From the NCBI GenBank assembly GCA_944358655.1, contig CALVRO010000015.1, positions 1 to 34,361 of the forward strand: a DNA stretch of 34,361 nt, in the 5' to 3' direction. The notes under the pieces were generated by a model. It had not been told where the DNA came from. It saw only the letters and a list, made by a program, of their open reading frames with translations, and ran no database searches. This document shows positions 1 through 34,361 of the stretch, piece by piece (within the stretch, counting starts at the first letter, position 1; every line of letters starts with the position of its first letter). A program made the translations under genes and the position numbers. This DNA is from an uncultured Clostridia bacterium (GTDB taxonomy: Bacteria; Bacillota; Clostridia; Christensenellales; Borkfalkiaceae).

Positions 1-18
1 CCTTTGTCCTTTTGGCAT
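1..18 (-). CDS. N-terminus of an unidentified minus-strand gene (partial)
   Basis: Read on the minus strand, an ATG at 18-16 is followed by codons for MPKGQR up to the window edge. It is preceded by a good ribosome binding site (AAAAAGGAGAAAAGCAA) and, further upstream, by TATAAT at 66-61. Six residues are too few to name the product. The gene diverges from cysS, with the structured repeat between them. Confidence 0.6.
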
Positions 19-60
19 TTGCTTTTCTCCTTTTTGTCATTTTGCTAAATGTCCAATTTC

Positions 61-66
61 ATTATA
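61..66 (-). promoter_or_regulatory. Probable -10 box of the leftward gene
   Basis: A perfect TATAAT lies on the minus strand about 43 nt before the ATG at 18. No good -35 box is visible 17 nt upstream; that position falls in a TGTCATTTCG repeat end. The call rests on the -10 match and the well-placed ribosome binding site downstream. Confidence 0.45.
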
Positions 67-129
67 CCACATTCGCTTGCCCGAAATGACACACTCTCCC
101 GTTGGGGGGGGTGCGCACCACAAGCGCAC

Positions 130-334
130 AATTTGCGTTAATTAAATTTCTTAACGTGCGCAAGGGGAATTCATTTCCCCGTTAAGCGCGCCACAATTTG
201 TTGCGTGAGCAACCTCAGCGGTGTGAATTGCCGCGATTAAATAATCGAGGGCTAAAACATATCGCGGCAAGAGAGGCAGAGCCTCTCAACTAACGGCAAG
301 TGGATGCCTTCGGCCAAGGCACCACTTGCGTTAA
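130..334 (-). repeat. Structured repeat, copy A (five hairpins)
   Basis: This fills most of the 334-nt gap between the leftward gene and cysS. Read on the minus strand it begins TTAACGCAAG at 334 and ends at TTAACGCAAATT (141-130). In order it shows: a long first hairpin closed by TAACG/CGTTA; a short GAGAGGC/GCCTCTC hairpin; a stem TTGCCGCGAT/ATCGCGGCAA (270-261 with 237-228) whose loop carries GCCCT and TTAT; CTGAGG, then a TTGC/GCAA hairpin, then AAATTGTG; and a GGGGAA/TTCCCC hairpin (180-175 with 169-164). The order and the unpaired motifs match copies B and C, but most stem sequences differ. A further partial unit may continue to 121. Confidence 0.8.
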
Positions 335-352
335 AATATAATAGGAGTTTTT

Positions 353-1747
353 ATGAGAATATACAACACACTTACAAGAACAAAGGAAGAATTCGTGCCG
401 CTGGAGGCGGGCAAGGTGAAGATGTACGCCTGCGGCATAACCGTTTCGGGCGAGGCGCACATAGGCCACGGCTTTCAGGCGCTGATATACGATATCATGC
501 GCAAATACCTTGAAAAGAAGGGGTACAAGGTCACCTACGCCCGCAACTATACCGACGTCGACGACAAGATAATCGCCCGCGCCAAGGAGGAGGGAGTGCC
601 CGCCGACGAGTACGCCGCAAAGATGATAGAGCGCATCGACGCCGTCATGCGCGAGATGGACATAGACGACCCCACGCTCTGGCTCAAGGCCACCCAAAAT
701 ATCGGCAACATTGAGGACTTCATCTCCGCGCTCATACAAAAGGGCCACGCATATGCCGCGCCCTCGGGCGACGTGTACTTCGACGTGTCCTCTTTCCCCG
801 GCTACGGGTGCCTTTCCAACCGCTCGGTCGAGGACATGCTCGACGGCGTGCGCGTGGAGAACGCCGAGGACAAGAAGAACCCCGCCGACTTCGCGTTGTG
901 GAAGGCGGCCAAGCCCGGCGAGATATGCTGGGATTCGCCGTGGGGCAAGGGCCGTCCCGGCTGGCACATAGAGTGCTCGGCCATGAACCGCGCCGCCTTC
1001 GGCGAGCAGATAGACATACACGGCGGCGGTAGGGATCTCATCTTCCCCCACCACGAAAACGAGATAGCCCAGACCGAGAGCCTGACGGGCAAGCGCTTTG
1101 TAAAGTACTGGACGCACAACGGCCTCATCAAGGTCAACGGGCAGAAGATGTCCAAGTCGCTGGGCAACTCCCTGCTTTTGGAAGATCTCTTAAAGAAATA
1201 CACCAACGAGGCCATCAAATTCGCGCTGCTGCAGACCAACTACCGCAACGACATAAACATAACCGACAGCCTCTTCCCCGAGGCTGAAAGGCACCTCACG
1301 TCCTTCTATAAAATTATTGGGCAGGTGGAGGACGCCTTCGGCAGGGGCTCCGAGGGCAACGCCGCCATCGACGCCCGCTTCGACGAGGCCATGGACGACG
1401 ACTTCAACACCGCGCTCGCCCTGTCCGAACTCTTTTCGGTGTTCAAGGGCATTTCGGCAAAGTGCGCGGCGGGCGACGCCTCGTGCGCAGACGACGTTTT
1501 GCAGGTCAGAAAGACATACTCGCTCCTCGGGCTCTTTAAAAAGGACGCGGCGGCCTACCTTGCCGAAGTGGCGGCAAAGGCCCCCGCCGAGGAAGTGCCC
1601 GCCCGTGTAGCCGCGCTCGCCGAACAGCGCTGGCAGGCCAAAAAGGCCAAAAACTGGGCCGAGGCCGACAGGCTGCGCGCCGAGATAGACGCCCTCGGCT
1701 ACGCCGTAAAGGACGGCAGGGAGGGCTACGCGGTGACAAAGAAGTGA
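353..1747 (+). CDS. cysS: Cysteinyl-tRNA synthetase
   Basis: This class I synthetase charges tRNA-Cys with cysteine in the cytoplasm. Its 464 residues match the usual family length. The HIGH motif is at residues 36-39 and KMSKS at 265-269 (GQKMSKSLGN). The zinc ligands typical of CysRS are present: C27 in YACGIT, C208 in WHIEC and the histidine-rich stretch around residues 232-233 (FPHHENE). The start is set by AGGAG at 343-347, 5 nt before the ATG. No T-box leader is visible upstream; that space is taken by the structured repeat. A TATAAT at 337-342 overlaps the ribosome binding site and lacks a -35 box, so the true promoter is unclear. alaS follows from its own promoter. Confidence 0.97.
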   Translation: MRIYNTLTRTKEEFVPLEAGKVKMYACGITVSGEAHIGHGFQALIYDIMRKYLEKKGYKVTYARNYTDVDDKIIARAKEEGVPADEYAAKMIERIDAVMREMDIDDPTLWLKATQNIGNIEDFISALIQKGHAYAAPSGDVYFDVSSFPGYGCLSNRSVEDMLDGVRVENAEDKKNPADFALWKAAKPGEICWDSPWGKGRPGWHIECSAMNRAAFGEQIDIHGGGRDLIFPHHENEIAQTESLTGKRFVKYWTHNGLIKVNGQKMSKSLGNSLLLEDLLKKYTNEAIKFALLQTNYRNDINITDSLFPEAERHLTSFYKIIGQVEDAFGRGSEGNAAIDARFDEAMDDDFNTALALSELFSVFKGISAKCAAGDASCADDVLQVRKTYSLLGLFKKDAAAYLAEVAAKAPAEEVPARVAALAEQRWQAKKAKNWAEADRLRAEIDALGYAVKDGREGYAVTKK

Positions 1748-1780
1748 GCGCAAAAATTTTAAAATACCTCGCGCGCACAT

Positions 1781-1809
1781 TTGACGAAAGGGGCGCGGCA
1801 TAGTATAAT
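1781..1809 (+). promoter_or_regulatory. Sigma-A type promoter of alaS
   Basis: TTGACG (1781-1786), a 17-nt spacer and TATAAT (1804-1809). The expected start near 1816 gives a short leader with an AAGGAT ribosome binding site at 1828-1833. Confidence 0.85.
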
Positions 1810-1842
1810 TATCGCGTAAGTAATTTCAAGGATAAAGTTTTT

Positions 1843-3645
1843 ATGAAAGAATTGACAAGCCAAAGTTTAAGAAGTTTATACCTCGATTTCTTTAAGGAGA
1901 GGGGGCACGCCGTCATACCTTCGGCCTCCCTCATACCCGAAAACGACCCCACCGTGCTCTTCACCACGGCGGGCATGCATCCCCTCGTGCCCTATCTTCT
2001 GGGCGAAAAGCACCCCGCGGGCAACAGGCTGACCGACGTGCAGAAGTGCGTGCGCACGGGCGATATCGACGAGGTGGGCGACGCCTCGCACTGCACCTTC
2101 TTCGAGATGCTGGGCAACTGGTCGCTCGGCGACTACTTCAAGGAGCAGATGATCCCCTGGTCGTTCGAATTCCTCACCTCGCCCGACTACCTCGGCATAC
2201 CCGTGGAGGACATAGCCGTCACCTGCTTTGCGGGCGACGACGACTGCCCGCGCGACGACGAGAGCGCCAACAAGTGGATAGAGTGCGGCATAGACCCCAA
2301 ACACGTCTTTTTCCTGCCCAAGAGCGGCAACTGGTGGGGCCCCGCCGGCACCACCGGCCCCTGCGGCCCCGACACCGAAATGCACATAATCCGCAACCAT
2401 GCCGAGGCGGACAAGCTGGGCCCCTACGACTTCGACAAGGCCCCCGCAGGCACCTTTCTCGAGATATGGAACGACGTGTTCATGCAGTACAACAAGACGG
2501 CCGAGGGAAAATTCGAGCCGCTCAAACAGCGCAATGTGGATACGGGCATGGGCCTCGAGCGCACGCTGTGCATACTCAACGGCAAGGACAGCGTGTACGA
2601 AACGGATATCTTCGAGGGCGCGATAGCCAAAATAGAGCAGCTCACGGGGCTCGGGTACGGACAGAGCGAGGAGGTGACGAGGGCCTTCCGCGTCGTTTTA
2701 GATCACGTCCGCACGGCCACGTTCATGCTGGGCGACACGAAGGGCATAGTGCCCTCCAACACCGACCAAGGGTACATTTTAAGAAGGATAATCCGCCGCG
2801 CCGTGCGCTTCGGCAGGGGCATAGGCCTGCCCCAGGGCGCGCTCAACGAGGTCTCCAAGACAATAATAGCAAAGTACGCCGACGTATATCCCGAGCTCGC
2901 GGCCAACGCCGCCAAGATAGAGGAGGAGCTGAACAGGGAGGAGGCCAAATTCTCCAAGACGCTCGCGCAGGGACTCAAGGAGTTCGAAAAGGTGGCTGCT
3001 TCCAAGTCGGCGGGCGATAAAATAGACGGCGTCACCACCTTCCACCTGTACGACACCTACGGCTTCCCCGTGGAGATAACGCAGGAGATGGCGCGCGAAA
3101 AGGGCCTCGGCGTCGACGTAGAGGGCTACAACGCCGCCTTTGCCGAGCATCAGGCCAAGTCGCGCGCGGGCAGCGAGCAGAAGTTCGCCTGCGGCCTCGC
3201 CGACCACAAGGAGGAGACCACCAAGCTCCACACCGCCACCCACCTTCTGCACGCCGCGCTAAAGCGCGTGTGCGGCGACGACGTCAACCAGAAGGGCTCC
3301 AACATAACCGAGGAGCGCCTGCGCTTCGACTTCAACTTCCCCCGCAAGCTCACCCCCGAGGAGGTCAGGGCGGTGGAGGATCTCGTCAACGGCGAAATAG
3401 CCAAGGACGAGCCCGTGGTCATGAAGGAGATGTCGCTCGACGAGGCCAAGGCCGAAGGCTTTACGGGCCTGTTCGAGAGCAAGTACGGCGAAAAGGTAAA
3501 AACCTACACGATAGGCGACTTCTCCAAGGAGATTTGCGGCGGCCCCCACGTTGAGCGCACGGGCGTTCTGGGCACCTTTAAAATTGCCAAGCAGGAAAAC
3601 GTTTCGGCGGGCGTAAAGAGGATAAAGGCCGTACTCGTAAAATAA
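1843..3645 (+). CDS. alaS: Compact alanyl-tRNA synthetase without DHHA1/C-Ala domain
   Basis: This class II synthetase charges tRNA-Ala. The catalytic core is recognisable (CTFFEMLGNWSLGDYFKEQ near residues 85-105 as motif 2; GMGLERTLCIL as motif 3). The editing domain follows with its metal-site signature: H463 and H467 in HTATHLLH, C565 and H569 in CGGPHV. The protein ends about 30 residues later at GVKRIKAVLVK. At 600 residues it is some 270 shorter than the usual bacterial enzyme, because the oligomerising DHHA1/C-Ala region is absent. The downstream DNA shows a hairpin and promoter, not a decayed continuation, so this looks like a natural short form. Similar compact AlaRS proteins are, to my knowledge, common in candidate-phyla-radiation bacteria. 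Whether a full-length copy exists elsewhere cannot be seen here. Confidence 0.9.
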   Translation: MKELTSQSLRSLYLDFFKERGHAVIPSASLIPENDPTVLFTTAGMHPLVPYLLGEKHPAGNRLTDVQKCVRTGDIDEVGDASHCTFFEMLGNWSLGDYFKEQMIPWSFEFLTSPDYLGIPVEDIAVTCFAGDDDCPRDDESANKWIECGIDPKHVFFLPKSGNWWGPAGTTGPCGPDTEMHIIRNHAEADKLGPYDFDKAPAGTFLEIWNDVFMQYNKTAEGKFEPLKQRNVDTGMGLERTLCILNGKDSVYETDIFEGAIAKIEQLTGLGYGQSEEVTRAFRVVLDHVRTATFMLGDTKGIVPSNTDQGYILRRIIRRAVRFGRGIGLPQGALNEVSKTIIAKYADVYPELAANAAKIEEELNREEAKFSKTLAQGLKEFEKVAASKSAGDKIDGVTTFHLYDTYGFPVEITQEMAREKGLGVDVEGYNAAFAEHQAKSRAGSEQKFACGLADHKEETTKLHTATHLLHAALKRVCGDDVNQKGSNITEERLRFDFNFPRKLTPEEVRAVEDLVNGEIAKDEPVVMKEMSLDEAKAEGFTGLFESKYGEKVKTYTIGDFSKEICGGPHVERTGVLGTFKIAKQENVSAGVKRIKAVLVK

Positions 3646-3861
3646 ATAGCTTTGAAAAAATCAAACAGTTATACCCGTCCGGTATAGCATCCGAAGCGCC
3701 GACGCAAAAATGCGTCGGCGCTTCGCCCTATATAAACTGTCTATAAACTATATATAATAATAGTTAAAGGGAGGGGTTTTGGCGCGGCGGAGGCGGTAAA
3801 ATTTGGTCGATAAATAATTTTCAAATTTTTGAAAAACTTTAAAAACCTAACATAAAACGGC
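3646..3861. other. Intergenic region alaS-rplM: hairpin and AT-rich DNA
   Basis: No gene is visible. It holds the hairpin at 3693-3724, then AT-rich sequence with two TATAAAC repeats. A palindrome at 3818-3835 (TTTTCAAA, TT, TTTGAAAA) lies 26 nt before the rplM -35 box. A similar palindrome precedes the pfp promoter. Confidence 0.6.
3693..3724 (+). terminator. Hairpin after alaS
   Basis: A perfect 14-bp stem (GAAGCGCCGACGCA with its complement) closes an AAAA loop. It begins 48 nt after the alaS stop. There is no clear T run, so termination would be weak or factor-dependent. Confidence 0.55.
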
Positions 3862-3890
3862 TTGACATAAATTTCATTTAATAATAAAAT
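3862..3890 (+). promoter_or_regulatory. Promoter of rplM-rpsI
   Basis: Consensus TTGACA (3862-3867), a 17-nt spacer and TAAAAT (3885-3890). The leader of about 73 nt has no strong hairpin, so I cannot confirm an L13-type autoregulatory leader. Confidence 0.88.
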
Positions 3891-3969
3891 AGTTTTACAT
3901 TGAAAAAAGAGCTAAGTAAATTACAGAAAACATACAAGTTTGACGGAGAAATGAAGTAAGGAGTAAACA

Positions 3970-4401
3970 ATGAAAACGTACATGGCAAATGCCCAGACAG
4001 TTGAAAGAAAGTGGTATGTTGTCGACGCTGCCGGCGTACCCCTCGGAAGGCTCGCTTCCAAGGTAGCCGCCGTGCTCCGCGGCAAAAACAAGCCCACCTT
4101 CACCCCCAACGTCGACACGGGCGACTTTGTGATAGTGATAAACACCGATAAGGTAGTGCTCACCGGCAAAAAGCTTACCGATAAGTTCTACCGCTATCAT
4201 ACCGGCTATATCGGCGGCTTAAAGGAAGTATCCTATAAGAAGATGCTCGCCGAAAAGAGCGACCTTGCGGTCTACGAGGCCGTAAGAGGCATGCTGCCCA
4301 AGAACTCGCTCGGCAGGGATATGATAAAGAAGCTGAGGGTGTACAAGGGCGCCGAACACAACCACGCCGCTCAGAAGCCCGAAGAGCTCAAGTTATTTTA
4401 A
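3970..4401 (+). CDS. rplM: 50S ribosomal protein L13
   Basis: L13 is an early-assembling protein of the large subunit. The 143 residues fit the family, with the typical [16 protein letters not shown] start, the [18 protein letters not shown] segment, [12 protein letters not shown] in the second half and a C-terminal [16 protein letters not shown]. The start is supported by GGAG 6-7 nt before the ATG. rpsI follows after 21 nt, the conserved L13-S9 operon order. Codon use is less C-rich than in neighbouring genes, as expected for a highly expressed gene. Confidence 0.98.
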
Positions 4402-4422
4402 AAGGGGATCAGAGGATAGATT

Positions 4423-4836
4423 ATGGCAAAGGCTAATTTAAAGAAAAAATTACAGTTCTGGGGCACGGGCAGAAGAAAGAAGGCTATCGCCCGCGTCCGC
4501 CTCATACCCGCAGGTTCGGGCACCATCGTCATCAACGACAGAACTTTCGAAGATTATTTCCCCCAGTCCGTTCTGCAGTACGTTGTAAAACAGCCCCTCG
4601 CCCTTCTCGGCGCCGAAGGCAAGTACGACGTAATGGTCAACGTCTACGGCGGCGGCTACACCGGTCAGGCTAACGCCATCCGTCTCGGCATTGCCCGCGC
4701 TCTCCTTCAGGCAGAGCCCGACAGCCGCGCGGCTTTGAAAAAGGAAGGCTTCCTCACCCGCGACCCCCGCGTCAAGGAGAGAAAGAAGTACGGCCTCAAA
4801 AAAGCCCGTCGCGCACCTCAGTTCTCCAAGAGATGA
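4423..4836 (+). CDS. rpsI: 30S ribosomal protein S9
   Basis: S9 sits in the small-subunit head, and its C-terminal tail reaches the P-site tRNA. The 137-residue product carries [16 protein letters not shown] near the start, [20 protein letters not shown] in the middle and the diagnostic tail ending QFSKR. It is the second gene of the rplM operon and is followed by a strong intrinsic terminator. Confidence 0.98.
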
Positions 4837-4840
4837 TCTC

Positions 4841-4874
4841 AAAGGATACCCCTCTTTGCGGGTATCCTTTTTTT
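4841..4874 (+). terminator. Intrinsic terminator of rplM-rpsI
   Basis: A 10-bp stem AAAGGATACC/GGTATCCTTT is followed by a run of T, starting 4 nt after the rpsI stop. Confidence 0.93.
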
Positions 4875-4913
4875 ATGCCTCCGATATATAGCGGGGAGTG
4901 CGCGTATTTTCAG

Positions 4914-4955
4914 GGGCGCGGGGCGCCGCCGCACGGCGGCGCCCCGCGCCCTTTT
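4914..4955 (+). terminator. GC-rich hairpin with short T run
   Basis: A perfect 18-bp all-GC stem (4914-4931 with 4934-4951) with a CA loop is followed by TTTT. It may be a back-up terminator before the next promoter. Confidence 0.55.
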
Positions 4956-5022
4956 CGCCTTCGAAGGGGGGAGTGGGTGGTATGAAGTTGCGGGGGCAAA
5001 TGTAAAATTTTTGCGCGCCCTG

Positions 5023-5050
5023 TTGACATGGCGGCGCGGCGTGATATAAT
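5023..5050 (+). promoter_or_regulatory. Promoter of the lipoprotein gene at 5090
   Basis: TTGACA (5023-5028), a 16-nt spacer and TATAAT (5045-5050). AAAGGAGGT follows at 5072-5080, 9 nt before the ATG. Confidence 0.9.
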
Positions 5051-5089
5051 AAAATTACTCAGAACACTTTAAAAGGAGGTGTTACGACA

Positions 5090-6232
5090 ATGAAATTGTT
5101 TAAAAGAGCGTTCGCGCTCCTGCTCGCCGCGGCCGCGGTCGCAGGCGGCATGGCCGCCTGCGACGACGGGCCCGAGGATACGCCCTCGTCGTTCGATATA
5201 ACTGTCGAACAGTCGGCCGATTACGAGATTGAGGCGCCCTCTTCGGCCGCCCCGCTCGACGATGTCGAATTTACGGTCACCGTAAAAAATCCCGACAAGT
5301 ATGTGACGGGCGCCACCTACAACGGTGAGGACTGCTTCGGTTCGGACGGGGAGTACTCCTTTATAATGCCCACCGAGGACGTCGTTTTAAAGGCCGTGCT
5401 CGCCGACTACGAGGAGGTGCTCTCCGACGGCGCTCTCTGCATGGGCGCGGATGTGAACAGAACTGTCGTCATAAACAGTTCCTATCCCGACAGTTATCCT
5501 AATAATTTATGGAAGCTGCGCATAGCCACAAATTGGAACGACACGGATATATCGCAGAGAAGTTATATCGATATAATCGATGAAACGGTCATTCCCTCTT
5601 CAGCGATAACTCTTGATAAGATTGACGGATTCGATATCTTCGGTTCCACCGGCAGCAACAGGATATATTATGTTGATATCTGCATAGATACCACCCAAAT
5701 TTCCGTTGGCGAAACGTGGATACAGGTCTATCTGCGGGGCAATAATACCTCGAGCGCCGGTACTCTCACATTCTTAGTGACCGTTGTCGATAGTGTTGAA
5801 CTCAAAACCATGTCCGAAAGCGTTATCATAGACTTCAACGGCTACGCCTCAGAGGGCGACGATATCGTTGTAAGATTTTATGACGGCAACTATATCGAGA
5901 ACAGCACGATAGGTGGACAGAAAGCGCCGAGATATATTCAGGTGAGCGGTAAAGTCGGTGCCGACGGCAAGATGACATGCTCATTCGACTATGTGGTCGG
6001 GCATAGTTATTCGGTAGACATTTACAAGGGCACCGAATGGTATGAAGGGCCTATCACCAACGGTAGCGATACAGCGCAACGAGTCCTCATGCTCGGTGGG
6101 GATGTCGTCGGTCAAGGTTCGGACTCAACGGGCTTTGACGAGTATGTCGACGGCGAACTCTCTTTTGTCAATCCCAACTCGTCGCTTGAATTGACGGTTA
6201 TGGGTACTTTCCAAGAGATAAATTGGGGCTGA
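5090..6232 (+). CDS. Hypothetical surface lipoprotein
   Basis: The first 24 residues form a lipoprotein signal: a KLFKRA start, a hydrophobic Ala/Leu stretch and a lipobox GGMAAC with the acylated cysteine at 24. An acidic linker (DDGPEDTPSS) follows. Residues of about 45-105 resemble a bacterial surface-protein beta module (VEFTVTVKNPDKYV through YSFIMPTEDVVLKAVL), a pattern seen in Ig-like or InlB-type repeats. The rest (380 residues in all) is beta-rich with no motif I recognise. It is probably attached to the outer face of the membrane; the function is unknown. It has its own promoter and terminator, so it is monocistronic. Confidence 0.85.
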   Translation: MKLFKRAFALLLAAAAVAGGMAACDDGPEDTPSSFDITVEQSADYEIEAPSSAAPLDDVEFTVTVKNPDKYVTGATYNGEDCFGSDGEYSFIMPTEDVVLKAVLADYEEVLSDGALCMGADVNRTVVINSSYPDSYPNNLWKLRIATNWNDTDISQRSYIDIIDETVIPSSAITLDKIDGFDIFGSTGSNRIYYVDICIDTTQISVGETWIQVYLRGNNTSSAGTLTFLVTVVDSVELKTMSESVIIDFNGYASEGDDIVVRFYDGNYIENSTIGGQKAPRYIQVSGKVGADGKMTCSFDYVVGHSYSVDIYKGTEWYEGPITNGSDTAQRVLMLGGDVVGQGSDSTGFDEYVDGELSFVNPNSSLELTVMGTFQEINWG

Positions 6233-6260
6233 TGCCGGTCGGCAGCAACTTTTGAATAGA

Positions 6261-6293
6261 GGAGAGCGGGCTCAGGCCGCTCTCCTGTTTTTT
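6261..6293 (+). terminator. Intrinsic terminator after the lipoprotein
   Basis: Stem GGAGAGCGG/CCGCTCTCC is followed by GTTTTTT, starting 29 nt after the stop codon. Confidence 0.9.
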
Positions 6294-6317
6294 GCGGCCG
6301 CCCGAAAGGGCGGCCGC
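6294..6317 (+). repeat. Hairpin with GAAA tetraloop
   Basis: A perfect 10-bp stem GCGGCCGCCC/GGGCGGCCGC closed by GAAA lies directly after the terminator T run. No T run follows it. Its role is unknown. Confidence 0.6.
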
Positions 6318-6334
6318 CTCTCCGCTTTCGGTGG

Positions 6335-6363
6335 TTGACAAAACGCGGCGTTGGTTGTACAAT
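6335..6363 (+). promoter_or_regulatory. Promoter giving a leaderless mRNA
   Basis: TTGACA (6335-6340), a 17-nt spacer and TACAAT (6358-6363). The next ATG is at 6370, exactly where transcription would be expected to begin. Confidence 0.88.
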
Positions 6364-6369
6364 ATAGCC

Positions 6370-7194
6370 ATGATACTCACCGACGTGCACACACATTCGA
6401 CCTTTTCCTCCGACGGGCAGAGCAGCCTTGACCAAATGGCCGCCGCCGCCCGCGCCAAGGGGCTGAGATATTTTGGCGTATCCGAACACTTCGACTGCGA
6501 CTACATGGCCCTCGGCCTGCCGTACGAGGACGGCTCGCCCGCCTACACCGACGCCGAAAGCTACTTTGCCGCCGCCCGCGCCCTGCAGCGCGAAAACGAC
6601 GGCTCGTTCACCCTCCTTGCGGGGTGCGAGTTCGGCTACACCGATCACCCCGCCGCCCTCCGCCGCTACGACGAGATAGTAAAAAAATATTCGCCCGACT
6701 TCATAGTCAACTCGGTGCACACCGTCGACGGCGCCGACGGCTGGTACGCCGAATACTTCGCGGGCAAGGACAAGCGCACTGCCTATTCGCGGTACTTAAA
6801 GCGCGTGCTGCAGAGCCTTTCCGCGCCCTATCCCTTCGACATAGTGGGCCACATAGGCTACGTTTCGCGCAATGCGCCCTACGCCGACCCCAAACTGAGG
6901 TACGAGGACTTCGGGGATATCTACGACGAAATCCTCGGCGGCATTATCTCCATGAACAAGATATTGGAGGTCAACTCTTCGGCGCGCGGCGCGGGCAGCG
7001 CCTTTCTGCCCGATACCGACGTGCTCGCGCGCTACTACGCTCTGGGCGGCAGGCTGGTGTCCTTCGCCTCGGACGCCCATTCTGCGGAAAGGATAGCCCA
7101 AGGCAGGGGGGAGGCGGTTGCCGCGCTCAGGGCGATAGGCTTCAGGTACGTCACCGTGCCCGTAAAGGGCAGCTATATGCCCGTGGAGCTGTAA
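6370..7194 (+). CDS. PHP-family histidinol-phosphatase-like protein
   Basis: This PHP-domain metal-dependent phosphoesterase resembles HisJ/HisK, which removes phosphate from histidinol phosphate in histidine synthesis. The metal-binding motifs appear in order: DVHTHSTFSSDG at residues 4-15, SEHFD, CEFGY, NSVHTVDG, DIVGHIGYVSR and SDAHSAERI near the C-terminus. The length of 274 residues fits. I place the start at 6370 because the protein then begins MILTDVHTH; longer in-frame versions would run through the promoter. There is no ribosome binding site, so translation is probably leaderless. No other his genes are nearby, so the substrate is inferred from the family. Confidence 0.85.
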   Translation: MILTDVHTHSTFSSDGQSSLDQMAAAARAKGLRYFGVSEHFDCDYMALGLPYEDGSPAYTDAESYFAAARALQRENDGSFTLLAGCEFGYTDHPAALRRYDEIVKKYSPDFIVNSVHTVDGADGWYAEYFAGKDKRTAYSRYLKRVLQSLSAPYPFDIVGHIGYVSRNAPYADPKLRYEDFGDIYDEILGGIISMNKILEVNSSARGAGSAFLPDTDVLARYYALGGRLVSFASDAHSAERIAQGRGEAVAALRAIGFRYVTVPVKGSYMPVEL

Positions 7195-7199
7195 TTATT

Positions 7200-7214
7200 T
7201 TTCAAATTTTGAAA
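7200..7214. promoter_or_regulatory. Palindrome TTTCAAA-N-TTTGAAA upstream of pfp
   Basis: A 7-bp inverted repeat with a 1-nt centre ends 18 nt before the pfp -35 box. It matches the palindrome upstream of rplM (3818-3835). It could be an operator or simply an AT-rich upstream element. Confidence 0.35.
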
Positions 7215-7232
7215 TAAAATTTAATTTTGCTC

Positions 7233-7261
7233 TTGATTTTTCATCATTCATGTATTATAAT
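7233..7261 (+). promoter_or_regulatory. Promoter of pfp
   Basis: TTGATT (7233-7238), a 17-nt spacer and TATAAT (7256-7261). Around the expected start lies a hairpin, AGCGGACG (7265-7272) with CGTCCGCT (7288-7295), in the 5' leader. Confidence 0.88.
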
Positions 7262-7318
7262 ATTAGCGGACGGGCTCCTCGGGGCGTCGTCCGCTCAATA
7301 ATTTTTAGGGAGAAAGGC

Positions 7319-8542
7319 ATGAAAAACGTAATCGTCGGACAATCGGGCGGCCCCACGGCCGTCATCAACTCCAGCCTGCTGGGGGTATTCAAAACTGCGC
7401 GCGACAGGGGCGCCGACAAGGTGTACGGCATGGTGCACGGCATAAAGGGACTTTTGGACAGGGACATTGTAGACATGTCCACGCAGGTCAAAAACGACCT
7501 CGACATGGATCTTTTAAAGCGCACGCCGTCGTCCTTCCTCGGCTCCTGCCGCTATAAGCTGCCCGCCGTCGAGGGCAACGAGGACACATACGACAAGATA
7601 TTCGCCATATTAAAGGAATACGACATTTATGCCTTCTTCTATATAGGCGGCAACGACTCGATGGACACCATCGACAAGCTCTCCAAATACGGCAAAAAGA
7701 TAGGCAGCCCCATACGCTTCATGGGCTGCCCCAAGACCATAGACAACGACCTCGCCATAACCGACCACACCCCCGGCTACGGCTCGGCGGCAAAGTATAT
7801 CGCCGCCACCACCAAGGAGATAATCCGCGACGGCCTCGTCTACGACTATCCCGTCGTGTCGGTAATAGAGGTGATGGGCCGCAACGCGGGCTGGCTGACG
7901 GCTGCCGCCGCGCTCGCCAAGGGCGAGGACTGCGAGGGCGTCGACATGATCTATCTGCCCGAGCGCGTGTTCGACGTCGATAAATTCCTCTCCGACGTCG
8001 GCGAACGCCTGAAGGGCAACCGCTCGATGGTGATAGCCGTGTCCGAGGGCGTAAAGGTGGCCGACGGCAGGTATGTGTGCGAGCTCGCCGACCACGTCGA
8101 CTATGTCGACGCGTTCGGTCACAAGCAGCTCGCGGGCACCGCCCGCTATCTCGCGGGGCGCGTCGCCGAAAAGTACGGCGTAAAGACGAGGGCCATCGAG
8201 CTCTCGTCCCTCCAGCGCTGCGCCGCGCACATAACCTCGCGCATAGACGTCACCGAGGCCTTCAACTCCGCGGGAGCCGCCGTCAAGGCCGCCTTCGAGG
8301 GCAAGACGGGCATGGTGGCCTGCCTCAAGCGCGTGTCGGAAGATCCCTACATGTGCATAACCGAGCTCGCCGAAGTTTCCAAAATAGCCAACGTTGAAAA
8401 GAAGGTTCCCGACGAGTGGATAACGCCCGACGGCACTTACGTCACGCCCGAGCTCATCCACTATATCCGCCCGCTCATCCAGTCGGAGATAACGCCGCTG
8501 TGGGTGGACGGCCTGCCCAGACACCTCCGTCTTGAAAGGTGA
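7319..8542 (+). CDS. pfp: Pyrophosphate-type 6-phosphofructokinase
   Basis: This enzyme phosphorylates fructose 6-phosphate to fructose 1,6-bisphosphate, probably using pyrophosphate, a reversible glycolytic step. Motifs in the 407 residues: GQSGGPTAVINSS at 7-19; GGNDS at 110-114, where Asp113 replaces the glycine of ATP-dependent enzymes; PKTIDND at 138-144, whose Lys139 is the other marker of PPi use; and MGRNAGW at 186-192. The start is set by GGGAGAAAGG just before the ATG, giving the typical MKNVIVGQSGG. The gene has its own promoter and stands alone. PPi preference is inferred from these two residues. Confidence 0.93.
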   Translation: MKNVIVGQSGGPTAVINSSLLGVFKTARDRGADKVYGMVHGIKGLLDRDIVDMSTQVKNDLDMDLLKRTPSSFLGSCRYKLPAVEGNEDTYDKIFAILKEYDIYAFFYIGGNDSMDTIDKLSKYGKKIGSPIRFMGCPKTIDNDLAITDHTPGYGSAAKYIAATTKEIIRDGLVYDYPVVSVIEVMGRNAGWLTAAAALAKGEDCEGVDMIYLPERVFDVDKFLSDVGERLKGNRSMVIAVSEGVKVADGRYVCELADHVDYVDAFGHKQLAGTARYLAGRVAEKYGVKTRAIELSSLQRCAAHITSRIDVTEAFNSAGAAVKAAFEGKTGMVACLKRVSEDPYMCITELAEVSKIANVEKKVPDEWITPDGTYVTPELIHYIRPLIQSEITPLWVDGLPRHLRLER

Positions 8543-8590
8543 AGGGCGCTGTTCAAAGAATAAGAAGGGGAGAAGATATTCAATACGTCC

Positions 8591-8618
8591 GCCGCGCGGG
8601 GCCTCGGCCCCGCGCGGC
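8591..8618 (+). terminator. GC-rich hairpin after pfp
   Basis: A perfect 13-bp stem GCCGCGCGGGGCC with its complement, a 2-nt centre, then GTCGTTT. A second hairpin, CAAGCCGAG/CTCGGCTTG, lies at 8651-8673. Confidence 0.65.
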
Positions 8619-8756
8619 GTCGTTTCGGCGCCGCAAGGCGCGTTTTGCAACAAGCCGAGTATAACTCGGCTTGCCCGCTTTTAGCGCCTGCGGCTCCTCT
8701 TTCGCGCAAATACTAAGCTAAAGCGCGAGGCTGTGGTGAAAGAGTATCTGAAACGT

Positions 8757-8979
8757 AATCGGGGAGATTTCTCCGTTTCGCTCGTTTCACTCGCTTCAGT
8801 CGAAATGACATGCTCTGCCCGAGGGGAGGGGCTGCGCGCCCATACCTACCCCATTGTCATGCCGAGCAGCGCGCCGAAAGAGTTGGGAAAAGACCGAGCG
8901 TGAGCGCGCGTTGCCGAGGCATCTCGTCGCAACAGCGACGGACAAACGTGGCAACGCCACGCCATGGCTCCCCGTCATT
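8757..8979 (+). repeat. Composite repeat block 1, left part
   Basis: It begins with a GGGGAGATTTCTCC to GTCGAAATGACA module (8763-8812). A module starting GTCATGCCGAGCAGCGCGCC at 8857 follows and runs through GCAACAGCGACGGACAA to GGCTCCCCGTC. The second module recurs at about 32748-32852. No convincing gene lies between pfp and the small minus-strand ORF at 9654. Confidence 0.75.
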
Positions 8980-9261
8980 ATACCAAACGGGAGTAATGCG
9001 AACCCGCCATTAAATGCGTCTTTTGTGCGCCTTGTCGCTCTTCCTCATTGCAATGCGAGTGGGCATTGCTGCTTCGTCATCGCGCCAATTCATCCCAAAA
9101 TACGCTATTTAAGGGTGCGCAGCAATTTAAAGCGGGCAGATCGTTTCAGATACAAGGCAAAGCCCGCAGGTAATAGCGCCCCCTATTACCAAGGGCTTTA
9201 ACGCAGTAGATGGGGCGATATGCCCGCTTTAAATCGGGTTCGTTTTATTCTCGTTTGGTAT
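8980..9261. mobile_element. MITE-like element with 27-bp inverted termini
   Basis: Left end 8980-9006 starts ATACCAAACGGGAG; right end 9235-9261 is its inverted copy with 23 of 27 positions matching. The 282-bp interior has no gene but holds a strong hairpin at 9159-9199 (AAAGCCC/GGGCTTT enclosing GGTAATAG/CTATTACC). The element interrupts the composite repeat that is continuous near 32840-32890. TA dinucleotides flank CCAAAC and GTTTGG, which would fit a TA target duplication. A partial copy lies at 18819-18905. Confidence 0.7.
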
Positions 9262-9515
9262 TTGAAGCTGGCGGCAATTTATTGCCGACTGAGGGGGCGT
9301 TTTTCTTTTTTTCGACCTCTCCGCCCGCGCGTTCACCGCGCGGGCACCTCCCCATACGAAGGGGAGGCTATATTGCGGTAAAAGTGTATCTGAAGCGGTG
9401 TCGGGGAGATTTCTCCGCTACGTTCGCTTGCGCTCACTCGGTCGAAATGACATCCTTATAGTCGGGGGGGATTTTTCGGCTGCGAATGCTAAAGCATTGT
9501 CGAAATGACGGGGAA
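9262..9515 (+). repeat. Composite repeat block 1, right part
   Basis: This resumes the block broken by the MITE: GGCAATTTATTGCCGACTGAGGGGGCG, CGACCTCTCC, a CCCGCGCG/CGCGCGGG hairpin region, CCATACGAAGGGGAGGC, GTATCTGAAGCG, then a GGGGAGATTTCTCC to TCGAAATGACA module (9402-9451) and a shorter one ending near 9510. The same order recurs at 32870-33062. Confidence 0.75.
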
Positions 9516-9561
9516 AGGGGGAGGCGCGCGGCCATTCGGCCGCGCGCCTCCCCGTGTTGAG

Positions 9562-9623
9562 GTGTCATTTCGACCGAAGAGAGGAGGGCCATCTGCCCGA
9601 CGAGCGGAGCGGAGAAATCTCAT
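9562..9623 (-). repeat. TCGAAATGACA module, inverted copy
   Basis: TGTCATTTCGACCGAAGAGAGG through GCGGAGAAATCTCATGGG is the reverse orientation of the modules at 8763 and 9402. It is nearly identical to the copy at 32640-32702. Confidence 0.75.
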
Positions 9624-9653
9624 GGGTTATCTTCCGTAAACGATATTTCCGCA

Positions 9654-9869
9654 CTATTTCCGGCCGCTTTTTCTGCGCGCGCGGGAGGCGGCGCGCTCGT
9701 GCAGCAGTATGGCCTGCGCCATCAGGTTGCCCTCGGCCCCGTCGCTATGTACGTCGGGCGGGGAGGGAGAGGGATCGGGTTCCTTACGCCCCGTGTTTTC
9801 GGGCTTTTGGGGAGCAGAAAGGGCGCCCACCGCCCTCAATATATCCAAAAGAGCAAATTTTTCCGTAAT
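9654..9869 (-). CDS. Possible small protein with AUU start
   Basis: An open frame of 71 residues on the minus strand. AGGAGG (9880-9875) lies 5 nt before ATT at 9869-9867; the first TTG in frame is 27 nt downstream, too far for that site. From ATT the product starts TEKFALLDILRAVG after the initiator. The middle is proline- and charge-rich, and the tail (EGNLMAQAILLHERAASRARR) looks like a basic amphipathic helix. Codon use is C/G-ending like the real genes here. I recognise no family. AUU starts are rare, so this needs a check by conservation; it could also be a non-coding shadow. Confidence 0.42.
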   Translation of the reverse strand: MTEKFALLDILRAVGALSAPQKPENTGRKEPDPSPSPPDVHSDGAEGNLMAQAILLHERAASRARRKSGRK

Positions 9870-9916
9870 ACATTCCTCCTTTTATCAAATTTTCATTAAA
9901 ATCAACTTATTTTTTA

Positions 9917-9945
9917 TTGCCTTAACGGCGCATTTAGGGTATAAT
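9917..9945 (+). promoter_or_regulatory. Promoter of the gene at 10007
   Basis: TTGCCT (9917-9922), a 17-nt spacer and TATAAT (9940-9945). Confidence 0.85.
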
Positions 9946-10006
9946 TATTAGAGCTTTAAATAGTATGAATGCCGCGTTGCGGCAATTTTAAAGGATTTTA
10001 ACAAAT

Positions 10007-12292
10007 ATGCGCAAGACCATCACTAAAATTATATGCGTGGCAACGGCGGCAATTTCCGCCGCGGGGCTGGCACTTTCGGCCGGCTGCGGCAACTTTACCT
10101 CCGACGGCGTCTCTCCCGACACCTCCGCGCAGAACGTTGAAAGCAACGGCGGCTTCGCCGTGCAGACGGGCGACTACGTCTACTTCATAAACGGCAGTCC
10201 CTCCAACACGGCGGACAACACCTTCGGCACGCCCTTAAAGGGGTCGGTGCAGCGCATCTCCAAGGAGGATATAGGGAAGCGCAACTACACCGCAAGCCAA
10301 ACCGTCGTTCCCCTCATCGCCTACTCCACCAACTACAATGCGGGACTTTATATCTACGGCGACAGGATATACTACTCCACGCCCTCCACGGCGCGCAACA
10401 GCTCGGGCGAAGTGCAGAACAACAAGCTCGAGTTCAAAAGCTCCACCCTCGACGGCAAGGAGACCATGTCCGACTACTACTACCGTGCCGACAGCCCCGC
10501 GCTCGACTACAGATACGTTGAAGTGGACGGCGTCGTCTACCTGATGTACGCCGCGGCGGAGAGCCTCTACGGCGAATCTTCCACCGTCACCAACCTTCAC
10601 TCGATAAACACCAAAACGGGCGAGGACACGCTGCTCGCCTACAACGTCGTGGAATACTCCTTCGACGAGGCCGACCCCACCAATCCCTATGTGTTCTACA
10701 CAATGGCCGTCACCTATAACCTCGGCTCGGTCAACGAGATCGACGAGGGCTACAACCAGCTGTGGATGGCAAGGGCGGACGAGACCGAGGCGAGGCAGTA
10801 CGACTTCTCGTATGTAAAGGACTACGACGCCGAGGAAGATCCCCTGTATATCAACTGCGGTCAGCTCGTCTACGACGGCATAGGCAAGGAGGCCTACGCT
10901 AACCGCTACAGCCAGTTCAACTACGGCTTCGGCGGCGAAACGGCCTTCAGCGTCGAGCGCCCCGACACCAGCTACGAGCTCGGCGGCTACAAAAACGGCG
11001 TGCTCAAGTTCACGGCCGAAACTTCCCTCTCGGCGGTCAGCCTCTATAAGATCGCTCCCTCCGAGATAGACTCCGACGGCGACGGCGTTGCCGACGCGGG
11101 CTGGAACGCCGTCACGGCCAACGACTCGCTCCGCTCGCGCAGGCTGCTCATAGCCTCCGACGACGTCGAATACACCCCCGTCACGATAGACGGCGAGGAA
11201 TGGCAGCTTTACAGCGGCGACGGCGGGCTCGAGCTCGGACAGTTCGTCGACGGCAAAGTGGCCAACGACTTCGCCATCACCGACAGCGGCGAGGCCACCA
11301 TTCTGGCGGTAAGGGAGGAGACCTCCGCCGCAGAAGAGGGCGAGGGCACCGTCACTTTGACCTACGTTTACTATTCGCTTTCGAACGAGGGCAACGGATA
11401 CTCCTTCCACAGGATAGCCCTCGGCACCGATCCCGACGCATATGCCGTAAACAAACTGCCCTACGAGGACAAGTACACCTACAGCGAGGTAAAGATACTC
11501 GATCTCGACGCCTCGTCCGGCTGGTACATGCCCGAATTTGTGGGCAACACCATAATCTTCGCCTCCGAGACCGAGGGCATGAGCCAGTTCAACTATATCA
11601 TGGCCTGCGACCTCTCCTCCGACGACGGCGACATAATGTCCAACGCCGAGCTGCACGCCTATAACGAGCAGTACGAGGGCGTCACCGAAAAGATTGAGGA
11701 GTACGACGAGGAGACCAACTCCGACGGCTCCGAGGCCTATCAGAACCTCTCCGACGCGCTCAAGTACGCCTTCTACTCGCTTGACGACGGCTATATCGAC
11801 GAACTCGTACAGGCCTACGTCGACATTAAGGGCGAGGACGAGGAATACGTCTACTCCGAGCGCAGCGTGGAGATCTACCACGAATTTATTTCGGCCACGG
11901 GCGACTGGGCCGACTATGCCGACCTCAAGCGCACGGTCAACGGCGAGGAAGTGCACGCCAACAGCCAGGCTTACTACTACGCGCTCTTCGGCGTCATGAC
12001 CGAAGAGGACGCCGAGGACTTAAGGGCCGCGCTCCGCTCCACCTTCATGGAGAGCTATCCCACCGACAACTCCACATGGTGGGACAAGATGGGCACGGCG
12101 TGGCAGGTGGTGTTCATAGTGGCCATGTGCGTTGTCGGCCTTGCCGTAATAGGCGGCGCAGCCGTGCTTGTGATATGGCTCATCCGCCGCAGAAAGAACA
12201 AGGGCGACGAGCCCGCTCCCGAGCGCCTCAGCGTAGATATAACCGACGATAAGGATATCGACGTCTACGGCAGCGACGAAAACGACAACTAA
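10007..12292 (+). CDS. Large lipoprotein with C-terminal membrane anchor
   Basis: The 761-residue product has a lipoprotein signal peptide (lipobox LSAGC, acylated Cys27) and a second membrane segment near residues 699-726 followed by the basic stop-transfer RRRK and an acidic tail. The bulk is therefore outside the cell and tethered at both ends. Repeated short stretches such as DYVYFING and DRIYYSTPST, spaced through the first half, suggest a beta-propeller or similar beta fold. Residues 355-365 (DSDGDGVADAG) form a DxDxDG calcium-loop motif as in thrombospondin type 3 or dockerin repeats. The function is unknown. It is monocistronic, from the promoter at 9917 to the terminator at 12318. 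Confidence 0.85.
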   Translation: MRKTITKIICVATAAISAAGLALSAGCGNFTSDGVSPDTSAQNVESNGGFAVQTGDYVYFINGSPSNTADNTFGTPLKGSVQRISKEDIGKRNYTASQTVVPLIAYSTNYNAGLYIYGDRIYYSTPSTARNSSGEVQNNKLEFKSSTLDGKETMSDYYYRADSPALDYRYVEVDGVVYLMYAAAESLYGESSTVTNLHSINTKTGEDTLLAYNVVEYSFDEADPTNPYVFYTMAVTYNLGSVNEIDEGYNQLWMARADETEARQYDFSYVKDYDAEEDPLYINCGQLVYDGIGKEAYANRYSQFNYGFGGETAFSVERPDTSYELGGYKNGVLKFTAETSLSAVSLYKIAPSEIDSDGDGVADAGWNAVTANDSLRSRRLLIASDDVEYTPVTIDGEEWQLYSGDGGLELGQFVDGKVANDFAITDSGEATILAVREETSAAEEGEGTVTLTYVYYSLSNEGNGYSFHRIALGTDPDAYAVNKLPYEDKYTYSEVKILDLDASSGWYMPEFVGNTIIFASETEGMSQFNYIMACDLSSDDGDIMSNAELHAYNEQYEGVTEKIEEYDEETNSDGSEAYQNLSDALKYAFYSLDDGYIDELVQAYVDIKGEDEEYVYSERSVEIYHEFISATGDWADYADLKRTVNGEEVHANSQAYYYALFGVMTEEDAEDLRAALRSTFMESYPTDNSTWWDKMGTAWQVVFIVAMCVVGLAVIGGAAVLVIWLIRRRKNKGDEPAPERLSVDITDDKDIDVYGSDENDN

Positions 12293-12317
12293 AGAGGCAC
12301 AAGCCTTAAAATTTAAA

Positions 12318-12358
12318 GGGGCGGGCCGCAGAAGAACTGCGGCCCGCCCCCGATTTTT
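12318..12358. terminator. Bidirectional terminator between convergent genes
   Basis: A perfect 13-bp stem (12318-12330 with 12338-12350) and a 7-nt loop. The plus side is followed by CGATTTTT, the minus side by TTTAAATTTT. It can serve both the lipoprotein and the DUF4363 gene. Confidence 0.85.
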
Positions 12359-12370
12359 GAGGGCGCCCGT

Positions 12371-12748
12371 TCAGAACACGTTTTCCAGCCTCACAGAATA
12401 GGAGAAGGGAAGGGAGCGGGAGAGGCGCACAACTGTCTCTATCTTGGCCAGCGCAAGTTCCGCATTGCCCGCGGCGAGGTGGCCGCGCGCCTCGCTCAGG
12501 CAGTAGTCTATCTGCGCTATGTCGTTGTGGGGTATGAATATGTGCAGTTTGCTCTTTTTGTCGTCCCACAGCGCCTGCACGGCCAGCGCGTCGTTTTCGG
12601 AGGCCTCGCCCTCCTCGGTCTTGCGGCGCAGCTCTGCCGCCGCCTCGGTGAGGCAGCCGAACTGCTCCCCTACATATATCTCGGTGAATATAAAGAAGGC
12701 AACGCACAGCACTATTGCCGTTGCGGTATAAATTATCGACCTCACCAT
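12371..12748 (-). CDS. DUF4363 family membrane-associated protein
   Basis: A 125-residue protein with one N-terminal membrane segment (about residues 4-22). A helical region follows (EQFGCLTEAAAELRRKTEEGEAS), then DALAVQALWDDKKSKLHIFIPHNDIAQID and a C-terminal helix. This pattern is that of DUF4363, a Firmicutes family of unknown function often found next to YetF/DUF421. Here its ATG overlaps the yetF stop by 7 nt (ATGGTGA), which implies translational coupling and a shared role. Confidence 0.85.
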   Translation of the reverse strand: MVRSIIYTATAIVLCVAFFIFTEIYVGEQFGCLTEAAAELRRKTEEGEASENDALAVQALWDDKKSKLHIFIPHNDIAQIDYCLSEARGHLAAGNAELALAKIETVVRLSRSLPFSYSVRLENVF

Positions 12749-13413
12749 TGCCCCTTTACCTCGATATGTTCAATGGTGTACGGCCGTCCCCTCTTCTGCA
12801 GATACACCCTTCCTCCGCCGTCGGCCGTCATGGCCAGCACGCCGCTCTCCCTCATGCCCCGCTCGGCCAGAAATTGCTTTAATTGCCCGCGCGTTATGCC
12901 CGCCTTGGCCATGTTGTCGCCGTCGGCCTTTCCGCTGTCTATAATAAGCAGGGGGAGAGAGGCCGTCCGCTCCTCCTTGGCCAGCGCCGAAAAGCTGCCG
13001 TTGGACTCGTACAGCCCGTAATATACGTCGTCGAGATTGAAATACCCCGCCGCGCGCATGCTCTCCACGAGGTCGGAAACTTCAAGGTTGTTCTTCTTGA
13101 GTTGCACGGCGTCGATGCCCTCGCGGGTGATGACAAGCGCGGGCCTGCCGCATATCACCGCCTTCATGGGCTTGAACAGCGCGTCGAGCAGCCACACAAG
13201 CTGGTGGAGTATGAATATGGTCACCACCGATATCACTCCGTACATCAGCGGTATCGAGCTGTCGGCCATGGGTATGCAGGCCAGCTCGGCTATCAGCATG
13301 GTTATAACAAATTCAAAGGGCTGCATTTCGCCTATCTGGCTCTTGCCCATCAGGCGCATGCACAGCAGCAGCGTCACAAAGATTACAGCCGTTCTAATAA
13401 AAATGAGCGCCAT
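12742..13413 (-). CDS. DUF421/YetF-family membrane protein
   Basis: The 223-residue protein starts with three predicted membrane segments (residues about 2-20, 35-50 and 57-78). They carry the family signature MRLMGKSQIGEMQPFEFVI. A cytoplasmic region with GRPALVITREGIDAVQLKKNNL and a small C-terminal domain (LPLLIIDSGK, then GRVYLQKRG) follows. In Bacillus, relatives include YetF and YcaP-like proteins of poorly known function, some linked to spores. I chose ATG at 13413 because the protein then begins MALIFIRTAVIF; the open frame upstream has no family similarity. No ribosome binding site is evident, so the leader may be very short. It is divergent from the folate operon. Confidence 0.88.
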   Translation of the reverse strand: MALIFIRTAVIFVTLLLCMRLMGKSQIGEMQPFEFVITMLIAELACIPMADSSIPLMYGVISVVTIFILHQLVWLLDALFKPMKAVICGRPALVITREGIDAVQLKKNNLEVSDLVESMRAAGYFNLDDVYYGLYESNGSFSALAKEERTASLPLLIIDSGKADGDNMAKAGITRGQLKQFLAERGMRESGVLAMTADGGGRVYLQKRGRPYTIEHIEVKGQW

Positions 13414-13447
13414 GACTACAGTATGTTTAAAAAACTGCAAAATATCC

Positions 13448-13476
13448 TTGCAAAAGGGCGGCGGGTGTGATATACT
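13448..13476 (+). promoter_or_regulatory. Promoter of the folate operon
   Basis: TTGCAA (13448-13453), a 17-nt spacer and TATACT (13471-13476). The expected start near 13483 is at the 5' edge of the riboswitch, so an outer P1 stem would be short or lost. Confidence 0.75.
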
Positions 13477-13484
13477 AAATAAAA

Positions 13485-13580
13485 GTTCAGTTGCGTAAAG
13501 TGGCGGGGGTAGGACAGCCCCCGCACGAAAGCCCGTCGCCGCGCCCGCCGCGGCCGCGCTGCGGTAACTGTTCGCGTCCC
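13485..13580 (+). ncRNA. Tetrahydrofolate (THF) riboswitch aptamer
   Basis: The order of elements matches my memory of the THF riboswitch (Rfam RF01831): TTGCGTAAAGTG (the family has GCGTTAAGTG), then hairpin P3 with GCGGGGG/CCCCCGC, then ACGAAAGC, then GCGGTAACTGTTCGCGTCC (the family has GCGGTGAATCATTGCATCC). P2 forms from CAGTT (13488-13492) and AACTG (13566-13570). The P3 loop GGAC (13512-13515) can pair with GTCC (13576-13579), the expected pseudoknot, with sequence changed on both sides. The variable stem between ACGAAAGC and GCGGT is unusually long and GC-rich. The setting, directly before folC-folE-folP-folBK, agrees. No covariance search could be run. Confidence 0.75.
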
Positions 13581-13594
13581 AATTTACCTCGGTC

Positions 13595-13617
13595 GGGCGC
13601 ATGCGCGCCCCTTTTTT
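13595..13617 (+). terminator. First terminator of the riboswitch expression platform
   Basis: Stem GGGCGC/GCGCCC with loop ATGC, followed by CTTTTTT. The segment CGGGCGC (13594-13600) could instead pair with GCGCCCG (13541-13547) inside the aptamer's variable stem, a possible antiterminator. Confidence 0.8.
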
Positions 13618-13628
13618 GGTCTTTTCTG

Positions 13629-13652
13629 CGGGCGCGTCTGCGCCCGTTTTTT
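13629..13652 (+). terminator. Second, tandem terminator just before folC
   Basis: Stem CGGGCGC/GCGCCCG with loop GTCT, followed by six T. The folC ATG lies 6 nt after the T run. The left arm is identical to that of the first terminator. Confidence 0.82.
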
Positions 13653-13658
13653 GTTTAA

Positions 13659-14867
13659 ATGGATATTAGTTTAAAAAATGCGGCCTTCCCGGACAGCAAG
13701 TTCGGCCTCTCGCGCACGCGCGAGCTGCTCCGCCGCACGGGTTCGCCCGACAAAAAACTTAAAATCGTGCACGTTGCGGGCTCCAACGGCAAGGGCTCGG
13801 TGTGTGCCTATATCACGGCCATATTGTGCGCCGCGGGCAGGAGGACGGGCACGTTCACTTCGCCCGCCGTGTTCTGCCGCGAGGAGTCGTTCTGCATAGA
13901 CGGCGTTCCCGCGCCCTCGCGGGAGGTGGAAGAGGCTCTCGCTCACGCGCGCGGGTGCGCGCGCGGCATGGCCGACCCGCCCTCTCCGTTCGAGCTCGAA
14001 ACCTGCGCCGCCCTTTGGCTGTTCGCCCAAAGGGGGTGCCGTTACTGCGTGCTCGAGTGCGGCCTCGGCGGGCTGGAGGACGCCACCAACGCCGTCTGCG
14101 CCAAGGAGGCGGCAATAATCACCTCGATCTCCCTCGAGCACACCGCCGTGCTCGGCCCTACAATAGCCGATATCTGCCGCCACAAGGCGGGCATAATAAG
14201 GGGGGGCCCCTCGCTGGTGCCCGCCGACCTCTGTCCCGAGGCGGCTGCGTACTTCGCGGCGCTCGGCTCGCGCAGGGCGGGCGAGGGTGCGGAGGTGCTG
14301 TCGCGCTCGGCAGAGGGGCAGACCTTCCGCTACGGCGGAGCCGACTACTTTATACGCATGCACGGCGACAAGCAGGTGTACAACGCCTGTCTGGCCATAG
14401 AGTGCGCCCGCCTGCTCGGCGTAGGCCGAGAGGCTACGGAGCGCGGCCTCGCCTCGGCGCTGCTGCCCGGCCGCGCGCAGATAGTTGAGGCGGGCGGTAG
14501 AAGGTATATCCTCGACGGCGCGCACAACCCGGAGGCGTTCGGCCCCCTCGTGCAGCTGCTCGGCGGCATACGGGGCCAAAAGTCGCTCGTCTACACCGCT
14601 CTGTCGGACAAGGACGTCGCCGCCTGCGCCGCCGCGATAGGCGGACTGTTTGATGAGGTGATAGCCGTCCCCGCCCCGAGCAGCAGGGCAATGGACGTAA
14701 AAGACATAGCCGGCGCGTTCGCGCCGTACTGCAAAAAAATACTTTCGGCGGGGGATATCCCCGCGGCAATGGAGCTGGCAGGCTCGCAAACGGTGGCGGT
14801 GAGCGGTTCGTTCACCCACCTCGGGGAGGCAAGAAAATGGATAGAAAAAGAGCAATGGAGGCCGTAA
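13659..14867 (+). CDS. folC: Folylpolyglutamate / dihydrofolate synthase
   Basis: FolC adds glutamate to dihydropteroate and then to folates in the cytoplasm. Its 402 residues carry the ATP loop HVAGSNGKGS (38-47), LECGLGGLEDATN, ISLEHTAVLG with the following CRHKAGI, and LDGAHNPEAF in the C-terminal domain, the normal Mur-ligase-like order. Sequence before the P-loop (KFGLSRTRELLRRTGSP) matches the family start, so the ATG at 13659 is right even though no ribosome binding site precedes it. The ATG sits 6 nt behind a terminator, so expression depends on read-through under riboswitch control. folE begins inside its 3' end (31-nt overlap). Confidence 0.95.
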   Translation: MDISLKNAAFPDSKFGLSRTRELLRRTGSPDKKLKIVHVAGSNGKGSVCAYITAILCAAGRRTGTFTSPAVFCREESFCIDGVPAPSREVEEALAHARGCARGMADPPSPFELETCAALWLFAQRGCRYCVLECGLGGLEDATNAVCAKEAAIITSISLEHTAVLGPTIADICRHKAGIIRGGPSLVPADLCPEAAAYFAALGSRRAGEGAEVLSRSAEGQTFRYGGADYFIRMHGDKQVYNACLAIECARLLGVGREATERGLASALLPGRAQIVEAGGRRYILDGAHNPEAFGPLVQLLGGIRGQKSLVYTALSDKDVAACAAAIGGLFDEVIAVPAPSSRAMDVKDIAGAFAPYCKKILSAGDIPAAMELAGSQTVAVSGSFTHLGEARKWIEKEQWRP

Positions 14868-15382
14868 AACAATTTTTGGAGGCCGTGGGCGAGGACCCCT
14901 CGCGCGAGGGGCTTAAGGACACTCCCCGCCGCGTGGCCGACATGTACGCCGAACTGCTCTCGGGCATGGGCCGTACGGCCGAGGAGGAGCTTTCCAAAAC
15001 CTTCTTGTGCGAGGGCGGCGACATAGTCATCGAAAGGGACATACCCTTCTCGTCCATGTGCGAACACCACCTCATGCCCTTTTTCGGCCGCATGGCCGTG
15101 GCATATATCCCCGATAAGCGGGTGGTGGGGCTCTCCAAGCTGGCGCGCTGCGTCGACGTGTGCGCCGCCCGCCTTCAGCTGCAGGAGAGGCTGACCGAGC
15201 AGGTGGCCTCGGCCATAATGTCCTACCTCGCGCCAAAGGGCGTGCTCGTCTGGTGCGAGGCCGAACACACCTGCATGACCTGCAGGGGCGTAAAAAAGCA
15301 GGGCAGCAAGACGGTGACCTTTGTCACCAAGGGCGACTTCCCCGAAGATAAAAGGGCGCAGGCGCTCGCCATCATAAGATAA
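14837..15382 (+). CDS. folE: GTP cyclohydrolase I
   Basis: This enzyme opens the ring of GTP to make dihydroneopterin triphosphate, the first step of folate synthesis. Its 181 residues show the zinc ligands Cys75 and His78 (SMCEHHLMPF) and Cys146 (HTCMTCRG), and the VGLSKLARCVD segment of the active site. Length and motif order are those of the homodecameric type I enzyme. Its start lies 31 nt inside folC, a strong sign of translational coupling. A 7-bp hairpin TGCGGCA/TGCCGCA (15404-15420) lies between this gene and folP. Confidence 0.96.
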   Translation: MDRKRAMEAVKQFLEAVGEDPSREGLKDTPRRVADMYAELLSGMGRTAEEELSKTFLCEGGDIVIERDIPFSSMCEHHLMPFFGRMAVAYIPDKRVVGLSKLARCVDVCAARLQLQERLTEQVASAIMSYLAPKGVLVWCEAEHTCMTCRGVKKQGSKTVTFVTKGDFPEDKRAQALAIIR

Positions 15383-15436
15383 AGTTATTATCTTTGCATT
15401 TACTGCGGCATACTGCCGCACCGACGGAGCTCACGC

Positions 15437-16225
15437 ATGCTGATAGGCGGAAGGCAATTTTCGGGCCGTACCTATGTCATGGCCATAATAAACATAACTC
15501 CCGATTCCTTCTGGGAGGCCAGCCGCGCCACGGCCGACGGCGCGCTGTTCGCCGCCGAGCGTGCGGTGAGGGAGGGCGCGGCCGTGCTCGATATCGGTGC
15601 GCAGTCCACCCGCCCGGGCTACACCGAGGTGAGCGCCGAGGAGGAGATAGTCCGCCTTGAGCGCCCCCTTTCGGCCATACTCAGGGAGTTCGACGTGCCC
15701 GTGTCGGTGGACACCTACTTCCCCGAAACGGCCGAGTTCGCGCTCGGCGCGGGCGCGCACATGATAAACGACGTGTGGGGGCTGACGCGCGGCGACATGG
15801 CGGGCGTCATAGCGCGGCACGGCGCCTCGGCGTGCATAATGCACAACAGCCCGTCGCCAGTGGAGGGGCAAGTAATCCCCGCCGTTTTGCAATTTCTTCG
15901 CGAGAGGGCGGAATACGCCGTTGCCTTCGGCATATCCCCCGACCAAATCTGTCTCGACGGCGGCATAGGCTTTGCCAAGAGCGCCGCGCAGAGCATGGAG
16001 CTGCTAAACGATTACGGCTCGTTAAAGTCCCTCGGCTACCCCCTGTTGCTGGGCTGCAGCCGCAAATCGCTGTTCGGCGGAAGGCCCTCCGACAGGCTGC
16101 CCGCAACGCTTGCCGCGACGCGCACGGCGGCAAGGGAGGGGGTGCTGTTCGTGCGCGTTCACGACGTAAAAGAAAATGTTGAGGAGATAAATAAAACCTA
16201 TGAAGATCTGCATAGAAAAGCTTGA
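15437..16225 (+). CDS. folP: Dihydropteroate synthase
   Basis: DHPS joins p-aminobenzoate to hydroxymethyl-dihydropterin pyrophosphate and is the sulfonamide target. The 262 residues form the expected TIM barrel: MAIINITPDSF near the N-terminus (pyrophosphate loop), DIGAQSTRPG (the family usually has DIGGESTRPG), VSVDTYFPETAEFAL, MINDVWGL, LDGGIGFAKS and GCSRKSLFGG. The altered loop after NITPDSF (WEASRA) and the GGE to GAQ change are unusual but leave the core intact. GGAG 8-9 nt before the ATG supports the start. The end overlaps folBK by 26 nt. Confidence 0.93.
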   Translation: MLIGGRQFSGRTYVMAIINITPDSFWEASRATADGALFAAERAVREGAAVLDIGAQSTRPGYTEVSAEEEIVRLERPLSAILREFDVPVSVDTYFPETAEFALGAGAHMINDVWGLTRGDMAGVIARHGASACIMHNSPSPVEGQVIPAVLQFLRERAEYAVAFGISPDQICLDGGIGFAKSAAQSMELLNDYGSLKSLGYPLLLGCSRKSLFGGRPSDRLPATLAATRTAAREGVLFVRVHDVKENVEEINKTYEDLHRKA

Positions 16226-16994
16226 AGTGCAGTCCGTCCACGGCGTGCTGCCCGAAGAAAAAAAAACCCCCCGTCCCTTCCTCTTCGATATAGAGATGGA
16301 GACCGACAGCGAGGACGCCGCCCTGCGCGACGACCTCGCCCTCACCGTCAACTACTCCGCCGTCTGCGCGCTCATAGCCGAGGTGGCCGCCGCCAAGTCG
16401 TACGACCTCATCGAGGCCCTCGCCCGCGAGTGCGCCCTCTCCGTGCTTGAAAAATTCCCCCGCGTAACCGCCGTAAACGTGACGGTCAACAAGCCCTTCG
16501 CCCCCGTGCCCGCCAAATTTTCCAACATAAGCGTCGGCTACGCCGCCGAGAGGAACGCTGTGTATCTCTCGCTCGGCTCGAGCGTGGGCGACAGGGAGAG
16601 GACGATAAAGTCGGCCCTCGGCGCCCTCGGCGCGCTGCGCGGCGTCGAAGTTAAAAGGGTGTCATCCATGATAAAGACGGCCCCCGAGGGCGGAGTCGCC
16701 AAAAACGAGTTCGTCAACTGCGCCGCCGAGCTCGACTGCCTGCTCTCCCCCGAGGCCCTGCTCGACAAAATACACACCATCGAGGCCCGCCTCGGCCGCG
16801 TGCGCGACGTGCGCTGGGCGGACAGGACTATAGATATCGACATCGTTTTCTTCGGCGACAAGGTCATCGCCCGCGACGGGCTGGCCGTGCCCCACCCTCG
16901 GTACAGGGAGCGCGCGTTCGTAACGGGGCCTTTAAAGGAGCTCTGCCCCGAAAAGATCTGCCCCCTCTGCCATATCGCCGTAAAGGATATGTGA
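16200..16994 (+). CDS. folBK: FolB-FolK fusion: dihydroneopterin aldolase / HPPK
   Basis: This is a bifunctional folate enzyme of 264 residues. Residues 1 to about 116 are dihydroneopterin aldolase (VHGVLPEEKKTPRPFLFDIEM; NYSAVCALIAEV; YDLIEALAREC; VTVNKPFAPVPAKF). Residues about 118-264 are hydroxymethyl-dihydropterin pyrophosphokinase (YLSLGSSVGDRERTIKSAL; FVNCAAELDC; RWADRTIDIDIVFFGD; VPHPRYRERAFVTGPLKEL). It supplies FolP with its pterin substrate. FolB-FolK fusions are known in several Clostridia. It starts 26 nt inside folP and is the last gene of the operon before the terminator at 17043. Confidence 0.94.
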   Translation: MKICIEKLEVQSVHGVLPEEKKTPRPFLFDIEMETDSEDAALRDDLALTVNYSAVCALIAEVAAAKSYDLIEALARECALSVLEKFPRVTAVNVTVNKPFAPVPAKFSNISVGYAAERNAVYLSLGSSVGDRERTIKSALGALGALRGVEVKRVSSMIKTAPEGGVAKNEFVNCAAELDCLLSPEALLDKIHTIEARLGRVRDVRWADRTIDIDIVFFGDKVIARDGLAVPHPRYRERAFVTGPLKELCPEKICPLCHIAVKDM

Positions 16995-17042
16995 TTTCAC
17001 AGTTTTTTCGCGTTTGATTAGTCAATTACCCATCTTTTCTAA

Positions 17043-17075
17043 AAAAAAGTTTGTGCAAAGTGCACAAACTTTTTT
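17043..17075. terminator. Terminator of the folate operon
   Basis: A 15-bp stem, AAAAAAGTTTGTGCA with its complement around an AAG loop, ends in TTTTTT. It would also work on the minus strand. Confidence 0.9.
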
Positions 17076-17083
17076 AAAATCTC

Positions 17084-17112
17084 TATACAAAATACTTTGT
17101 TTGTGCTATAAT
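17084..17112 (+). promoter_or_regulatory. Promoter upstream of the ppx leader
   Basis: TATACA (17084-17089), a 17-nt spacer and TATAAT (17107-17112). Expected start near 17119. Confidence 0.75.
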
Positions 17113-17118
17113 TCACAT

Positions 17119-17303
17119 AGTGGAATTTGGGCGGGAAATAGCTCCCGTCCTGCAGGGCATGCCCGGGCGAGTGCGAAGAGAACGCCGCTCCGCCCTACAT
17201 GCTCTAAGTTTCGTGGGGCGGGCCGCCCCGCCTACTAAGACCGCACGGGATACGCCCGCGCGGTGCATTGCAATATACGACAGCAGTCAAGGAAGTGTTC
17301 AAG
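17119..17303 (+). ncRNA. Structured leader or small RNA before ppx (6S-like candidate)
   Basis: About 185 nt separate the promoter from the ppx start codon. Visible pairings: CGGGA/TCCCG (17132-17136 with 17143-17147); GTGCG/CGCAC (17171-17175 with 17242-17246) and GGGC/GCCC (17165-17168 with 17254-17257), which enclose the middle; and GGGGC/GCCCC (17215-17219 with 17225-17229). A long rod with an open middle and this length would suit 6S RNA, and CGCTCCGC...CATGCTC recalls part of the E. coli 6S sequence. The closing stem is weak and no terminator follows, so a cis-acting leader of ppx is equally possible. Confidence 0.35.
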
Positions 17304-18818
17304 TTGGAAAAGATCGGTATAATTGATCTCGGCTCGAATTCGGCGCGCTTAGTTATCGTTAACCTGTTTGCCGAGGGTTATTTTATGGTCGTTGACGAGC
17401 TTAAGGAAAGCGTAAGGCTCGGTCAGGACATGGAGAGGGACGGCTTTTTAAAACCTCAGCGCGTGGCCGAAACCATTAAAACATTAAAGATGTTCAAAAA
17501 ACTCTGCGACGCAGGCGGCGTCACCCGCATCATCGCCGTCGCCACGGAGGCCGTCCGCCGTGCAAAAAATCAGCGTTCGTTCCTCGATGAGATACAGGCC
17601 ACCTGCGGCATAAAGCTGCGCGTTCTCACGGCCGACGAGGAGGCAACCTACGTCTACCGCGGGGTCATAAACTCCATGGATATCCCCAAGGGCATCATTT
17701 TAGAGATAGGCGGCGGTTCTACAAAGATAGTTTACTACAACCGCAGGAACATGCTCAACCATGCCACGCTGCCCTTCGGCGCGGTCACTCTGACCGACCT
17801 GTTCGCCCGCGACGGCACAAGGCCCGAGCAGCAGGCGGCCAAGATGGAGGAGTTCTTCACCGAACAGCTCAAGGGGCTCGACTGGCTTACCCAGCTCGAT
17901 CCCGACGTGCAGATGATAGGCGTGGGCGGCTCCTTCCGCAACGTGTTCAAGATAAGCAAGATAGTCCACAAATACCCCCTCGACACCGTTCACAACTTCA
18001 ACATGTCGGCCGATGACTTCATGCCCATCTACGACATGATAAAGGTTTTGGATCTCGACAAGAAAAAGAAGATAAAGGGCCTGTCGGCCGAGCGCGCGGA
18101 CATTCTGCCCGCGGCGCTGGCGATCATCAAATCGTTCGTCACCTACCTCAACATGCCCTCGTTCACCATCTCGGGCTCGGGGCTGAGGGAGGGCATAATG
18201 TTCAATCAGGCCCTGCCCGGCACTACCGAAAAGCCCATAACCGACGTGATGAACTATTCGCTGACCACCCTCGTAAAGTATTACGGCTGCGACGAAAAGC
18301 ACGTCGAGCATGTGGTCAATCTCTCCATCCAGCTCTTCAAACAGCTGAGGGTGCTGCACAAGTTCCCCAGGCAGTATTTAAAGGTATTAAAGGTCGCCGC
18401 CATGCTGCACGACTGCGGCATGCGCGTAAAGTTCTACAATCACCCCCGCCACAGCTGCTACATGATACTCAACTCCACCCTCTACGGCGTCAGCCACAGG
18501 GAGATAGTGCTCGCCGCCTTCACGGCCTGCTGCCATAAAAAGGAGGATATCAACGCGTACGACTGGAACCGCTTCCGCGACATCCTCGGCGAGGACGATC
18601 TGGAGATAGTAAAGAGGCTGGGCGTAATGCTGCGCATAGCCGAAAGTTTAGACAGGTCGAGTTCGGGCACGGTAAAGGGCATCAACTGCGACATTCTGGG
18701 CGATTCGGTGATAATGAAGACCGAAGTGGAGGGCGACGCCACCTTGGAGATACGCGACGCGCTCACCGCGGGCGGCGAATTCAAAAAGGCCTTCCGCAAA
18801 AATCTCGAGATACTTTAA
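17304..18818 (+). CDS. ppx: Ppx/GppA-family phosphatase with HD domain
   Basis: This belongs to the exopolyphosphatase / guanosine pentaphosphate phosphatase family, which acts on polyphosphate or pppGpp. The ASKHA-fold phosphatase part has IDLGSNSARLVI at residues 5-16, AVATEAVRRAKN, EIGGGSTKI and GVGGSFRNV. The C-terminal part contains an HD-type region with His369-Asp370 (AAMLHDCGM), as in longer Ppx proteins. The start is most likely TTG at 17304, giving MEKIGIIDLGS, with AAGGA about 12 nt upstream. The exact substrate is uncertain from sequence. A MITE remnant begins right after the stop codon. Confidence 0.9.
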   Translation: MEKIGIIDLGSNSARLVIVNLFAEGYFMVVDELKESVRLGQDMERDGFLKPQRVAETIKTLKMFKKLCDAGGVTRIIAVATEAVRRAKNQRSFLDEIQATCGIKLRVLTADEEATYVYRGVINSMDIPKGIILEIGGGSTKIVYYNRRNMLNHATLPFGAVTLTDLFARDGTRPEQQAAKMEEFFTEQLKGLDWLTQLDPDVQMIGVGGSFRNVFKISKIVHKYPLDTVHNFNMSADDFMPIYDMIKVLDLDKKKKIKGLSAERADILPAALAIIKSFVTYLNMPSFTISGSGLREGIMFNQALPGTTEKPITDVMNYSLTTLVKYYGCDEKHVEHVVNLSIQLFKQLRVLHKFPRQYLKVLKVAAMLHDCGMRVKFYNHPRHSCYMILNSTLYGVSHREIVLAAFTACCHKKEDINAYDWNRFRDILGEDDLEIVKRLGVMLRIAESLDRSSSGTVKGINCDILGDSVIMKTEVEGDATLEIRDALTAGGEFKKAFRKNLEIL

Positions 18819-18905
18819 GCACCACTCGCATTGCAATGAGGAAGAACGACAAGGCGACCAAAATCCGCATTTAAGGGCGGGTTCGTATTACTCCTGTCCG
18901 GTATA
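18819..18905 (-). mobile_element. Truncated copy of the MITE
   Basis: Read on the minus strand from 18905, ATACCGGACAGGAGTAAT then ACGAACCCGCC aligns over about 80 nt with the left end of the element at 8980 and continues through CTTCCTCATTGCAATGCGAGTGG. The homology stops at the ppx stop codon, so only one end remains. Confidence 0.7.
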
Positions 18906-18908
18906 CAC

Positions 18909-18957
18909 ATTCCCCAAAACGCCGTTTTGGGGAATAATCATATTGCCCCCTCGGGGC
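18909..18957. repeat. Two hairpins before maf
   Basis: A perfect 12-bp stem ATTCCCCAAAAC/GTTTTGGGGAAT (18909-18935) is followed by GCCCC/GGGGC (18945-18957). Neither has a T run. They may end the ppx transcript or structure the maf leader. Confidence 0.5.
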
Positions 18958-18972
18958 GGTAAAGTGCAGATC

Positions 18973-19521
18973 ATGATAATTCTTGCAAGCGCGTCGCCGA
19001 GGCGGCGCCAACTACTCAAACAGATAGTGCCAAACTTCAAAGTGGTGCCCGCAGAGGGCGGCGAGGAGGCCGACGCCTCCCTCCCGCCCGAGGAGATAGC
19101 CCGCTCGCTGGCCGCACACAAGTGCGACGAGGTGTTCTCGTCCCACCCCGACGACACCGTTATAGGCTGCGACACCATAGTCGTTTTCAACGGCGCTGTG
19201 CTCGGCAAGCCCAAGAACGCCGCCGACGCGGCGGCGACACTCCGCGCCCTGTCGGGCAGAACGCACTACGTTGTAACGGGCGTGTGCATAAGAAAGGGCG
19301 GACAGCGCCTCGTCGACCACGAGAGGACGGAAGTTAAGTTCAACGTGCTCTCCGACGAGTTTATAGCGCGCTACGTCGCGGGCGGGTCGCCCCTCGACAA
19401 GGCGGGCAGCTACGGCATACAGGACGAGGGCGTCGTCAAGGCATATTACGGCAGCTACACCAATGTTGTGGGCATGCCGGTAAGGTTGGTAAAGGAAATG
19501 CTCGGGAGGTTGCAAAAGTGA
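18973..19521 (+). CDS. maf: Maf-family nucleotide pyrophosphatase
   Basis: Maf proteins hydrolyse non-canonical or canonical nucleoside triphosphates and are linked to septum control. The 182-residue protein starts with the family signature ILASASPRRRQLL (residues 3-15), followed by CDTIVVFNGAVLGKPKNAADA, TGVCIRKGG and DKAGSYGIQDEG. The ATG at 18973 gives MIILASASPRR; no clear ribosome binding site precedes it. The 3' end overlaps the mreB-like gene by GTGA, and maf-mreB neighbourhood is known from Bacillus. Confidence 0.93.
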   Translation: MIILASASPRRRQLLKQIVPNFKVVPAEGGEEADASLPPEEIARSLAAHKCDEVFSSHPDDTVIGCDTIVVFNGAVLGKPKNAADAAATLRALSGRTHYVVTGVCIRKGGQRLVDHERTEVKFNVLSDEFIARYVAGGSPLDKAGSYGIQDEGVVKAYYGSYTNVVGMPVRLVKEMLGRLQK

Positions 19522-20522
19522 TAAGACTTGCAGTAGACATAGGTTCGTGGGTGACAAAAATATATATGCCCGGCTGCGGGGTGGTGCTTTCGGAGGCCAC
19601 CTGCGTTGCGGTGGAAACGGGCGAGGGCGGCGCCGTTTACAAGGCCATGGGCGACAGGGCAAGGGCCCTTTCGGGCAAGGCCGCGCAGAACACCCACATA
19701 CTCAACCCCGTAAAGGAGGGGGATATCGACAGGCCCGATCTTCTGGCCGACCTGCTGCTCTACTTTTTTGAAAAGATAGAGATCCCCCGCCGCAAGACCA
19801 AAAACTGCGAGGTAATGTTCGTGCTGCCCTGCGGAAGCAAGCCCGAGCTCAGGGAAAAATATCTCGACGTGGCCGAGGACTGCGGCATAGGCCGCGTCTG
19901 CTTCACCCAAACGCCTTTTGCGGCCGTGCTCGGGCACAACGTAACGCTCAGCCAGACCTCGCCCGTGTTCAGCCTGGATATAGGCTACGGCATGACGAAT
20001 ATCGCAGTAGTGTCGCTCGACGGCATAATCGCGGGTCTGTCGGTCAACCTCGGCGGCGGCAATATCGACGTAGACCTCATCGACTACATGGCCGAGGAGA
20101 GGCACATTAGGATAGGTACGCTGACGGCCGAGCGCCTCAAGAACACCGTGGGCAGCCTTTTAGAGGACGACAACAAGATGACCGTCGTCGACGGCCGCTC
20201 CTTCGAGGGCGGCACGCCCGCCTCGGCCGCGGTAAATTCCTCGCAGATAGAGGGCGCCATAACGCTTTATGTAGATAAGATATTGGAGTACGTCACCCTT
20301 GTAATGTCCCGCCTGCCCGCCGAGGTCGCCTCGTCGGTCATGCACGGCGGAATATACCTTTCGGGCGGGCTCGGCAAGCTCGACGGCATTGCGGGCTACA
20401 TCTCCAAAAAGCTGGGCGTGCCCGTCAACGAAAGCGAGGAGCCCGCGCTCTGCTCGGTGATAGGCGCGGGGATGATAATGTCCAGCGAATACCTCTTCGC
20501 CGCCCTCGCCACCGCAAATTAA
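19518..20522 (+). CDS. MreB-like actin-family protein
   Basis: The 334-residue protein has the actin/MreB fold motifs: LAVDIGSWVTKIYMPG at residues 4-19 (phosphate 1), SLDIGYGMTNIAVVSLDG near residue 153 (phosphate 2), NLGGGNIDVDLIDYM, and the adenosine motif GGIYLSGGLGKLDGI followed by VIGAGMIMSS. In MreB the phosphate 2 loop is normally DIGGGTTE; here the second glycine is Tyr, so ATP handling may differ. It starts with GTG overlapping the maf stop. No mreC or mreD follows. It is probably a cytoskeletal filament protein for cell shape, or a divergent paralogue. Confidence 0.82.
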   Translation: MIRLAVDIGSWVTKIYMPGCGVVLSEATCVAVETGEGGAVYKAMGDRARALSGKAAQNTHILNPVKEGDIDRPDLLADLLLYFFEKIEIPRRKTKNCEVMFVLPCGSKPELREKYLDVAEDCGIGRVCFTQTPFAAVLGHNVTLSQTSPVFSLDIGYGMTNIAVVSLDGIIAGLSVNLGGGNIDVDLIDYMAEERHIRIGTLTAERLKNTVGSLLEDDNKMTVVDGRSFEGGTPASAAVNSSQIEGAITLYVDKILEYVTLVMSRLPAEVASSVMHGGIYLSGGLGKLDGIAGYISKKLGVPVNESEEPALCSVIGAGMIMSSEYLFAALATAN

Positions 20523-20527
20523 ATAAT

Positions 20528-20555
20528 GCCGCGCGGCAGGTTTATGCCGCGCGGC
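20528..20555 (+). terminator. Hairpin after the mreB-like gene
   Basis: An 11-bp stem GCCGCGCGGCA/TGCCGCGCGGC without a T run, 6 nt after the stop codon. Confidence 0.5.
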
Positions 20556-20585
20556 TCAGGCAGATAAATAGAATGTAAAGGTAAA

Positions 20586-20617
20586 GGAGCGCGCCCTTCG
20601 GGCGCGCTCCCTTTTTT
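20586..20617 (+). terminator. Intrinsic terminator of maf-mreB
   Basis: A 10-bp stem GGAGCGCGCC/GGCGCGCTCC with a CTTCG loop is followed by CTTTTTT. Confidence 0.9.
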
Positions 20618-20638
20618 ATCGACGGAAATAACGCAAAC

Positions 20639-20674
20639 GGCCCGACGGCGCGCTTTGGGCGCGTTCGTCGGGCC
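20639..20674 (-). terminator. Hairpin after the EF-G-like gene
   Basis: GGCCCGACG/CGTCGGGCC with an inner GCGC pairing lies 19 nt past the minus-strand stop. The T run on that side is weak. Confidence 0.55.
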
Positions 20675-20692
20675 ATATGTTAAGGGGTTTTA

Positions 20693-22735
20693 CTATTTAA
20701 CAAGCTGCTGGATGATATTTTCGGGGGCCTGCTCGTAGCGGTCGAAGGTGGCGGTGAACTTGCCCCTGCCCTGCGTCATCGAGCGCAGCGCCGTGGCGTA
20801 GGTGGCTATCTCGCTCTGGGGCGCGTCGGCAGTTATCACCTGCATGTCGTCCTTGGCGTCCATAACTATTATCCTGCCGCGCCGCTTGGTCAAATCTCCC
20901 AAAACGTCGCCCAGATACTTTTCTGGCACGGCTATCTTCATCTTGCAAATGGGCTCGAGAATGGTGGGCGAGGCGTTCTTCATGCCCTCCTTAAAGGCTA
21001 TTTCGGCCGCCGCCTTGAACGCGGCCTCCGAGCTGTCTACTTCGTGATAGCTGCCGTCGTACAGCACGGCTTTTATGTTCATTACGGGATATCCCGCAAG
21101 CACGCCCGTGGAAAGGCACTCGGTTATGCCCTTTTCAACGGCGGGTATATACTGCTTGGGCACGGCGCCGCCCACAACCTCTTCGGCAAATTCAAAGGGC
21201 TGGTCGCTGGGCTCGAACCTCATCTTGCAATGGCCGTACTGGCCGTGGCCGCCCGTCTGTTTTTTATACTTGCCCTCGGCCGTGGAGGTGGAGCGTATGG
21301 TCTCGCGGTAGGCCACCTTGGGCTCCTTCAGAACGGCGTCGGCGCCGAACTTGGACTTGAGCTTTTTGCATATTACGTCGAGATGCACTTCGCCCTGTCC
21401 GCCCAAAAGCGATTCGCCCGTGCCATCGGCCTTGGAAACGGTGAAACTCTTGTCCTCCTCGGCGAGGCGGTTGAGGCCGGAGAACACCTTGTCCTCGGTG
21501 CCCTGCGTCTTGGCGTACACGGCCATGAACAGCGAGGGGCGGGGGAAGGGGATGGGGTCGAACATTACCTGCGCGCCCTCGTCGCACAGCGTGTCGCCCG
21601 TGCCGGTGTTTACAAGCTTGGCAACGGCGCCTATGTCGCCCGCCACCAGCTCGCCGACGGCCTCCTGCTTTTTGCCGTTTATGGCGTACAGCGCCGATAT
21701 CCTCTCGGTGGTGCCCGTGTTGGGATTATATAGGGTGGTGCCCGCCTTGAGCACGCCGCGGTTGACCCTTAAGTAGTTCAATTTTCCTACGAAGGGGTCT
21801 ACGGTAGTTTTGAACACCTGCGCGGCTACGGGCGCGCTCTCGTCGCACTCAACGTTTATGATCTTGCCCGTGGCCACGTCGGTGGCCAGAAGATCTCTGC
21901 GCTCGGCGGCCTGAGGAACGTATTTAACTATCTCGCTCATCAGATTTATAACGCCGCGGTTGTTGAGGGCGCTGCCCGCCATTACGGGAATGACGTTCAT
22001 GTTGGCAATGCCCTTGCGTATGCCGTGTATGCACTCGTCGCGGGTGAGCGTGCCCGTTTCAAAGTATTTTTCAAGCAGTATGTCGTCGTTTTCGGCGGCC
22101 GTTTCGGTGAGGGCGAGCTTCATGCTCTCGAACTCGTCCTTCATGTCGTCGGGTATTTCGATCTCCTCCGAGCCCGTCTGCGTGAACTTGAACGCTCTTT
22201 CGGTGAGGGCGTTTATCATGCCCACCATCTTGCCTTCGTGCATGATTGGCAGCTGAATGGGCGCTATCTTTGCGGGGTACGCCTCGCGCAGCGCCGCCAC
22301 GGTGCCGGGGTAGTCGGCGTTGTCCTTGTCCATGCCGTTTATGAATATTACCATGGGCTTTTCGGACTTCATGCACAGCGAAATGGCCTTTTCGGTGCCG
22401 ACCGTAACGCCGCCCGTGGGGCCCATAACTATCAACGCCGCGCCGCAGGCGCGCATTGCCTCGTTGAGTTCGCCCTCAAAGTCCAAAAAACCGGGGACGT
22501 CTAAAATATTTATTTTGGTCTCGCGCCAATATGTATGCGCCACGGAGAGCGAGATAGACATCTTCCTGGCTATCTCCTGCTCGTCGAAGTCGGAAACGGT
22601 GGTGCCGTTATCCACTTTGCCCATGCGCGAGAGCGAATGTCCGTTGAACAGCATTGCCTCGCACAGCGTCGTCTTGCCCTCGCCGCTGTGCCCTATAATG
22701 GCAACGTTGCGTATGTCCTTTGCCGATATGTCCAT
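20693..22735 (-). CDS. EF-G-like translation GTPase paralogue
   Basis: A 680-residue member of the EF-G family with all five domains by length. G1 is GHSGEGKT (15-22). The G3 motif reads DVPGF (79-83) where EF-G has DTPGH, so the catalytic histidine is Phe. G4 reads NGMD (133-136), not NKMD. The C-terminal part keeps QTGGHGQYGHCKMRFEP and the domain IV-V pattern. It therefore belongs to the FusA2-like EF-G-like group whose role is not settled, not to the main translocase. The start is set by AAAGGAGG 10 nt before ATG. It is transcribed alone, from the promoter at 22829-22857. Confidence 0.88.
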   Translation of the reverse strand: MDISAKDIRNVAIIGHSGEGKTTLCEAMLFNGHSLSRMGKVDNGTTVSDFDEQEIARKMSISLSVAHTYWRETKINILDVPGFLDFEGELNEAMRACGAALIVMGPTGGVTVGTEKAISLCMKSEKPMVIFINGMDKDNADYPGTVAALREAYPAKIAPIQLPIMHEGKMVGMINALTERAFKFTQTGSEEIEIPDDMKDEFESMKLALTETAAENDDILLEKYFETGTLTRDECIHGIRKGIANMNVIPVMAGSALNNRGVINLMSEIVKYVPQAAERRDLLATDVATGKIINVECDESAPVAAQVFKTTVDPFVGKLNYLRVNRGVLKAGTTLYNPNTGTTERISALYAINGKKQEAVGELVAGDIGAVAKLVNTGTGDTLCDEGAQVMFDPIPFPRPSLFMAVYAKTQGTEDKVFSGLNRLAEEDKSFTVSKADGTGESLLGGQGEVHLDVICKKLKSKFGADAVLKEPKVAYRETIRSTSTAEGKYKKQTGGHGQYGHCKMRFEPSDQPFEFAEEVVGGAVPKQYIPAVEKGITECLSTGVLAGYPVMNIKAVLYDGSYHEVDSSEAAFKAAAEIAFKEGMKNASPTILEPICKMKIAVPEKYLGDVLGDLTKRRGRIIVMDAKDDMQVITADAPQSEIATYATALRSMTQGRGKFTATFDRYEQAPENIIQQLVK

Positions 22736-22828
22736 AAGAATAATTCCTCCTTTATCAATGGCGCGGGCGGGCCGCCCGCATTTGGTGCGCCTTGGCGTTG
22801 TTTGTGTTATCGGCGCGCTTATACTTCT
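22736..22828 (-). other. Leader of the EF-G-like gene
   Basis: About 87 nt of leader contain a GC-rich hairpin (GCGGGC/GCCCGC) in the stretch complementary to 22765-22781. The remaining 190 nt to the divergent lipoprotein hold only the two promoters. Confidence 0.5.
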
Positions 22829-22857
22829 ATTATAAAGCATAATTGCCGATAAATCAA
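22829..22857 (-). promoter_or_regulatory. Promoter of the EF-G-like gene
   Basis: On the minus strand, TTGATT (22857-22852), a 17-nt spacer and TATAAT (22834-22829). Confidence 0.88.
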
Positions 22858-22994
22858 TACCCATTTTAAAAATAATTGTGTTTTGGCACAAAAAATGCAC
22901 ATATTTTTCATATAACCCCGCCCCTGCTCCTGTTTTTAAGCGGCTCCCGCCGTCACTACACAATGGTTTAAACCTTCAAATCAGCAATTACATA

Positions 22995-23023
22995 TTGACA
23001 AACGGCGGGTCGCGTGTTAAAAT
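22995..23023 (+). promoter_or_regulatory. Promoter of the lipoprotein at 23048
   Basis: TTGACA (22995-23000), a 17-nt spacer and TAAAAT (23018-23023); CAGGAGGAA follows 4-8 nt before the ATG. Confidence 0.9.
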
Positions 23024-23047
23024 TAAATAAAAGTCAGGAGGAACAAT

Positions 23048-24100
23048 ATGAAAAGAACGGCTGCAACTTTATTGGCTTTGCTATGTCTTTGGTCATTTTT
23101 CGGGTGTGCCGACCCCTCTTCCGACAAGGGCGCAGGCGGCGAGGGGGATAACGGATCGTCGGGCGGTCTGACGCCTGCGGAAGCCGATTATAAGGAGGCG
23201 CTTGAAAATTTCGATTTCGACTATTCGTTCAACCAGCCGGGGGCACAGCTCGGCTACGACTATCTGATTTTCGGGCGCGACATAAAGAATGAGGAGGGCG
23301 AGCGGAGTTACCATACCTATCAGACGCAGTATCTGTCTCCCGACGACGGGTATTATCTTGCGTATATCCGCACGCAAACGATAGATGAGTGCGTGGATAA
23401 ACTAAAGGAGATCGAGGACAGGCGCGGAAGCTCGCCCGACTATCATTTCACGTCCGCGCAAAACTCGTCGGTTATCGACGGCAAATATTTCTACGCGCTG
23501 CAAAGTCTTGAAAAAGATTTGTCCGCCGAGGTCATATACGGAACGGCGAGCCGTCTGTCGGACATAGAGTATATCTATGGGGAGCATACACTTGTGTTTT
23601 GCGCCCGAAGTAAAAGCGCGGTGATACAGAGCGACCTTACCGCGGGCGAGCAGATAAACAGGACGGTCAAACTGTTCATGCGGTGCGAGCTCGAATATGA
23701 CGGCGAGGGTTTTACGCCCTATACTTTTGAAGGGGAGGAGGGCGCAAATCAGCAGTATGCGCAGTCTGTTTTCGATTATGTAGGCATAAAAATAGGCGCG
23801 TTCGGAAGCGGGTACGCCGAGGCGGACTATTTGAGCGTCCCCGCAATGGGCATGTCGCGAAAGGGAGTATATGCCGAGGTAAAGGAGGAGGACGGCAAGA
23901 CCTGCGTTGAACTGCCCCGCTATACGACGTCGGGTACAGACCTTCTCGCAGACGGAGTATCGGTGATCGATGACATATACGGCTCCGCAAAGTCGTCTTT
24001 TAGCGAGGCGTATATAAAAGAGGGTAAAAGGGCGTCGGGCTACGTTTTCGGCCTGTTTGAATACGACAAAGTAAAAACAATATTAAAAAGTATAGTATAA
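23048..24100 (+). CDS. Hypothetical lipoprotein
   Basis: 350 residues with a lipoprotein signal (KRTAATLLALLCLW, lipobox SFFGC, Cys20) and a Gly/Ser-rich linker before the folded part. I recognise no domain. Aromatic and acidic residues are common (DFDYSFNQ, YDYLIFGRD, YLSPDDGYYLAYIRTQ), as in many extracellular alpha/beta proteins. Codon use is less GC-biased than in the neighbouring translation genes, which may indicate faster evolution or a different origin. It has its own promoter and a strong terminator, so it is monocistronic. Confidence 0.83.
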   Translation: MKRTAATLLALLCLWSFFGCADPSSDKGAGGEGDNGSSGGLTPAEADYKEALENFDFDYSFNQPGAQLGYDYLIFGRDIKNEEGERSYHTYQTQYLSPDDGYYLAYIRTQTIDECVDKLKEIEDRRGSSPDYHFTSAQNSSVIDGKYFYALQSLEKDLSAEVIYGTASRLSDIEYIYGEHTLVFCARSKSAVIQSDLTAGEQINRTVKLFMRCELEYDGEGFTPYTFEGEEGANQQYAQSVFDYVGIKIGAFGSGYAEADYLSVPAMGMSRKGVYAEVKEEDGKTCVELPRYTTSGTDLLADGVSVIDDIYGSAKSSFSEAYIKEGKRASGYVFGLFEYDKVKTILKSIV

Positions 24101-24113
24101 ACTTAATTGTCGG

Positions 24114-24156
24114 GCGCCGCGCGCAGACCGCAGGTCTGCGCGCGGCGCTCTTTTTT
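24114..24156 (+). terminator. Strong intrinsic terminator
   Basis: A perfect 16-bp stem (24114-24129 with 24133-24148), a GCA loop and CTCTTTTTT. It ends the lipoprotein transcript. Confidence 0.95.
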
Positions 24157-24243
24157 CGGCAAAATATCTCAAAAAGTTATACCGCGCGTTTGATTTTCGG
24201 CGCAGGGCGCCATTATTTCCGTCGGCTGTCCCCCTAAATTCAT

Positions 24244-24272
24244 TTTACATTCGGGCTCTTTTTTTATATAAT
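24244..24272 (+). promoter_or_regulatory. Promoter of lepA
   Basis: TTTACA (24244-24249), a 17-nt spacer and TATAAT (24267-24272). Confidence 0.85.
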
Positions 24273-24301
24273 ATGGTAAATAAAGTTTTTAAAAAGGATA
24301 T

Positions 24302-26110
24302 ATGAAAGCTCCAAACAGGCACATCCGCAACTTCTGCATAATAGCCCATATCGACCACGGCAAGAGCACCCTCGCCGACAGGCTGATAGAGATGACGGGT
24401 CAGGTCTCCAAGCGCGACATGGAGGCCCAGCTCCTCGACTCCATGGATATCGAGAGGGAGAGGGGCATAACCATTAAGCTCACGCCCGTCAGAATGTTCT
24501 TCACGGCCTCCGACGGCGAGGAGTATGTGTTCAACCTCATCGACACCCCCGGCCACGTCGACTTCACCTACGAAGTTTCGCGTTCGCTCGCCGCGTGCGA
24601 GGGCGCCATTCTCGTCGTCGACGCCTCGCAGGGCATCGAGGCGCAGACGCTGGCCAACGTCTATCTCGCCCTCGAAAACGACCTCGAGATACTGCCCGTC
24701 ATCAACAAGATAGACCTGCCCTCCGCCCGCCCCGACGAGGCCAAAAAGGAAGTGGAGGACGTGATAGGGCTGGACGCCTCGTACGCCCCCCTCGTCTCCG
24801 CAAAGGAGGGCACCAATATAGGCGAAGTGCTCGAGGACATAGTCAAATACTTCCCCGCTCCTCAGGGCGACGAGGACGCCCCCTTGAAGGCGCTGATATT
24901 CGACAGCTACTACGACAACTACAAGGGCGTAATACTGTTCGTGCGCATAAAGGACGGCAAAGTGAACGTCGGCGACAGGGTGAGGGGCTTCCGCTCGGAC
25001 AAGGTGTACGACGTGACCGAGGTGGGCGTGTTCGCCCCCGGCATGCTGCCCAAGGACGGCCTGTTCGCGGGCGAGGTAGGCTATATCGCCGCCTCGATAA
25101 AGTCCATTCAGGACGTGGCCGTGGGCGACACCGTCACCAACGCCGACTTCCCCGCCGCCGAGCCCCTGCCAGGCTACAAAAAGGTGCAGTCGGTGGTGTT
25201 CTGCGGCATATATCCCCTGGACGGCTCCAAGTTCAACGACCTCAAGGAGGCCCTCTTAAAGCTTCAGCTCAACGACGCCTCCCTCATCTTCGAGCCCGAC
25301 ACCTCCGTCGCCCTCGGCTTCGGTTTCCGCTGCGGCTTTCTGGGACTGCTGCACATGGAGATAATACAGGAGCGCATCGAGCGCGAGTTCGGGCTGGACA
25401 TAATTACCACCGCGCCCTCGGTTAGCTATAAGGTGGTAAAGACGGACGGCGAGGAGCTGTTCGTCGACAACCCTTCGCACCTTCCTCCGCAGTCGGAGAT
25501 AGACTACATGGAGGAGCCCATAGTCAAGTGCGACATATATTCTCCCCCCGACTATCTCGGGCAGATAATGGATCTGTGCCGCGACAAGCGCGGAACGTTC
25601 ATATCCATGGACTATCTCGACGCCAACCGCGTACAGCTGGTGTATAAGCTGCCCCTGAACGAAATAATCTTCGATTTCTTCGATCATATAAAGTCGCGCA
25701 CGCGCGGCTACGCCTCCTTCGACTACGAGCTCGAGGGCTACGCGAGGAGCAAGCTTGTAAAGCTGGACATTCTTCTCAACGGCGAGGTGTGCGACGCGCT
25801 CTCCATGATAGTGCACGAAGATTCCGCCTACGCGCGCGGCCGCACCCTGTGCGAAAATCTTAAGGACGCCATCCCCCGCCAGCTGTTCGAAGTGCCCGTT
25901 CAGGCGGCCATAGGCGGCAAGATAATCGCGCGCGAAACGGTAAAGGCCGTAAGAAAGGACGTCCTGGCCAAGTGCTACGGCGGCGACATCACCCGCAAAA
26001 AGAAGCTTTTGGAAAAGCAGAAAGAGGGCAAAAAGCGCATGCGCTCGATAGGCTCCGTCGAGGTGCCGTCCGAAGTGTTCATGCAGATACTCAAGACTAA
26101 CAAGGATTAA
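24302..26110 (+). CDS. lepA: Elongation factor 4 (LepA)
   Basis: A ribosome-binding GTPase involved in translation quality or ribosome assembly. The length of 602 residues is typical. The GTPase motifs are canonical: AHIDHGKS (15-22), RGITIK, DTPGH (81-85), NKID (135-138) and SAKEG. The LepA-specific C-terminal domain is present ([29 protein letters not shown]). AAAAAGGATAT precedes the ATG. Unlike the EF-G paralogue upstream, this protein keeps the catalytic histidine. It is a single gene from its own promoter. Confidence 0.97.
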
Positions 26111-26165
26111 AGAACAGCTCAAACGCAACCCCCGCCTTCAGACCGCGCCCCGACTCCCCCGGTAG

Positions 26166-26245
26166 GGCATGTCATTTCGACTGTAGCACACGAAGTGTGC
26201 GAAACGGAGAAATCTCCCCGGTGTCGCTTCAGATACACTTATTCC
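26166..26245 (-). repeat. TCGAAATGACA module between lepA and the MGMT gene
   Basis: TGTCATTTCGACTG, a CACACGAAGTGTG hairpin and GGAGAAATCTCCCC form a reverse-oriented copy of the dispersed module. GTGTCGCTTCAGATACAC follows, matching the GTATCTGAAGCG tail seen at 9381 and 32982. Confidence 0.75.
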
Positions 26246-26289
26246 CCATTTTTCACGCCGCAACGGGGCGGCGTTGACCCTTGATCGTT

Positions 26290-26595
26290 ATGTCAGGTTT
26301 TTTCGAGCAAGTCTACAAAGTAGTGTGCGCCATACCGCGCGGCAAAGTGCTCGCCTACGGCGACGTCGCCCGCCTTGCGGGCGCGCCTAAAATGTCGCGT
26401 CAGGTCGGCTGGGCGCTCCATAATAACCCACGCCCCGGCGAAATACCCTGCCACAGGGTGGTGTTCAGGGACGGCTCGCTGAGCAGCGGCTTCGCCTTCG
26501 GCGGGGCAGAGGTGCAGGCCGCCCTCCTCGAGGGCGAAGGCGTGGCCGTCAGGGGTCTGAAGGTGGACATGAAAGTTTACAGGTGGGACGTATAG
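26290..26595 (+). CDS. Stand-alone MGMT DNA-binding domain protein
   Basis: 101 residues equal to the C-terminal domain of O6-alkylguanine-DNA alkyltransferases: FFEQVYKVVCAIPRGKVLAYGDVARLAG, SRQVGWALHNNP and EIPCHRVV. The active-site Cys54 of PCHR is present, unlike alkyltransferase-like (ATL) proteins, which carry Trp or Ala there. The N-terminal domain of Ada/Ogt is missing. It may be a minimal methyltransferase or a lesion-flagging protein. I chose ATG at 26290; TTG at 26281 is an alternative, and no good ribosome binding site is seen for either. hemW begins 65 nt downstream. Confidence 0.85.
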   Translation: MSGFFEQVYKVVCAIPRGKVLAYGDVARLAGAPKMSRQVGWALHNNPRPGEIPCHRVVFRDGSLSSGFAFGGAEVQAALLEGEGVAVRGLKVDMKVYRWDV

Positions 26596-26660
26596 CCCCG
26601 CGCATATGCCGCGATAAACGGCATTTAAGTTCGCGCCGAGCGCGCATTGAGAGGTGAAAA

Positions 26661-27773
26661 ATGGCGGGTATATACGTTCATGTGCCCTTCTGCAGACAAA
26701 AGTGCCGCTACTGCGACTTTGCGTCCTTTCCCGACAAGATAGGCCTTGCCGAAAGCTACATGGCCTGCGTCTATCGCGAGATGGCTATGCGCGGGGAGGA
26801 GCTCGGCGGCAAGACCTTCGACACGCTGTATATAGGCGGAGGCACGCCCTCGGTCGTCGACCCGCAGTATATCGCCATGCTCGTCGCGGCGGCAAAAAAA
26901 CACTTCCGCCTTAAGGACGGCGCCGAAATAACCATCGAGATCAATCCCGGCACCATATCTGCCTCCAAAATAGATCTGTATAAAAGGGTGGGCATCAACC
27001 GCTTTTCGGTCGGCCTGCAGACCGCCAACGACGCCCTTTTGGCCGACCTCGGCAGGATACACACGCTGCGTGAATTTATCACCTGCGCCAAACTCTTAAA
27101 GGGCACAAACTTTTCGGTGGATATAATGATAGGCCTCAAGGGGCAGTCGTTCGAGGATATATCGCAGTCTATCGAGGTTGCGGCGCTCTACGGCGCGAGT
27201 CATGTCTCCATGTACGCCCTCACCCCCGAGGACGGCACGCCCATATACACCGACTACCTCAACGGCGAACTTCCCGACGGCGACGAGGTGGCGGCGCAGT
27301 ACGACTTCGGCGTGAGAAAGCTTGCAGAGCTGGGCTACGCCCGCTACGAAGTTTCCAACTTCTGCAAAAAGGGGAGGGAGAGCAGGCACAACCTCAACTA
27401 TTGGCGCAGGGGGGAGTACATAGGCTTCGGCGTATCGGCCTCCAGCCACATAAACAACGTGCGCTTTACCAATACTTTCGACCTCGACGAGTACTTCAAG
27501 TGCATCATCTCCAACCGGTTCGCCGTCGTCGACAGGCAGGAGATAACCCCGCCCGAACAGCGCGACGAGTTCGTCATGCTGGCCATGCGCACGGCGGAGG
27601 GGGTGGATACGGCCGAGTTTGAAAGGCTGTTCGGCCTGTCCTTTGCCGCGGAGTACGCCTCCGCCATAGAGAAGAACGCCGACAGGCTGGATATTTGCGA
27701 CGGACATGTGGCCATAAAGCCGCAGTATCTGTTTGTGCAGAACCATATAATAGTCGACTTTTTAAAGAACTGA
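26661..27773 (+). CDS. hemW: Radical SAM heme chaperone HemW
   Basis: A radical SAM protein of the HemN/HemW family, 370 residues. The iron-sulfur cysteines are C11, C15 and C18 (PFCRQKCRYCDF). GGGTPS, EINPGTIS, RFSVGLQT and the later YEVSNFCKKG follow. The CxxxCxxC motif alone does not tell HemN from HemW, but the length and the GIYVHVPFC start fit HemW, which delivers heme to respiratory enzymes. It is often mislabelled coproporphyrinogen oxidase. GAGAGG lies 7-8 nt before the ATG. No heme synthesis genes are near; the neighbours are degV and an acetyltransferase. Confidence 0.92.
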   Translation: MAGIYVHVPFCRQKCRYCDFASFPDKIGLAESYMACVYREMAMRGEELGGKTFDTLYIGGGTPSVVDPQYIAMLVAAAKKHFRLKDGAEITIEINPGTISASKIDLYKRVGINRFSVGLQTANDALLADLGRIHTLREFITCAKLLKGTNFSVDIMIGLKGQSFEDISQSIEVAALYGASHVSMYALTPEDGTPIYTDYLNGELPDGDEVAAQYDFGVRKLAELGYARYEVSNFCKKGRESRHNLNYWRRGEYIGFGVSASSHINNVRFTNTFDLDEYFKCIISNRFAVVDRQEITPPEQRDEFVMLAMRTAEGVDTAEFERLFGLSFAAEYASAIEKNADRLDICDGHVAIKPQYLFVQNHIIVDFLKN

Positions 27774-27777
27774 CGAC

Positions 27778-27808
27778 GGGGCGCCGCCCGCGCGGCGGGC
27801 GGCGCCCC
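27778..27808 (+). terminator. GC-rich hairpin between hemW and degV
   Basis: A perfect 14-bp stem (27778-27791 with 27795-27808) with a GCG loop. No T run; the degV ribosome binding site GGGAGG follows directly. It may adjust transcript stability. Confidence 0.5.
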
Positions 27809-27824
27809 CCGAAGGGAGGATAAA

Positions 27825-28685
27825 ATGGCAACGGCGATCGTCACCGACGGCAGCAGCGGCATGTCCCCCGCCGAGGGGGAGGAGCTGGGCATAACCGTCA
27901 TTCCCATTCCCATACTCATAGACGGACGGCCCTTCACCGAGGGCGAGGACGGTTTCTGCGCCCGGAGCTTATATGCCGCCCTCAGGGCGGGCAAGCGCGC
28001 GGGCACCTCGCAGCCCTCTCCCCTTGCGGTCAGGCAGTGCTGGGAGGGCCTGCTCTCGCGCGGCTACGACCACGTCATCCACATGCCCATAGCTCGCAGG
28101 CTCAGCTCGTCCTACGATACGGCCTGCGCCCTCGCCGCCGACATGGGCGGCAGGGTGTCGGTGGTCGACGACGGACGCATCTCCATAGCGCTGAGGGAGG
28201 CCGCCCTTAAGGCCAAGCGCATGGCGGACGGGGGCTGCCCGCCCGAAGAGATAGTGGCGCGCCTCAATGCCATGGGCGGTAAGTGCCGCATATTCGTTGC
28301 CGTGGGCACTCTGGAATACCTTGCAAGGGGCGGCCGCATAGGCGCGGTGACGGCCACGCTGGGCAACATACTCAACATAAAACCCGTAGTGCAGATAGTC
28401 GAAGGCCGACTTACCGTCGTCTCCCGCCAGCGCGGGACGATAAAGTCGCGCGAGGACATATTCGCAAGGCTCAGGGCCGAGTTTGCCGCCTTCTCCTCGC
28501 TCGACAGGGCGGACATGACCATGGGCGTGGCGGGCACCGACCTGCCCGAGAGCGAAAGGGAGGCGCTTATGGCCCGCCTGTTGAGGGAGTTCCCCTGCAA
28601 AAAGGTGTACTACAACGAACTTCCCGCCTGCGTGGCCTGTCACGTCGGGCCGGGCGCGGCGGGCATAGGCTTCTGCTTCGACTGA
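27825..28685 (+). CDS. DegV family fatty-acid-binding protein
   Basis: DegV/FakB-type proteins bind a fatty acid and, in Firmicutes, present it to the kinase FakA. The 286 residues begin IVTDGSSGMSP. TSQPSP (the serine contacting the lipid carboxylate in the family) follows near residue 63, then SSSYDTA, VVDDGRIS and LEYLARGGRIG with IKPVVQI. The first loop usually reads DSTSDL; DGSSGM is a variation. No fakA is in the window. The start is supported by AAGGGAGG 7 nt before ATG. Confidence 0.9.
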   Translation: MATAIVTDGSSGMSPAEGEELGITVIPIPILIDGRPFTEGEDGFCARSLYAALRAGKRAGTSQPSPLAVRQCWEGLLSRGYDHVIHMPIARRLSSSYDTACALAADMGGRVSVVDDGRISIALREAALKAKRMADGGCPPEEIVARLNAMGGKCRIFVAVGTLEYLARGGRIGAVTATLGNILNIKPVVQIVEGRLTVVSRQRGTIKSREDIFARLRAEFAAFSSLDRADMTMGVAGTDLPESEREALMARLLREFPCKKVYYNELPACVACHVGPGAAGIGFCFD

Positions 28686-28719
28686 CAAATAGCGCTCCCT
28701 TGGGCGTATGCGATAAGAT

Positions 28720-29241
28720 ATGCAAAAATTTTTGTGTTCGTCCGCACATATGGACGATTTAAACGCTATAATGGCCGTCATTGCCGAGGCGCGCTCGTAC
28801 ATGGCTTCGCTCGGCAATCCGCAGTGGAGCGACGGCTTTCCCTCCGAGAGCTACATAGCCGACAGGATAGACCGCCGCCTGATGTATGTCGTGCGCTGCT
28901 GCGGCGAGGTTGCGGGGGTGTTCTCGGTGACGGACGACGAACCCGACTATGAAAAAATAGACGGCAAGTGGCTGAACGACGGGGCGTATCTGGCCGTGCA
29001 CACCGTGGCCGTGGGCGCAAAGTTCCGCGGCATGGGCGTTGCAAAATTTATCTTCGCCAACGCCTTCGCCATGGCCGGGGAGGGCGGCATGGCCTCCGTC
29101 CGCGTCGACACCCACCAACGCAACGCGCCCATGCGCGCGCTGCTCTCGTCGCTCGGCTTTGTCTGCTGCGGCGGGCTGACCGTGCGCGACGGCTTTTTGG
29201 CATACGAAAGACCCGCGGGAAGGCGTTTCGGGCGGCAATAA
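28720..29241 (+). CDS. GNAT family N-acetyltransferase
   Basis: 173 residues with the acetyl-CoA binding motif V..KFRGMGVAKFIF (around residues 97-110), preceded by the beta4 strand LAVHTVAVG and followed by VRVDTHQRNAPMRALLSSLGF. The N-terminal part (IMAVIAEARSYMASLGNPQW) matches many Firmicutes acetyltransferases annotated only as GNAT. The substrate is unknown. The gene follows degV by 34 nt, likely in the same transcript, and ends before a bidirectional hairpin. The ATG at 28720 has no clear ribosome binding site; a second in-frame ATG (28750) is possible. Confidence 0.85.
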   Translation: MQKFLCSSAHMDDLNAIMAVIAEARSYMASLGNPQWSDGFPSESYIADRIDRRLMYVVRCCGEVAGVFSVTDDEPDYEKIDGKWLNDGAYLAVHTVAVGAKFRGMGVAKFIFANAFAMAGEGGMASVRVDTHQRNAPMRALLSSLGFVCCGGLTVRDGFLAYERPAGRRFGRQ

Positions 29242-29249
29242 ATGTTTAA

Positions 29250-29295
29250 GGGCGGGGCCGCGCACTAAAAGTGCGCGGCCACGCCCGCTTTTCTT
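29250..29295. terminator. Terminator between convergent genes
   Basis: GGCCGCGCAC/GTGCGCGGCC (10 bp) extended by GGGCG/CGCCC across one mismatch, followed by CTTTTCTTT on the plus side. It ends the hemW-degV-GNAT transcript and may serve the minus-strand lipoprotein. Confidence 0.85.
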
Positions 29296-29368
29296 TGGCG
29301 CGTCCGGAGGCCGATATGGTCTGAAAATATGTCTTTGTCGGGGCATATATGCCGCTCTTCGCCGCGCT

Positions 29369-30025
29369 TTACATGTCGCGCTCGGCTATAACGCTTCCCT
29401 TTTCGCCGTCTACGAGGTAGGCCTTGGTGTTGCCCTCGCGGTCGATAACTCCCACATAGTAGTAGCACTTGCCGTCGTCGGCCAGCAGCCTCACATATAT
29501 CTCGCCCAAAAAGTTGTTGCCGTCGGTCAGGGCGGAAAAGGTGTCGCCGTCGTACTGCCTCACGCACTCCAGCGCCCTTTCGCAGCTTATCACTCCGTCG
29601 TACAGCACGCTCTCGGCAGTGTAATCGGCGCTCTCGCCGTCGCGCGTCAGCTCTATCGTCGCCCCGCCCTCGGGCGCTCCGCCCGTAAAGCTCAGATAGT
29701 AGCTGTCGGTAACGGCCATGTAGCTCATCTCGCCGCCGCTGTCGCCCATTGTCGCCGTCACCGTTTGGGGAGGGGATGTAAATTTTGCGAAAATTTCGCA
29801 CACCTCGCCCGTGCTGCCCTTGTAGCCGTCCGAAAGGTAGGGCGTTTCGCGCTCGGTCACATACACCTTCAGGCTGACGTCGTCGTCCTCGTAAAGGTAG
29901 ACGTCGGTGCGCTTTTCGGAGATGAACGAGGCATAGTCGGGGCCCTTTGCCCCGCACGAGCTCAGCGGTACAACGGCCGCGGCGGCTGCGAGCGCCGCCG
30001 CGGCGAATATCTTTTTGCAGTCCAT
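29369..30025 (-). CDS. Hypothetical small lipoprotein
   Basis: 218 residues with a lipoprotein signal (KKIFAAAALAAAAAVV, lipobox PLSSC, Cys24). The mature part is beta-rich (DVYLYEDDDVSLKVYVTE, EMSYMAVTDSYYLSF) and ends with CYYYVGVIDREGNTKAYLVDG. I do not recognise the family; the end resembles small secreted beta-barrel or PepSY-like modules only loosely. No promoter or ribosome binding site is obvious; TATAGAAT lies directly before the ATG, so a leaderless or very short leader is conceivable. Confidence 0.8.
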   Translation of the reverse strand: MDCKKIFAAAALAAAAAVVPLSSCGAKGPDYASFISEKRTDVYLYEDDDVSLKVYVTERETPYLSDGYKGSTGEVCEIFAKFTSPPQTVTATMGDSGGEMSYMAVTDSYYLSFTGGAPEGGATIELTRDGESADYTAESVLYDGVISCERALECVRQYDGDTFSALTDGNNFLGEIYVRLLADDGKCYYYVGVIDREGNTKAYLVDGEKGSVIAERDM

Positions 30026-30102
30026 ATTCTATATGTATTGCCCTCGCCGCCGATTATGACGCTTTTTGCCCCTTTTCTGTGCCCGCGCGTGCAAAAATTT
30101 TG

Positions 30103-30131
30103 TTGCATTTTGGGGGCAGGTGTGATAAAAT
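30103..30131 (+). promoter_or_regulatory. Promoter of the 30198 gene and guaA
   Basis: TTGCAT (30103-30108), a 17-nt spacer and TAAAAT (30126-30131), with TG three bases before the -10 box. Confidence 0.8.
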
Positions 30132-30197
30132 TTGAATGAGAACGTATTTTAAGTGCGCCCGCGCGCGTAGGAGTGCGCGGCCGCCACGGCGGTTGAA

Positions 30198-30791
30198 TTG
30201 AAAAATTTTGTTATCAAAACGGCAGTAAAAACCTTTTTAATAATTCTCGGCGCGGCCGTGGTGGGCTTCGGCATATTCACCTTTGCCTGCCCCCAGCACA
30301 TGGCCTCCTTCACCGAGCAGCTCGGCAACTACACGCTTGCCGTCAGGTACGCGGCCCTGCGCTATTCCTACACGGGCGACACGCGCGACCTCGCAAGGTG
30401 CCTTCAGGACGCCATACTCTGCGGCGACGACGGCCTTGTCGAACAGTACGGCGACGAGTTCTTCCAAAAGGACGACCGCGCCCTTGTCATGGCCGAGCTT
30501 TCGGCCGAGACGGGCGTCGACCACCTGTATTTCTTCGGCTCGGCGCTGGCCTGCGCCAAGTACCGCGGGGGCGACTTTGAAGGCGCGCTCGCCTTCGCAA
30601 GCGACATAAACGGCGCCTCGTCGTTTACCTCGGGCAATCCCCTTATGGCCCTCGCCTCCGAGCTTGTCGGGGCAGGCGACGGCGAGAACGCGCCCGCGCT
30701 CATCTCCGTCCTCAACGCCCTTTCCGTAGCGGACGACGGCCAGAAGGCGCTGCTGGCCGAGGTGGTTTCGGCGCTTGGCCAAATCAAATGA
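30198..30791 (+). CDS. Hypothetical membrane-anchored helical protein
   Basis: 197 residues from a TTG start. One N-terminal membrane helix (residues about 12-32, TFLIILGAAVVGFGIFTF) is followed by a soluble, mostly helical part rich in Ala and Leu (YAALRYSYTGDTRDLARCLQDAIL; FGSALACAKYRGGDFEGALAFASD). Its spacing suggests TPR-like helical hairpins. No family is recognised. GGAG at 30170-30173 is far from the TTG, but a small hairpin CCGCC/GGCGG (30181-30192) lies between and would bring them closer. guaA begins 29 nt after its stop, so the two are probably cotranscribed. Confidence 0.72.
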   Translation: MKNFVIKTAVKTFLIILGAAVVGFGIFTFACPQHMASFTEQLGNYTLAVRYAALRYSYTGDTRDLARCLQDAILCGDDGLVEQYGDEFFQKDDRALVMAELSAETGVDHLYFFGSALACAKYRGGDFEGALAFASDINGASSFTSGNPLMALASELVGAGDGENAPALISVLNALSVADDGQKALLAEVVSALGQIK

Positions 30792-30820
30792 CGTTATTAA
30801 ACTTTTAAAAGGAAAGATAT

Positions 30821-32353
30821 ATGCAACACCAAAGAGTATTGATTCTCGATTTCGGCGGGCAGTACAACCAGCTGATCGCGCGCAGGGTGAGGGAGCTCAA
30901 CGTATTCTGCGACCTCATGCCCTCGGACATGACCTTAAGCGAGATAAAGGAGTACGACCCCATAGGCATCATCTTCACGGGCGGCCCCAACAGCGTCTAC
31001 GACGACGGCTCGCCCAAGGTGGACGCGGGCGTGTTCTCGCTCGGCGTGCCCGTTCTCGGCATATGCTACGGCTGTCAGCTGATGGCGCACCTTCTGGGCG
31101 GCGTAGTCGAGAGGGCTACTACCTCCGAATACGGCAAGGCGGAGGTGGACTATGTGTCCTCCCGTCTGACCGTCGACATGCCCTCTTCGGCGGTGTGCTG
31201 GATGAGTCATACCGACAGGATAACCCGCCTGCCCGAAGGCTTTAAAATGCTTGCCAAGAGCGATAACTGCCCCTACGCCGCGTTCGGCGACGAGGACAGA
31301 AAGCTCTACGGCGTGCAGTTCCACCCCGAAGTCAACCACACCTTCAAGGGCAGCGTAATACTCAAAAACTTCCTCTACAATATCTGCGGCGCCAAGGGCG
31401 ACTGGACTATGTCCAACTTCGTCGCCAACCAGATAGCCGCGCTCAGGGCCAAGATAGGCGATAAAAAGGTGCTGTGCGCCATGTCGGGCGGGGTGGACTC
31501 GGCCGTCGCGGCCACGCTCATCCACAGGGCGGTGGGCGACAACCTCACCTGCGTGTTCGTCGACCACGGACTTTTAAGAAAGTACGAGGCCGAAGAGGTG
31601 ATGAAGGTGTTCAAGGGCGACCTCGGCATGAACCTTATAAAGGCCGACGACGGCGACGTCTTTTTGCGCAGGCTCGAAGGCGTGACCGACCCCGAAACCA
31701 AGCGCAAGATAATAGGCGAGCAGTTCATCCGCTCGTTCGAAAAGCAGGCAAAGGCCATAGGCAAGGTAGATTTCCTCGTTCAGGGCACCATATATCCCGA
31801 CGTTATCGAAAGCGGCAAGGGCAAGAGCGCCGTTATCAAGTCACACCACAACGTTGGCGGCCTGCCCTCGGTGGTCGACTTCAAGGAGATAGTCGAGCCC
31901 CTGCGCGACCTGTTCAAGGATGAGGTCAGAAAGGTGGGCTTCGAGCTGGGACTGCCCAAGAGCGTGGTAATGCGCCAGCCCTTCCCCGGGCCGGGTCTCG
32001 CCATACGCATAATGGGCGAAGTGACGAGGGAAAAGCTTGAAACGCTGCGCGATTCCGACTACATCCTGCGCGACGAGATAGCCAAGTCCGGCCTCGACGA
32101 CAAGATATGGCAGTACTTCACCGTCATCACCAATTCCAAGACGGTGGGCGTGCAGGGCGACTTCCGCACCTACGAAAACGTGGTGGCCATCCGCGCCGTC
32201 ACCTCTGTCGACGCCATGACGGCCGACTGGGCGCGCATCCCCTACGACGTGCTCGAAAGGGTGTCCAACCGCATCGTCAACGAGGTCAGGCACGTCAACA
32301 GGATAGTGTATGATATAACCTCCAAACCCCCCGCAACGATAGAATGGGAATGA
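30821..32353 (+). CDS. guaA: GMP synthase (glutamine-hydrolysing)
   Basis: This enzyme converts XMP to GMP with ATP and glutamine. The N-terminal class I glutaminase has the nucleophile Cys82 in GICYGCQ (the family usually has GICYGMQ) and the His168/Glu170 pair in FHPEV. The ATP pyrophosphatase domain has SGGVDS at 222-227, followed by [32 protein letters not shown] and the dimerisation tail ending TIEWE. At 510 residues it is full length. AAAAGGAAAG precedes the ATG. A structured repeat starts 9 nt after the stop, and a glutaminase-less paralogue follows 830 nt downstream. Confidence 0.97.
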
Positions 32354-32361
32354 CAAATTTG

Positions 32362-32563
32362 TTAACGCAAATTGTGCGCTTGGGGCGCGCACCAATTTGC
32401 CGTTATTTGAGGGCGCTGCCCTCAGCGGCGCAATCTTAGGTGCCCTACAGTTATAAAATTGCGCCGCTTTCACCTGCTGAGGCGCAAGTATGCGCAAATT
32501 GTGTTGTGCTGCGCGAAAGCGTGGTTTCGCTTGCACCGATAATTAAAGAAATTAACGCAAATT
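32362..32563 (+). repeat. Structured repeat, copy B
   Basis: Begins 9 nt after the guaA stop. It has the same order as copies A and C: first hairpin CAAATT-GTGCGC/GCGCACCAATTTG closed by TAACG/CGTTA; GAGGGC/GCCCTC; stem AGCGGCGCAAT/ATTGCGCCGCT (32424-32434 with 32458-32468) with loop motif GCCCTACAGTTAT; CTGAGG, CGCA/TGCG hairpin, AAATTGTG; then GTGC with an inner GCGAAA/TTTCGC (32513-32518 with 32525-32530) and GCAC; ending with a second TTAACGCAAATT. Confidence 0.85.
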
Positions 32564-32570
32564 TCGCCTA

Positions 32571-33104
32571 CGCTCGAAATGACTTGCTCTGTACGGGTGC
32601 GGTGATAGCGCTTGCCTGAAATGATATAAAAAAATACGGAGTGTCATTTCGACCGAAGAGAGGAGGGCCTTCTGCCCGACGAACGGAGCGGAGAAATCTC
32701 ACGGGGAGAGAAATCAAACTTGTAAACAATCTTTTCTTCACCCCTTTGTCATGCTGAGCAGCGCGCCAAAATAGTTTGAGTATGACCAAGCGCGAACGCG
32801 CGTTGCGACAGCAACGGACAAGCAGGGCGAAATTCGCCCGTAATGGCTCCCCGTCGCTATGGGGAGCTGTCGGCAACTTGTTGCCGACTGAGGGGGCGTT
32901 ATTTCCTTTCGACCTCTCCGTCTGCACGCTCTCGCGCGCAGCCACCTCTCCATACGAAGGAGAGGCAATATTGCGGTTAGATGGTATCTGAAGCGTAGCC
33001 GAGGAGATTTCTCCGTGCGGCGTCCGTGCGGAGGCACGGCCGCCTTAGTCGAAATGACATTCCTCTTTTCGGGGAGATTTCTCGGCTTCGCTCGAAATGA
33101 CAGG
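32571..33104. repeat. Composite repeat block 2
   Basis: No gene is seen between copy B and the second guaA. The block contains a CTCGAAATGAC end (32572), an inverted TGTCATTTCGACC to GAGAAATCTC module (32640-32702), the GTCATGCTGAGCAGCGCGCC module (from 32748), GGCTCCCCGTC, CAACTTGTTGCCGACTGAGGGGGCG, CGACCTCTCC through CCATACGAAGGAGAGGC, GTATCTGAAGCG, and two GAGATTTCTC to TCGAAATGACA modules (33002-33060, 33080-33102). The order repeats block 1 without the MITE. Confidence 0.78.
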
Positions 33105-33183
33105 AAGAGAGACGGCGCGTGCCTGCATGCCGCAAAGGGCTGCGGTCGCGGACGAACTTAAAAATATCAAGGAGAAAAACAGC

Positions 33184-34167
33184 ATGTCAAACAATATAAG
33201 ACCCGAAAGTCTTGCACGCATAACCACCAAGGAGGCGGCCGATGCCTTCATAAATGAGCAGATAGCCGAAGTGCGCGCTCAGGTCGGCGGCAAAAAGGTG
33301 TTGCTCGCCCTCTCGGGCGGAGTTGATTCCTCCGTCGTCGCCGCCCTCCTCATCAAGGCCATAGGCAAGCAGCTCGTCTGCGTGCACGTCAACCACGGCC
33401 TTCTGCGTCAGGGCGAGCCCGAACAGGTAGTTTCGGTATTCCGCGACGAGCTGGACGCCAATCTTATCTATGTCGACGCCACCGATCGCTTCCTCGGCAA
33501 GCTTGCCGGCGTGGCCGATCCCGAAACAAAGCGCAAGATAATCGGCGCCGAATTCATCGAAGTGTTTAAGGAGGAGGCCCTCAAGCTCGAGGGCATTAAG
33601 TTCCTCGCACAGGGCACAATCTATCCCGACATAATCGAGAGCGAAAAGGGCGTCAAGGCCCATCACAACGTCGGCGGTCTGCCCGAACAGCTCGGCTTCG
33701 AGCTCGTAGAACCCCTCAAGTTTTTGTATAAGGACGAAGTGCGCGTTGTGGGCGAAGCCCTCGGTCTGCCCGCAAACATGGTCTACCGCCAGCCCTTCCC
33801 CGGCCCCGGTCTGGGCGTAAGGTGCCTCGGCGCCATAACCCGCGACAGGCTGGAGTGCGTGCGCAAGTCGGACGCCATCCTTCGCGAAGAGTTTGCCAAA
33901 AACGGCCTCGAAGGAAAGGTTTGGCAGTACTTCACCGTTGTGCCCGATTTCAAGTCGGTGGGCGTAAAGGACGGCAAGCGCACCTTTGCGTGGCCAGTGA
34001 TCATCCGCGCCGTAAACACCAAGGACGCCATGACGGCCACCGTGGAGGACATTCCCTTCGCCCTGCTCGAGCACATCACCGCCCGCATCACCGCCGAGGT
34101 AGAGGGCGTAAACAGAGTGCTTTATGATCTCACCCCCAAGCCCGTCGGGACTATTGAGTGGGAATGA
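33184..34167 (+). CDS. GMP synthase ATP-pyrophosphatase subunit, no glutaminase domain
   Basis: 327 residues equal to the synthetase half of GuaA. SGGVDS is at 44-49, followed by [45 protein letters not shown] and a tail ending TIEWE. No glutaminase precedes it. I chose ATG at 33184, with AAGGAG 9-10 nt upstream. It differs a good deal from the C-terminal half of the full-length GuaA upstream (for example [13 protein letters not shown] versus [13 protein letters not shown]), so it is not a recent internal duplication. It should make GMP with free ammonia or a separate glutaminase, like the two-subunit archaeal enzyme. No clear promoter is seen; CCGCA/TGCGG forms a small hairpin in the leader. 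Confidence 0.9.
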   Translation: MSNNIRPESLARITTKEAADAFINEQIAEVRAQVGGKKVLLALSGGVDSSVVAALLIKAIGKQLVCVHVNHGLLRQGEPEQVVSVFRDELDANLIYVDATDRFLGKLAGVADPETKRKIIGAEFIEVFKEEALKLEGIKFLAQGTIYPDIIESEKGVKAHHNVGGLPEQLGFELVEPLKFLYKDEVRVVGEALGLPANMVYRQPFPGPGLGVRCLGAITRDRLECVRKSDAILREEFAKNGLEGKVWQYFTVVPDFKSVGVKDGKRTFAWPVIIRAVNTKDAMTATVEDIPFALLEHITARITAEVEGVNRVLYDLTPKPVGTIEWE

Positions 34168-34174
34168 GAGAGTT

Positions 34175-34361
34175 TTAACGCAAATTGGTGCGCTTGGGGC
34201 GCGCACCAATTTGCCGTTATTTAAGGGCGCTGCCCTCGCGGGCGCAATCTTTATATCGCCCTACAGTTATAAAATTGCGCCCGCTTCACCTGCTGAGGCG
34301 CAAGTATGCGCAAATTGTGTTGTGCTGCGCGAAAGCGTGGTTTCGCTTGCACCGATAATTA
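34175..34361 (+). repeat. Structured repeat, copy C (runs off the window)
   Basis: Starts 7 nt after the second guaA. First hairpin: perfect CAAATTGGTGCGC/GCGCACCAATTTG (34181-34193 with 34201-34213) closed by TAACG/CGTTA. Third stem: GCGGGCGCAAT/ATTGCGCCCGC (34238-34248 with 34274-34284), changed on both sides relative to copy B. The rest is almost identical to copy B up to the window edge. Confidence 0.85.

Follow-up and report, generated by a model that had tools for sequence, protein, structure and literature searches.

Five-hairpin interspersed repeats with paired stem changes in one family of gut Clostridia: a candidate family of mosaic palindromic DNA repeats

The stretch of DNA analysed here (34,361 nucleotides, hereafter the window) is an entire contig of a draft genome (1.85 Mb, 66 contigs, 92.6% complete). 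An initial annotation of the window described three copies of a five-hairpin element, and took the changes that occur on both sides of its stems as the mark of selection on a fold, perhaps that of a mobile noncoding RNA, a ribozyme-like element or a single-strand DNA substrate of a transposase encoded elsewhere. The locus raises the question of what kind of element this is, and of whether its stems stay paired because an RNA is selected or because of the way in which the DNA is copied and exchanged.

Architecture of the element and its copies in the window

All three copies are present in the sequence with five hairpins each (Table 1), as are the two-sided stem changes that had been quoted for them. 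The hairpin described as GAGGGC/GCCCTC (hairpin 2) is found as well, except that the outermost pair is mismatched in unit 3 (AAGGGC/GCCCTC). A unit measures about 190 bp. Hairpin 1 carries a bulged C near its base (91 of 103 copies have C at the bulged position), hairpin 2 directly abuts hairpin 3, hairpin 3 has the loop GCCC...TTAT, hairpin 4 is flanked by unpaired GCTGAG and AAATTG strands, and hairpin 5 is followed by an AT-rich tail. The unpaired motifs are conserved, which near hairpin 4 is partly an effect of how alignment A2 (see below) was collected. When single copies were folded, positions 130-334 gave a strong signal (z -6.4) and positions 32362-32563 a moderate one (z -2.2).

Table 1. 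Units of the element, their parts and neighbouring open reading frames (ORFs) in the window
Feature	Position	Strand	Basis or score
Unit 1, complete	142-334	minus	model R1, 182 bits
Unit 1, hairpin 1 (left end of unit at 334)	334-291	minus	
Unit 1, hairpin 2	about 287-272	minus	
Unit 1, hairpin 3	271-227	minus	
Unit 1, TCACACCGCTGAG	226-214	minus	
Unit 1, hairpin 4	213-200	minus	
Unit 1, AAATTGTGGC	199-190	minus	
Unit 1, hairpin 5	189-158	minus	
Unit 1, AT-rich tail	157-142	minus	
Partial unit straight after unit 1 (left part of a different hairpin 1 type)	111-141	minus	sequence; blastn match 110-141
Presumed cysS ORF	353-1747	plus	ORF list and sequence
Presumed guaA ORF, 510 aa	30821-32353	plus	ORF list; matches in 37/41 genus genomes
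Unit 2, complete	32362-32551	plus	model R1, 206 bits
Unit 2, hairpin 1	32362-32405	plus	
Unit 2, hairpin 2	32409-32423	plus	
Unit 2, hairpin 3	32424-32468	plus	
Unit 2, TTCACCTGCTGAG	32469-32481	plus	
Unit 2, hairpin 4	32482-32495	plus	
Unit 2, AAATTGTGTT	32496-32505	plus	
Unit 2, hairpin 5	32506-32536	plus	
Unit 2, tail	32537-32551	plus	
12-nt TTAACGCAAATT, the first 12 bases of unit 2 again	32552-32563	plus	sequence
GMP-synthase-like ORF without the glutaminase half	33097-34167	plus	ORF list
Unit 3, tail truncated by contig end	34175-34361	plus	model R1, 198 bits
Unit 3, hairpin 1	34175-34219	plus	
Unit 3, hairpin 2	about 34223-34237	plus	
Unit 3, hairpin 3	34238-34284	plus	
Unit 3, hairpin 4	34298-34311	plus	
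Unit 3, hairpin 5	34322-34352	plus	

Each of the three units lies close to an ORF. Unit 2 begins 8 nt past the stop codon of an ORF that, from its protein sequence, we take to be guaA (GMP synthase). Unit 3 begins 7 nt past the stop codon of a GMP-synthase-like ORF that has 57% identity to residues 199-510 of the guaA query. Unit 1 has its left end 18 nt upstream of the start codon of a gene that is presumably cysS (cysteinyl-tRNA synthetase, again named from the protein sequence), by the ribosome-binding site and in antisense orientation to this gene. Copies of the element are also found at contig breaks, and the contig studied here itself ends within unit 3.

Beyond the window, the element is found as single units, as head-to-tail arrays and as tail-to-tail pairs. 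The last arrangement is seen in a second genus (g335), where several units are joined tail to tail with an overlap of about six bases. Among 148 copies, 16 have their own first 14 bases again no more than 60 nt past the right end, and another 21 have only the first bases of a different copy there. In a stretch further downstream, which is not present for all copies, the first 14 bases of the same copy recur once.

Distribution, placement and turnover of the copies

The element is a genuine repeat and is far more abundant than the three copies first noticed. A blastn search with unit 2 yields 33 matches in its own genome, and a covariance model (R1) built from eleven aligned units of this genome (alignment A1) yields 28. 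This model, of the kind that the initial annotation had proposed, reveals a large family with matches in 54 of the 61 genomes of the genus (E <= 1e-4). All copy numbers are lower bounds; they reach at least 42 per genome, a level attained in six genomes. Within the host family, R1 matches 48 of 151 genomes, representing 5 of 18 genera. Within the class, four of 391 genomes match, all four of the host family, and a sample of the order gives matches in 15 of 248 genomes (E <= 1e-3), of which 14 belong to the host family and one is marginal. The marginal match (genome G141, locus L093; E 8e-4, GC 0.72) looks like a chance match within coding DNA. As far as searched, the element is confined to one family of gut Clostridia, save for this one match.

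Known families were not recovered by the search of Rfam that had been recommended for the element. Rfam release 15 gives no match at the gathering score anywhere in the window, and a relaxed threshold applied to positions 32100-34361 gives two chance-level matches only (E 4.7 and 5). Within Rfam, it is true that no family has this plan; mosaic palindromic repeats such as BIME and BOX are nevertheless a known kind of element. No published report of such a repeat in the host genus was found in the open-licence literature, and the repeat family is apparently undescribed. Exact copies of a 26-nt core were absent from viral contigs, but the pattern is strict enough that divergent phage copies would escape it.

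Three further alignments were used to characterize the family. Alignment A2 comprises 109 copies, from the window and from 80 of at least 114 stretches with an exact core match around hairpin 4, so that the conservation seen near this hairpin is partly built in. Alignment A3 contains 80 matches (77 distinct), mostly top matches to the model plus 11 loci from the core scan, and overlaps A2. Alignment A4 contains 62 copies, mostly the top ones by model score, from the second genus and from three further genomes of the first. All three were fitted to R1 and lean towards its structure, a bias that shuffled and slid controls on the same alignments offset only in part.

Copies occupy intergenic spacers, in most cases ones flanked by co-directional genes. 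With gene edges taken from a crude gene caller, the left end falls -4 to 12 nt from a called edge for 51 of 98 copies in A2, for 35 of 71 in A3 and for 14 of 49 (29%) in A4; the corresponding counts for the right end are 5 of 94, 4 of 67 and 2 of 55. The edge at the left end is either a stop codon or, where the gene reads away from the element, its ribosome-binding site. Orientation was counted for copies whose left end is within 30 nt of an edge and for which both neighbours were called. Between co-directional genes, A2 has 28 sense and 12 antisense copies (40 of 50 copies, with 7 convergent and 3 divergent), A3 has 15 and 11 (26 of 39, with 8 convergent and 5 divergent) and A4 has 15 and 1 (16 of 23, with 3 convergent and 4 divergent). 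In one spacer, presumably that between smc and ftsY, related species carry the element in opposite orientations (L176 versus L071 and L076), and in each case its left end is at a gene edge.

Comparison of orthologous loci, which had also been suggested for this element, reveals both filled and empty sites. Of 29 guaA 3' ends that could be read in the genus, 3 have a full element and 26 do not; among the latter, two have pieces of the element (L232, L239) and two reach a contig end after about 115 nt. Similarly, the spacer between two genes that we take to be rpsP and khpA is empty in one species (L181) and filled in another (L197). No new insertion within a species was seen. Three orthologous copies (L131/L143, L010/L053, L181/L197) are 98.4-99.3% identical over their aligned part, beside left flanks that are 82-92% identical. 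Swapped or deleted parts aside (L197 is missing 47 nt of hairpins 2-3), the eight point differences read in these copies are all at unpaired positions. Most other orthologous pairs among those listed are only about 68-88% alike, and these are rebuilt copies.

Paired changes and exchange of hairpins

The paired stem changes described for the window extend to the whole family. In A2, 96.4% of cells pair and all 44 base pairs change on both sides, with 1098 two-sided and 56 one-sided changes, compared with 375 and 107 cells in the RNase P RNAs of 28 genomes. The covariation score is 0.564, versus 0.160 in shuffles and at most 0.095 with slid pairings, and none of 500 shuffles attains the observed value. 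In A4, again with two-sided changes at 44 of 44 pairs, the score is 0.710, versus 0.173 in shuffles and at most 0.108 with slid pairings. The copy number and this covariation exclude chance.

The type of mispairing in the stems may separate a fold of RNA from pairing kept in DNA. An RNA-level fold tolerates G-U pairs but not A-C pairs. Because a G-U pair on one strand is an A-C pair on the other, near equality of the two fits a pairing that is strand-symmetric, as in DNA, or copied in blocks. Among 4445 cells of A2 there are 82 G-U and 59 A-C pairs, and A4 has 57 and 32, with 7 and 19 in its hairpins 3-5. In contrast, G-U outnumbers A-C by 267 to 16 among 2967 cells in the RNase P RNA of the genus. 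This control covers 28 of the 29 genomes with a match, a partial one having been left out, and the structure used for it was predicted from the same alignment, which favours standard pairs, G-U among them. Likewise, tRNAs found in the loci have 37 G-U and no A-C pairs among 495 cells; 26 were found, and those running off an end (two in a recount) were left out. These values speak against the view that the paired changes are the mark of selection on an RNA fold. Single pairs in hairpin 1 (21 cells), hairpin 2 (19) and the base of hairpin 5 (15) account for 55 of the 82 G-U cells of A2. In hairpin 1, one pair beside the bulge is often U-G, which counts against pairing at the level of DNA.

Closely related copies provide a further view of these changes. 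In eight close pairs of copies, which share some rows (one copy belongs to three pairs), differences occur at 15 of 703 paired and 62 of 815 unpaired columns. Their 11 pair events comprise four that are Watson-Crick on both sides, one G-U, three A-C and three others. The lower rate of change in stems argues against a purely neutral explanation. Together with the orthologous copies that are 98-99% identical beside 82-92% flanks, it suggests that some copies may do something for the host.

When copies are listed genome by genome, each of the five positions has a pool of hairpins, and these are combined in many ways. Linkage was evaluated by adjusted mutual information in the window's own genome (25 copies), in G082 (31 copies) and in G061 (21 copies). 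The two arms of one hairpin give values of 0.69-1.00, which follow in part from pairing itself. Neighbouring hairpins in the three genomes give -0.03, 0.54 and 1.00 (hairpins 1-2), 0.59, 0.45 and 0.09 (hairpins 2-3), -0.05, 0.16 and 0.16 (hairpins 3-4), and 0.42, 0.23 and -0.13 (hairpins 4-5), so that linkage between neighbours is partial rather than nil (p < 0.05 in 7 of 12 tests). With arms matched and neighbours only partly linked, hairpins seem to be exchanged as units.

Individual loci illustrate such combinations. A four-unit array in genome G084 (L347) consists of a unit A, a unit B, an A-like unit and a cut unit that combines hairpin 1 from A with hairpins 2-3 from B, its hairpin 2 differing from that of B by one base. 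A head-to-tail array is present at L338. G082 and G061 have one orthologous site in common where hairpins 3-5 hardly differ, nor does a second, convergent element, whereas hairpin 2 and the tip of hairpin 1 have been replaced; in one of these copies, hairpin 2 contains about 119 nt of inserted sequence. Two contigs of G064 carry identical copies, which were rejected as evidence of movement because they are part of one duplicated stretch that includes the flanks.

Explanations for the element and its known relatives

We place the probability at about 0.58 that these copies represent an undescribed family of mosaic palindromic interspersed repeats, similar to BOX or BIME, that is reshuffled at the level of DNA. 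Many intergenic copies, hairpin modules in varying combination and filled as well as empty sites are features that the element shares with mosaic palindromic repeats. We infer that pairing is preserved in the DNA: complementary arms would be copied and exchanged as one block, carried by a cruciform or a single-strand hairpin, or by short gene-conversion tracts bounded by the common unpaired motifs. Such an exchange would change both arms together without wobble intermediates. An effect on surrounding mRNAs is possible and probably secondary. Against reshuffling of DNA stands the finding that no transposase or recombinase tied to the element emerged among the families searched (Y1 and RVT_1). 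A more specific proposal, which we regard as possible but doubtful, is a DNA system of five slots, each with a pool of hairpin cassettes, in which folded blocks would be swapped by structure-directed recombination (by a host or other enzyme) that would also set the left end against translated regions. Equally tentative is a non-autonomous transposon (MITE or REP-like), on whose single-stranded hairpins a transposase encoded elsewhere would act. This explanation would account for the polymorphism of filled and empty sites, the placed left end, the arrays and the return of a copy's own first bases just past its right end, but neither candidate enzyme was found in most of the copy-rich genomes. 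An IS200-type Y1 transposase occurs in 18 of 61 genus genomes and in only 3 of the 14 with at least 25 copies; the window's own genome is one of the 11 copy-rich genomes in which it was not found. The reverse transcriptase RVT_1 occurs in 25 of the 61 and in only 3 of the same 14, all counts being from drafts, in which gaps are possible. No target duplication was noticed at the few sites read by eye, and the left (TTAACG/TTCAC) and right (AT-rich) ends, also by eye, do not resemble the inverted repeats of a classical MITE.

Somewhat less probable, in our judgement unlikely, is a cis-acting mRNA element whose hairpins protect the ends of neighbouring messages or set the ratio of gene products in an operon, and whose RNA fold is selected. 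Left ends at stop codons or ribosome-binding sites, the preference for spacers between co-directional genes, stems less variable than loops in the eight close pairs, three orthologous copies whose similarity far exceeds that of the coding sequence beside them and conserved unpaired motifs (with the sampling effect near hairpin 4 of A2) would all be expected of it. The nearly uniform sense orientation in A4 and the significant linkage tests shift a little weight from a DNA origin of the pairing towards this RNA explanation. However, G-U is hardly preferred over A-C, antisense copies between co-directional genes are common in A2 and A3, one spacer holds opposite orientations in related species, and most guaA 3' ends of the genus do without a full element. 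At the level of sequence, no support was found for a ribozyme-like element or a free noncoding RNA. By eye, no convincing -35/-10 pair was seen for a promoter within the element reading towards the left gene. Improbable, in our estimate, is a purely mutational product in which template switching at imperfect palindromes, a process described in bacteria in the portion of a report consulted (PMC7202029), copies one arm onto the other without selection. Paired transversions between similar hairpin types are consistent with it, but loops should then be inverted too. One inversion was seen (hairpin 5, L332) and none in hairpins 1, 2 and 4, and the two called in hairpin 3 (L138, L336) each match on both strands. 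Under template switching, hairpin 1 would also be likely to lose its bulged C, which is generally kept, and new combinations of whole hairpins are left unexplained. A set of intrinsic transcription terminators is very improbable. A GC-rich hairpin does lie a few nucleotides past stop codons, at places where terminators of ordinary appearance are seen in some relatives, but only 4 of 109 copies have a run of at least five T within 12 nt after hairpin 1, the usual site is between co-directional genes, and a ribosome-binding site follows closely downstream of many copies.

Among described systems, BOX, which is built from boxA-boxB(n)-boxC, is the nearest in kind, a likeness drawn by description. 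BOX elements of Streptococcus pneumoniae are small repeats with extensive secondary structure that are confined to a species group, and the consulted part of that study regards them as parasitic and slow to move (PMC3049150). The element described here differs in having five positions, each with a set of exchangeable hairpins, and a left end that is often at a gene edge. REP sequences often lie close past stop codons and have a stem with a mismatch or bulge. In the text available from one study, REP/BIME are palindromic repeats in mosaic arrays (PMC2817692). Compared with REP/BIME and their RAYT, the present element has 190-bp units with five hairpins, and Y1 was not found in most copy-rich genomes. 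YPAL/RU-2 of Yersinia resembles our element in size, internal repeats and filled and empty sites, as far as a partial account allows; it measures 168 bp, has internal inverted repeats and no terminal TA, is not A+T-rich, is said to be co-translated with upstream genes, and has target duplications of 3-26 bp (PMC2229807). The shuffling of hairpins seen here goes unmentioned in that portion of the YPAL/RU-2 account (PMC2229807). Unlike YPAL/RU-2, the element here showed no target duplication at the few sites inspected by eye. Hairpin elements of mitochondria are palindromic and spread, to our knowledge, without an enzyme of their own, and they have fewer hairpins than the element here. Double-hairpin and repetitive hairpin-forming elements of mitochondrial DNA appear in the excerpts consulted from two reports (PMC2800124, PMC2670323). 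These differ in residing in organelle genomes, and they too are likened by description. Integron attC sites, whose boxes are GTTRRRY/RYYYAAC, were considered and rejected: by eye, only AAC/GTT is common to the element, and many copies have CAC/GTG.

Changes on both sides of a stem are commonly taken as proof of a functional RNA. For this element, very strong covariation without a clear wobble bias, together with recombined hairpins, points to DNA, and the family is a possible warning case for covariation-based discovery of noncoding RNAs in metagenomes. If the system of exchangeable hairpin cassettes exists, palindromes throughout a whole bacterial family would be evolving through swaps of folded DNA and not through point mutation. 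With many genomes, up to dozens of copies in each, and both filled and empty sites, the repeat family offers a natural experiment on the spread of palindromic repeats.

Genes of the window

The window carries a GMP-synthase-like ORF that lacks the glutaminase half and an alaS-like ORF that appears to be without the usual C-terminal domain (Table). The former is also present in two other genomes (G001 and G030). The elements that lie 3' of guaA and of the GMP-synthase-like ORF are 95% alike, whereas the gene ends themselves are 68% alike.

Table. Coordinates of genes, repeats and inserts
Feature	Position	Source or context
alaS-like ORF, 600 codons only	1843-3645	ORF list of the window
GMP-synthase-like ORF without glutaminase half	33097-34167	downstream of guaA
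Interspersed repeats distinct from the five-hairpin element	8732-9626, 26144-26248, 32641-33027	window
Structured inserts nested in the element	L143:4786-5094, L171:5117-5423, L009:1011-1671	element loci

Other repeats and nested inserts

The other interspersed repeats of the window are of the type TGTCATTTCGA...GAGAAATCTC and of a CCTCCCC...GGGGAGG hairpin type, and some lie directly 3' of unit 2. In several species, a different repeat, GCGCCCTCGGTCATTTAC...GTGTAAACTCCCGTCGG...CTCGCGC, is found 3' of guaA (for example, L231:3034-3200). The nested inserts (~100-190 nt), which lie inside hairpin 2, inside hairpin 4 or in the stretch separating hairpin 4 from hairpin 5, are likewise repetitive, with further copies in the genomes.

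Unit arrangement and a conserved spacer

At loci L359, L368, L370, L374 and L376 of genus g335, two units are arranged tail to tail, with right ends overlapping by ~6 bases. Between two species, the entire spacer at L181:3337-5020, presumably that between ffh and rpsP, is 98-100% identical to its counterpart in L197 (60-nt steps), AT-rich part included, whereas its coding flanks are 75-95% alike.
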